The translations under genes and the position numbers were made by a program. A stretch of 45,313 nucleotides of DNA from a virus, in the IMG/VR virus record IMGVR_UViG_3300044527_000445, positions 1 to 45,313 of that record. One strand, 5' to 3'. Below, piece by piece: positions 1 through 45,313 of this stretch (positions within the stretch are counted from its first letter, which is position 1; each line of letters starts with the position of its first letter). The notes under the pieces were generated by a model that worked only from the letters and a program-made list of their open reading frames with translations, did not search any database and was not told where the DNA came from.

Positions 1-836
1 AATATTCTTTTTACTCTGATACTGATTCAACATACATCACACTAAAAGATATTGTTGCTAAACATTATAACAAACTACCTACTGAAGAAGTTGTAGAGGC
101 TTTAGATAATTACTGCAACGAACTGATCCAACCAGCAATTAACGAAGCTACTGAATCGTTATCAGATTATATTAATGTTCACCAAAGAAAGTTGAAGTTC
201 AAGCGGGAAATTATTGCAGACCGTGGTGTTTGGATTGCAAAGAAGAGATATGCAGTTAATGTTCATAACTCAGAAGGTGTTGCATACAAGGAGCCTAAAC
301 TTAAGGTGATGGGTATGGAGATTGTGAGAACAAGTACTCCACAATCTGTTCGCGATCGTTTGAAGAAGGCTGTCAATATTGTTCTAACAAAAGACCAAGA
401 TGCATTAAGAGCGTTTGTTAAGCAAGCAGAACAAGAATGGAAGAAGCTCTCAATTGCTGATATTTCTTTTCCGAGGGGTGTAAACGGTCTTTCAACCTAC
501 TATGATAAGACTACAATCTTTAAGAAAGGAACACCTATCCATGTAAGAGGGGCACTCCTATATAATTACCTTCTTGTAGAAAAAGAGATCACAAAAAAGT
601 ATACAAGAATCCAGGAAGGCGAGAAGATTAAGTTTTGTTATATGAAAGAGCCTAATCCACTTGGCACTCACGTAATATCATTTGTTGATCAACTTCCTCC
701 AGAGTTCCACGCAGAAGATTACATTGATTATGACACGATGTTTGAGAAAGCATTCTTAGAACCTTTGAATAGCTTATTATCATGTGTTGGTTGGTCAATC
801 AAAGAGAAAGCATCTCTTGAAGATCTATTTGCTTAG
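1..836 (+). CDS. 43: DNA polymerase, family B (gp43-like), C-terminal part
   Basis: This is the 3' end of the replicative DNA polymerase; the start lies outside the window and the reading frame begins at base 3. The visible 277 residues open with FYSDTDS, the family B motif C that holds the two catalytic metal-binding aspartates (T4 gp43 has GDTDS at this place). It is followed by the thumb region with KKRYAVNV, the KKRY-type motif that contacts primer-template DNA. The C-terminal end (KEKASLEDLFA) has the hydrophobic tail expected for binding the sliding clamp gp45. The next genes are uvsX and gp41, so this is the T4-type replication module. The identity is secure; only the truncation limits the entry. 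Confidence 0.93.
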   Translation, partial: YSFYSDTDSTYITLKDIVAKHYNKLPTEEVVEALDNYCNELIQPAINEATESLSDYINVHQRKLKFKREIIADRGVWIAKKRYAVNVHNSEGVAYKEPKLKVMGMEIVRTSTPQSVRDRLKKAVNIVLTKDQDALRAFVKQAEQEWKKLSIADISFPRGVNGLSTYYDKTTIFKKGTPIHVRGALLYNYLLVEKEITKKYTRIQEGEKIKFCYMKEPNPLGTHVISFVDQLPPEFHAEDYIDYDTMFEKAFLEPLNSLLSCVGWSIKEKASLEDLFA

Positions 837-858
837 TAACCTCTTTTGTCTGTATAAT
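828..858 (+). promoter_or_regulatory. Possible promoter of uvsX (TATAAT with MotA-box-like TTTGCTT)
   Basis: A perfect -10 box TATAAT lies at 853-858, preceded by TG. There is no TTGACA-like -35. Instead TTTGCTT at 828-834 resembles the core of the T4 MotA box used at middle promoters, but it is 18 bases from the -10 instead of the usual 11-13 and overlaps the stop of the polymerase gene. Middle transcription of uvsX would fit T4 biology. The -10 is convincing, the MotA box is not. Confidence 0.35.
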
Positions 859-882
859 GAAATCCTAAACTAGGAGAAATAG

Positions 883-1935
883 ATGTCGTTATTAGATAGA
901 ATACGTAAGAATTCCACGATTAAAGATACTGAAGTGTTGAGCAAGAGTAAGTTCTTTAATGCAAAGGATATGATTCAAACAACAGTGCCAATGATTAATG
1001 TTGCACTGTCTGGACGTTTAGATGGTGGCCTAACACCAGGGCTAACAGTATTTGCTGGCCCATCGAAACACTTTAAAACTGCCTTCTCGCTCTTGCTTGC
1101 TAAGGCATACATGGACAAATATGATGACTCAGTCGTTCTCTTTTATGATAGCGAGTTTGGTAGCCCTCAATCTTATTTTGATAGTTTCGGTATTGATACT
1201 CAACGTGTGGTCCATACGCCGATCACTGACATTGAGCAGCTTAAGCACGATGCTATGGCTCAGCTTAGCAATATTGAACGTGGTGATCACCTTATCATTA
1301 TTGTGGATTCAGTGGGTAATCTAGCTTCGAAGAAAGAAGTAGAAGATGCATTGGATGGTAAGTCTGTTGCTGATATGTCTCGTGCAAAGCAACTTAAGTC
1401 ATTGTTTAGAATGATTACTCCTCACCTAACTCTAAAAGATATACCAATGATTGTTGTCAATCATACGTATAAAGAGATTGGACTTTATCCTAAAGACATC
1501 GTTTCAGGTGGTACGGGTGTTTATTATTCTGCTGATAACATTTATATCATTGGTCGTCAGCAAGAGAAAGATGGAACAGACTTGACTGGATACAATTTTA
1601 TCATTAATGTAGAGAAGTCTCGTTATGTGAGAGAGAAGTCAAAGATTCCTGTTGAAGTATCATTTGAAGGTGGAATCAGTAAGTGGTCTGGATTACTTGA
1701 AGTTGCGCTTGATGGGGGATTTGTTGTTAAGCCTTCCAATGGTTGGTATTCAAGGAAAGGCGAAGATCAAAAGTATCGAGCAAAGGATACTTACACTAAA
1801 GAGTTTTGGGTTCCAATCCTAACAAGTAAAGAATTTCAGCAATACATTATAGATAGTTATAAAGTTAGTAACTCTTCTTTGATCACACAAGAAGTTTCAG
1901 ATGAGGATATAGACGATGAATTTGCCAACGTATAG
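883..1935 (+). CDS. uvsX: UvsX, RecA-like recombinase
   Basis: This protein would form filaments on single-stranded DNA and drive strand exchange in recombination-dependent replication. It has 350 residues; T4 UvsX has about 390. The Walker A loop GPSKHFKT is at residues 59-66, close to the form GPSKxFKT/S of T4-like UvsX. YDSE at 88-91 supplies the catalytic glutamate and LIIIVDS around 137-143 is Walker B. The C terminus is acidic (SDEDIDDEF), as is usual for RecA family proteins. The start follows a good AGGAGAA ribosome site and a TATAAT box. The gene overlaps the next one by 20 bases, which suggests translational coupling. Confidence 0.95.
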   Translation: MSLLDRIRKNSTIKDTEVLSKSKFFNAKDMIQTTVPMINVALSGRLDGGLTPGLTVFAGPSKHFKTAFSLLLAKAYMDKYDDSVVLFYDSEFGSPQSYFDSFGIDTQRVVHTPITDIEQLKHDAMAQLSNIERGDHLIIIVDSVGNLASKKEVEDALDGKSVADMSRAKQLKSLFRMITPHLTLKDIPMIVVNHTYKEIGLYPKDIVSGGTGVYYSADNIYIIGRQQEKDGTDLTGYNFIINVEKSRYVREKSKIPVEVSFEGGISKWSGLLEVALDGGFVVKPSNGWYSRKGEDQKYRAKDTYTKEFWVPILTSKEFQQYIIDSYKVSNSSLITQEVSDEDIDDEFANV

Positions 1936-2209
1936 CACATGGGTAAGTGACCCCAGCGAAGAAGTAAAGAACTGGGGTTTCAGAATTAATGATGGGGAAT
2001 ATGAAGGCGTGACAGTTAAGATTAATGATGTCACTATGGGTGAAGAGGATCAAGTATCAGTTGATTTTGATGCAATATCAGCAAACGAAAGTCATCCTAA
2101 AGATTTCTCAACTAGTGACCCATTTCATGAAGTATTCAGTCTAATTTTTAATAAAATCCTTAAAGATGCAATCGAACTAGATGAATCGTATAGAGCTAAC
2201 AATCCTTAA
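1916..2209 (+). CDS. Small acidic protein of unknown function between uvsX and gp41
   Basis: This encodes 97 residues with no family that I recognise. It is acidic, has no membrane segment and ends in a likely helix (FHEVFSLIFNKILKDAIEL). It overlaps uvsX by 20 bases and the helicase gene by 29 bases, so it is surely translated as part of this operon. In T4 the gene between uvsX and 41 is gene 40, a head-vertex factor, but I see no similarity to it. The position suggests a replication or recombination accessory role, which is inference from context only. Confidence 0.75.
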   Translation: MNLPTYSTWVSDPSEEVKNWGFRINDGEYEGVTVKINDVTMGEEDQVSVDFDAISANESHPKDFSTSDPFHEVFSLIFNKILKDAIELDESYRANNP

Positions 2210-3578
2210 AAACTTAATGCACGACGAAGATTACATGCGTCGTGTGTTCCCCTTTCTTAAAGAAGAATACTTTAATGACTCAAATGACGTAACGATATAC
2301 AAACACATTAAGCAGTTTGTTGATAAGTACAACAGTTGTCCAACATCAGAAGCACTTGTCATTGCATGTCAGAATGACTCATCCCTAAAAGAGCAAACTT
2401 ATAAGGACGTTGTAGAGACAATTCAATCTCTACAACCAGAAAAATCAAACCTCGAATGGCTACTTACTGAGACAGAAAACTTCTGTAAAGAGAAGGCTGT
2501 CTACAATGCAATTATGACTTCAATATCGATCTTAGATGGAGGAGAAAAGAAACTATCTAAGGACGGTATCCCTTCACTATTACAGGAGGCACTAGGTGTA
2601 TGCTTTGATAATTCTGTCGGTCACGATTATTTTGATAACTCTAGCGATCGTTACGATTTCTATCATCGTGTTGAATCGAGAATACCTTTTGATATCGACT
2701 TATTTAACAAGATTACCAAAGGTGGACTCCCTAATAAAACTCTTAATATTGCTCTTGCTGGCACAGGTGTTGGCAAGTCTTTGTTTATGTGTCATGTTGC
2801 TGCTGGGGCGTTGACACAAGGAAAGAACGTTCTTTATATTACTTTAGAGATGGCAGAAGAAAGGATTGCAGAGCGCATCGATGCAAACTTACTTAATGTC
2901 GAGCTTGATCAATTGCCAGATCTTCCTAAATCTATCTTTGAAGATAGGATTCAAAAGATATCAGCAAAGGCAATGGGTAGACTGATAGTGAAGGAGTATC
3001 CTACATCTTCTGCACACGTTGGCCACTTTAAGGCTTTGCTGAATGAATTAAAATTAAAGCGCTCATTTGTTCCTGATATCATTTTTGTTGATTACTTAAA
3101 TATCTGTGCAAGCGCTAGGTATAAGCCTGGTGCCAATGTTAACTCTTATACACTAATAAAAGGGATTGCTGAAGAGTTGAGAGGAATGGCTGTAGAGTTT
3201 AACGTCCCTATTGTATCAGCCACTCAAACAACACGTTCTGGTTATTCAAACACTGATGTAGAATTGACAGATACTTCAGAATCATTTGGCTTACCAGCAA
3301 CAGCGGACTTTATGTTTGCATTGATATCTACTGAAGATCTACAAAAGATGAATCAGATTATGGTTAAGCAGCTAAAGAATCGTTATAGTGATCCAAATAA
3401 CTTTAAAAGGTTTATGGTTGGAATTGATCGTGCAAAGATGCGACTATATGATTTAGAAGCTGTAGCTCAGCAGGATATATCTGATTCCAATTTTAAGAAT
3501 AAAGAAGATGCATTCGAAGACATAAACTTTATGCAGACAATCAAAAAGGGAGTAGACTTTTCATCGATTAAGGTCTAA
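2181..3578 (+). CDS. 41: Replicative DNA helicase, DnaB-like (gp41)
   Basis: This is the hexameric 5'-3' helicase that unwinds the fork and recruits primase. It has 465 residues, close to T4 gp41 (475). The N terminus (HDEDYMRRVFPFLKEEYF) resembles gp41 and DnaB N-terminal domains. The RecA-type core has Walker A GTGVGKS at 194-200, TLEM at 221-224 with the catalytic glutamate, and Walker B IIFVDY with Asp304. The later SATQTTRSGY matches the helicase H3 sensor region, and DRAKMR fits an arginine-finger region. Together with uvsX and gp43 it makes a standard T4 replication block, but the primase partner lies 41 kb downstream. Confidence 0.94.
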   Translation: MNRIELTILKNLMHDEDYMRRVFPFLKEEYFNDSNDVTIYKHIKQFVDKYNSCPTSEALVIACQNDSSLKEQTYKDVVETIQSLQPEKSNLEWLLTETENFCKEKAVYNAIMTSISILDGGEKKLSKDGIPSLLQEALGVCFDNSVGHDYFDNSSDRYDFYHRVESRIPFDIDLFNKITKGGLPNKTLNIALAGTGVGKSLFMCHVAAGALTQGKNVLYITLEMAEERIAERIDANLLNVELDQLPDLPKSIFEDRIQKISAKAMGRLIVKEYPTSSAHVGHFKALLNELKLKRSFVPDIIFVDYLNICASARYKPGANVNSYTLIKGIAEELRGMAVEFNVPIVSATQTTRSGYSNTDVELTDTSESFGLPATADFMFALISTEDLQKMNQIMVKQLKNRYSDPNNFKRFMVGIDRAKMRLYDLEAVAQQDISDSNFKNKEDAFEDINFMQTIKKGVDFSSIKV

Positions 3579-3584
3579 TAAATA
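3577..3584 (+). promoter_or_regulatory. Late-promoter-like motif AATAAATA
   Basis: AATAAATA overlaps the stop codon of the helicase gene and differs by one base from the T4 late promoter TATAAATA. It is 20 bases before the ATG at 3605 and is followed by the ribosome site AAAAGGAG. Such matches arise often in AT-rich DNA, but its position before a new transcription-class change supports it. Confidence 0.4.
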
Positions 3585-3604
3585 AAGTAAAAGGAGTACC
3601 ACTT

Positions 3605-4231
3605 ATGAGACTAGGACCTACTGTCGAACAAGTTGAAAATGCAATCCTTCCTATCTATCAAGGAACTGTCTCAAGGAAACAATTAATTGATGTACTCAAT
3701 CAAGAATTTGGTACTCCAACCCTTACTTTCCACAGTGAAAAGAACGTCTACTTCCTTCCATACTTTTTATCTGTATCAGGTTGGTATGATCCAGTTGATG
3801 ATCAAAGAGCTGTTAATATTGTTCATGCAACTAAGATCAAAAAATTACTAATTAGCGATCTTACAGAGTTTTCCTTCTTAGTATCGCAAACAATTAAGCA
3901 CGAAACGATTCATCAGCGTCAACAAAAGTATAAGTATGATAAGCGGTATAAAATTTCTAAAAAAGACTTTAGAAAGAAGTACAAGCAAAGCGAAGCAATC
4001 TACCTAGCAGATCCTGAAGAAATTCATGCGTATGCTCACGATATTGCGCTAGAAACTCTTTTTTACTATCCAAAGAAGAATCCTCTTTACGTTCTTGAGA
4101 ATATTGATAAGACAAGGAAACTAAGTTCTTATAATTATTATAAAAGTATCTTTAGAGGGCAGCCTTGGGATCAAGTAAAAAACGACCTAATCAAACAAAC
4201 TAAAAAGTGGCTTCCGCATGTCAACTTATGA
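3605..4231 (+). CDS. Putative zinc metallopeptidase-like protein (HExxH)
   Basis: The 208-residue product carries HETIH at 99-103, a HExxH zinc site, inside a helix (SQTIKHETIHQRQ). About 35 residues later DPEEIHAYAHD offers Glu138 or Glu139 as third ligand, the arrangement seen in gluzincin-type and SprT-like phage proteins, where a 'PxExxAY' helix follows the HExxH helix. No signal peptide or membrane segment is seen, so it would act in the cytoplasm or be packaged. It has a strong ribosome site and a late-type promoter motif in front. The substrate is unknown. It could be an inactive structural relative; the zinc motif is seen, the peptidase activity is inferred. Confidence 0.7.
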   Translation: MRLGPTVEQVENAILPIYQGTVSRKQLIDVLNQEFGTPTLTFHSEKNVYFLPYFLSVSGWYDPVDDQRAVNIVHATKIKKLLISDLTEFSFLVSQTIKHETIHQRQQKYKYDKRYKISKKDFRKKYKQSEAIYLADPEEIHAYAHDIALETLFYYPKKNPLYVLENIDKTRKLSSYNYYKSIFRGQPWDQVKNDLIKQTKKWLPHVNL

Positions 4232-4397
4232 AATCATAGAAATTGCACTTCTCTTACTTGCATGTTACGCATGCTATCAGGCTGGAATTAAACGAGGAAT
4301 TGAGGAAACGATAGACCTTGTGATAGATGACGAAATCATCACAGCAGACGACTTCAATAAAGTACTCGATAAGAAAATCAAAGATCTCGAAAAGTAA
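4218..4397 (+). CDS. 59-residue membrane peptide
   Basis: This short frame starts with ATG inside the 3' end of the preceding gene (14-base overlap) and ends at TAA 4395-4397. The product begins MSTYEIIEIALLLLACYAC, which gives one membrane helix at about residues 5-22, followed by a charged cytoplasmic tail with EETIDLVIDDEIITADDF and a lysine-rich end. Small membrane peptides of this type are frequent in T4-like phages. No function can be assigned. The coding call rests on the overlap, the sensible composition and the lack of any other gene in this gap. Confidence 0.6.
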   Translation: MSTYEIIEIALLLLACYACYQAGIKRGIEETIDLVIDDEIITADDFNKVLDKKIKDLEK

Positions 4398-4403
4398 CAT
4401 CTG

Positions 4404-4432
4404 TTGACCTCTTGAAGTGGATCCTATATGAT
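4404..4432 (+). promoter_or_regulatory. Sigma70-type promoter (CTGTTGACC-17-TATGAT)
   Basis: TTGACC at 4404-4409 and TATGAT at 4427-4432 are separated by 17 bases. The -35 is preceded by CTG, as at three other promoters in this island. Transcription should start near 4439, next to the ATG at 4440. Confidence 0.75.
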
Positions 4433-4439
4433 CTGCTTC

Positions 4440-4838
4440 ATGTACACAATCGGCCAATCAGTAGAAATCACGACGAAGTTTCCTTCGCATTACATCTATC
4501 GCAAGGAAGACTTCAATCTTACAACCCACCATGGCGTCGTTGTCGCTAATCCTAAGTGGTTGGAGAACCCCTCCAAGCATGTAACGATTAAGACTAACGA
4601 TGGCATGACAAGAATAATTGCTCTTGAGCGAGTTGTTGGCTATAAGAGCGATGAACAGCCTACTACGCTAAGAACTTTTAGCGTCAAGTCAAAATCCAAA
4701 CAATCAGAATACATCGTAACCGTTGATAACGGAAAGGCTAGCTGCGACTGCACTGGATTCCAGTTTAGACGTTATTGCAAGCATAGTACTGCAGTGTTGA
4801 ACCTGATTGCACGGGAACAAAATACCCATACAGTTTAG
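4440..4838 (+). CDS. SWIM zinc finger protein
   Basis: The protein has 132 residues from this start. The C-terminal half contains a SWIM finger: CDC at 102-104 and CKH at 113-115, giving the CxC...CxH zinc ligands, followed by a helix (STAVLNLIA). SWIM domains bind DNA or proteins. The N-terminal half looks like a small beta barrel (IGQSVEITTKF, HHGVVVANP). An in-frame ATG at 4428 lies inside the promoter -10 box, so the ATG at 4440 is the better start; no Shine-Dalgarno sequence is present and the predicted transcript begins at about the start codon. This suggests leaderless translation, or translation from read-through mRNA. A role in early host or phage gene control is inference. Confidence 0.8.
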   Translation: MYTIGQSVEITTKFPSHYIYRKEDFNLTTHHGVVVANPKWLENPSKHVTIKTNDGMTRIIALERVVGYKSDEQPTTLRTFSVKSKSKQSEYIVTVDNGKASCDCTGFQFRRYCKHSTAVLNLIAREQNTHTV

Positions 4839-4891
4839 TAGGACATTATTTCCTTTACTTTCAAGCAGTTACAGAAATGTTACGTTTGCTG

Positions 4892-4919
4892 TTGACCAAA
4901 TCCAAATTATCTGTATGAT
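4892..4919 (+). promoter_or_regulatory. Sigma70-type promoter (CTGTTGACC-16-TATGAT)
   Basis: TTGACC at 4892-4897 and TATGAT at 4914-4919 with a 16-base spacer, again preceded by CTG. It lies 33 bases upstream of the ATG at 4952 and gives a leader of about 25 bases with a GGAAAA ribosome site. Confidence 0.75.
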
Positions 4920-4951
4920 GGACATATTGAACAAACAAACGGAAAAAACGA

Positions 4952-5188
4952 ATGAACACAATTGAGCCAGGAACGAAGATTAGTTGGGTTTCACTAGCTG
5001 GAATCCTCGAAGGAACAGTAAAAAGCGTCAAGATTGTCAAAAATGCGTCAAATACGATGGTTCCGTTCATGATTATTGAGAATGTGATTGGAAGGTATGA
5101 TCGTAAGCTGCACTCCAATCAATTGATGGCTGCAACTGATAGCTACCTGAAAATCATGAAGGTTGAAATCGATTCTGTAAATGCTTGA
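4952..5188 (+). CDS. Small hypothetical protein, beta-rich
   Basis: This gene encodes 78 residues. The pattern PGTKISWVSLAGILEGTVKSV followed by MVPFMIIENV looks like a small SH3- or KOW-type beta barrel, but I recognise no family. It stands alone between two promoters of the CTGTTGAC type and so is probably made early as a single-gene transcript. No membrane segment or cysteine cluster is present. Function unknown. Confidence 0.75.
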   Translation: MNTIEPGTKISWVSLAGILEGTVKSVKIVKNASNTMVPFMIIENVIGRYDRKLHSNQLMAATDSYLKIMKVEIDSVNA

Positions 5189-5208
5189 TTTAACAGAGAA
5201 TTTATCTG

Positions 5209-5237
5209 TTGACCTTTTTGGAGTTTTCTGAGATAAT
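5209..5237 (+). promoter_or_regulatory. Sigma70-type promoter (CTGTTGACC-17-GATAAT)
   Basis: TTGACC at 5209-5214 and GATAAT at 5232-5237 with a 17-base spacer and the same CTG extension. It places the transcript start near 5244, upstream of the GAGG ribosome site of the gene at 5263, and shows that in-frame starts further upstream are not used. Confidence 0.78.
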
Positions 5238-5262
5238 GGATACATCAACTGAGGAAACCAAT

Positions 5263-5790
5263 ATGATTAGCGAACACACAAAAGTTTACGGTTCTTTCAC
5301 AATCAAGGACATTCAAGACGAGTTCCGTGCAAAGAACCTTCCAGTTCCTTCCGCAGAGGAAGTTTTGATTCGCGAAAGCATCTCACGCAAAGAGCTGCAT
5401 GACCGAATCGGTTTTGTTGACCCGCGTGGTTATTTTCATCTTGACAAAGGAGTCAAAAAAGTGAGCGTTACTTCTAAATCATCTACTAAAGCTGTAAAAT
5501 CTTCTAAATCTGGTCCTACCAAAGCTGAACGTGCTTTGGAGATCTACAAGAATCGTGGTTCCATGCCTCGCGAGGGCGTTATTCAAATGTTCATGCAAGA
5601 GCTTGGAATGACTAAAGCTGGTGCTACGACTTACTTCTACAATGCTAAGCGTGATGCTGGTGAAGTCTCTGCGCCTGCAGAGAAGCCTGCTAAGGCTAAG
5701 GTTGCGAAAGTAAAAGCAGAACCGAAGGTTGTTGTTGGTTCTGATGAGGAAGATCTCGAGATTACTGAACTTCGTAAGATTGCAGCTTAA
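5263..5790 (+). CDS. Putative DNA-binding protein with HTH-like core and basic tail
   Basis: The start at 5263 follows GAGGAAACC and lies downstream of the promoter, giving 175 residues. The N-terminal 55 residues (YGSFTIKDIQDEFRAKNLPVP) look helical. A lysine/serine-rich linker follows, then a helical unit at about residues 88-130 with AERALEIYKNRG, REGVIQMFMQELGMTKAGA and TTYFYNAKR, a helix-turn-helix-like unit that I have seen in several T4-like marine phages. The end is rich in Ala, Lys and Pro (KPAKAKVAKVKAEPK), like a histone H1 tail, then acidic. DNA binding is likely, the target unknown. A strong terminator closes the transcript. Confidence 0.78.
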   Translation: MISEHTKVYGSFTIKDIQDEFRAKNLPVPSAEEVLIRESISRKELHDRIGFVDPRGYFHLDKGVKKVSVTSKSSTKAVKSSKSGPTKAERALEIYKNRGSMPREGVIQMFMQELGMTKAGATTYFYNAKRDAGEVSAPAEKPAKAKVAKVKAEPKVVVGSDEEDLEITELRKIAA

Positions 5791-5794
5791 TTAA

Positions 5795-5820
5795 AAAGGG
5801 GGTATACTCCCCTTTCTTTT
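5795..5820 (+). terminator. Intrinsic terminator
   Basis: AAAGGGGG at 5795-5802 pairs with TCCCCTTT at 5808-5815 around a five-base loop and is followed by CTTTT. It sits between the stop at 5790 and the ribosome site of the next gene. Confidence 0.75.
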
Positions 5821-5830
5821 GGAGAAACAA

Positions 5831-6307
5831 ATGCCAAATTGGTGTCTTAATCGAGTAACCTTCAAGCACGAATCACCTGAGATGATTGAGCGTGTAATCA
5901 ACGGTGTAGAGAGTGAAAAGCTGTTTGAAGAGTTTGCACCTAATCCTAATCAAAAAGGCGATAATTGGTATGCTTACAATGTAGCTGAGTGGGGTACTAA
6001 ATGGGATGCAGGGGGTCAAATCTCTGATCAAGGTGAGAATTTTGTTACTGCTATTATTGACACTGCATGGTCTCCTCCGATTGAATTCTACAGGAAGATG
6101 ACTGACCTTGGCTTTCAAGTAGAAGCATTTTACTATGAGCCTGGAATGCTTTTTTGTGGAAAGTACACATCAGAAGACGATGAAGAGCATTTTGAGATGC
6201 AAAATGACTTGGATTGGGTGTTAGAGAACATTCCAACTGATATTGACGATGCAATGGGCATCAGTGATGATATCATGAGTATGATGGAAGAAGAGGAAGA
6301 CGAATAG
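5831..6307 (+). CDS. Api92/DUF1281-like ferredoxin-fold protein
   Basis: The product starts MPNWCLNRVTF after a GGAG ribosome site and has 158 residues. The signature MPNWCxNxVxF near the start, WGTKWDA in the middle and TAWSPPIEFYRKM with a following GF are the hallmarks of the Api92-like/YubB family (DUF1281), found on phages, plasmids and genomic islands. The C terminus is very acidic (MMEEEEDE). The biochemical role of the family is unknown. An upstream TTG in frame has no better support. The gene lies directly after a terminator, so it either needs read-through or a promoter not recognised here. Confidence 0.85.
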   Translation: MPNWCLNRVTFKHESPEMIERVINGVESEKLFEEFAPNPNQKGDNWYAYNVAEWGTKWDAGGQISDQGENFVTAIIDTAWSPPIEFYRKMTDLGFQVEAFYYEPGMLFCGKYTSEDDEEHFEMQNDLDWVLENIPTDIDDAMGISDDIMSMMEEEEDE

Positions 6308-6335
6308 TTCTTTCAAATCAATATGTTACTAGCTG

Positions 6336-6363
6336 TTGACTTATATTCAGTATCGTGTATAAT
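6336..6363 (+). promoter_or_regulatory. Sigma70-type promoter (CTGTTGACT-16-TATAAT)
   Basis: TTGACT at 6336-6341 and a perfect TATAAT at 6358-6363 with a 16-base spacer, preceded by CTG. The gene at 6389 follows after a short leader with GGAG. It is the closest to consensus of the four related promoters. Confidence 0.82.
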
Positions 6364-6388
6364 GAAGGTTCAATTGGAGAATTAATCA

Positions 6389-6724
6389 ATGAAACAAACA
6401 AATCTTTCTGTCGTAACAAGCATTCTTAAAGCTCACAATGGTCAAGCTACCACAAAGCAGCTTCTTGCAGAGATTCAATCAAAGATCGATGTTTCAACGA
6501 ATTATGCTCGTGTGTTGATGAGTCAAGCTAATAAGTCGATTGGTACTTCACCCCGTGCAGTGAAGAAAGCAGTTGCTGTTAAGGCTGCTGCAGAGGTTCG
6601 TGTACTTCAGGATTCCAACGACAAAGCATTTGAGGCTGCAAAAGCAGATGGAATCCAGCTTACGAAAGAGGAATTCGTTCGTCAGCGTGCAATCTTCTCT
6701 AACATGTTTCAAGGACTTGTCTAA
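6389..6724 (+). CDS. Small putative HTH protein
   Basis: The 111-residue product begins with a helical unit of the type VVTSILKAHNGQATTKQLLAE followed by VSTNYARVLMSQANKSIG, which reads like a helix-turn-helix with the recognition helix around residues 36-50. A basic stretch (RAVKKAVAVKAAAEVRV) links it to a C-terminal helix with QLTKEEFVRQRAIFSNMF. It has its own strong promoter and GGAG ribosome site and is followed after one base by the next gene. A DNA-binding role is inferred from pattern and context only. Confidence 0.75.
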   Translation: MKQTNLSVVTSILKAHNGQATTKQLLAEIQSKIDVSTNYARVLMSQANKSIGTSPRAVKKAVAVKAAAEVRVLQDSNDKAFEAAKADGIQLTKEEFVRQRAIFSNMFQGLV

Positions 6725-6725
6725 T

Positions 6726-6992
6726 ATGACTTTCTCTACCCAATCTTCATCCAAACCTCGCCTCAAGAACGACACTCTTGGCGACCAATCGATTGTTGAA
6801 TTGAATAACGCTTATGCGTCGATGGAATTGAATGAATTTAAGGTATTTGCAAAGAACATCGTTAATGCTGGTGGTGGTAAGAAGCCACGTAAAGATGAAA
6901 TTTGCAAAGCAATTGATAACACAAATTCCAAGACTGGAGTATACAAAAAGGCATGTGACTTTGTCCTTGCTGGAATGGGTCTTGGCGTTTAA
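6726..6992 (+). CDS. Small basic protein, SAP-like pattern
   Basis: This encodes 88 residues from the ATG at 6726, one base after the previous stop. The centre reads MELNEFKVFAKNIVNAGGGK and KPRKDEICKAIDNT, similar to the helix-loop-helix of SAP/LEM-type nucleic acid binding motifs (leucine-rich first helix, glycine turn, basic second helix). The protein is basic and soluble. Family assignment is tentative. It is cotranscribed with the gene before it and its transcript ends at the strong terminator at 7019-7050. Confidence 0.72.
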   Translation: MTFSTQSSSKPRLKNDTLGDQSIVELNNAYASMELNEFKVFAKNIVNAGGGKKPRKDEICKAIDNTNSKTGVYKKACDFVLAGMGLGV

Positions 6993-7000
6993 ACTAGTTT

Positions 7001-7015
7001 AGCCAACCTTTGGCT
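7001..7015 (+). terminator. Short hairpin before the main terminator
   Basis: AGCCAA at 7001-7006 pairs with TTGGCT at 7010-7015 around a three-base loop. It has no T run of its own and precedes the stronger hairpin, probably stabilising the 3' end. Confidence 0.4.
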
Positions 7016-7018
7016 GAA

Positions 7019-7050
7019 ATGCAAGGGGATGCCCCCTTGCATAATTTTTT
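7019..7050 (+). terminator. Strong intrinsic terminator
   Basis: GCAAGGGG at 7021-7028 pairs with CCCCTTGC at 7033-7040, extended by two A-T pairs, and is followed by ATAATTTTTT. This is a textbook rho-independent terminator. Confidence 0.88.
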
Positions 7051-7071
7051 GTTGATATAATGGAGAATTAT

Positions 7072-7323
7072 ATGAGTTTACAAACTAAAGTATTGAATGT
7101 CCTTAAGTCTGGCCGTGATTTCACCCCTGCGCAAATTGCTGCGCTGCTTCGCACGACTGAAGGTTCTGTTAGTGCACGTGTATCTGAGCTCCGTGAGCAA
7201 GGGTATGCAATTTACAACAACACAACCAAAAACGGTAAAACTGCTTACCGTCTTGGCACTCCTTCACGTCGAATGGTTGCTGCTGCATACGCTATGCAGG
7301 GAAGTTCGATCTTCAGCCGCTAA
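7072..7323 (+). CDS. Winged-helix DNA-binding protein
   Basis: From the ATG at 7072, preceded by GGAG at a good distance, the product has 83 residues. Residues about 5-62 form a winged helix: KVLNVLKSGRDFTPAQIAAL, then TTEGSVSARVSELREQGY as turn and recognition helix, then a wing with KNGKTAYRLG. This is the layout of small MarR/LexA-like DNA-binding domains seen in phages. A TATAAT at 7056-7061 lies just upstream, but it is too close to the start to be a clear promoter. The gene lies between two strong terminators, so it is a transcription unit of its own. Target unknown. Confidence 0.82.
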   Translation: MSLQTKVLNVLKSGRDFTPAQIAALLRTTEGSVSARVSELREQGYAIYNNTTKNGKTAYRLGTPSRRMVAAAYAMQGSSIFSR

Positions 7324-7369
7324 AACCTAACCACCTAGGTTTTGAGCCCTCCTAAGTGAGGGCTTTTTT
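7322..7369 (+). terminator. Double-hairpin intrinsic terminator
   Basis: AAAACCTA at 7322-7329 pairs with TAGGTTTT at 7336-7343. A second hairpin, AGCCCTC at 7345-7351 with GAGGGCT at 7358-7364, runs straight into TTTTTT. It overlaps the stop codon of the winged-helix gene and closes the early island. Confidence 0.9.
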
Positions 7370-7373
7370 GTTT

Positions 7374-7381
7374 GATAAATA
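7374..7381 (+). promoter_or_regulatory. Late-promoter-like motif GATAAATA
   Basis: GATAAATA differs by one base from T4 TATAAATA and lies directly after a terminator and before a long gene run, where a new promoter is required. The ATG follows at 7410 with AAAGGGG as a possible ribosome site. Confidence 0.45.
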
Positions 7382-7409
7382 TAACATCTACTAAAGGGGT
7401 TATATTTAT

Positions 7410-8150
7410 ATGTCAGCAGCTTCAGATAAGTATGAAAAGGATGTTGCAGATTACGTCGACTCATTACCTAATGTGAAGGCTGAAAGACCTTCTGTTTCTG
7501 TAAAATACCCTGATGTCAAGATTACTTACAAAAACAAGACTCATTGGATGGAAGTTAAAATGAGTCACACAGATAATCTTGGTAACACTCGTGTTTCATA
7601 TATTAAAGGTAAATGGACTGCTGCCATGCCTCTTGATCCTATTAAAGAGTTTGCTATAGAATACTTAACAAAGAGCCCAAAGACAAAAGAATTTTTACAA
7701 GATATTGCTGATTTTGCAGGAATGGATTGGAAAAAGATGACGCTACCTTCAACAAAAGGTCCATTAGCGTTTCCAGAAGCTGTTCCGTATGATAAGGTAG
7801 CTAAATATTTTAAAACAAGACCACAGTATATTCTCGATGTTCCTAATGTTGATCTTGGTGAACTAGTTGTTCAACACTACTTGAAAGCAAAAGCTGCTCC
7901 AGCATATTACATGCAAGCAGGAGATGATTTCTATATGCTTAGTACAACAAATCCTTTTGGTCTTCCTAAAGATATTCCCAATCTAGGACTTGCAAGAAAG
8001 TGTATTGGTAATTTTAAAATGAGAATTGGAGTAAGAAGTGCAAGCTCTGCTTTTTATGAAATCCAACCTGAAATAAAGATCCAGGACATGCCTGAAAGCA
8101 AATATTCAGTAAGGCCTGGTACTTCAAAACTTAACCCTTTTATTAAATAA
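7410..8150 (+). CDS. Putative PD-(D/E)XK nuclease
   Basis: The 246-residue product has P34-D35 followed after twelve residues by E48-V49-K50 on two predicted strands (VSVKYPDVKITY and HWMEVKMSH). This is the PD-(D/E)XK active site of restriction-like endonucleases and Holliday-junction resolvases, and the helix at residues 5-17 with Glu9 fits the first core helix. The rest is mixed and not recognised. The gene starts a late-type unit and is followed after one base by a ligase-motif protein. Whether it cuts host DNA, processes replicating phage DNA or is a virion component cannot be read from the sequence. Confidence 0.72.
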   Translation: MSAASDKYEKDVADYVDSLPNVKAERPSVSVKYPDVKITYKNKTHWMEVKMSHTDNLGNTRVSYIKGKWTAAMPLDPIKEFAIEYLTKSPKTKEFLQDIADFAGMDWKKMTLPSTKGPLAFPEAVPYDKVAKYFKTRPQYILDVPNVDLGELVVQHYLKAKAAPAYYMQAGDDFYMLSTTNPFGLPKDIPNLGLARKCIGNFKMRIGVRSASSAFYEIQPEIKIQDMPESKYSVRPGTSKLNPFIK

Positions 8151-8151
8151 T

Positions 8152-9345
8152 ATGTACACTTTCAATGGATTCATAACAGAAGCACTTGACCTGCAAGGTC
8201 TAAATGCTCAACTGATGCACTTAGATCATCCTCATCAAAAGCACATCCTTTACAATAAAGCTGGTGCTCAGCTTGCTTTGTCTCTTGGCAAAAAGATGCA
8301 TAAGCTCTATCAGACTGGCGATTCAAAAGATATTATGGTATCAAGAAAGGTCGATGGTGGTGTTAGTGTGATTATTGCTAACAGGAATGGTGAAGTTTCA
8401 GTATCGACAAAGTCTGCTTTCAATAAAGATCCAAAGATCAATTTTACAGATGAAGACATCGATCGCAATCATGGAAAGACACCAGGGCTAGCTGATACAC
8501 TAAAACATGTTCTCAAGCATGCACAAGGACTAGTTCAAGATAATAAAGCTGTACAAGGTGATTTGATCTATACGCACAATCCAAATCGTCCAACGAATAT
8601 GGAACCACAAAGCAATGGAACAACTACTCACAATGTTCCAAATAGAATTGGAATCATGCATGCTGGTCCTCCTAAAGCAATGGGAATAGCGTTGCACACT
8701 GAATATGATGAACACGGTATTGCGCGTTCTGGAATCTCACCTAAGACAATTAGACATAAGAAAGAAGTCTTTGTTGCAGACACTTCTTTTAAGGTTAATC
8801 CTCAACACTATGATCCAAAGCAACAACAAGCAGTTGAAAAACATTTAGCTAACGCAGAGCAATTACTTAAGAGTTATCCTCAACACTTTGAAGTCCCAAG
8901 CGAACACAAAGATCATTTGCTAACCTATATGAATTCACTATCTGATGGATTAAAACCAGGTGAAATTCGCAAGCCAAATATCGATGACTATATACAACAT
9001 CTTGCTAACAAAGGGATGAAAGAGGCTGAAAAAGTAAAGACTGAGAAATCAAAGCAAGCTAAGATCGATAAGTTTGCAGAGATGGGTAAAGATGTAAGAA
9101 GAAATAGGCAGCAATTCAATACTCTTTTTAAATTCCATGACCATATGCATGGAGTTACTCAAGGCCTTATGTCAACTTTATCATTAAATAAAGCGTCTAA
9201 CTTCGTTACAGATATTGATGGCCAACAAAGTACAGATGAAGGAGTAGTCGTAGCTGATAAACGTACAGGACAAATTATGGGCAAGTACGTACCTCAAACT
9301 ATTGTTCATGAACTAAGACATAACCCAAGATTCAAGAGATCTTAG
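8152..9345 (+). CDS. Ligase-fold nucleotidyltransferase-like protein
   Basis: The 397-residue protein carries the motifs of covalent nucleotidyltransferases: motif I RKVDGG with Lys66 as likely nucleophile, a second strand with STKSAF, motif III-like VQGDLIY at 134-140, motif IV-like DEGVVV at 362-367 and motif V-like GKYV with Lys378. The order and spacing fit the DNA/RNA ligase superfamily, with a long insert between motifs III and IV. It recalls a phage family that I remember as DUF6267, an uncertain memory. The N terminus MYTFNGFITEA resembles T4 capsid-targeting peptides, so it may be packaged in the head. It could ligate or nick-seal DNA, or be an inactive relative. Confidence 0.72.
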   Translation: MYTFNGFITEALDLQGLNAQLMHLDHPHQKHILYNKAGAQLALSLGKKMHKLYQTGDSKDIMVSRKVDGGVSVIIANRNGEVSVSTKSAFNKDPKINFTDEDIDRNHGKTPGLADTLKHVLKHAQGLVQDNKAVQGDLIYTHNPNRPTNMEPQSNGTTTHNVPNRIGIMHAGPPKAMGIALHTEYDEHGIARSGISPKTIRHKKEVFVADTSFKVNPQHYDPKQQQAVEKHLANAEQLLKSYPQHFEVPSEHKDHLLTYMNSLSDGLKPGEIRKPNIDDYIQHLANKGMKEAEKVKTEKSKQAKIDKFAEMGKDVRRNRQQFNTLFKFHDHMHGVTQGLMSTLSLNKASNFVTDIDGQQSTDEGVVVADKRTGQIMGKYVPQTIVHELRHNPRFKRS

Positions 9346-9414
9346 AGTTATCCCTTGCAGCGACGACAGGGGTAATTTTAGAGATAATGCAACAGGAAAT
9401 CAACACTTAATTAG

Positions 9415-10491
9415 ATGAAAAGCATCAAAGAAACAGAAATGCTTGTGAACCTAGCTAAAGCGCTAGGGCAAGAAGTAGACGAATCTACTCTCAAGCAAGC
9501 AAAGAAAATTTCATCACTTAAGCGTGAGGTATTAGAGTCTGTACGTTCTAATATCTTTACTGATCTTGCTAAAGCATCAAAAGATAAACCATCTACTGAG
9601 TTGGTTGTTAGTGCAGCGCCAGCTTATCCAATAGTAACTGAGTTTAAAGAACTCCCTAAACTCGTTATTCCAGATCCTATTGCTTTCCCTCTTCCACCTA
9701 GTATAGATGACATTGCTCATTTGTTGGATGAGAGTGAACCTGTAATTGAACCTGTTGCAGAAGAACAAAAAGAAGAAGAGGTTATTGAAGAACCTCAACC
9801 AGAATCAATGGCTCTTGCTACTGCAAAGTTTATTGGTGAGAGTAAAGATAGTTTCCAGCAGCCAGAAGTTGAAGAGATTGATCCAAACGATGTTGCAAAG
9901 CTAGCTAAGAAAGTAAAGTTCTTAGAGCAGTGGCTATCAAAAGTATCAATGGCTGGACCAGGTGGTGGTGAAACCAAGCTAAGATTTCTTGATGATGTAG
10001 ATAGAGATACGATTGGCAATAACAAGTACTTAAGATACAACTCCACTAAGAACAAATTTGATTTTTCAAGAATTCAAGGTGTCATTACATCTGATACGCC
10101 ACCCGATGATCCGATTGATGGAGACTTGTGGTATAACACGCTTGAAGGTAACTTATATGTTTGGTTAGTTGAGAATGATATTGGTCAATGGGTTGATACT
10201 GCTGATGGATCTGGCAGAAGAACAATTACAACGACAGAAGTTACTTCTAATGCTTATACAGTAGTTAGTACTGACGAATACATAGGAGTTAATTCTACTA
10301 CTGTCGTTACTATTACACTACCAGTTACCGATAGCACTGGAAGAGTAATTATGATCAAAGATGAATCTGGAAATTGCGCACTTAACCCTATCACAGTTTC
10401 AGGAACAGTAGATAACGATGCTGGTGGTTTCATACTTGCACAAAACAATGGTGTTCAGCTTGTATACAGAAATGGATGGAGAATCATATGA
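9415..10491 (+). CDS. Structural/tail-fibre protein with coiled-coil N terminus
   Basis: The protein has 358 residues. Residues 1-60 are helical (SIKETEMLVNLAKALGQEV), followed by a proline- and glutamate-rich linker to about residue 150 and a short helix. A beta domain contains DGDLWYNTLEGNLYVWLV, the small 'W-x-W' module that recurs in the long fibres downstream. The C-terminal 85 residues (TLPVTDSTGRVIMIKDESGN, ending NGWRII) are of a type common at the ends of tail fibres. The stop overlaps the next start as ATGA. It probably anchors or begins the fibre set. I see no clear ribosome site; ACAGGAAA lies 22 bases upstream. Confidence 0.72.
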   Translation: MKSIKETEMLVNLAKALGQEVDESTLKQAKKISSLKREVLESVRSNIFTDLAKASKDKPSTELVVSAAPAYPIVTEFKELPKLVIPDPIAFPLPPSIDDIAHLLDESEPVIEPVAEEQKEEEVIEEPQPESMALATAKFIGESKDSFQQPEVEEIDPNDVAKLAKKVKFLEQWLSKVSMAGPGGGETKLRFLDDVDRDTIGNNKYLRYNSTKNKFDFSRIQGVITSDTPPDDPIDGDLWYNTLEGNLYVWLVENDIGQWVDTADGSGRRTITTTEVTSNAYTVVSTDEYIGVNSTTVVTITLPVTDSTGRVIMIKDESGNCALNPITVSGTVDNDAGGFILAQNNGVQLVYRNGWRII

Positions 10492-11894
10492 CGTATTTGT
10501 TTAGTGCTAACACTTCTGTTACCAATGAAGTTGAAGTTAAGAATGATACCGGCAATCCCGTTCCTATTTCTGGCAACGTTACTGTCATTAGCATTCCAGA
10601 AGTTGAAATAAAGAATGATTCTGGTAATGCAATACCTATCAGCAGAAATACAACGACGAATTCAGATCTAAATCCAATATTTGTCAAAGGTACTTCTGAT
10701 ACGAGCTTTTTTGCTCCTACACAAACAGATGCTTTTGGAAGACTAAGAGTAGCTAATCCATTCACTCTTTTTGATAGTTATTTTTCTATCGGTGATAATG
10801 AAAAAAGGTGGACAACTAGTAATACAAATAATACAACTTATGTTTATGAAGCGAACGCAGCTTGTATTACTATGAATGTGGGTACAGCATCTGGTGATAA
10901 AGTATACAGACAAACTAAACAATATTTTCAGTATCAACCTGGTAAAAGTCTTTTATCTTTGAATACATTTGTAATGAATTCAGGTAAGGCCAATTTAAGA
11001 CAAAGAGTTGGATACTTTGACACACAAAATGGTATATTTTTAGAAAATTCTGATAATGTTAACTATATCGTTAAGAGAAGTTTTACAACAGGGGCTGTGG
11101 TAGAAACTAAAGTAGCTCAGAGTTCATGGAGTCACGATAAGTTAAATGGATCTGGTAATAGTAGAATTAATTTAGACATTTCAAAAGCTCAGATATTTTG
11201 GACAGATGTTGAGTGGTTGGGTGTTGGATCAGTAAGAGCTGGGTTTGTTATAGATGGTGAATTTATACAATGTCACCAGTTTAATCATGCAAATATAGAG
11301 TCAAATGTCTATATGACAACTGCGACTTTACCAATAAGATATGAAATAGAAAATATTGGAATAACGACTGGAAGCAGTATGTTAAAGCATATTTGTAATA
11401 GTATTATAAGTGAAGGTGGTTATGAACCTTCTGCAATCACAAAGTCTGCTTCAACTGAGTTAGCTGGTTTAAATATGTCACAAACAGAATTTAGACCAAT
11501 TATAGCTCTTAGATTAAAAGCTGATAGGTATGGTCAAGTTGTTATTCCAACTAAGTTAGATCTTTTTGGGTTACAAAACACTCCTTTTGTATACAAACTA
11601 GTGCAAAAAGCTAACATTATAGGTGGATACTGGTCATCAACAGGAGAGGATAGCGTTGTAGAATATAATGCGAATGCTACAGCTCAAGGAATAGGTGGTT
11701 TTGATTTACTACAAGGAATGTTTGTTGGAGGAACTGGTGCTCAACCAATGACAGTTAATTTAAAAGATCATAATCATACGTTTCAGCTAAGGGCTAACAT
11801 CACTGGAACTCCTGAAGTATTTGCTGTCGTTGTTAAATCTACAACTAACAATGATGATGCGTTGGGTTCTGTTGCCTGGGAAGAATATAACTAA
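10488..11894 (+). CDS. Virion structural protein (conserved 'DAFGRLRV' family)
   Basis: The start at 10488 has GGAG six bases upstream and overlaps the previous stop by four bases; a further upstream ATG at 10476 has no such site. The 468-residue protein begins with two copies of a short beta motif (VEVKNDTGNPVPISG and VEIKNDSGNAIPIS), followed by DAFGRLRVANPFTLFDSY. The central and C-terminal parts are beta-rich. This combination is familiar from structural proteins of T4-like marine phages encoded near fibre genes, but its place in the virion is not known to me. No catalytic motif is seen. Confidence 0.75.
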   Translation: MTYLFSANTSVTNEVEVKNDTGNPVPISGNVTVISIPEVEIKNDSGNAIPISRNTTTNSDLNPIFVKGTSDTSFFAPTQTDAFGRLRVANPFTLFDSYFSIGDNEKRWTTSNTNNTTYVYEANAACITMNVGTASGDKVYRQTKQYFQYQPGKSLLSLNTFVMNSGKANLRQRVGYFDTQNGIFLENSDNVNYIVKRSFTTGAVVETKVAQSSWSHDKLNGSGNSRINLDISKAQIFWTDVEWLGVGSVRAGFVIDGEFIQCHQFNHANIESNVYMTTATLPIRYEIENIGITTGSSMLKHICNSIISEGGYEPSAITKSASTELAGLNMSQTEFRPIIALRLKADRYGQVVIPTKLDLFGLQNTPFVYKLVQKANIIGGYWSSTGEDSVVEYNANATAQGIGGFDLLQGMFVGGTGAQPMTVNLKDHNHTFQLRANITGTPEVFAVVVKSTTNNDDALGSVAWEEYN

Positions 11895-11900
11895 ACAAGA

Positions 11901-14900
11901 ATGATTAATTTCCCATCAAATCCTACTACAGGTGACGTCTACTCCTTTCAAGGGAGAATTTGGCGCTGGAATGGTATTAGCTGGAGAACTATTGCTTCTA
12001 GTTATAGTGGCAATGTTATTATCATTGGTGGTAGTAGTGGTAATGTAGTTAGTGTTAATGGTCAAACTGGAATCGTTACACTTTCTACAGCAAATGTAGC
12101 TGAGTATGGTAATCTATATTTCACTAATGCAAGAGCAATTGGTTCGTTAACAGCTGGTGCTGGAATCTCTATTGCTGCTAATGGTAGAATCACGTCTACT
12201 GCAACTGGTGGGGGCGGTGGTGGAGGTGGTGATGTTATCAGTGTTAATGGTGCCAATGGATTAGTTAACTTATTTGTATCATCACCAACAACTCCTACCA
12301 ACCCTACTTTAGGAACAATATGGTTTAAGTCTGGTGAAGGTAATTTATTCCTTTACATTAATGATGGTAATAGTAATATATGGATTGAGGTTGATACGGG
12401 AGCTGCAGATGCAAGCGTTGCTTCTGTAAATGGACAGGTTGGTGATGTCATTCTTACGACATCTAACATTACTGAAGGTGCTAATCTTTATTTTAGTAAT
12501 ACAAGAGCAGTTTCGGCACTAACCGCAGGAACTGGTGTTGATATTGCAGCTAATGGATTAATTTCTAGTACAGCTCTAGGTGGCGTTACAGGAATTAATA
12601 ATAGTAACGGTAATGTGCAGATGTACTTTACATCTCCTACTGTTCCTAATGCAAATACTTTAGGTTCATTGTGGTTTAATCCAGTAGATGGAAACTTATC
12701 TGTTTACATTAGTGATAATACAAACAATTTCTGGATTGAGATAGATCAATCTGGTGCAAGTGTACTTTCAGTAAATGGTCAAACTGGATCTGTTGTTCTT
12801 ACTACTGCAAACGTAGCAGAACAAAGTAATTTATATTTTACTAATGCAAGAGTTTATGCAAACGTCCTAGAATTAGGTTATGCTAAGACAAACGATCTTA
12901 CTACTGCGAATATAAGTGAACTTACCAATCTTTACTATACCAATGCTAGAGTTTATGCAAACATTATTGAATTAGGATATGCGACAAATAGTTATGTTAA
13001 TACTAGACTCTCAAGTAAAGCAAATGTAGCAGATCTTACTACAGCTAACGTTACAGAATTAACTTATCTTTACTTTACAAATACTAGATCTATTTCTGCA
13101 CTAACAGCAGGAACTGGTGTAGAGATTGCAGCTAATGGATTAATTACAAGCACTGCAATAGGTGGTGTATCTTCTGTTAATGGTGCAAATGGAAATGTAA
13201 ATTTATTTTATGCATCGAATACAGCACCAACTGAAATTCCATTAGGCTCTTTGTGGTATAAACAAGATCAAAGCAACATCTATGTCTATGTGAACGATGG
13301 GACAAGTAACATATGGATTGAAATTGATCAAGGAGGTGTTGCTGCTGATGTAAACACAGTTAATGGATTGACAGGAGATGTAGTTTTAACCACAGCTAAT
13401 ATTGCTGAACAAAGTAATTTATATTATACAAATGCACGTGTTTACTCTAACGTTATTGAATTAGGATATGCAACTAATTCATATGTTAACACAAGACTTT
13501 CAAGTAAAGCCAATGTAGCTGATCTTACAACTGCTAATGTTGCTGAATTAACAAACCTCTATTTCACGAATTCAAGAGTATTATCATACTTGCAAGATGT
13601 TGGTGGTAATTTGTTACCAGCATCAGATATTCAATACAGTTTGGGATCACCATCAAGACGTTGGAAAGATTTATACATTAGTGGCAATACTGTTTATCTT
13701 GGCAATGCACTAATTGAAGCATCTAATACATCAGTTACATTGCCACAAGGTTCACAAATTACTGGTCAGACGACTGATAATATTGCTGAAGGTAGTGTAA
13801 ACTTATACTTTACTAATACTAGGTCAAGAGCAGCAGTATCGGCAGGAACTGGTGTTATCTATGATAAGATTGCTGGAACAATTGCAATTAGTCAGAATGT
13901 TGATATTACTTCAAACGTTACATTTCAAAACTTATTAGTTACTGGAAACTTAACTGTTACTGGTAACACTGTATCATTGAGTGTTACATCGTTGTCTGTA
14001 GAAGACAATATGATCTATTTGAATTCAAATAGTGAAGTAACGAATCCAGATTTAGGATTTGCTGGAAATTATAACGATGGATCTTATAGACATGCTGGTT
14101 TATTCAGAGATGCTACCGATGGCGTTTGGAAATTCTTTGATAATTATCAACCTGAACCAGATGCAAGTCCTTACATTAATACATCTAATGCTTCTTTTAG
14201 GTTATCCAACGTTCAAGTTACAAACTTAACTGGTAATGTTACAGGAACTGTTACTTCTCTAGAAAATCATACTACAAGCAACTTAGTTGAAGGGACTAAT
14301 CTTTATTACACTAATGCAAGAGTATCAGCAAATGTTGCAACTCTTGGCTATGCACCAAATACCTATGTAAACACAAGACTGCTTACTAAGGCAAACGTTA
14401 GTGACTTGACTACTGCAAACGTTAGTGAACTTACAAATTTATATTATACTAATGTACGTGTCTATGATAATGTTATTACACTTGGTTATTCAACTAATGC
14501 CTATGTTAACACAAGATTACTAACTAAAGCCAATGTTGCTGATCTTACCACTGAAAATGTAGCTGAAGTAACCAATCTTTACTTCACCAATACAAGAGCA
14601 ATCAGTGCACTCACTGGGGGCACTGGAATCATTATAGATTCGAATGGTAGAATTACATCGAGCGTTACTGGAGGTGGTGGAACAGCATCTGTTACAGCAA
14701 GTAACACTGCTCCAACATCTCCAACAGAAGGTGCATTATGGTTAGAGACTGATAATGGTGATGTTTACATTTACTATTCAAATAGTTGGGTAGCAATTAA
14801 TGTTCCAAACTATATTGAACCAGTGTTATCGATTGATCAGTTTTCTGGCAATGATAGTACTCTAACTTATAACCTATCAGCCACTCCTGCAAATCTTTAT

Positions 14901-15263
14901 TATACAACTGTATTTGTTGATGGTGTCTATCAAAGTAAGCTAACTTATAGCATTACTGGTAATTCGATTATATTTACAGAGGCACCTCCAACTGGCAGCA
15001 ATAATATTGAAGTTACCACATATTCAATTAATTACCTGCCTGTCACTAAAGAATATAAATACAACAAGTATACAGCAAACGGTGTAGGTAAGGTTTATGG
15101 CTTGCAATCGTTTGGTCATACAAATACTTCAATCCTAGTATTTGAAAACGGTATATGTCAAATGCCAGAAGATGATTACTATGTGACAAGCAATGCAGTA
15201 ATTTTTTCTACTGCACCAGCTGCAAACGTAGTAATACAAATTAGAGAACTTCCGTTAACATGA
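11901..15263 (+). CDS. Long tail fibre protein with YFTN repeats (copy 1)
   Basis: The 1120-residue protein starts with MINFPSNPTTGDVYSFQG and WRWNGISW, an N-terminal module shared by five genes here. The shaft is built of repeats of about 43 residues centred on LTNLYFTNARVYANVIELGY and TKANVADLTTANV, with at least four inserted 'LWFNPVDGNLSVYI' modules. A block of about 180 residues (NVTFQNLLVTGNLTVTGNTV to DASPYINTSNASFRL) is shared with the fibres at 20320 and 26828. The C-terminal 150 residues (VFVDGVYQ, FENGICQMPEDDYYV) form two further beta domains. It is presumably a trimeric fibre. Its stop overlaps the next start as ATGA. Confidence 0.85.
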   Translation: MINFPSNPTTGDVYSFQGRIWRWNGISWRTIASSYSGNVIIIGGSSGNVVSVNGQTGIVTLSTANVAEYGNLYFTNARAIGSLTAGAGISIAANGRITSTATGGGGGGGGDVISVNGANGLVNLFVSSPTTPTNPTLGTIWFKSGEGNLFLYINDGNSNIWIEVDTGAADASVASVNGQVGDVILTTSNITEGANLYFSNTRAVSALTAGTGVDIAANGLISSTALGGVTGINNSNGNVQMYFTSPTVPNANTLGSLWFNPVDGNLSVYISDNTNNFWIEIDQSGASVLSVNGQTGSVVLTTANVAEQSNLYFTNARVYANVLELGYAKTNDLTTANISELTNLYYTNARVYANIIELGYATNSYVNTRLSSKANVADLTTANVTELTYLYFTNTRSISALTAGTGVEIAANGLITSTAIGGVSSVNGANGNVNLFYASNTAPTEIPLGSLWYKQDQSNIYVYVNDGTSNIWIEIDQGGVAADVNTVNGLTGDVVLTTANIAEQSNLYYTNARVYSNVIELGYATNSYVNTRLSSKANVADLTTANVAELTNLYFTNSRVLSYLQDVGGNLLPASDIQYSLGSPSRRWKDLYISGNTVYLGNALIEASNTSVTLPQGSQITGQTTDNIAEGSVNLYFTNTRSRAAVSAGTGVIYDKIAGTIAISQNVDITSNVTFQNLLVTGNLTVTGNTVSLSVTSLSVEDNMIYLNSNSEVTNPDLGFAGNYNDGSYRHAGLFRDATDGVWKFFDNYQPEPDASPYINTSNASFRLSNVQVTNLTGNVTGTVTSLENHTTSNLVEGTNLYYTNARVSANVATLGYAPNTYVNTRLLTKANVSDLTTANVSELTNLYYTNVRVYDNVITLGYSTNAYVNTRLLTKANVADLTTENVAEVTNLYFTNTRAISALTGGTGIIIDSNGRITSSVTGGGGTASVTASNTAPTSPTEGALWLETDNGDVYIYYSNSWVAINVPNYIEPVLSIDQFSGNDSTLTYNLSATPANLYYTTVFVDGVYQSKLTYSITGNSIIFTEAPPTGSNNIEVTTYSINYLPVTKEYKYNKYTANGVGKVYGLQSFGHTNTSILVFENGICQMPEDDYYVTSNAVIFSTAPAANVVIQIRELPLT

Positions 15264-16228
15264 CAACAAGAATAACATCAGATAATATTTCATTAGGCAA
15301 TACTGCGCTGATATTGCCTGTTGGCACCTTTGATCAGAGACCTGGCACGCCAGCTAATGGAATGATAAGACTTAATACTTCTAATAATTGGTTAGAGTTT
15401 TATATGAATGGTAGTTGGAGTGTGTTGTGTAGTACTACACCATACGCCCTTGAGTTTATTGTTGTTGCTGGAGGCGGTGGCGCTGGTTCAGATAGAGGTG
15501 GTGGTGGAGGTGCTGGAGGGTTTGTTAGAGGAAACATATCAGCTTTTCCTTCTACATCTTATACTATTACAGTAGGTGCTGGAGGAACTGGTAGAACAAA
15601 TGATGCTGATACTGGTTCTAATTCTTGTGTCTCTACGTTTGCAGATGCATATGGTGGAGGCGGGGGTGGCGGTTATCCAACAGGCTGTGGAAGACCTGGA
15701 GGATCTGGAGGCGGTGCAAGTACTGCTCAAACTCCTACATTCCTATGCAAAGGTAGTGGAACACCTGGTCAAGGAAATCCTGGTGGGTGTACAGTATCAG
15801 GAGGTGGGGGTGGAGGAGGAGGTGCTGGAGCAGTAGGATGTAATAGTTCTGGTGGCGGTGGAAGAGGTGGTAATGGATTCTTTTGCAATGATTGGGCAAA
15901 TGCTACTGTAAGTGGTGCTGGGGCTTGGTATGCAGGAGGTGGAGGTGGTGCAGCATCAGCTGGACCTCCAGCAGGTCCAGGAGGAGCTGGAGGTGGAGGT
16001 AATGGAGCTTCTGGTGATAATGGAACTGGTGGAACACCTGGAACAACTAATACCGGAGGTGGCGGTGGTGGTGGCACAGGTGGCCCTTCTAACTCTGGAG
16101 GCAATGGAGGTTCTGGAATTGTAATTTTAAGATATCTTGGACCACAAAGAGGATCTGGTGGCACTGTATATTCAGGCAATGGATTTACATATCACAAATT
16201 TACTTCAACTAGTTCATATACTGGTTAA
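15260..16228 (+). CDS. Glycine-rich receptor-binding adhesin (copy 1)
   Basis: The 322-residue protein has an N-terminal fibre-like module (LPVGTFDQRPGTPANGMIR, NNWLEFYMNGSW) and then a domain opening with EFIVVAGGGGAG and containing many runs of four to eight glycines. It closes with GSGIVILRYLGPQRGSGG. Glycine-rich tips with poly-glycine II helices are known from the gp38 adhesin of phage S16, and this domain opening and closing is frequent in phage tip proteins. The gene overlaps the long fibre stop by four bases. Its 5' part is nearly identical in DNA to the gene at 17544, and its 3' part to the gene at 16232. Confidence 0.82.
   Translation: MTTRITSDNISLGNTALILPVGTFDQRPGTPANGMIRLNTSNNWLEFYMNGSWSVLCSTTPYALEFIVVAGGGGAGSDRGGGGGAGGFVRGNISAFPSTSYTITVGAGGTGRTNDADTGSNSCVSTFADAYGGGGGGGYPTGCGRPGGSGGGASTAQTPTFLCKGSGTPGQGNPGGCTVSGGGGGGGGAGAVGCNSSGGGGRGGNGFFCNDWANATVSGAGAWYAGGGGGAASAGPPAGPGGAGGGGNGASGDNGTGGTPGTTNTGGGGGGGTGGPSNSGGNGGSGIVILRYLGPQRGSGGTVYSGNGFTYHKFTSTSSYTG
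15372..15396 (+). repeat. 25-bp direct repeat, copy 1 (5' part of glycine-rich gene)
   Basis: The 25 bases encoding NTSNNWLE in the gene at 15260 are identical to 17701-17725 in the gene at 17544, inside a longer region of about 90 percent identity. This indicates recent duplication or gene conversion between adhesin genes. Confidence 0.85.
16115..16161 (+). repeat. 47-bp direct repeat, copy 1 (3' end of glycine-rich gene)
   Basis: These 47 bases encode GIVILRYLGPQRGSG and are identical to 17237-17283, 1122 bases downstream in the next adhesin gene and in the same frame. One mismatch on either side is followed by further identity. Confidence 0.93.
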
Positions 16229-16231
16229 CAA

Positions 16232-17350
16232 ATGCCAATATCCTTTCCTACCAATCCTGCGCTCAATCAGACGTTTACTACGAACGATGGAAACTTCTAT
16301 CGTTACAATGGTAAGGGGTGGATTCGTTCTAGTCCTAATTATAGTTGCATTGCAGTTGGTTCTATAACTGGAAACTTAATAGCTAATCTTACAATAGACA
16401 GTATAGATTTAGCAAATGGAGCAGTAACAACTGAAAAGTTAAACTTAGCTAATGGTTATTTACAGTTACCGGTTGGCACTACAGCACAAAGACCAAATAC
16501 AGCTTCTAATGCATTATTGAGATATAATTCAACAGAAAATTACATAGAATATAACATAGGAAATACATGGTATTGTTTATGTAGTGGTCCAGCTCCTTAT
16601 ACTGTTGAGTATTTGGTTGTTGCTGGAGGCGGAGGCGGTGGTGGCTATGGTGGAGGCGGTGGTGGAGGTTATAGAACTGGAAATATATCTAATATTTTAT
16701 CTGGAGTATCCTACACAACTACAGTAGGTAGTGGAGGATCTCTACATGGTTGTGGTACCTTGTCATGTTTTTTCTATATTTGTTCTTCCGGTGGTGGTTA
16801 TGGAGGAGGACAAACTGAAACAGGACAACCAGCAGCCTCACCTGGAGGATCAGGGGGAGGTGGAGGTTATGGTCCTTCTGCTGGTGCAGGAAATGGAAAT
16901 ACACCATCTGTTAGTCCATCTCAAGGTAATTCTGGTGGTGCTGGTGCTCCAGGCAATCCTACTGCTGGGTCTGGGGGAGGTGGAGGAGGAGCTGGAGGCA
17001 CAGGATTTGCAGCAACAGTAGCCCCTTCTTATTGTTTTGCTGGAAATGGTGGTATTGGAGCTTTTACTACAATTTCTGGATCAAACGTAGCCTATGCTGG
17101 TGGAGGTGGTGGTGCTTCTACACAACGTGGAGGTCAGGGTGGTATAGGAGGCGGTGGAGGTACTGCGTGGGGTCCAATCTCTAGTGGTACAGTGAATACT
17201 GGTGGTGGAGGGTCAGGTGGATGTTTAGGAGGTTCCGGAATTGTAATTTTAAGATATCTTGGACCACAAAGAGGATCTGGTGGTACTGTTACTTCTTCTG
17301 GTGGTTTTACTATTCATACCTTCAACAGTTCTGGAACTTATACAGCATAA
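16232..17350 (+). CDS. Glycine-rich receptor-binding adhesin (copy 2)
   Basis: The 372-residue protein starts with the fibre N-terminal module (MPISFPTNPALNQTF, FYRYNGKGW), followed by IDSIDLANGAVTTEKLNL and QLPVGTTAQRPNTASNALLR. The glycine-rich domain begins VEYLVVAGGGGGGG and ends GSGIVILRYLGPQRGSGG, then a threonine/serine-rich tail. It therefore fuses a tail-attachment module to a receptor-binding tip in one gene, unlike copy 1. It lies three bases after copy 1 and shares a 47-base identical stretch with it. The stop overlaps the next start as TAATG. Confidence 0.82.
   Translation: MPISFPTNPALNQTFTTNDGNFYRYNGKGWIRSSPNYSCIAVGSITGNLIANLTIDSIDLANGAVTTEKLNLANGYLQLPVGTTAQRPNTASNALLRYNSTENYIEYNIGNTWYCLCSGPAPYTVEYLVVAGGGGGGGYGGGGGGGYRTGNISNILSGVSYTTTVGSGGSLHGCGTLSCFFYICSSGGGYGGGQTETGQPAASPGGSGGGGGYGPSAGAGNGNTPSVSPSQGNSGGAGAPGNPTAGSGGGGGGAGGTGFAATVAPSYCFAGNGGIGAFTTISGSNVAYAGGGGGASTQRGGQGGIGGGGGTAWGPISSGTVNTGGGGSGGCLGGSGIVILRYLGPQRGSGGTVTSSGGFTIHTFNSSGTYTA
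17237..17283 (+). repeat. 47-bp direct repeat, copy 2
   Basis: Identical to 16115-16161. Recombination between the two copies would remove 1122 bases and fuse two adhesin genes in frame. Confidence 0.93.
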
Positions 17351-17547
17351 TGGCACTCACTAAAATATCATCCAAGGTTCTTGCAAACTCTTCAGTGACT
17401 GCTGAAAAAGTTAATATTGTATTTTACGAAAATGCTAACACTATAGATTTTGATTACACTGTGGCTGCAAACAAGAATGCACATAGTGCTGGTCCATTAT
17501 CTATCACTGGCAATGTTACTGTTCTAGGAAATTGGGTTATCATATGA
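17350..17547 (+). CDS. Small fibre-associated protein
   Basis: The 65-residue product starts MALTKISSKVLANSSVTAEK and ends with a beta module TIDFDYTVAANKNAHSAGPL ... GNWVII. The same module closes the long fibre at 20320 (NYTVPTGKNAVTGGPI ... SVWTIV). It looks like a stand-alone fibre end or connector. The start overlaps the previous stop by one base and its own stop overlaps the next start as ATGA, so it is translated in a coupled chain. No function is known to me. Confidence 0.75.
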   Translation: MALTKISSKVLANSSVTAEKVNIVFYENANTIDFDYTVAANKNAHSAGPLSITGNVTVLGNWVII

Positions 17548-18569
17548 GTTCTACTTTATGCGTTAACAATTTAATGGCAAGATCTGGTAATGCTATTACT
17601 ATTAGCGGAAACGTGTGTCTTAGTTCCAATGCTGGAGTAACATTACCTACTGGAACATTTAATCAAAGACCTGCCAATCCTGCCAATGGAACGATAAGAT
17701 TTAATACTTCTAATAATTGGTTAGAATACTATTATGATAGTGCTTGGTATTATGTTTCTTCTACTAGTTTGAATAACTATAATATAGAATACTTATTAGT
17801 GGGAGGCGGGGGCTCTGGTAGTACCTCTATTTACGGTAATGCAGGTGGGGGTGCAGGTGGTGTCCTACACAACACTAGCAAAACAATAACAGCTGGTACA
17901 TCCTACACAGTAGTGGTTGGCGCTGGAGCATCTGGTACTATAGGCTCTTGTAATATAATTGGAGGTAACACTTGTTTCGGTGTTGGTATTGCATATGGGG
18001 GAGGAAGCGGTTCTAATAACCCTGGAGGATCTGGTGGAGGGGGAGGACACTCTAACCCACCCGACCAGGGAGGGCTGTCTATTCAAACAAGTAATGACGG
18101 TGGAACAGGGTATGGTAATAGAGGTGGAGCAATGTCTTATTCTGCACCATACTATCCAAATGGTGGAGGTGGTGGTGCTGGGGCAGTGGGAGGTAGTGGA
18201 TCTGGAAGTTCTGCTGGAGTAGGAGGCGCAGGAAGATATTTTACTGTTTCAGGTTCTAATGTTGCTTACGCTGGAGGCGGTGGAGCAAACGGCCAGCAAG
18301 GCATTACTGCAGCTGGTGGAGTTGGAGGAGGTGGTCCTGGATCTGCTCAATATACATCTAATCCAGGCTGTTCAGGAACGTCTAACACTGGAGGTGGTGG
18401 AGGAGCTGGAGGATTTAATGGTCCTACTGCATACCCAGGAGGCAACGGTGGTTCTGGCATCGTTATTTTAAGATACTCTGGTCCACAAAGAGGAACTGGA
18501 GGTAATGTTACCTTTATAGGCGGAAACACTATACATACGTTTACAAGTTCTGGAACTTATACAGCTTAG
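17544..18569 (+). CDS. Glycine-rich receptor-binding adhesin (copy 3)
   Basis: The start at 17544 makes an ATGA overlap; an ATG at 17532 is further inside the previous gene. The 341-residue protein has NAITISGNVCLSSNAGVTLP, then TGTFNQRPANPANGTIRFN and NNWLEYYYDSAW, a module almost identical in DNA to copy 1. The glycine-rich domain begins IEYLLVGGGGSG and ends GSGIVILRYSGPQRGTGG. The inside of the domain differs from the other copies in loop lengths and in residues between glycine runs, as expected for tips that contact different receptors. Confidence 0.82.
   Translation: MSSTLCVNNLMARSGNAITISGNVCLSSNAGVTLPTGTFNQRPANPANGTIRFNTSNNWLEYYYDSAWYYVSSTSLNNYNIEYLLVGGGGSGSTSIYGNAGGGAGGVLHNTSKTITAGTSYTVVVGAGASGTIGSCNIIGGNTCFGVGIAYGGGSGSNNPGGSGGGGGHSNPPDQGGLSIQTSNDGGTGYGNRGGAMSYSAPYYPNGGGGGAGAVGGSGSGSSAGVGGAGRYFTVSGSNVAYAGGGGANGQQGITAAGGVGGGGPGSAQYTSNPGCSGTSNTGGGGGAGGFNGPTAYPGGNGGSGIVILRYSGPQRGTGGNVTFIGGNTIHTFTSSGTYTA
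17701..17725 (+). repeat. 25-bp direct repeat, copy 2
   Basis: Identical to 15372-15396; encodes NTSNNWLE in the third glycine-rich gene. Confidence 0.85.
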
Positions 18570-18577
18570 GAATAAAA

Positions 18578-19054
18578 ATGGGAACAGTTTACGTTAATGA
18601 AATTTCACCAGATACAGCCTCTTCTATAACTATAACAAGAGGGTTGTTTGATAAGCCAACTTTTACCAATAGAATTATTGAACAGGCAACATTAAATGGA
18701 ACAGCTGCAACAGGTAATGTAAATATTGATATGCTTGATCGTGGTATAAATTACTTTACATCTAATACCACTGGAAACGTGACAGTCAACTTGAGAGGAA
18801 ACTCTACAACCACATTAAATACTATGATGGCTAATGGTGATGTTGCTTCTCAAACAATTATGTTAACGCAGGGTACTACTGCATATTTTGTTAATAATGT
18901 ACAAATTGATGGAGTTCCTAGAGTAGTTAAGTGGCAAAATAACACAATTCCTACTGTTGGCAATGCAAATTCAGTCGATTTATATTCCTTAACAGTCGTA
19001 AAAATAGACTCCAATGTTTATACGATATTTGGCGGTCAAACTCAGTTTAAGTAA
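18578..19054 (+). CDS. Small beta-rich structural protein
   Basis: The 158-residue protein begins MGTVYVNEISPDTASSITIT. The rest reads as alternating beta strands with SNTTGNVTVNLRGNSTT, MLTQGTTAYFVNNVQIDG and VVKWQNNTIPTVGNANSVDL, ending YTIFGGQTQF. The C-terminal 100 residues are a type common in fibres and structural proteins of marine phages. It sits between two glycine-rich adhesins and so is probably a fibre or collar component. An AGGAA ribosome site precedes the start. No catalytic residues are visible. Confidence 0.72.
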   Translation: MGTVYVNEISPDTASSITITRGLFDKPTFTNRIIEQATLNGTAATGNVNIDMLDRGINYFTSNTTGNVTVNLRGNSTTTLNTMMANGDVASQTIMLTQGTTAYFVNNVQIDGVPRVVKWQNNTIPTVGNANSVDLYSLTVVKIDSNVYTIFGGQTQFK

Positions 19055-19056
19055 TT

Positions 19057-19911
19057 ATGCCTTTCCTCTCTACATTTGGTGGTGCTTCAACAAAGAATTT
19101 TGGTATTGGTAAAAAAGATAAAACCAATATAGAATACCTTATAGTTGGTGGAGGAGGATCGGGTGGAGATAGAGGAGGAGCTGGTGGGGGTGGTGGTGGT
19201 GCAATTACAGGTATAATATCATTAGCATCAAGCTGTTGCTTTCCAATCGCAATAGGATCTGGAGGATCAGCGCCTGCATATACTATCATAGGTAACCCTG
19301 GTGGCAATACTTGTATTGGCGCAACTATAATTGCTTACGGTGGGGGTGGGGGTGGTGTAGAAAATTCAGGTCCTGGTTTACCTGGAGGCTCGGGAGGCGG
19401 GGGAGGATCAACGACCGGAGTCGGGGGTACTGGAATTCAGGGCTGCAATGGAGGAAATGGATCTCCAGCAAGTGGTGGTGGTTACTCTGGAGGAGGTGGA
19501 GGAGGCCAAACGCAGACAGGAATTTCAGCTACTTCAACTGTTCCAGGAAATGGAGGATTAGGTCTATATAGTTCCATTTCTGGTTCTAATTTAATGTATG
19601 GATATGGAGGAGGAGGAAGTTTTTGGTCTACATCTCCACCTAGGTCATGTGATGGTAACGGTCAGATTAGTGGCGGTCAAGGTGGGTCAACTTCTGGTGT
19701 AAGTTCCCCTGCAAATAGAGGAGGAGGTGGAGGAGGTTCTGGTTATGGAATTGGATCAGGCTTTAGTGTAGGGGCTGGTAATGGTGGTTCTGGAGTAGTA
19801 ATAATAAGATACTTAGGACCTCAAAAAGGAACAGGAGGTACTATAACTAACAGTGGTGGTTATACTATCCATACTTTTACAACCACTGGAACATTTTGTT
19901 TTACTGGATAA
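19057..19911 (+). CDS. Glycine-rich receptor-binding adhesin (copy 4)
   Basis: The 284-residue protein has only a short N-terminal piece (MPFLSTFGGASTKNFGIGKK) before the glycine-rich domain, which opens IEYLIVGGGGSGGDRGG and closes GSGVVIIRYLGPQKGTGG. It lacks the fibre attachment modules of copies 1-3. This makes it the most S16-gp38-like in layout, a free tip that would attach to the end of another fibre. The next gene is a 'MAH' accessory protein, an arrangement repeated at 29290-31070. Confidence 0.8.
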   Translation: MPFLSTFGGASTKNFGIGKKDKTNIEYLIVGGGGSGGDRGGAGGGGGGAITGIISLASSCCFPIAIGSGGSAPAYTIIGNPGGNTCIGATIIAYGGGGGGVENSGPGLPGGSGGGGGSTTGVGGTGIQGCNGGNGSPASGGGYSGGGGGGQTQTGISATSTVPGNGGLGLYSSISGSNLMYGYGGGGSFWSTSPPRSCDGNGQISGGQGGSTSGVSSPANRGGGGGGSGYGIGSGFSVGAGNGGSGVVIIRYLGPQKGTGGTITNSGGYTIHTFTTTGTFCFTG

Positions 19912-19927
19912 AAGGAGTTAACTTAAT

Positions 19928-20320
19928 ATGGCACATTTTGCTGAATTGGGAGAAAATAATGTCGTTCTTCGTGTAATAGTTGTAGCAAATTCTGATACAG
20001 CGGATGCAAACGGCAATGAAGTGGAAGAGATTGGTGCAACTTTCTGTAGAAACCTTTTAGGTGGAACATGGAAGCAAACTAGTTACAATGGTAACTTTAG
20101 AAAAAACTATGCAGGTATTGGTTACACATATGATAGTGGAAGAAATGCTTTCATCCCACCAAAACCATATAATAGTTGGATACTAAACGAGACAACTTGC
20201 AATTGGGAAGCACCAGTAGCATTGCCTCAAGATGCCGGAACTGGTGATCCTCCTAAGTTTTATCGTTGGGATGAAGATACTGTTAATTGGGTTGAAGTAG
20301 TGCTTGAAACACAACCATAA
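19928..20320 (+). CDS. 'MAH' accessory protein of the fibre locus (copy 1)
   Basis: The 130-residue protein starts MAHFAELGENNVVLRVIVV, followed by CRNLLGGTWKQTSYNGNFRK, NYAGIGYTYDSGRNAFIPPK and SWILNETTCNWEAP, ending in YRWDEDTVNW. This is a conserved small protein of T4-like and other marine phages that I know only as hypothetical. It has a strong AAAGGAG ribosome site. It follows a glycine-rich adhesin here and again at 30699, so it may be a tip partner or assembly chaperone; that role is inferred from position. The stop overlaps the next start as TAATG. Confidence 0.8.
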   Translation: MAHFAELGENNVVLRVIVVANSDTADANGNEVEEIGATFCRNLLGGTWKQTSYNGNFRKNYAGIGYTYDSGRNAFIPPKPYNSWILNETTCNWEAPVALPQDAGTGDPPKFYRWDEDTVNWVEVVLETQP

Positions 20321-22437
20321 TGACATTTCCGTTAAATCCGAGTGTTGGTCAAGAAACATCGGTAGCTGGAAAACGCTACCGATGGAACGGTGAATTGTGG
20401 ACTAGAATTAGCGCCGTTGTTTCTGCTAATCTAGTCAATTCTGCTGCTATTATAGATAATAGTGTTGCACTTGTTGACCTAACAAGTGCAGTATCATCTC
20501 TCATCCTTTCCAAGGCTAACATATCAGATTTAACGTCTTCCAATGTCACTGAAGGTAGTAATTTATTTTTTACCAATGCAAGAGTCTATAGTAATGTTAT
20601 AGATATTGGATTTTCAACTAATGCATATGTTAATAGTAGATTATTAACGAAAGCAAATGTTAGCGATCTCAATACAAATAACATTACTGAAGGCTCTAAT
20701 CTATATTTCACAAACACCAGAGCAATAAGTGCATTAACTGCGGGCAATGGAATCACTATTGAAGCCAATGGTTTGATTGTTGGTGCTGCACAATATGGGG
20801 ATCAAGATGCTTATGCAAATACTATATTATTAGATTATGCAACTAATACGTATGTAAATGCTAGAGACCTAACTAAAGCAAACGTTAGCGATCTAACTAC
20901 AACCAATGTTACAGAACTAACTAATCTTTATTTTACTAATTCAAGAGTATACGCAAACGTTATTGAATTAGGATATGCAACAAATACATATCTTACTAAT
21001 AGGTTACTAACTAAGGCAAATGTTAGTGATCTTTATACAAGTAACATTATCGAAGGTTCTAATCTTTATTACACCAATGCTAGAGCAAGAGCTGCTCTTA
21101 GTGCTGGAACTGGTGTTGCGTATAATCCACAATCAGGTGAAATATCAATTAATCAAAATGTTGATATAACATCAAATGTTACATTCCAAAACTTATTAGT
21201 TACTGGCAATCTAACAGTAACAGGAAATACTGTTACAATTAGCGCAACTTCTCTTGCAATTGAAGATAATATGATTTATCTCAATGCAAATAGTGAAGTA
21301 ACTAATCCAGATTTAGGATTTGCTGGTAACTATAATGATGGAACATACCACCATGCAGGAATCTTTAGAGATGCTACTGATGGTGTTTGGAAGTTTTATG
21401 ATGGTTATCAACCAGAACCTGATGCAAGTCCTTATATTGATACAGGACATGCATCTTTCAGACTTGCAAATATCCAGGCAACGAATGTTGTTGCAAACTT
21501 AACTGGAAGAGTATCTTCAATTGATAACCACACTACTAGTAACTTAGTTGAGGGTGATAATTTATATTTTACAAATGTAAGAGCAGTATCTGCTCTTACT
21601 GCTGGAATTGGAATATCACTTGAATCAAATGGTCTAATCACTAGTACAGCATTGGGTGGTGTAACGAGTGTTAATGGTGCTAATGGAAATGTCTTACTTT
21701 ATCACACATCAGACACTCCTCCATCAACAAGTACATTAGGTTCTTTATGGTTTAATGCAACCGATGCCAATCTTTATGTATTAATTAATGATGGAAGTGG
21801 AAATGTATGGTTAGAAATTACACCATCAGAAAATTATGGTGTAACTGCTGTATTTGGACAAACACAAACTGTTTCCAATGCTCAACTAGCTTGTGCAACT
21901 ATTTCTTCTGGTGTCCTAAATACTAATAATGTTGTTGAAGGTGATAATTTATATTTCACAAATACAAGAGCAGTATCTGCGTTCACTGCCGGTCAGGGTA
22001 TCACAATTGCAGCAAATGGAAGAATAACAGGTGCAAGTCAATATGGTGATACAGATGTTTATTCTAATGTAAATTTAATTGGATTTGCAGCAAATAGTTA
22101 TGTAAATAATAGGTTATTAACTAAAGCTAATATTGCTGACTTAACAACAGCAAATGTAATAGAGCTAACAAATTTATACTTTACAAATACTAGAGCAGTT
22201 GGTGCTTTCTCCAGTGGTTCTGGAATCGATATAGCAGCCAATGGAAGAATAACTAGTACTGCAGCAGGTGCAGCAACAGGTGGAGGATCAGATGCAGTGT
22301 TTTTCCTTAATGATAATGTAATTACTGCTAACTATACTGTGCCTACTGGAAAGAATGCAGTTACTGGAGGTCCTATTACTATTAACGATAATGTTGTTAT
22401 AACAGTTTCAGATGGATCAGTTTGGACGATTGTATGA
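20320..22437 (+). CDS. Long tail fibre protein with YFTN repeats (copy 2)
   Basis: The 705-residue protein starts with the common N-terminal module (MTFPLNPSVGQE, YRWNGELWTRI). The shaft contains about seven YFTN/YYTN repeats, the shared central block (TFQNLLVTGNLTVTGNTVTI to DASPYIDTGHASFRL), and one LWFNATDANLYVLI module. A stretch FGQTQTVSNAQLACATIS is also found in the fibre at 41867. The C terminus (NYTVPTGKNAVTGGPI ... SVWTIV) matches the small gene at 17350. The stop overlaps the next start as ATGA, which puts a separate tip-like gene directly behind this shaft. Confidence 0.84.
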   Translation: MTFPLNPSVGQETSVAGKRYRWNGELWTRISAVVSANLVNSAAIIDNSVALVDLTSAVSSLILSKANISDLTSSNVTEGSNLFFTNARVYSNVIDIGFSTNAYVNSRLLTKANVSDLNTNNITEGSNLYFTNTRAISALTAGNGITIEANGLIVGAAQYGDQDAYANTILLDYATNTYVNARDLTKANVSDLTTTNVTELTNLYFTNSRVYANVIELGYATNTYLTNRLLTKANVSDLYTSNIIEGSNLYYTNARARAALSAGTGVAYNPQSGEISINQNVDITSNVTFQNLLVTGNLTVTGNTVTISATSLAIEDNMIYLNANSEVTNPDLGFAGNYNDGTYHHAGIFRDATDGVWKFYDGYQPEPDASPYIDTGHASFRLANIQATNVVANLTGRVSSIDNHTTSNLVEGDNLYFTNVRAVSALTAGIGISLESNGLITSTALGGVTSVNGANGNVLLYHTSDTPPSTSTLGSLWFNATDANLYVLINDGSGNVWLEITPSENYGVTAVFGQTQTVSNAQLACATISSGVLNTNNVVEGDNLYFTNTRAVSAFTAGQGITIAANGRITGASQYGDTDVYSNVNLIGFAANSYVNNRLLTKANIADLTTANVIELTNLYFTNTRAVGAFSSGSGIDIAANGRITSTAAGAATGGGSDAVFFLNDNVITANYTVPTGKNAVTGGPITINDNVVITVSDGSVWTIV

Positions 22438-22976
22438 GTATTGTTAGAGCAAATAAATGGCAACGCGTAGATGGTGTAAACTATGGTACTATTTTACAGG
22501 TAGTTTCTGGGCGTAATGGCGATTATTTTTCATCGAGTTCAACATCATGGACAGATATTACTAGCCTAACAGCAACGATAACACCTTATTTTAATACAAG
22601 TAAAATTCTAGTTACCTTGTCAATGGGTCGTGCAACAACGTCTCTGAATAATTTAGATTATGTTTGTATTATTCGAGTATTAAGAAATGGTAGCGACGAT
22701 GTAGCAATAAATGGAAATACATCATCGAATAGATTGAGAATATGTATGAATGTTAATGGTTTGGCATACAATGCTGACCATTCTCCTGGTGGCTGGAGTT
22801 GTCAGGCATTAGATAATCCTTTATCTTCTTCAGCTTTAACTTATAAAGCCCAAGTTTTGTGTCAAAGTGCTTCGTATCCTTTTATTATGAATGGAACGCC
22901 AAATAATAATGATACTTCTGCATCTTTTCATGCAAGAGGCCAATCTAGTATAACATTGATGGAGATAGCCCAGTGA
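22434..22976 (+). CDS. Fibre tip-like protein (copy 1)
   Basis: Starting at the ATGA overlap, the 180-residue product contains SSTSWTDITSLTATITPYFN and KILVTLSMG near residue 50, a beta-sandwich opening common in phage tail-fibre tip proteins, and ends SITLMEIAQ. The genes at 23284 and 24111 share the opening pattern and the ending (SLIVMEIG, YLTIMEIAQ). It most likely forms the distal receptor-binding part behind the shaft at 20320. The stop overlaps a GTG start. Loop sequences differ widely among the three copies, which fits different targets. Confidence 0.75.
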   Translation: MSIVRANKWQRVDGVNYGTILQVVSGRNGDYFSSSSTSWTDITSLTATITPYFNTSKILVTLSMGRATTSLNNLDYVCIIRVLRNGSDDVAINGNTSSNRLRICMNVNGLAYNADHSPGGWSCQALDNPLSSSALTYKAQVLCQSASYPFIMNGTPNNNDTSASFHARGQSSITLMEIAQ

Positions 22977-23284
22977 TTGTGCAAGCTCTTTTAAATTTAA
23001 GACCTGGTGCTGAGTGGAAGCTATTGGGTACTTCATATGAGGACATTGAATGGTTAGATTCATTTCAAACTTTACCATCACAAGAAGAAATAGACACAGA
23101 AATTTTACGTATTAATCAAGAATATCAAGAATTAAAATATCAACGAGATAGAGCAGTAGAGTATCCACCATTATCAGAATTAGCTGATGCATTATATTGG
23201 CAAAGTAAAGGTAATAATCAACCAATGACTAATTACATTGCTGCATGTGAAGCAGTAAAAGTAAAGTATCCTAAAGGTGTATAA
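22973..23284 (+). CDS. XkdW-like small tail protein (copy 1)
   Basis: The start is GTG at 22973, overlapping the previous stop. The 103-residue product reads LNLRPGAEWKLLGTSYEDIE, then a helix with QEYQELKYQRDRAVEYPPLS and a C-terminal TNYIAACEAVKVKYPKG. The C-terminal pattern (YQRxRxxEYPPL ... YIAACxAVKxKYPK) is that of phage XkdW/DUF-type small tail proteins. It follows a tip-like gene, as does its relative at 23805, so a chaperone or connector role is plausible but unproven. Its stop overlaps the next start as TAATG. Confidence 0.72.
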   Translation: MIVQALLNLRPGAEWKLLGTSYEDIEWLDSFQTLPSQEEIDTEILRINQEYQELKYQRDRAVEYPPLSELADALYWQSKGNNQPMTNYIAACEAVKVKYPKGV

Positions 23285-23805
23285 TGGCTAGTATTGCAAA
23301 ATTTGATGAGTGGCAAAATTCTTTAGGAATTAGGCAACAAACTATAGTTCAAACTATTCAAACATTATATACAGATACATTTTCGACCACTGGCTCGTCT
23401 GGTTTTTTTAATTTTACGGGGCTGGATACTACTATAACTCCTAAATTATCTAATTCTAGGTTTTTTATATGTTATAATATTATGATAGGCTATGCTGATT
23501 CAGCTTCTAGGCGTGTTGTGCTTAAAATAAATGGATCTTATTATAACACTAGATCAACTGATACATATAGAGCTTCAGGTTTAAGTTTTTATTTACATAA
23601 TGCTGGTAGTAATCTTAGCGATGCTACTATTTTAGCACACCAAAGCCAGTATATATTTCAAAATACAGGCACATCAAATTTGTCAATATCGTTTGAATTA
23701 TACAAACAAAGTACCGGAGCTATGTATGTTAATAGAAGTAGCAATTATGATGATGATGCAAGAGGAAGGCCTTTATCATCTTTAATAGTTATGGAGATAG
23801 GGTAA
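23284..23805 (+). CDS. Fibre tip-like protein (copy 2)
   Basis: This 173-residue protein parallels the product of the gene at 22434. It begins MASIAKFDEWQNSLGIRQQT, has FNFTGLDTTITPKLSNSRFF in place of the tip opening, then alternating strands, and ends SLIVMEIG. Base composition is more AT-rich than in the neighbours. It lies between two XkdW-like genes with one-base stop/start overlaps on both sides. A receptor-binding role is inferred from position and from the shared pattern. Confidence 0.73.
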   Translation: MASIAKFDEWQNSLGIRQQTIVQTIQTLYTDTFSTTGSSGFFNFTGLDTTITPKLSNSRFFICYNIMIGYADSASRRVVLKINGSYYNTRSTDTYRASGLSFYLHNAGSNLSDATILAHQSQYIFQNTGTSNLSISFELYKQSTGAMYVNRSSNYDDDARGRPLSSLIVMEIG

Positions 23806-24107
23806 TGATTACAGAAGCTTTAAGATTATTACGTCCGGGTGCTAAGTTTACTGTTGTTAACGAAGATTATAATCAAATTGATTGGTTAGATAATAGTTAT
23901 ACTAAGCCTACGAGAACAGAAGTAGAAAATAAAGTAGCAGAATTAGTCAAAAATTATCAAGATACCCAATATCAGAGATCTCGACAATTGGAATATCCTC
24001 CTATTACAGATTACTTAGATGGTGTTGTAAAAGGAGATGAGGATCAAATTAATGCTTATATTGCAGCTTGCCAAGCAGTAAAAGCAAAATACCCTAAGCC
24101 GGAGTAA
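23805..24107 (+). CDS. XkdW-like small tail protein (copy 2)
   Basis: The 100-residue product reads LRLLRPGAKFTVVNEDYNQI, KPTRTEVENKVAELVKNYQD, YQRSRQLEYPPITDYLDGVV and NAYIAACQAVKAKYPK. It is closer to the family pattern of XkdW-like tail proteins than copy 1, with the intact YPPITDYLDG core. It follows the second tip-like gene as copy 1 follows the first. The two copies share perhaps a third of their residues by eye, so the duplication is old. The role is unknown. Confidence 0.74.
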   Translation: MITEALRLLRPGAKFTVVNEDYNQIDWLDNSYTKPTRTEVENKVAELVKNYQDTQYQRSRQLEYPPITDYLDGVVKGDEDQINAYIAACQAVKAKYPKPE

Positions 24108-24110
24108 TTA

Positions 24111-24647
24111 ATGGCGATAGCAATTAACGGATCAGGTTCTATTACTCCTTCAGGTAGTAGTGTGGTGTCTTATCCTGGTGCTGTATTGCAGATGCAGGCA
24201 GCTAGAAGTGGTCCAGCTGGTCAAACTATTTCAAGCACAAGTCCTACTCTAATAACTGGATTATCAATTAGTTTTACACCTAAAAAAGTTGGTAGTTTAT
24301 TAGTTTTTAATGCTCTTATTAGTAGTAGCCATACCCACGTTACTAGTTTTGGTATATTCAAAGACGGTGCTAGTACTGTATCAACAAGTGGATATACAAA
24401 CGATAACGAAGCTAATATGCAAGCAACTTCATATTTTCCTCCACTTTCTTCTGATACCAGAACAGATGTAATTCGCCAAACTAGTTTAATGCATTACGAA
24501 ACTGTAGACAGTCTTACTGCTAGGACTTATGGAGTATATGCTACAGCAGGATGGGCTGGTACTACATACAATTTGTATATTAATAATAGAAGTAATGGTG
24601 ATATGGCGAACTTCAGCTATTTAACTATAATGGAAATAGCCCAATAA
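24111..24647 (+). CDS. Fibre tip-like protein (copy 3)
   Basis: The 178-residue product begins MAIAINGSGSITPSGSSVVS, a short glycine/serine leader typical of the start of tip domains, then VLQMQAARSGPAGQTISSTS, LITGLSISFTPKKVGSLLVF, and ends YLTIMEIAQ. It is the third member of the set 22434/23284/24111 and the only one not followed by an XkdW-like gene. Aromatic-rich loops in the second half are candidates for receptor contact. Confidence 0.73.
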   Translation: MAIAINGSGSITPSGSSVVSYPGAVLQMQAARSGPAGQTISSTSPTLITGLSISFTPKKVGSLLVFNALISSSHTHVTSFGIFKDGASTVSTSGYTNDNEANMQATSYFPPLSSDTRTDVIRQTSLMHYETVDSLTARTYGVYATAGWAGTTYNLYINNRSNGDMANFSYLTIMEIAQ

Positions 24648-24671
24648 TTTATTAACATTTTAAGAACTTAA

Positions 24672-26828
24672 ATGTCATTTCCTACTAATCCAACAACAGG
24701 CGATATCTATGTCTACTCTGGTAAGACATTTAGATGGAGTGGTGTAGCTTGGGTAAAAATTGCAATTTCTCCAGCCATTACTACAGCAAATGTTGCTGAA
24801 GTAACTAATCTATATTTTACTAACACTAGAGCAATATCAGCTCTTACAGGTGGTCAAGGTGTAAACATTGCTGCAAATGGTTTGTTAACAGGCGCAGTAC
24901 AATACTCTAACACAGATGTACAATTATACCTGGGAAATGTTACTGGCAATATTATTCCATCTGCAAATGAAGTTTATAGTCTTGGATCAAGTACTAAAAA
25001 GTGGAAAGATCTATTTCTTTCAGGTAATACAATTGTCCTTGGAGAAACAAAACTCGAATCATCTGGCGATGGTTCTTTAGCAATTAAGAGTACTAATGTT
25101 GAAGTAACTAATCAAATATCGTTTGCATCAAATGGATACATTGCATCCACAGCTGGTCCTGTGCAGACAGCTGGTGCTGTAGTTCCTAAAATAGCAAATA
25201 TTTTAGTATCAGATTCAGATTATAATATACTAGATGATACTGCTGCAGACTCTCAAGGTTATATTGTTATTAATGGTTCGTTATTCGATAACCAATCTAC
25301 GGTAATTATTGGTACATCAAGTGCAGGATCAGTAACATTCGTTAATTCTTCACAACTGAGAGCAAGATTACCAGTTCTTTCACCAGGAACCTATCCAGTA
25401 TATGTCGTCAATAGTGATGGTGCAACAGCTACTAGAGTAAATGCATTAAACATTTCTGGTTTTCCAACATGGAATACAGCATCTGGCAATCTTACTGCAG
25501 TCTATGAATCTATTCCTTTTTCAGTTACATTGAATGCAAATAGTGATTCGAATGTAACTTATTCGTTATATTCTGGATTACTTCCGACTGGTGCAAACTT
25601 AGATGCTAATACTGGAGTATTATCTGCTGCAAATGCAGAAATCACAAATAGTAATGTAACGTATAACTTTACTATCAATGCTACCGATCAACAATTTCAA
25701 AACACATCAAGAGCATTCAATATTACTGTAGTTAGAGATCAGGTTATATTAAACAATATTTCTAACACAAATCAAGTACTTTATGCACTAGTACCTTCAG
25801 ATTATTATGTTAATGCAACGACATTAAGTGGCAGAGGAATCACATTAACTGCTAATGCAATTCCAGCAGGAATGACTATTGACCTAGCTAATAATAAAAT
25901 TACTGGAACACCAAATACTATTTCTAATGTTTATTCTGTAATTACTGCAACTTCTAATATTAGTAATAAATCTAATTCTTATAATGTATTTTTTGAAGTT
26001 CAGCAGGCTCTATTAGCTATAGAATATTTGGTAGTAGCAGGAGGTGGTGCTGGAGGCGGTACAGGATCAGGGGGTGGCGCAGGAGGAGTACTTTGTTGTA
26101 CTACTCAAATATCTCCAGGGACCTACTCTATTGTTGTTGGCGGCGGCGGTGCAAAAACAACAAGCACAGGTCAAGGTAATAATGGTGATAATTCTTGTGC
26201 TTTTGGAACAACAACTTATGGTGGCGGTGGAGGTGTAAGTCATGGTGCTGGTCCTGGTGTACCGGGAGGCTCTGGAGGTGGAGCTTCTATTGTTACTGGT
26301 GGATCAGCTGGGATAGGTGGTAGAGCACTTTATGGAAGCCAAGGGACTCCAGGTGGTAATTCACACGTAAATGGTAGTTGGGATGGAGGTAGTGGTGGTG
26401 GAGGAGGTGCTAGTTCGGCTGGAGGAGGATCTGGTCCTGGATATAGTGGAGGCGGTGGTGCTGGATTGAGTGTACCTGGTTTTTCAGCAATTGGGGGTTC
26501 TCCAGCTGGCTGTTTTGGTGGTGGAGGTGGTGGAGCTGCCGTATATGGTGGTAACGGTGCAGGTGGTGCAGGTGGAGGCGGAGGAGGTGGTAGATCGAGT
26601 AATGATGGAGGAACACCAGGAACAGCATGCACCGGAGGCGGTGGAGGGGGAGGATCCTTTACTGGAGGATCAGGTTATTATGGTCCAGGAGGAAACGGGG
26701 GATCAGGAATCGTTGCTGTTAGATACTTAATTTCATCTGGTTGTAATTTAACTGGTGGAACTATAAGTTGTTCTGGTGGTTATAAATACCATCTGTTTTG
26801 TTCTTCAGGTAACTTGGTAAAAAGCTAA
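24672..26828 (+). CDS. Multidomain adhesin: fibre module, IPT/TIG, Ig-like, glycine-rich tip
   Basis: The 718-residue protein has domains in this order: N-terminal module (MSFPTNPTTGDIYVYSGK, FRWSGVAW), one YFTN repeat, an IPT/TIG-like domain at about 175-265 (KIANILVSDSDYNIL ... GTYPVYVVNSDGATATRVNA), a He_PIG-type Ig domain at about 268-360 (YSLYSGLLPTGANLDANTG, YNFTINATDQ), a second related domain (YALVPSDYYV ... GMTIDLANNKITG), and a glycine-rich tip from IEYLVVAGGGAGG at about residue 450. The tip ends in VAVRYLISSGCN and not in the usual LGPQRG. It is a complete fibre-plus-adhesin fusion. A 24-base gap without clear ribosome site precedes it. Confidence 0.82.
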   Translation: MSFPTNPTTGDIYVYSGKTFRWSGVAWVKIAISPAITTANVAEVTNLYFTNTRAISALTGGQGVNIAANGLLTGAVQYSNTDVQLYLGNVTGNIIPSANEVYSLGSSTKKWKDLFLSGNTIVLGETKLESSGDGSLAIKSTNVEVTNQISFASNGYIASTAGPVQTAGAVVPKIANILVSDSDYNILDDTAADSQGYIVINGSLFDNQSTVIIGTSSAGSVTFVNSSQLRARLPVLSPGTYPVYVVNSDGATATRVNALNISGFPTWNTASGNLTAVYESIPFSVTLNANSDSNVTYSLYSGLLPTGANLDANTGVLSAANAEITNSNVTYNFTINATDQQFQNTSRAFNITVVRDQVILNNISNTNQVLYALVPSDYYVNATTLSGRGITLTANAIPAGMTIDLANNKITGTPNTISNVYSVITATSNISNKSNSYNVFFEVQQALLAIEYLVVAGGGAGGGTGSGGGAGGVLCCTTQISPGTYSIVVGGGGAKTTSTGQGNNGDNSCAFGTTTYGGGGGVSHGAGPGVPGGSGGGASIVTGGSAGIGGRALYGSQGTPGGNSHVNGSWDGGSGGGGGASSAGGGSGPGYSGGGGAGLSVPGFSAIGGSPAGCFGGGGGGAAVYGGNGAGGAGGGGGGGRSSNDGGTPGTACTGGGGGGGSFTGGSGYYGPGGNGGSGIVAVRYLISSGCNLTGGTISCSGGYKYHLFCSSGNLVKS

Positions 26829-28927
26829 TGACATTTCCTACTAATCCGTCAGTTGGTGAAAACTATACACTTGGAGGTAAGATCTTTAGGTGGACAGGAA
26901 CCTATTGGTCAAGACTGTCTTCTGCTGTTGAAGTAACTAATGTTATTCAAAATAATGCTGTCGCATCTGTAAATATTCAAGATGGTACAATAGAATTAAT
27001 CGATTTGTCTTCAAACGTTGCAGCATCTTTTCCTTCTAATAATTATATTAATATAAGATTAGCTACCAAAGCTAATGTTAGTGATCTAACTTCTGCAAAT
27101 GTTACAGAACTAACTAATCTCTATTTTACTAATACTAGGGCAATTGCAGCATTTACTAGTGGAAGTGGAATTAATATTGCCGCAAATGGACTAGTTACTG
27201 GTGCCTCTCAGTATGGTGATCAAAATGCATATGCAAATACTATTCTATTAGATTATTCTACTAACTCTTTTGTTAATAGTAGATTACTAATAAAAGCAAA
27301 TGTTGCTGATCTCACCTCTGCAAATATTACAGAACTAACTAATTTATATTATACAAATGCACGTGTTTATGCAAATGTCCTGGAATTAGGATATGCAACA
27401 AATAGTTATGTTAATGCAAGATTAGATACAAAAGCTAATGTTGCTGATCTTACAACTGCAAACATTGGTGAACTTACAAATTTATATTATACTAATGCAA
27501 GAGTTTATGCTAATGTCCTAGAATTAGGGTATGCCACTAATCTTTACGTAAATGCTAGAGACTTAACTAAAGCTAATACTTCAGATTTAACTACTTCGAA
27601 TGTTGTTGAGCTTAGCAATCTTTATTTTACTAATTCAAGAGTATATTCTAATGTATTAGAATTAGGATATGCTACCAATCTATATGTAAATGCTAGAGAC
27701 TTAACCAAAGCTAATGTTAGCGATTTAACAACAGCAAATGTATCAGAGTTAACTAATCTTTATTTTACTAATGCAAGAGTATTATCCTACTTGCAAGATG
27801 TACAAGGAAACTTACTTCCAGATTCAGATTTAGTATACAGTTTAGGTTCTCCATCTAGAAGATGGAAAGATTTGTATATTAGTGGTAACACTGTTTATCT
27901 TGGCAATGCACTAATTGAAGCAAGTGATACATCAGTTACGTTACCTCCAGGATCAGCAATTACTGGTCAAACCACAGATAATGTTGCAGAAGGCAATGTT
28001 AATGTATATTTTACTAACTTAAGAGCAAGAGCTGCATTATCACCAGGAACTGGAGTAATTTATAATAACAATACTGGTGTAGTATCTATCAGCCAAAATG
28101 TTGATGTTACTTCTAATGTTACCTTTCAAAATTTATTAGTAACAGGTAATTTAACAGTTACAGGAAACACAGTAACACTCAGTGCTGTGTCGTTGTCTAT
28201 TGAAGACAACATGATATACTTAAATTCTAATAGTGAAGTAACAAATCCTGATTTAGGATTTGCTGGAAATTATAATGATGGTAGTTATCGACATACTGGA
28301 TTGTTTAGAGATGCGACTGATGGTGAATGGAAATTTTTTGATAACTATCAACCAGAACCTGATGCTAGCCCTTATATTAACACTGCTAATACCTCTTTTA
28401 GATTAGCTAATGTTCAGGTTACAAACCTAACTGGTAATGTTACAGGAAGAATTACTTCATTAGATAACCATAGTACAAGTAATCTTACTGAAGGTACGAA
28501 TTTATATTATACAAATGCAAGAGTTTCAGCTAATGTTGCAACTTTAGGATATGCTCCCAATGCATACGTCAACGCAAGAGATCTCACCAAAGCTAATGTT
28601 AGTGACCTTACTACTTCTAATATAGCTGAATTAACAAATTTATATTATACCAATGCAAGAGTATCAGCTAATGTTGCAACGTTGGGTTATGCACCTAATA
28701 CCTATCTAAATACAAGATTATTAACAAAGGCAAATGTTAGCGACCTAACTACTGCAAATGTATTAGAGTTAACAAATCTTTACTTTACCAATACAAGATC
28801 AATTTCAGCACTAACTGCAGGAACTGGAATTGTTATAGCTGCTAATGGTATGATTATAGGCAATTCTACAAGTACACAAGAAATAAAAAGGTTATCTTTT
28901 GGCTACAATTCTATATTCGGGGGTTAA
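26828..28927 (+). CDS. Long tail fibre protein with YFTN repeats (copy 3)
   Basis: The 699-residue protein starts with MTFPTNPSVGENYTLGGK and FRWTGTYWSRL. About ten YFTN/YYTN repeats flank the block SYLQDVQGNLLPDSDLVYSL to LVTGNLTVTGNTVTLSAVSL, which is also present in copy 1. The block with IEDNMIYLNSNSEVTNPDLG is shared by all three long fibres. Near its end the shaft stops with NSTSTQEIKRLSFGYNSIFG and has no separate C-terminal domain. Tip proteins from neighbouring genes must therefore complete it. The start overlaps the previous stop by one base. Confidence 0.84.
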   Translation: MTFPTNPSVGENYTLGGKIFRWTGTYWSRLSSAVEVTNVIQNNAVASVNIQDGTIELIDLSSNVAASFPSNNYINIRLATKANVSDLTSANVTELTNLYFTNTRAIAAFTSGSGINIAANGLVTGASQYGDQNAYANTILLDYSTNSFVNSRLLIKANVADLTSANITELTNLYYTNARVYANVLELGYATNSYVNARLDTKANVADLTTANIGELTNLYYTNARVYANVLELGYATNLYVNARDLTKANTSDLTTSNVVELSNLYFTNSRVYSNVLELGYATNLYVNARDLTKANVSDLTTANVSELTNLYFTNARVLSYLQDVQGNLLPDSDLVYSLGSPSRRWKDLYISGNTVYLGNALIEASDTSVTLPPGSAITGQTTDNVAEGNVNVYFTNLRARAALSPGTGVIYNNNTGVVSISQNVDVTSNVTFQNLLVTGNLTVTGNTVTLSAVSLSIEDNMIYLNSNSEVTNPDLGFAGNYNDGSYRHTGLFRDATDGEWKFFDNYQPEPDASPYINTANTSFRLANVQVTNLTGNVTGRITSLDNHSTSNLTEGTNLYYTNARVSANVATLGYAPNAYVNARDLTKANVSDLTTSNIAELTNLYYTNARVSANVATLGYAPNTYLNTRLLTKANVSDLTTANVLELTNLYFTNTRSISALTAGTGIVIAANGMIIGNSTSTQEIKRLSFGYNSIFGG

Positions 28928-29290
28928 ATGGCAGCACCTAATTTACTAAATCTTAGTAATGGTTTTGGTAGAAGCACAGGAACTACCTTAACCACGACTT
29001 TGGCCTCTGTTTTATCTAATGGTTCCAATAGTGGCAATTTGATAAAAATTAATAGTGTAATTATTTCTAATATAGATGGTGTTAATAACGGGGACTACAA
29101 TTTATCGTTGTATAAAAATAGCTCTACTGATTTATATATTTCGTGGTCTGTAACAGTTCCTGCAGATTCTGCTCTTATTGCTGTAACCAAGGATATGGGT
29201 TTATATTTGGAAGAAAATGATCAACTTAGAGCTAATGCTTCTGTAAACGGAAGATTAAATTGTATTGTAAGTTATGAGGTTTTATATTAA
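28928..29290 (+). CDS. Conserved small virion structural protein ('MAAPNLL')
   Basis: The 120-residue product starts MAAPNLLNLSNGFGRSTG, followed by NLIKINSVIISNIDGVNNGD, DLYISWSVTVPADSALIAVT and MGLYLEENDQLRANASVNGR. I recognise this as a small, widely conserved structural protein of marine T4-like phages with a jelly-roll-like pattern. Its exact place in the virion is not known to me. It is placed between a long fibre and a glycine-rich adhesin, with a one-base stop/start overlap to the latter. Confidence 0.78.
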   Translation: MAAPNLLNLSNGFGRSTGTTLTTTLASVLSNGSNSGNLIKINSVIISNIDGVNNGDYNLSLYKNSSTDLYISWSVTVPADSALIAVTKDMGLYLEENDQLRANASVNGRLNCIVSYEVLY

Positions 29291-30690
29291 TGCCTCTTAA
29301 TGTAGGGTTATTTGGATTAGCTAAATCAGCTAATGCTGGTTACGCTAATGGTGTCTTTGACATTTTTGAACAATTTTTATATAAAAAGTCTAATTCATGG
29401 CCCAATAATCAAGCAACATATACTGTGACTTCCAATGTTTCTGTATTATCTGAAGGTAGCTCAGCTCTTATTAGTGTGCTTACGAGAGATGTTGCAAATG
29501 GTAATACATTATACTGGAATAATTATGGAACAACAAATGCATCTGATATAACTGCAGCAATTAATAGTGGTACTATTACAGTTAATACATTCTTATCTGG
29601 AGGCATGCCAGGTAATGTATTAGGGACTGCTAATTTAATTGTTACCCTTAGTAATGATAGTAGTACTGAAGGTACAGAATATGCAAATATTGCAATCAGT
29701 ACTTCCAACAATGGACCTATTCTAGGATTTGCTAATTTATTAATTCAAGATACAAGTCTAACTCCTGTATCTACTTCTGTAGAATACTTAATAGTTGCTG
29801 GAGGCGGAGGTGGTGGAAGCTCTGGAGGAAATTCTGGTGCTGGTGGAGGAGGAGCTGGTGGTTATTATTGTGCAAATATTACTGGTGGTATAACTACTGG
29901 TCTTTTCTTTCCTCTATCAATTGGGGCAGGAGGAGGACAAAATAGTAATGGTTCTAATAGTTGCTTTGGTGGTAATACAGGAATTACATTATGCACTGTA
30001 TGTGGTGGTGGAACAGGTGGTGTAGGAAGAAGTTCTGGCGGCTCTAATGGAGGATCGGGAGGCGGTGGAGGTGGAAGAACAGATCCACCAGGTCCAGGTT
30101 ATGGTGGTGGATCAGGAACTGCAGGTCAAGGTAATCCTGGAGGATCTGGTTATCACGTAGGTGGTTCTAAGATTGAAGGAGGTGGTGGCGGTGGTGCAAC
30201 AGCATCTGGTACTTCTGCTGATGGCTCAAGTTATCCAAGTGGTGTTAAACCTAATGGTGGTGATGGATGTTTAACATCAATAACAGGTGCGCCTCTTTAT
30301 TTTGCAGGCGGTGGAGGTGGAGGTGGTCATTACAATGGTACTAAGGTTGGAGCAGGAGGCTTAGGTGGAGGTGGAGGAGGTGGTGGTAATAATCCAGGTA
30401 CGTGTGGAGGGGGTTGTGCTTTAAATTCTGGAAGTGCGGGAACTACCTCATCAGGATCTGCACCAGGAGGCAATGCAGGAGCTAATACTGGAGGTGGCGG
30501 CGGTGGCGCAGGAGGAAACAACGCAAGTAGTGGGGGATCAGGAGGATCTGGAATATTAGTATTAAGGATACCTAGTGCAAGAACAGCTACATTCTCAGCT
30601 GGAGTTACCGCAACTCCAGCTAATACTAGTATAGCTGGAGTAAAAATTTATTGTGTGACTGCTGGAGCAGGGACAGTTTGTTTTTCGTAG
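29290..30690 (+). CDS. Glycine-rich adhesin with Calx-beta-like domain
   Basis: The 466-residue protein has an N-terminal part with SNVSVLSEGSSALISVLTRD and ANGNTLYWNNYGTTNASDIT, ending NLIVTLSNDSSTEGTEYANI; this is the layout of a Calx-beta domain (SEG at the start, acidic end). The glycine-rich domain begins VEYLIVAGGGGGGSSGG near residue 168 and holds the longest glycine runs of the locus. It closes GSGILVLRIPSARTATFSAG and a cysteine-containing tail, different from copies 1-4. It is followed by the second MAH gene. It probably binds a host surface molecule. Confidence 0.8.
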   Translation: MPLNVGLFGLAKSANAGYANGVFDIFEQFLYKKSNSWPNNQATYTVTSNVSVLSEGSSALISVLTRDVANGNTLYWNNYGTTNASDITAAINSGTITVNTFLSGGMPGNVLGTANLIVTLSNDSSTEGTEYANIAISTSNNGPILGFANLLIQDTSLTPVSTSVEYLIVAGGGGGGSSGGNSGAGGGGAGGYYCANITGGITTGLFFPLSIGAGGGQNSNGSNSCFGGNTGITLCTVCGGGTGGVGRSSGGSNGGSGGGGGGRTDPPGPGYGGGSGTAGQGNPGGSGYHVGGSKIEGGGGGGATASGTSADGSSYPSGVKPNGGDGCLTSITGAPLYFAGGGGGGGHYNGTKVGAGGLGGGGGGGGNNPGTCGGGCALNSGSAGTTSSGSAPGGNAGANTGGGGGGAGGNNASSGGSGGSGILVLRIPSARTATFSAGVTATPANTSIAGVKIYCVTAGAGTVCFS

Positions 30691-30698
30691 AGGATATT

Positions 30699-31070
30699 AT
30701 GGCACATTATGCTTTCTTAGATCAAAATAATATAGTTGTAGAAGTAATTGTAGGAAAAGATGAAACAGACACTACTTTAGATTGGGAGCAACATTATTCT
30801 GAGGTAAAAGGTTTAGTATGTAAAAGGACTAGCTACAATACAATAGGAAATGTTCATGTATATGGTGGAACACCCTTTAGAAAAAATTATGCTTCTATTG
30901 GCTATTATTATGATCAAGAAAAAGATGGATTCATTCCTCCAAAACCTTTTGATAGTTGGATTCTTAATAATGATACTTGTTTATGGGAAGCTCCCATTAC
31001 TAAACCTGATGATGGAAAAAGGTATCAATGGAATGAAAACTTAATAAATTGGGAAGAAGTGGAATTTTAA
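30699..31070 (+). CDS. 'MAH' accessory protein of the fibre locus (copy 2)
   Basis: Starting at the ATG after GAGG, the product has 123 residues: MAHYAFLDQNNIVVEVIVGK, FRKNYASIGYYYDQEKDGFI, PPKPFDSWILNNDTCLWEAP and KRYQWNENLINWEEVE. It parallels the gene at 19928 over its whole length. Both copies follow a glycine-rich adhesin gene, which makes this a repeated two-gene unit. The conserved aromatic and proline residues suggest a compact fold. Its function is unknown; a partner or chaperone of the adhesin is an inference. Confidence 0.8.
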   Translation: MAHYAFLDQNNIVVEVIVGKDETDTTLDWEQHYSEVKGLVCKRTSYNTIGNVHVYGGTPFRKNYASIGYYYDQEKDGFIPPKPFDSWILNNDTCLWEAPITKPDDGKRYQWNENLINWEEVEF

Positions 31071-31074
31071 AAAC

Positions 31075-31082
31075 AATAAATA
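31075..31082 (+). promoter_or_regulatory. Late-promoter-like AATAAATA within an inverted repeat
   Basis: AATAAATA lies inside AACAATA (31072-31078) and TATTGTT (31086-31092), a 7-base inverted repeat. It precedes the head-internal cluster that starts at 31118. It is one base off the T4 late motif, and being AT-only it may be chance. Confidence 0.35.
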
Positions 31083-31117
31083 ATATATTGTTAACAGTTT
31101 TATTCTAATGGACTTTC

Positions 31118-33214
31118 ATGGACTTCAAATCTTTTATTGCCGAGGAAGAACAATCTAAGCATATAGTGTTTGCCTATATGCGTGGCAATCCACCAACATC
31201 AGGGCATGGTCTTGTAGCACATAAGGTGCGAGACACTGCACTCCAGCACAAAGCAGATCATGTGGTTGTTATGTCACATTCACATGAACCAAAAAAGAAT
31301 CCTTTACCCCCAGCTATCAAAGTCAAACATGCCAAAAGAATGTTTCCTGGCGTGAATATTGAGCATTCTTCGAAAGAAACACCAACATTCATGCACTATC
31401 TTGATAAGTTTCATAAGGCTGGATATAAAAAGGTAACGATGGTAGCTGGTTCTGATCGTGTTGATGAGTATAAAGAAAAAGTAGAAAAGTATAAGCATCC
31501 AGGAATGGATGTAGAAGTTCTATCAGCAGGACACAGAGACCCAGATGCTGAAGGAACTACTGGAATTTCAGGAACAAAACAAAGAGAGCATGCATCAAAT
31601 AACGATTTTAAATCATTCAGAAAAGGAATACCATATCATGTATCAGATGAACACGCAAAAGAACTTTTTCATGATTTGAGAAAAGGAATGAAGATAGAAG
31701 AACAAAAAACGATGCCAGAAATCCCTGATATTCGTGAATTATATATTGCCGGTAAAATATTTAAACTTGGTGAAGAAGTAACTACGTTTGATGGAAAGCA
31801 TGGAGTAATTGTTTACCGTGGAACTACCTATGTAACGATTCAAGAAGAAGACGGTTCTACATCTAAGCATTGGATTGCATCAGTAACAGAAAGTAAATTT
31901 TATAAAGATTCTGGTGCCTACAAAGAAAGACCATCATTTAAGAATTTTCCAGATGTTAATAAAAAGAATGCACCAAAAGGTGTTGCATCTGCAGCAGAAG
32001 TAAAGAAAAATCAAGATAAAGCTAAAGAAAAAGTTAAGAAAAATCCAGACGATCCATCACTGATGGAGCCATGGAGTACTGATAAGAACGTTAAAACTAA
32101 ACCTTCTATCTATACACTTAGGGCAAAAAGAATGTTTGGCGAACAACAAATTCCTTTCCTTTGCATGACAGATAAACAAAAACAGGAATTGAAGGAAGAG
32201 AATTCTCAAATTACTTTTGCAGGATATGCAACTAGACACTTTGATATGTGTCCAGGCGCTCAGGCTCTTTTTAATCAATTAACAAAAGATACTAGTTTAA
32301 ATACTGAAAAACTATTGCAAGCTATGCAAGCTACTGATCAATACTTAGGTATTGAGAAGAAAGCAATAAAGGATGGATTTGCTAACGAACAAATGATGCA
32401 TCTTTTTATGATGAAATTTGCAATTGCACATGACACGTTAAATCTTTTAAATGTAGACGATACAAAGTTAGAGTTCATGAGAGGTCATTTACAAAAGATG
32501 TCTGATCTTTCTATTCATAGAGACGGAAGTTTTGCAAATGAACCAATGGCACACGTTCCTACATTTACAGCAGGAGGATCAGAAGTGGAAGAAGATGTAG
32601 ATACATCAGATTATAAAGAAATAGAGACAGTTGGTCCTGGTGGTAAAGTGTTTAAGAGAAAAATAAGAAAAGGAAGAATTGTGACAGCAAAAGATGGAAC
32701 TCCTGATCAAATAGATGAAGCTGCTGAGAAAGGACTTGCTGCAAAGGCTAAAGCATCTGGTGTATCGCTTGGTACTCTAAAACAAGTGTATAGTAGAGGG
32801 ATGGCTGCCTGGAAAACATCTCACAGACCAGGAACTACTCCTCAACAATGGGGTATGGCAAGAGTTAATTCCTATATCACTAAAGGTAAAACTTATCATA
32901 CAGCTGATAAGGACTTAAGAGAAGCAAGTGAAACTATTTCTCCACTAAGCGATAAACAACCAAGAGATATCAATTTTAGTGATAGTAAAGATGCATGGCA
33001 CGGTGTTGATAAGACAATCGATGATCAAGGACACGAAGGTAAACCTGTTGGCTTAGTATCATTTAAGAGTTATGCTGGCAATCCCGAGACTCAAAAAGTA
33101 ACAGCAGCACACGGTGCAGAGCGTGAAAGTATTCATAGAGCTCAGGTTCAACAATTTACACAACCATCATCTGCATATAAATCAATGAGAAAAAGACAAC
33201 AACTGGAGCCCTAA
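31118..33214 (+). CDS. Nucleotidylyltransferase fused to phage virion domains
   Basis: The 698-residue protein begins MDFKSFIAEEEQ, like a T4 capsid-targeting peptide. Residues about 14-190 form a cytidylyltransferase-like domain with GNPPTSGH at 23-30 (the TxGH nucleotide site), TMVAGSDRVDEY, and ISGTKQRE near 149-156 (the ISSTxxR site). Such domains transfer nucleotides to phosphate groups, as in NMN adenylyltransferase. A small barrel follows (KIFKLGEEVTTFDGKHGVIV), then a helical domain (FAGYATRHFDMCPGAQALFN). Near residues 540-600 SGVSLGTLKQVYSRGMAAW and GTTPQQWGMARVNSYI resemble DUF5824. IDE-A and LRE-A sites fit prohead protease cleavage. The substrate is unknown. Confidence 0.78.
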   Translation: MDFKSFIAEEEQSKHIVFAYMRGNPPTSGHGLVAHKVRDTALQHKADHVVVMSHSHEPKKNPLPPAIKVKHAKRMFPGVNIEHSSKETPTFMHYLDKFHKAGYKKVTMVAGSDRVDEYKEKVEKYKHPGMDVEVLSAGHRDPDAEGTTGISGTKQREHASNNDFKSFRKGIPYHVSDEHAKELFHDLRKGMKIEEQKTMPEIPDIRELYIAGKIFKLGEEVTTFDGKHGVIVYRGTTYVTIQEEDGSTSKHWIASVTESKFYKDSGAYKERPSFKNFPDVNKKNAPKGVASAAEVKKNQDKAKEKVKKNPDDPSLMEPWSTDKNVKTKPSIYTLRAKRMFGEQQIPFLCMTDKQKQELKEENSQITFAGYATRHFDMCPGAQALFNQLTKDTSLNTEKLLQAMQATDQYLGIEKKAIKDGFANEQMMHLFMMKFAIAHDTLNLLNVDDTKLEFMRGHLQKMSDLSIHRDGSFANEPMAHVPTFTAGGSEVEEDVDTSDYKEIETVGPGGKVFKRKIRKGRIVTAKDGTPDQIDEAAEKGLAAKAKASGVSLGTLKQVYSRGMAAWKTSHRPGTTPQQWGMARVNSYITKGKTYHTADKDLREASETISPLSDKQPRDINFSDSKDAWHGVDKTIDDQGHEGKPVGLVSFKSYAGNPETQKVTAAHGAERESIHRAQVQQFTQPSSAYKSMRKRQQLEP

Positions 33215-33655
33215 ATGGATGAATTAGTACAATATTTAAGAGAGTGTTTGGCAAATACATTTGTCATGTATTTTAAGGCTCACCAATTTCATTGGAATGT
33301 TGAAGGTCCAAATTTTCCACAGTATCATAGCTTTTTAGGTGACCTCTATGAGGAGTTACATGGTGCTGTTGATCCAATTGCAGAACAAATTAGAACATTA
33401 GATCAGTATGCACCTACATCTATCGCTGCTATGCTTGCAATGAGTGCTGTAATGGAATCGCTATCAACTGCTCAACCAAGAGAAATGTTTGCATCATTAA
33501 ATACTGATAACGATATTGTATTACTAACTCTTACCAAAGCATATCAAAAAGCTGAAGAATTAGGTCATTTAGGAATATCAAACTTTTTACAAGATAGATT
33601 AACAGCACACGAAAAACATGGCTGGATGTTAAGGGCTACCATTAAAAATGCTTAA
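33215..33655 (+). CDS. Dps-like ferritin
   Basis: The 146-residue protein has the inter-subunit ferroxidase site of Dps: His26 in HWNVEGPNF, His38 (12 later), Asp53 and Glu57 in VDPIAEQI (15 and 19 after His38). These are exactly the E. coli spacings of H51, H63, D78 and E82; the D67 equivalent is Gly42, with Asp43 beside it. Dps forms 12-mers that oxidise and store iron and shield DNA. The lysine-rich N-terminal tail of E. coli Dps is absent. The gene sits between probable head proteins and overlaps the next by eight bases, so it may be packaged or protect DNA during infection. Confidence 0.9.
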   Translation: MDELVQYLRECLANTFVMYFKAHQFHWNVEGPNFPQYHSFLGDLYEELHGAVDPIAEQIRTLDQYAPTSIAAMLAMSAVMESLSTAQPREMFASLNTDNDIVLLTLTKAYQKAEELGHLGISNFLQDRLTAHEKHGWMLRATIKNA

Positions 33656-34130
33656 TTTTAAAACTTACCTTTCAGAAGAAATCTCTGACGATGAACTAGA
33701 GGATATGGCTAATCGCCTATCTTGGGAAGATATTGCTGATCTATATGCTCCAGAAGACTTTGAAGAAGAACTAGGTATCGAAGTCAAAGAAGAAGCTTTG
33801 GAAGAAAAAATTTCTGCATCTTCTAGAATGAAAAAACATATGGATTTTGCAAGATCAGCTGCAAAGCGCAACCTTGCAAGAAGCCTTAAGTTAAAACGTT
33901 CTTCTGATTTGAATACTCTGAAAAGTCGTGCTCATCATGCAGCAAAGCGTGCATTAATGAGCAGATTATTGAGAGGAAGAAGTAAGGATCAATTATCTGC
34001 TGCTGAAAAAGATAGAATTGAACAACAACTAAAATCAATGGAAGGAATAGTAAATAACCTTTCACAAAAAATGTTGCCAAGAATTAGAGAGATTGAACGT
34101 TCTAGATTATCAAGCAGAGCTAAGAAGTGA
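33648..34130 (+). CDS. Probable head-internal protein with basic C-terminal domain
   Basis: The 160-residue protein begins MLNFKTYLSEEIS, like a capsid-targeting peptide with a possible cut after LSE. An acidic stretch (YAPEDFEEELGIEVKEEALEE) follows. The C-terminal part is a strongly basic helix bundle (MKKHMDFARSAAKRNLARSL, AHHAAKRALMSRLLRGRSKD, KMLPRIREIERSRLSSRAKK). This basic pattern (ARxxAKRxLxxRLLRGKS ... LSAAEKDRIE) is common in T4-like marine phages next to structural genes. It could bind packaged DNA once the acidic part is removed; that is inference. Confidence 0.75.
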   Translation: MLNFKTYLSEEISDDELEDMANRLSWEDIADLYAPEDFEEELGIEVKEEALEEKISASSRMKKHMDFARSAAKRNLARSLKLKRSSDLNTLKSRAHHAAKRALMSRLLRGRSKDQLSAAEKDRIEQQLKSMEGIVNNLSQKMLPRIREIERSRLSSRAKK

Positions 34131-34552
34131 AGTTTAAACAATTTTCATTGCAAATAGATGAAGCAGCTGGTGGTTGTCCAGTTGCCACTCAAGATCTTGA
34201 CACCAATGTTAAGAACAGACAACATGCAATAGATGAATACTTGTATGGACCAGCTAATCCAAATGTTCCAGGAGACCATTGGAATAAATTAGCCAAGGTT
34301 TGGGGCATCTCTGTTGAAAATGCAAAAACAATGAGATGTGGCAATTGTGCAGCTTTTGATATCTCTGATAAAATGAGAGATTGTATTGCTAAAGGAATGG
34401 CTGGCAAAGAAGATAATGCAGATACAATGGCAACAGCAGAAAAAGCTGATCTTGGTTACTGCAATGTTCTCCATTTTAAATGTGCAGGAACAAGAAGTTG
34501 CTCACTTTGGTTAACAGACGGACCAATCGATAATAAAGATCGCACAATGTAA
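34127..34552 (+). CDS. Cysteine-rich, HiPIP-like conserved phage protein
   Basis: Translation starts at GTG 34127, overlapping the previous stop. The 141-residue protein begins (V)KFKQFSLQIDEAAGGCPVA, with a possible prohead protease cut after IDE. It has Cys17, Cys71, Cys74, Cys86, Cys112, Cys119 and Cys125. RCGNCAAFDIS, a later DC, and GYCNVLHFKC resemble the CxxC...C...C pattern of high-potential iron-sulfur proteins, though zinc binding is equally possible. I know similar proteins from T4-like and larger phages as hypothetical. A packaged metalloprotein beside a ferritin is a notable pair. Confidence 0.76.
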   Translation: MKFKQFSLQIDEAAGGCPVATQDLDTNVKNRQHAIDEYLYGPANPNVPGDHWNKLAKVWGISVENAKTMRCGNCAAFDISDKMRDCIAKGMAGKEDNADTMATAEKADLGYCNVLHFKCAGTRSCSLWLTDGPIDNKDRTM

Positions 34553-35161
34553 ATGTTTAGAATAGATAAGATCAATTTCTTAAAAGATCCTAAAATTGAT
34601 ATTATAATTGATGATGTGTTTTTTAAGGATCCAAGAGCTGTAAACTTTTTTGATAAAGATGGTTATGAGCTAACTAAATTGGAGCAAATATATTATAGAG
34701 CACAAGGGTTAGAAGTTACAAAGTATACAGCAGATCATCCAGGAGTATTTCAACCTTGGATCCACGTTGATCACCCATATCTAAGTATTGATCATAGTTG
34801 TGCAATGTATCGTTGTAATTTTGAGGATGATGCTAGAAAACAAATTGAGTGGCATTCTAAAAAATATCCTAGAGTGGGTTGGTTATTAACCTGCAAAAAG
34901 AAATGGGGTTTAGATTTAAATATAGATTATTGTGATGGTAATATAGCACTAGAAGTACTGCATCTAGAATGGGACAGTCCAAATCTAGAATTTATAGAAG
35001 AAGAAAGAATAAAAGCAGAAGCTTTAGTAAAAAACACTGATTGGGTAGATGCTGCTAAGCGAGTGTGGTCTTTAAGAGATGAATGGCAAAACCTTAAAGG
35101 TTGGTATGCTCAAGCTCATTGGAAAGCAACGTATTTTGGATTAGAAAGGCCCTGGTACTAA
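34553..35161 (+). CDS. Hypothetical protein, tryptophan-rich
   Basis: The 202-residue protein begins right after the previous stop. It is rich in aromatic residues (QPWIHVDHPYLSIDH, KYPRVGWLLTCKKKWGLDL, GWYAQAHWKATYFGLERPWY). The HVDHPY ... DHSC and HLEWDS segments hold several His/Asp residues that could bind metal. No known family is recognised. The cluster position suggests that it is made late with the head proteins. Function unknown. Confidence 0.72.
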   Translation: MFRIDKINFLKDPKIDIIIDDVFFKDPRAVNFFDKDGYELTKLEQIYYRAQGLEVTKYTADHPGVFQPWIHVDHPYLSIDHSCAMYRCNFEDDARKQIEWHSKKYPRVGWLLTCKKKWGLDLNIDYCDGNIALEVLHLEWDSPNLEFIEEERIKAEALVKNTDWVDAAKRVWSLRDEWQNLKGWYAQAHWKATYFGLERPWY

Positions 35162-35163
35162 CG

Positions 35164-37617
35164 ATGAAAAAGTTACAAAAAACACCTTTTGAAAAATTTA
35201 AAAATAGCATGAAACGTGCTGGATATGATATGGATGCTGGTGCCAAAAGATTACAAGACTTGCTGGATAAGCAAAAGAAAGAAAGAGAAGAACGAGAAAT
35301 GAATTCAACAAAGTCAGAAGAAGCATCTCCTATGATCAAACCACCAAAGAATGAGTTTGCTAAGAAAGAAGATGCTTTTGCTCATGCCAAGCAACATGGT
35401 GGTAAGGTGATGAAAAAGACATTTATTCATCCAACATCTGGTATGAAAACAGTTAGTTATGTAGTTAAAGAAGAAACAGAGTTGGATGAAGCCATCAAGA
35501 AACCTAATGCTACTACTCGTTTTTTAAGACAGTATCCAGTCAGTGATAAAGACGTGGCCAAGCCTGTGAAGAAGCCTGAAAAGAAAAAACCAGAGCAAGG
35601 TGTGGCGGAAGGCACAGGAAAGAATGTAGTCAAGTCTGTCAAGGTAGGCAACTTTAGACACGATTTAGTTGATACAGGAATGGGTTGGCAGGTTCGTATC
35701 TATAACGGTGATGAACTATACGATACAGGAATGAGTAAGAACTCTGAACAGAAGGGATTGGCGGCATTGGAAGATGCTGTTGCCTATACTGAAAAGCAAA
35801 CACGCACCAAACGACAAGGTGTCTCGGAAGGCGAAGGTAAGACACAAAAGTACGAAATGATGATGCGTAATGGACAAGTAAAAAAGTTCATTGCCAAAGA
35901 TGATGCTGACGCAAAACGCATTGCCGCAGGACACGGTGCTAAAAGTGTTATCCGACTAAGAGGTGGTATTCCTGCTGGAAAAGTATCAGAGCAAGGTGTC
36001 TCGGAAGCCGGTCCATTTTCCTATGGAGCCAAACCACCACGTAAAGGTTCGGTTGCCTACAATGCTCTTATGAAACGCAAAGAGCAAGATAAAAATCGTG
36101 TCAAGGAAATTGAAGCAATAGGTACTAAAAATCATCACATAGGTGTAGCCAAGGTTACCAAAGAAGACATTGAAGATGTAACAGAAGCCAAAGATGATAT
36201 GTACAAGTACATAGATCAGTCTGGAGGTCAGGTAATAAAGGGTAAATCTGGAACTTATGTTGGTTATACACATTCTGCCACCAAAGGCAAGGGTGCTAAC
36301 ATACTAAAGCATCATGATACTAAAAAGTACTATGCAGCAGGTGGTTCTTCTACAGCATTTACGCAAAAAACTACACTGCACGATACACCTCAAGCTGCAG
36401 CCAAAGCATATCACAAGGGAAATTTAGCTGAATCTACAGAAACAGCTGAACATCATTTTGAAAAATCTTTAGAACACTATCATCAAGCTGACAAAGCACT
36501 AAAAGCTGGTGATAGAGAGAAATATGATTATCATGTTGCAATGGGCGATGTTCATAAAGATAAAGTGGATCAACATGCTAGCAAAGCAGATTTTAAGAAT
36601 GCTAGCCCTTATCATACCATGTCGAGTCACCTATTTAAGCATCAACAAAAACATAGAGAAATACAAAGAAATCAAGCCTGGGAAGATGAAAAGAATCAGT
36701 CTATTCAGAGAGGCCATGAATTCATGAAAAGAGCAGGAGAACATAGTAAATTTGAAATGAAAGATGGAAAACTCCATAGAAAACCACCAAAATATGACAA
36801 AAACACTGGTAAAAAACTAAAAGAACAAAACGAGAAAGAAAATTTTATTTTTGAAGAAGAGGAAAGAAAATCTGAGTTTAATGATCCACATAGAAACACT
36901 ATAATGTATCATGCAGAACACGTACATAAAAACTTACATCATGCAGAAGCATTAAATAAAGTTGGAGATAAAGAAGGTGCTAAAATGCATTTAAGTACAG
37001 CCATGATGCATATGGATCAACTCAATAAAAGAGTTGGTGAGCATGGTAAAAATCATTTTGGTCATTTTATTGAAAGAGCAAGCAAAGCATCTCAAAGTAT
37101 TCATGGGTATGATCATAAAATTACTAAGGATCTAAGAAAACAAAAAGAAGATTATTTAAAAGAATCTTTAAACTATGGTAAATCATTTAAAGATCTAAGA
37201 GAAGCAGCTTTTAACTCTAATTGTTGTCCAGATGAAGAATATGGATTTACTGAAGAACAGTTTACAGTAACTGGAAATGAACAATATGAGGATTGGGGAG
37301 ATGATATTGTAGAAGGTAAGTTATCATTCTCTAAACTATCACAAAAGCTTCATGAAGAAGATGGTAAGAATGTTAAGTTAAATAAGCCATTTTTAACTCC
37401 AGGTGGTCCAAAGAAGCGTGCTGTATATGTTAAGAATGATAAAGGTAATACCGTTAAAGTAAATTTTGGTGATCCTAATTTAGAAATTAAGAGAGATGAT
37501 CCAGAACGTAAGTCTAGCTTCAGAGCCCGCCATAATTGTGATAATCCAGGACCAAAGTGGAAAGCTCGCTACTGGTCATGTAAATTCTGGTCATCTACGC
37601 CAGTTAGTAAACTATAA
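35164..37617 (+). CDS. Multidomain polyprotein-like head-internal protein with QGVxE linkers
   Basis: The start at 35164 follows the previous stop. The 817-residue protein has a basic helical N terminus, then small domains separated by the linker EQGVAEG (145-149), RQGVSEG (218-222) and EQGVSEA (277-281). A further domain with YKYIDQSGGQVIKGKSGTYV follows, then two His-rich helical regions (AEHHFEKSLEHYHQADKALK, YHAEHVHKNLHHAEALNKVG) and a C terminus with NFGDPNLEIKRDDPERKSSF and CDNPGPKWKARYWSC. This C-terminal signature is frequent in T4-like marine phage structural proteins. Several LxE-A/S/G sites (LDE-A, LAE-S, LKE-S, LRE-A, IVE-G) fit prohead protease processing. The linker region has higher GC than its surroundings. 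Confidence 0.8.
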   Translation: MKKLQKTPFEKFKNSMKRAGYDMDAGAKRLQDLLDKQKKEREEREMNSTKSEEASPMIKPPKNEFAKKEDAFAHAKQHGGKVMKKTFIHPTSGMKTVSYVVKEETELDEAIKKPNATTRFLRQYPVSDKDVAKPVKKPEKKKPEQGVAEGTGKNVVKSVKVGNFRHDLVDTGMGWQVRIYNGDELYDTGMSKNSEQKGLAALEDAVAYTEKQTRTKRQGVSEGEGKTQKYEMMMRNGQVKKFIAKDDADAKRIAAGHGAKSVIRLRGGIPAGKVSEQGVSEAGPFSYGAKPPRKGSVAYNALMKRKEQDKNRVKEIEAIGTKNHHIGVAKVTKEDIEDVTEAKDDMYKYIDQSGGQVIKGKSGTYVGYTHSATKGKGANILKHHDTKKYYAAGGSSTAFTQKTTLHDTPQAAAKAYHKGNLAESTETAEHHFEKSLEHYHQADKALKAGDREKYDYHVAMGDVHKDKVDQHASKADFKNASPYHTMSSHLFKHQQKHREIQRNQAWEDEKNQSIQRGHEFMKRAGEHSKFEMKDGKLHRKPPKYDKNTGKKLKEQNEKENFIFEEEERKSEFNDPHRNTIMYHAEHVHKNLHHAEALNKVGDKEGAKMHLSTAMMHMDQLNKRVGEHGKNHFGHFIERASKASQSIHGYDHKITKDLRKQKEDYLKESLNYGKSFKDLREAAFNSNCCPDEEYGFTEEQFTVTGNEQYEDWGDDIVEGKLSFSKLSQKLHEEDGKNVKLNKPFLTPGGPKKRAVYVKNDKGNTVKVNFGDPNLEIKRDDPERKSSFRARHNCDNPGPKWKARYWSCKFWSSTPVSKL
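35596..35613 (+). repeat. Linker repeat 1 (encodes QGVAEG)
   Basis: The 18 bases CAAGGTGTGGCGGAAGGC match the two later copies at 15 and 14 positions and lie in the same reading frame. It begins the GC-richer segment of the polyprotein gene. Confidence 0.85.
35815..35832 (+). repeat. Linker repeat 2 (encodes QGVSEG)
   Basis: CAAGGTGTCTCGGAAGGC, 219 bases after repeat 1 and identical to repeat 3 over the first 16 bases. It separates two short domains of about 68 and 54 residues. Confidence 0.88.
35992..36009 (+). repeat. Linker repeat 3 (encodes QGVSEA)
   Basis: CAAGGTGTCTCGGAAGCC, 177 bases after repeat 2 and in the same frame. Domain C (AGPFSYGAKPPRKGSV ...) follows. Confidence 0.88.
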
Positions 37618-37620
37618 ATA
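37613..37620 (+). promoter_or_regulatory. Late promoter TATAAATA
   Basis: A perfect T4 late -10 element, overlapping the stop codon of the previous gene and 33 bases before the ATG at 37653. An AGGA ribosome site lies between. Confidence 0.6.
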
Positions 37621-37652
37621 TTAAAATAACTTTTATTTCAGGACATCTATCC

Positions 37653-39023
37653 ATGGAACAGCAATATACCAGAATCACTACTAGTCTATTTGAAGCAATT
37701 CAAAAAGTTACGTCAAGCTCTTCAGAACAAAAACAAGAACTTCTTGTTGAAGGTCTAGCAATGCCAAAGGGCAACGATCCACATTCCCAAGGCGTTAGAG
37801 TTGCTATGGGTTCTAGAGAAATGGTTAAGAAATATACACCAGGGTCTGAAGAGCATAAACAATTTATGGCTGGTCATGCTGTTGGTAAAGCTCAAGTTAA
37901 AAAGAAAATGGATTCTCTAGAACCTAAGATTAAAACTATGGGTGAAGAAAGTGAGGAAACTGAATCTATTGACGAATGGAAAAAACCATGGTCACCAGAG
38001 CCAGCTACTCGACCCCCAAATCCAAAAGATGCAGAGCATAAAAAAGCTTCAATGTTAATTGATAAAATTAGATCACTAAGACAATTGGGTGTTGAAGCTA
38101 AAGAAAAAGGTGATCATGATAAGCATAAAGAATATCATGAAAGAGCAAAGCAAGCTGATCAAGAGTATCAAAAATTAGGTCATAAAAGTCTTATGAATAG
38201 TCCTCTAAGGTCAGAGAGCGTTGATGAAGCAATGACACCAGAATTTGAAAAGAAATTCGCAGAAACACCTAAGGGTGTTGAAGTTCATATGAAGCACAAA
38301 GAGACTGGTAAGATTGTTAAGAATAAGTTTATTGGTACTCATAGTGCTGTTGCTGCAGCTAAAAAGCATATTGCAAGTATGGAAAAGCAAGGTTATGTAG
38401 TTCATGCTAAGAAGTTAATTGAGCAAGAAGTAGAACAAACTGATGAAGCGATGAGCCATCAAGCAGCTACTACTATGAAGCATATTAAACCAGGTACTCT
38501 TAAACAGAATTATGGTGATAGACAAGATGCTGCTAATATTAAACCTGGAATCAAAGGTGTAGCAGATAGATTGGCTATGTTGGATAGAGCTAAAAAGGAA
38601 GGCAGACTTAAAGAGGAAGAACATTTTGACGAAACAATTATCAAAGAAGATTTAAATATTGATGCTCCAGAACAGTTTACATTCAAAGACTATCTAACAG
38701 CAGTAACATCACTTGTTGGATCAGAACTTGAAGAGCATCAAATTGTAGCAGTAGCATATGAAGCATTTAGAACACAAGAAGAAGATATTATTTTAGAAGA
38801 GTTAACACGTGATGATCTAAAACAGAAAATGAAGGCACACATGGATGCCGGGCATCAAATCTCTGGTGAAAAATTTAGTATGAAGGATGGAAAGCCCTAT
38901 GGTGAGTATGTCGTAACTGATAAGGAAACCGGCGTACGCCGTAAGTATATCCATCACGGTTCTACAAGAAGAGTGGAAAATATGGGCTCGCGTACTAAGA
39001 AAGACGCAAAAGCTAACGATTAA
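37653..39023 (+). CDS. Multidomain probable head-internal protein
   Basis: The 456-residue protein is hydrophilic and lysine/glutamate-rich. Helical N terminus (TSLFEAIQKV), LLVEGLAMPKG (possible cut after LVE), a helical TPR-like segment (GDHDKHKEYHERAKQADQEY), a small domain (VEVHMKHKETGKIVKNKFIG, AVAAAKKHIASMEKQGY) and a C-terminal domain (YVVTDKETGVRRKYIHHGST). The segments are separated by SIDEW, SVDEA and QTDEA, of the form xDE-A, close to the prohead protease rule. The general plan copies that of the gene at 35164. It has its own perfect late promoter motif. No enzymatic motif is seen. Confidence 0.75.
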   Translation: MEQQYTRITTSLFEAIQKVTSSSSEQKQELLVEGLAMPKGNDPHSQGVRVAMGSREMVKKYTPGSEEHKQFMAGHAVGKAQVKKKMDSLEPKIKTMGEESEETESIDEWKKPWSPEPATRPPNPKDAEHKKASMLIDKIRSLRQLGVEAKEKGDHDKHKEYHERAKQADQEYQKLGHKSLMNSPLRSESVDEAMTPEFEKKFAETPKGVEVHMKHKETGKIVKNKFIGTHSAVAAAKKHIASMEKQGYVVHAKKLIEQEVEQTDEAMSHQAATTMKHIKPGTLKQNYGDRQDAANIKPGIKGVADRLAMLDRAKKEGRLKEEEHFDETIIKEDLNIDAPEQFTFKDYLTAVTSLVGSELEEHQIVAVAYEAFRTQEEDIILEELTRDDLKQKMKAHMDAGHQISGEKFSMKDGKPYGEYVVTDKETGVRRKYIHHGSTRRVENMGSRTKKDAKAND

Positions 39024-39030
39024 TTCCACC

Positions 39031-39038
39031 TATAAATA
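39031..39038 (+). promoter_or_regulatory. Late promoter TATAAATA
   Basis: A perfect TATAAATA lies in the intergenic gap. It is followed five bases later by AAAGGAG and by the ATG at 39058. It is the clearest late promoter in the window. Confidence 0.75.
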
Positions 39039-39057
39039 AATTCAAAGGAGACAAAAG

Positions 39058-39594
39058 ATGTCACAATGGGGTAAATTAGATAGATCAGCTATCTTAGGTA
39101 GTGTTTGGGTAGTAAACGGAAACGTTTATCTACGTGGAAATGCTACAACAGTTTTCACTGGAAATGTTAGGTCTGGTGATGCTATTCTTTTAGATAACGT
39201 AGCTTATGCAGTTAACGTTATTTTGTCGTCAAATGTTTTGACACTAGATGCACCATATGCTGGTTCTACAGCAAACTTAACAACTACTGCTGCTCAACAA
39301 TCACCAAAAGATATTCGTACTTACGGTTGGGGAATAACTGCAGCAGCTGGTGCTAATACTGTTGGTAAAGCAAATGTATATGGTGTAGATCGTGTTGAAG
39401 TTGCAGTAGCAGCAAATAAGGGTCGTGGATTCAGTATTCCAGGTTGGTCTTCACATATGTCTTATACAACTTCACAAGGTAGCACACGTTATAAGACCGA
39501 AGCACTCGTTGCAATGTCTAAAAACTTTAACGCTAATGCTACTGGCACGTTGCAGACAGATGCTAACGATAATTCAGTATTAGCTAATTCCTAA
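39058..39594 (+). CDS. Virion structural protein, strongly expressed
   Basis: The 178-residue product (MSQWGKLDRSAILGSVWVVN ... TYGWGITAAAGANTVGKANV ... STRYKTEALVAMSKNFNANA) is beta-rich, low in cysteine and has codons with little rarity. It has the best promoter and ribosome site in the window (TATAAATA plus AAAGGAG), which fits an abundant capsid or tail component. I recognise the type from structural proteins of T4-like marine phages but cannot place it in the virion. It precedes three fibre genes. Confidence 0.76.
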   Translation: MSQWGKLDRSAILGSVWVVNGNVYLRGNATTVFTGNVRSGDAILLDNVAYAVNVILSSNVLTLDAPYAGSTANLTTTAAQQSPKDIRTYGWGITAAAGANTVGKANVYGVDRVEVAVAANKGRGFSIPGWSSHMSYTTSQGSTRYKTEALVAMSKNFNANATGTLQTDANDNSVLANS

Positions 39595-39613
39595 TTTTAT
39601 TGAGTAATAAAAC

Positions 39614-41356
39614 ATGGCAGATATAAAGGTATCAGAACTTACTGAAGCTACGTCTGGTGTAAACAGTAGCGATATACTCTACTTGGTTCAATCTGGATCA
39701 AGTAAGAAAGCTACTGTTGCCAATGTAGTTTCCAACGCAAGAATCGACGCAAGAATAGGAGCTGCATACCTTTCTAATCTGTATGATGTTTCAGGACTAA
39801 CTCCTTCCAATGCTCAAGTTTTAACATGGAATAGTGTTACAAACCTTTGGGAACCACAAGCTGGTGGAGGATTTAGTGAAATTGCTGGAGTCTCATCAGG
39901 TACAGTTTCTAATGTACAGTTGGCAAAAGCAATCAATAGTCAGTCAATTGGCAATGTTACACTTTCTTATGCAAATGTAAGAAATTTAACATTTACAGAT
40001 AATGCTGTAAATTTCTATAATGCATTTTCAGGAACATCATTTGGATGGGTTGAAAACGTATTAGGTAGAGATGGTTACTTTTCGTTCTACAGAAAAGGTA
40101 CAGAAAGAGCATACATTACTGCTGATGGTTGGCCTGTTGCAGATGCAGCAGCCGGTCAAAATACGATTCCAACATTTAAATCAGCAAACAGTATGTTTGT
40201 TGCCAATGCTGATCCTTGTAATGCGTACATTGGTAATATTACGATCTACTCGGCAAATGTTGGAGGATTAGTATTAACTTCCAATCTTGTGCAATTTCAT
40301 AATAAGTTCTCTGGCCTTTCTATGTATTGGTATGAGAATGCGTTAGCAAGAGATGGATATTGGGCATTCGCAAGAAGCGAAATTGATCGTGCATATATTA
40401 CAGTAGACGGATATCCAGTAGCTGATGCAACAGCTGGTGAAAAAACAATTCCAACATTTAAGTCTGCAAATTCAACTTATGTAGTTGCTACTGCTCAAGG
40501 CACTAATCAACAAGTCGGTAATCTAACATTACGTTGGTCTAATGTCAATAACATGACATTTACAGATAATGCATTAACCTTCTTTAAGCCGTTTTCAGGT
40601 ACTTCATTTTATTGGAGTGATCCTGCAGGATTCCCAACTCTCAAGAATTGGGGATTTGATGAGGCAGGCGTAAATAAAGCTAAAATATCTTCTACTGGTT
40701 ATATTCTTGATCCAGAAACGTTGATATCAGCAAAACAAGGTAACGTTATCTATCTTAAGAATGATGGTGGAAGTTCAGCTCTAACTCCTGGTGGTTGGTC
40801 AGCAAACGCTTACTCATTATCAGCTAACGTATTTTCGTTTAGATATGGAAACCATACTGGTTCAGTAGGTGCTTACTTCTATAACGATGTGGCTGCAGGT
40901 GGATTTAGATATTACTGGCCTGGAACTGGATCTTCTGGCTCAGTTGGATTGGGTCTTGATGGTGTTCATTTCAATTCAACTATTTTAGAAGATCCAAGCG
41001 GAACATCTTCTCAAGTATATCGTGGTGATGGAACGATTGGTGCAGTACCTTCTGATGTTAATTTGAAAAGAGCAGTTGCACCAACTACTGTTGGTTTAGA
41101 TTTCATTAAGGCTTTAGATGTTAAAACCTTTGAAATGAGAAACTCTACAGTAAATGAAGATGCTGGTTATGGTCCAAAGATGATTGGATTTATTGCTCAA
41201 GACGTTTATAATGCAGCAAATAATTATGTTGATATGAATCCAATTATTTCTGACAGAAGAGGTTATCTTGGTATTGATGTTAATCAGATCGTAGCTGCTC
41301 TTGTTAACGCAGTTAAAACACTTAGCGATGAAGTAGATCAACTTAAAAACAGGTAA
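39614..41356 (+). CDS. Tail fibre protein with peptidase S74 chaperone domain
   Basis: The 580-residue protein begins MADIKVSELTEATSGVNSSD and KKATVANV, an N-terminal module shared with the next two genes. The shaft has about three repeats of 100 residues (NVTLSYANVRNLTFTDNAV, FSGTSFGWVENVLGRDGYFS, RAYITADGWPVADAAAGQNT). The C-terminal 101 residues are an S74 intramolecular chaperone: SDVNLK with Ser480 and Lys485, the spacing of the catalytic Ser/Lys dyad of endosialidase, then GLDFIKALDVKTFEM and IGFIAQDVY. It assists trimer folding and cuts itself off. Fibres with this domain are typical of tailed phages. Confidence 0.9.
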   Translation: MADIKVSELTEATSGVNSSDILYLVQSGSSKKATVANVVSNARIDARIGAAYLSNLYDVSGLTPSNAQVLTWNSVTNLWEPQAGGGFSEIAGVSSGTVSNVQLAKAINSQSIGNVTLSYANVRNLTFTDNAVNFYNAFSGTSFGWVENVLGRDGYFSFYRKGTERAYITADGWPVADAAAGQNTIPTFKSANSMFVANADPCNAYIGNITIYSANVGGLVLTSNLVQFHNKFSGLSMYWYENALARDGYWAFARSEIDRAYITVDGYPVADATAGEKTIPTFKSANSTYVVATAQGTNQQVGNLTLRWSNVNNMTFTDNALTFFKPFSGTSFYWSDPAGFPTLKNWGFDEAGVNKAKISSTGYILDPETLISAKQGNVIYLKNDGGSSALTPGGWSANAYSLSANVFSFRYGNHTGSVGAYFYNDVAAGGFRYYWPGTGSSGSVGLGLDGVHFNSTILEDPSGTSSQVYRGDGTIGAVPSDVNLKRAVAPTTVGLDFIKALDVKTFEMRNSTVNEDAGYGPKMIGFIAQDVYNAANNYVDMNPIISDRRGYLGIDVNQIVAALVNAVKTLSDEVDQLKNR

Positions 41357-41366
41357 GAGATAAAAC

Positions 41367-41864
41367 ATGGCTGATTCACGTGTATCAGATTTAATTGAGG
41401 TAAATTCTGCTGGTGCTAACGATTTACTTTATATCGTTTCAAGTAGCAATAGCAGAAAAATTACATCAGCCAATTTATTGGCAAGAACCAGATTTGTAAA
41501 AGTTGCTAGCACAGCTAACATAGCAGTTGGTGCTAATGCAAATATACAAATATCTGGTGCAAATATCTATTCATTATATCGTGTAGGTTCTAATGTTGCT
41601 AGCAGAATTAGAATTTATACCGATAGCATGATGAGAGCAAATGATGTTGCAAGAGCTGCAGCAACTACACCAAATGCTAATGCTGGTGTAATTTTAGATT
41701 ACTACAATCCAGTATCTAATGTAAATGCATATATTGCACCAGCTGTTACTGGATATAATAGTGATGCTAATCCAAATGGCACAATCTATGTCAATGTAAC
41801 TAATTTGTCAGCAAGTGATAATTCAGTTTCTATCGCGTTATTTTATACTACAATTGAAGCTTAA
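41367..41864 (+). CDS. Fibre-family protein with shared N-terminal module (short)
   Basis: The 165-residue product begins MADSRVSDLIEVNSAGANDL, LYIVSSSNSRKITSANLLA, the same attachment module as the fibre before it. The rest is a single beta domain (ANIAVGANANIQISGANIYS, SRIRIYTDSMMRANDVARAA, NGTIYVNVTNLSASDNSVSI). There is no S74 domain. It might be an alternative tip on the same base. Ten bases separate it from the previous stop. Confidence 0.78.
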   Translation: MADSRVSDLIEVNSAGANDLLYIVSSSNSRKITSANLLARTRFVKVASTANIAVGANANIQISGANIYSLYRVGSNVASRIRIYTDSMMRANDVARAAATTPNANAGVILDYYNPVSNVNAYIAPAVTGYNSDANPNGTIYVNVTNLSASDNSVSIALFYTTIEA

Positions 41865-41866
41865 TT

Positions 41867-42718
41867 ATGGCTGACGCAAAACTTTCAGAACTAGATGCAG
41901 CTACTAATCCAGTATCTGGAAATACACTACTTTATGTAGTAACTGGTGTTAATAGTAGAAAGATTACATTAGATAATCTTAACGCTTCTGCTGCCAATGT
42001 TAATATGAAATCCAAGGTTCAACTTGGATCTGCAACATCTACAGTTTCTTCAACAGGTGCTTCGATTCCAGTCACAGCAACTGTAACATTCTTAAATTCT
42101 ACAGATGGTCCAGGTAGAATTTTTATTCCTTCAGGATCAGAAAATCAAATTAAAGTTGTCACGATGACAACATATGGTGGTGATTATTGGATAAGTTCTA
42201 ATATTGCCAACGAAGCAAACGTATTATTTTCTAATGTTGGTGACACAGTAATTTTCATTTATTCCAATAATATTTGGAATGTTATGGGAAGAAATCAAAC
42301 TGGTGTTACACAATATGTCAGTCTAGCTACATCTAATGTTCTTACTGGTGGTGCAGGAATTAGTATTGCTGCAAATGGAAGAATTACAGCTACAGAAACA
42401 TATACAGGTACTGTAGCAAATGTATTTGGTCAAACAACCTCAGTCTCCAATGCACAACTCGCTTGTGCAGTGATATCTTCTGCCGTTCTAAATACTTCTA
42501 ATGTTACAGAAGGCTCTAACCTTTACTTTACTAACACAAGAGCAGTTTATGCACTAACTGCAGGATCTGGTGTTAATATTGCTGCTAATGGTCAGATAAC
42601 TTCTGCATCAGTAGTTCCAGGACCTTATGCAGATGATACAGCTGCTGCAACAGCAGGAATTGCAGTAGGTAGTGTTTATTATCAAGCAAATGGGCAGGTG
42701 TTTGTTAGACTAACATAA
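41867..42718 (+). CDS. Fibre-family protein with shared N-terminal module (medium)
   Basis: The 283-residue product begins MADAKLSELDAATNPVSGNT, LLYVVTGVNSRKITLDNL. A domain of about 110 residues (SSTGASIPVTATVTFLNSTD, RIFIPSGSENQIKVVTMTTY) follows. The end carries FGQTTSVSNAQLACAVISSA and EGSNLYFTNTRAVYALTAGS, which are shared with the fibre at 20320. The C terminus (GSVYYQANGQVFVRLT) is a short beta finish. It links the two fibre loci by domain exchange. Two bases separate it from the previous stop. Confidence 0.78.
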   Translation: MADAKLSELDAATNPVSGNTLLYVVTGVNSRKITLDNLNASAANVNMKSKVQLGSATSTVSSTGASIPVTATVTFLNSTDGPGRIFIPSGSENQIKVVTMTTYGGDYWISSNIANEANVLFSNVGDTVIFIYSNNIWNVMGRNQTGVTQYVSLATSNVLTGGAGISIAANGRITATETYTGTVANVFGQTTSVSNAQLACAVISSAVLNTSNVTEGSNLYFTNTRAVYALTAGSGVNIAANGQITSASVVPGPYADDTAAATAGIAVGSVYYQANGQVFVRLT

Positions 42719-42729
42719 TAAGTTACAGT

Positions 42730-43113
42730 ATGGAATTAAATGATGATAACTTTGTGATGTATGCAATCAAGCATTACGATAACAAAAATTGTACAGGTTT
42801 AAATGAGTTTTATGATGACTTAAACAAATTTAAATATCTTAAAAGGCTATTTAAAAAGTTTAATGATAAAGGTGAATTAAGAGAACGATTGATACTCAAT
42901 CATATTATCGTCATCTATAACTTATTCGGTGTAGAAGCAGCAACTAAAATGCTGTTTTATAAAATAGAGAAGCAATATTGGTCGCAGTTAAAAACCTTCC
43001 TTGTGTTTTTAAACTTTATGCCGAGACTAGTTATTGTCTCTAAAGAAATTCATATTAAGGATTCAGATATTAATATAGATGAATCTATTTTAGAAACTTT
43101 AAAGAACCTATAA
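42730..43113 (+). CDS. Conserved phage protein, function unknown (DUF7207-like)
   Basis: The 127-residue product starts MELNDDNFVMYAIKHYDNKN and has FYDDLNKFKYLKRLFKKFND, LRERLILNHIIVIYNLFGVE and MLFYKIEKQYWSQLKTFL. It is helical. I recognise it as a small protein conserved in T4-like phages, possibly the family DUF7207, and I do not know its role. The stop overlaps the next start as TAATG, so the two are coupled. Confidence 0.78.
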   Translation: MELNDDNFVMYAIKHYDNKNCTGLNEFYDDLNKFKYLKRLFKKFNDKGELRERLILNHIIVIYNLFGVEAATKMLFYKIEKQYWSQLKTFLVFLNFMPRLVIVSKEIHIKDSDINIDESILETLKNL

Positions 43114-43673
43114 TGTCAGCACGATTTGTAGACGGATTAATAACTTATAGAATCCTAAAGATGTTAGTTACTCCATTTAAGGAGACTGATGCATATCGTC
43201 TTGGTATTATAGATGATAAAGGTAAACTATTAAAAAAGAAACTAGAAACGCAAGAAGAGTTAGATAATTATACTCTCTTGCATAGACTAGTTTTTAGAAT
43301 GAAAAGAATTATTGAGAGAATTCCTACAGAAAATAAGAAGTTAACATCTATTGCTGCAGCACTTGCTTTAATTAGAGAAGACTTGGATGCAGGCAAAGAG
43401 TCAATTGATCTTGAAATGAAGTTTATAACAAAAGCTACTAGACCACTTGCTGAAGAAAAAAGTATCGTAAATAAGTTCTTTTCAGAACAGTTTACAAAGA
43501 CATTTAAACAGTATTCTGAAGATGTTGCTATTGCCAATACATCTGGAGCTGCCATTGGTTCGAGCACAGGTGGCGAAAAAACAACTTACACAACTGCTAC
43601 AGATCCTGTAGGAGGAAAACCGACTGGAAAGTCAAAGAAATTAAATATGTTTAGGAGAAAGCCTAATGCTTAA
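43113..43673 (+). CDS. Conserved phage protein, function unknown
   Basis: The 186-residue product begins MSARFVDGLITYRILKMLVT with TDAYRLGIIDDKGKLLKKKL and LHRLVFRMKRIIERIPTENK, then a helical stretch and a glycine/threonine-rich basic end (GSSTGGEKTTYTTATD ... RRKPNA). The FVDxLIxYRIxKxLVTPF ... DAYxLGIID pattern is frequent in T4-like marine phages, always adjacent to the previous protein type. Role unknown. It overlaps the next gene by eight bases. Confidence 0.76.
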   Translation: MSARFVDGLITYRILKMLVTPFKETDAYRLGIIDDKGKLLKKKLETQEELDNYTLLHRLVFRMKRIIERIPTENKKLTSIAAALALIREDLDAGKESIDLEMKFITKATRPLAEEKSIVNKFFSEQFTKTFKQYSEDVAIANTSGAAIGSSTGGEKTTYTTATDPVGGKPTGKSKKLNMFRRKPNA

Positions 43674-44211
43674 GTTTTTAAAAAAGTTATTCGGATTAGA
43701 TCAGGGTGAAAAACTTGAGTCAGTTGTACCAGCTACTCCTGTTAACCCTGTTGTAGTGAAAGAATCAGAAACACCAAAACAAATAGAGGATGATATTATG
43801 GCGAGCAGAAAACAACAAATTTCAGATCTTTACAAAGAAGTACTTGGACGTGAGGCTGATCAAGGTGGATTAGATTATTGGGTATCTACACCACACGATA
43901 TTGATACAATTAGAGAAGAGTTTATGAAGTCTGATGAATTCAAGGCTAAGATGAGAGTAGAAGCAATCACTGCTTTATATAAAGAGTTACTAAAGCGTGA
44001 TCCTGATGAAGCTGGTTTAAAGTATTGGGTAGAAACACAAGAACCAATCGATAATATTCGTGGTCATTTTATCTCTTCAGAGGAGTATAAAGAGTTGAAC
44101 AAACCTAAAGAAGAAGCAAAAAAACCAGCAGCCAAAGCTCCAGCAGCCAAAGCTCCCGCTAAACCTGCCTCTAAAGCTCCTGCTAAGAAGGCTCCAGCTA
44201 AGAAAAAGTAA
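43666..44211 (+). CDS. DUF4214 protein with histone H1-like tail
   Basis: The 181-residue protein has a short basic N terminus (MLKFLKKLFG), two DUF4214 repeats (ISDLYKEVLGREADQGGLDY, 52-71; ITALYKELLKRDPDEAGLKY, 101-120) and a tail of about 35 residues built from Ala, Lys and Pro (AAKAPAAKAPAKPASKAPAK). DUF4214 repeats are typical of bacterial and phage surface or structural proteins. An alternative start, ATG at 43798 with GAGG upstream, would remove the first 44 residues. The basic tail might hold DNA or an acidic surface. Role in the virion is uncertain. Confidence 0.8.
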   Translation: MLKFLKKLFGLDQGEKLESVVPATPVNPVVVKESETPKQIEDDIMASRKQQISDLYKEVLGREADQGGLDYWVSTPHDIDTIREEFMKSDEFKAKMRVEAITALYKELLKRDPDEAGLKYWVETQEPIDNIRGHFISSEEYKELNKPKEEAKKPAAKAPAAKAPAKPASKAPAKKAPAKKK

Positions 44212-44213
44212 CG

Positions 44214-44525
44214 ATGGTTGACGATCACCTAGCGAGAATAGCAGTGTTAGAAGAACAAGTCAGAAATTTAGATGAAAAACTCGATGAAGTAAAAGTCGAA
44301 GTTCAAAAAATGCATGACTGTTTGGATAAAACACGCGATGACCTTTCAAGTACTCTCAAGGAAATGAGAGCAGAAGCTAGTACCCAACATGCTTCTCTTT
44401 CTAAACGTCTTGAAAATTTTGAAAATATTAAAACCAAATGGACTTACTTAGTCCTTGGAGCTATTGCTGCAGCTGGTTGGTTGTCACACAACCCCGTTGT
44501 TCTTAAGTTATTCAGTGGTGAGTAG
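44214..44525 (+). CDS. Holin/XhlA-like membrane protein
   Basis: The 103-residue product begins with a coiled coil (LARIAVLEEQVRNLDEKLDE, residues about 5-68) that ends at KTKWTYLVLGAIAAAGWLSH, one membrane helix at about 75-92, and a short outer end. This layout is that of XhlA/hemolysin-type and holin-associated phage proteins. In T4-like phages a lysis role is plausible but other membrane adaptors look alike. It follows the DUF4214 gene after two bases and ends a transcription unit before the primase promoter. Confidence 0.68.
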   Translation: MVDDHLARIAVLEEQVRNLDEKLDEVKVEVQKMHDCLDKTRDDLSSTLKEMRAEASTQHASLSKRLENFENIKTKWTYLVLGAIAAAGWLSHNPVVLKLFSGE

Positions 44526-44545
44526 CTCTTAACATCATTTGCATG

Positions 44546-44551
44546 TATAAT
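44546..44551 (+). promoter_or_regulatory. Possible -10 box before the primase gene
   Basis: TATAAT preceded by TG lies 21 bases before the primase start and matches the uvsX -10 context (TGTATAAT). No convincing -35 or MotA box is present. AGGAG at 44562-44566 is the ribosome site. Confidence 0.4.
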
Positions 44552-44571
44552 ATAGGTTCTTAGGAGCCTAT

Positions 44572-45313
44572 ATGTCTTTATATCTCGATCTCAAGTATCT
44601 TTCCCTAATTAGTAACAGGTTGCCTCTCTTTAAAAAGAAGAGTAGCAACCTCTACAATTGTCGCTGTATTCTTTGTGGTGATTCAACAAAAAATAAACTA
44701 AAGACTCGTGGATACTTTTATGGTAGAAATAATACACTCTACTATAAATGCCACAATTGTTCTGCAAGTATGACATTTGGTAATTTCTTGAAAGACCTCG
44801 ATCATATGATCTTTAAGCAGTACTTGCTTGAGAGATATGCTGATGGAGACCAACAAAAGAAATCTATAGCAAACATTGAACAACTATTTAAAACAGAAGA
44901 GCCAGTATTTGGACCAACAAGACTGATTGATTCTTTAATGGAAAGACTCGATAAGTTGCCAAAAGATAATGAGGCAGTAGAGTTTGTTACTAAGCGCAAG
45001 ATACCAGTCGAAAAATTTCATAAACTTTATTATGTTGATGATATTAGCAAGATTGTGCAATTATCAGACAAATATAAAGAACAAATTAAAACCACAGAAC
45101 CAAGGCTTGTAATTCCCTTTTATAATCAACAAGATAAATTAGTTGGTCTAACATGCAGAGCATTGAGAGGTGAAGCTCTAAGATATCTTACTATCAAGAT
45201 TGATGAAGATGATCCAATGATCTACAATATCGATGATATTGATCTAAATAAAGATATCTACGCTGTAGAAGGGCCAATAGACAGTTTATTTGTTCCTAAT
45301 GCTATTGCAGTAG
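44572..45313 (+). CDS. 61: DNA primase (gp61-like), N-terminal part
   Basis: The 247 residues seen run off the end of the window. Cys30, Cys32, Cys35 (NCRCILCGD) and Cys60, Cys63 (KCHNC) form the N-terminal zinc-binding domain of phage primases. The later RLVIPFYNQQDKLVGLTCRA and DIYAVEGPIDSL form the TOPRIM domain with the catalytic glutamate in VEGPID. The protein would make short RNA primers for the lagging strand with the helicase at 2181. In T4 the genes 41 and 61 are adjacent; here they are 41 kb apart. The start is supported by AGGAG. Confidence 0.93.
   Translation, partial: MSLYLDLKYLSLISNRLPLFKKKSSNLYNCRCILCGDSTKNKLKTRGYFYGRNNTLYYKCHNCSASMTFGNFLKDLDHMIFKQYLLERYADGDQQKKSIANIEQLFKTEEPVFGPTRLIDSLMERLDKLPKDNEAVEFVTKRKIPVEKFHKLYYVDDISKIVQLSDKYKEQIKTTEPRLVIPFYNQQDKLVGLTCRALRGEALRYLTIKIDEDDPMIYNIDDIDLNKDIYAVEGPIDSLFVPNAIAV

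Follow-up and report, generated by a model that had tools for sequence, protein, structure and literature searches.

Phage Dps proteins are usually listed as odd stress genes, and the locus described here raises the question of what such a protein might do for a T4-like phage. The window, that is, the whole stretch of 45,313 nucleotides analysed (IMG/VR virus record IMGVR_UViG_3300044527_000445), carries dps in the following run of genes:

31118 to 33214, plus strand: NMNAT/cytidylyltransferase-like protein of 698 amino acids (phrog_3041, phrog_395) with a C-terminal DUF5824 and an N-terminus, MDFKSFIAEE, that resembles the T4 capsid-targeting sequence
33215 to 33655, plus strand: dps, Dps mini-ferritin of 146 amino acids with the ligands H26, H38, D53 and E57, Gly42 at the position of E. 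coli D67 and no N-terminal tail
33648 to 34130, plus strand: protein of 160 amino acids whose N-terminus, MLNFKTYLSEE, has the exact T4 capsid-targeting spacing; weak match to phrog_23027
34127 to 34552, plus strand: cysteine-rich protein of 141 amino acids with a GTG start, of a family kept in the cassette of the window type; N-terminus weakly similar to capsid-targeting sequences
34553 to 35161, plus strand: protein of 202 amino acids, the last member of the conserved cassette

The dps reading frame is intact (146 codons); its ATG lies directly 3' of the stop codon (TAA) of the gene at 31118, GGAG is found six bases 5' of the ATG, and the end of dps is overlapped by 8 bases by the gene at 33648. 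The product matches Pfam Ferritin (4e-23), phrog_3636 ('DNA binding protein', 1.5e-32) and 52 solved sequences of the Dps family at E<=1e-3, so a chance match is excluded. An AlphaFold2 model of the single chain, built with 40 relatives in the alignment (pLDDT 96.6, pTM 0.91), predicts helices at residues 2-28, 34-61, 70-76, 88-116 and 119-143 in the order found in Dps; they form a four-helix bundle, and the short BC helix at 70-76 is typical of Dps. All top matches of this model in a Foldseek search of the PDB are of the Dps type. The best solved match by both sequence (4.7e-22) and fold (TM 0.93, rmsd 1.2) is Dps PA0962 of P. aeruginosa (8ff9), which shares the four ligands; however, the two proteins are only 34% identical. 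The preliminary description had assigned the phage to the T4-like group, and this is supported by the presence of UvsX and a DnaB-type helicase in the window and by the detection of T4 gp23 in all 13 large records that were searched for it; 12 of these also match the window Dps query. Judged by sequence and predicted fold, the product of 33215-33655 is a true, intact, tail-less Dps of a T4-like phage.

An alignment with Dps of E. coli K-12, taken from strain MG1655, places H26, H38, D53 and E57 on E. coli H51, H63, D78 and E82 with identical spacing (12, 27 and 31 residues), as had been described before, despite an overall identity of 20%. None of the four residues varies among 119 distinct phage proteins or among 78 relatives of the bacterial set, which includes one protein (L162) later recognised as belonging to a phage contig. 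The earlier statement that the ferroxidase ligands are complete goes too far, however. E. coli D67, an additional second-site iron ligand in Dps, aligns with Gly42, and the neighbouring D43 is out of register by one residue. Asp at this position is no strict feature of the family, as the near bacterial relatives carry Glu (39) or Met (36 of the 78), whereas Gly is present in 83/119 phage proteins; the second iron site therefore seems to be weaker or remodelled, not complete. Position 58, which adjoins the last ligand, is Arg in 77/78 bacterial relatives, Gln in the window protein and variable among the phages. Taken together, the invariance of the four ligands and the changes at positions 42 and 58 indicate that the primary iron site is retained, while the second site and the residues around it have diverged in a way specific to the lineage.

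The second difference from E. coli Dps concerns its basic N-terminal tail. The preliminary description had noted that this DNA-binding tail is missing, and this is borne out: helix A of the window protein begins at residue 2, neither terminus carries a Lys/Arg-rich tail as in the DNA-binding subclass of Dps, and the protein has a net charge of -8 and a pI of 5.2. Across 157 phage loci, the N-terminal extension beyond the start of the window protein has a median of 1 and a maximum of 6 residues, compared with a median of 15 in bacterial relatives; start codons were chosen mechanically for this comparison, and the fused reading frames L033 and L082 were excluded. Relatives from Proteobacteria and Bdellovibrionota are acidic as well, but differ by their Glu or Met at position 42, Arg at position 58 and an N-terminus longer by about 15 residues. 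With no tail and such a charge, non-specific coating of DNA as by E. coli Dps is unlikely, and the earlier argument from the missing tail is supported in so far as oxidation of iron is the more probable function.

The placement of dps among other genes follows two settings. In the first, which recurs at 27 distinct loci, gp16 (PF11053/phrog_445) and gp17 (PF03237), the genes of the small and large subunits of the T4-type terminase, directly flank dps on either side, with gaps of a few bases; four further loci have one of the two. The second, to which the window belongs, is a cassette of the NMNAT-like gene, dps and the genes for the 160-residue, cysteine-rich and 202-residue proteins, which is held at Dps identities down to ~42-50%; in some members of this cassette, dps lies between two halves of a protein that is single in the window. 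An NMNAT-like gene is present within the fetched flank of 85/232 distinct loci; since the loci were gathered by similarity to chosen queries, these figures are counts and not prevalences. As a separate observation, many otherwise different proteins encoded just after dps (L004, L012, L016, L030, L036, L042 and others) share an N-terminus similar to M-x-YRSLEHKIRD(V/M), which may be another targeting signal.

Internal head proteins of T4 carry a capsid-targeting N-terminus of 10 residues, in which residues 4 and 7 serve targeting and residues 8 and 10 allow cleavage (PMC9026906). The spacing of these positions in IPI-III is shared by the genes flanking dps, whereas Dps itself lacks the signal. 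When a strict pattern, M-x(1-3)-[FY]-x2-[FYL]-[ILVM]-x-E, was applied family by family, it was found in 55/82 NMNAT-like genes and 12/40 genes of the 160-residue family, including the window genes at 31118 and 33648, compared with 64/1409 background reading frames. The Fisher values of 4e-46 and 3e-7, respectively, are too small, because the sequences are related and some matches of the 160-residue family sit in fused NMNAT-like reading frames. Only this stricter pattern was informative; an earlier, looser one was not enriched beside dps overall (17/114 upstream, 9/117 downstream, 76/499 in the background). The window Dps has no T4-type targeting peptide, and the strict pattern is found in 0/231 phage Dps reading frames, where about 10 would be expected at the background rate, although these sequences are related and not independent. 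Elsewhere in the window, positions 8152-9345 encode a protein of 397 amino acids with the N-terminus MYTFNGFITEA, which has the exact capsid-targeting spacing and is predicted to be head cargo.

Timing has to be judged from the same neighbours. No exact TATAAATA, the T4 late promoter, lies directly before the gene at 31118, where only AATAAATA is present 43 bases upstream. In the window as a whole, TATAAATA is found 5 times with 5.3 matches expected, which is not above chance, and the motif is therefore no proof of late timing; nevertheless, the head and packaging genes around dps suggest that it is expressed late.

The reading that we favour, with a probability of about 0.62, is that the window Dps is a late-made cytosolic Fe(II) oxidase, which protects the phage DNA during replication and packaging. 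Twelve subunits would probably form a hollow cage, with Fe(II) bound at interface sites composed of H26 and H38 of one subunit and D53 and E57 of the next, where it would be oxidised, preferably with H2O2, and the product stored. Produced late in infection from the head and packaging region of the genome, Dps would act in the host cytosol, a location for which the absence of the capsid-targeting N-terminus argues, and would remove free Fe(II) and peroxide while the iron proteins of the host break down. Hydroxyl radicals would thereby be kept from the DNA that is being replicated and packaged; a role in coating this DNA would not be expected, because the basic tail is absent. Two features count against this reading: the Gly at the D67 position, with which binding of iron at the second site may be weak, and the Gln in place of the Arg58 of bacterial relatives.

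A second, tentative reading takes Dps for a head protein, which enters the prohead with its cassette partners and protects the DNA in the capsid, is injected together with it, or both. The preliminary description had raised entry into the head alongside packaged neighbours, and the part concerning the neighbours stands: their targeting N-termini suggest that they are probably head cargo, the NMNAT-like/cytidylyltransferase family has repeatedly been detected in cyanophage virions, although the authors of that work caution about carry-over (PMC10665884), and the homologue in P-SSM2 starts with MKSFSQFLTE. For Dps, the absence of the signal from all of its reading frames makes packaging by the targeting route of its neighbours unlikely, and where dps adjoins gp16 and gp17, these are genes of the packaging motor and not head cargo. 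Fusions hint at a place for Dps inside the prohead, or close to it, in other phages. At one locus (L033, 4647-6380; duplicate L082), a Dps domain lies inside a cargo-like reading frame of 578 amino acids, preceded by an internal MKTFSKLQEA and followed by a C-terminal tail of 319 amino acids, and three BFVD models named 'Prohead protease' (A0A6J7WPK9, A0A6J7XDU5 and A0A6J7WIS1; TMq 0.87-0.94) are predicted to contain a Dps-like domain, as are several other BFVD proteins of 290-679 amino acids. However, the loci read yielded no fusion other than the former, and the lead from the prohead proteases consists of database names and models; no such fusion was found in two sets scanned from IMG/VR, which contain no Dps reading frame above ~190 amino acids. 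A wider form of the idea appears similarly doubtful: in a large uncultured T4-like group, Dps would be a part of head morphogenesis, tied to the terminase operon or the cargo cassette and fused in some lineages to cargo or prohead-protease proteins, and would guard or accompany the DNA at packaging, possibly entering the capsid and the next host as a preassembled scavenger of iron and peroxide.

It is less probable still that Dps hoards iron, storing it for iron enzymes of the phage or metal-containing parts of the virion, perhaps together with the cysteine-rich neighbour. Storage of iron in cages is in the nature of the Dps family, and the family of the protein at 34127-34552 recurs in the cassette of the window type; among its 70 relatives in IMG/VR, C71, C74, C112, C119 and C125 are invariant and C17 and C86 nearly so, which makes binding of a metal plausible. 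On the other hand, none of the cassette genes was recognised as coding for an iron-dependent phage enzyme, and the cysteine-rich family matches no known metal protein and is missing from most Dps loci. The iron-sulfur cluster that the preliminary description had put forward as a possibility finds no counterpart in a known Fe-S family: the protein has no Pfam match even at E 10, a profile of 19 sequences gave no convincing match in the PDB, and no PHROG matched consistently.

The origin of the gene bears on a last alternative. Bacterial Dps proteins closest to the window protein are 35-42% identical to it, and in a maximum-likelihood tree, 40 phage and 19 bacterial representatives are split on a 100/100 branch; the bacterial rows are the nearest matches to the window protein, so the tree does not fix the wider root, and support is poor for many of the inner branches among the phages. 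L159-L161 and L332 are not part of the final tree, as they either had very long branches or were tied to rows that did. Pairwise dN/dS of dps is 0.014/0.187 against L001 and 0.019/0.42 against L099 (~0.08 and ~0.05; two near-identical phages), which indicates purifying selection. Capture of a host gene without a lasting role, by recent transfer or as a passenger, is highly improbable and already contradicted: Dps is common in hosts and the best bacterial identity reaches 42%, but the split in the tree, the low dN/dS, ligands invariant over divergent phages and neighbours kept at Dps identities down to 42% do not fit the recent, decaying host fragment with degraded ligands in its relatives that the preliminary description had considered. 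A candidate host relative, L162 (CAIWHI010000271.1; 'Bacteroidetes', 46%), was rejected, since its dps is surrounded by phage structural genes; it is likely a contig of a phage that ended up in the bin of a Bacteroidetes MAG.

Judged by these comparisons, the window Dps belongs to a distinct, old and widespread phage lineage. The query matches at least 594 stretches in IMG/VR; in contrast, the lineage is nearly absent from annotated phage records, as only 17 matches at E<=1e-5 were found in 50,697 of them, the best being Synechococcus phage S-SRM01 (33% identity). Proteins of the S-SRM01 type form a second group of phage Dps (L312-L391; e.g. L343, 2556-3521), 33% identical to that of the window, and their genes lie near a PstS-like gene and sugar-nucleotide genes instead. 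Host-like Dps is also encoded in unannotated GenBank records of 'Staphylococcus/Listeria phage' (OR850242, OR845009, OR847788 and OR848339), several of them very short, which are possibly contaminating host DNA. In phages of the phiEco32 type (H107, H115, H120, H124 and H130), Dps-like genes are labelled 'integrase' in several records, a probable misannotation.

Phage Dps in general is already known. It was reported earlier in Lactobacillus phages (PMC6669764) and in gut 'Gratiaviridae' and 36 other gut phage genomes, for which control of iron and peroxide was proposed (PMC8008677). As far as the available portions of these reports go, the proteins share with the window Dps that they are phage-encoded and have a proposed role in iron and peroxide tolerance, but they belong to other phage groups, and the same portions mention no linkage to terminase or a cargo cassette. 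Likewise, no report of terminase placement or a cargo cassette of phage dps was found in the PMC open-access texts searched. What appears to be new is the fixed place of dps among late head and DNA-packaging genes, which may mean that viral DNA is guarded from iron damage while particles are being made. Uncultured viral contigs, at least several hundred of them, carry a Dps lineage that has kept its iron ligands, has no DNA-binding tail and is held beside the packaging motor or predicted head cargo, and it is this placement that allows a concrete test of whether lytic phages, in late infection or during packaging, exert active control over iron and over the oxidative damage that their own DNA suffers.
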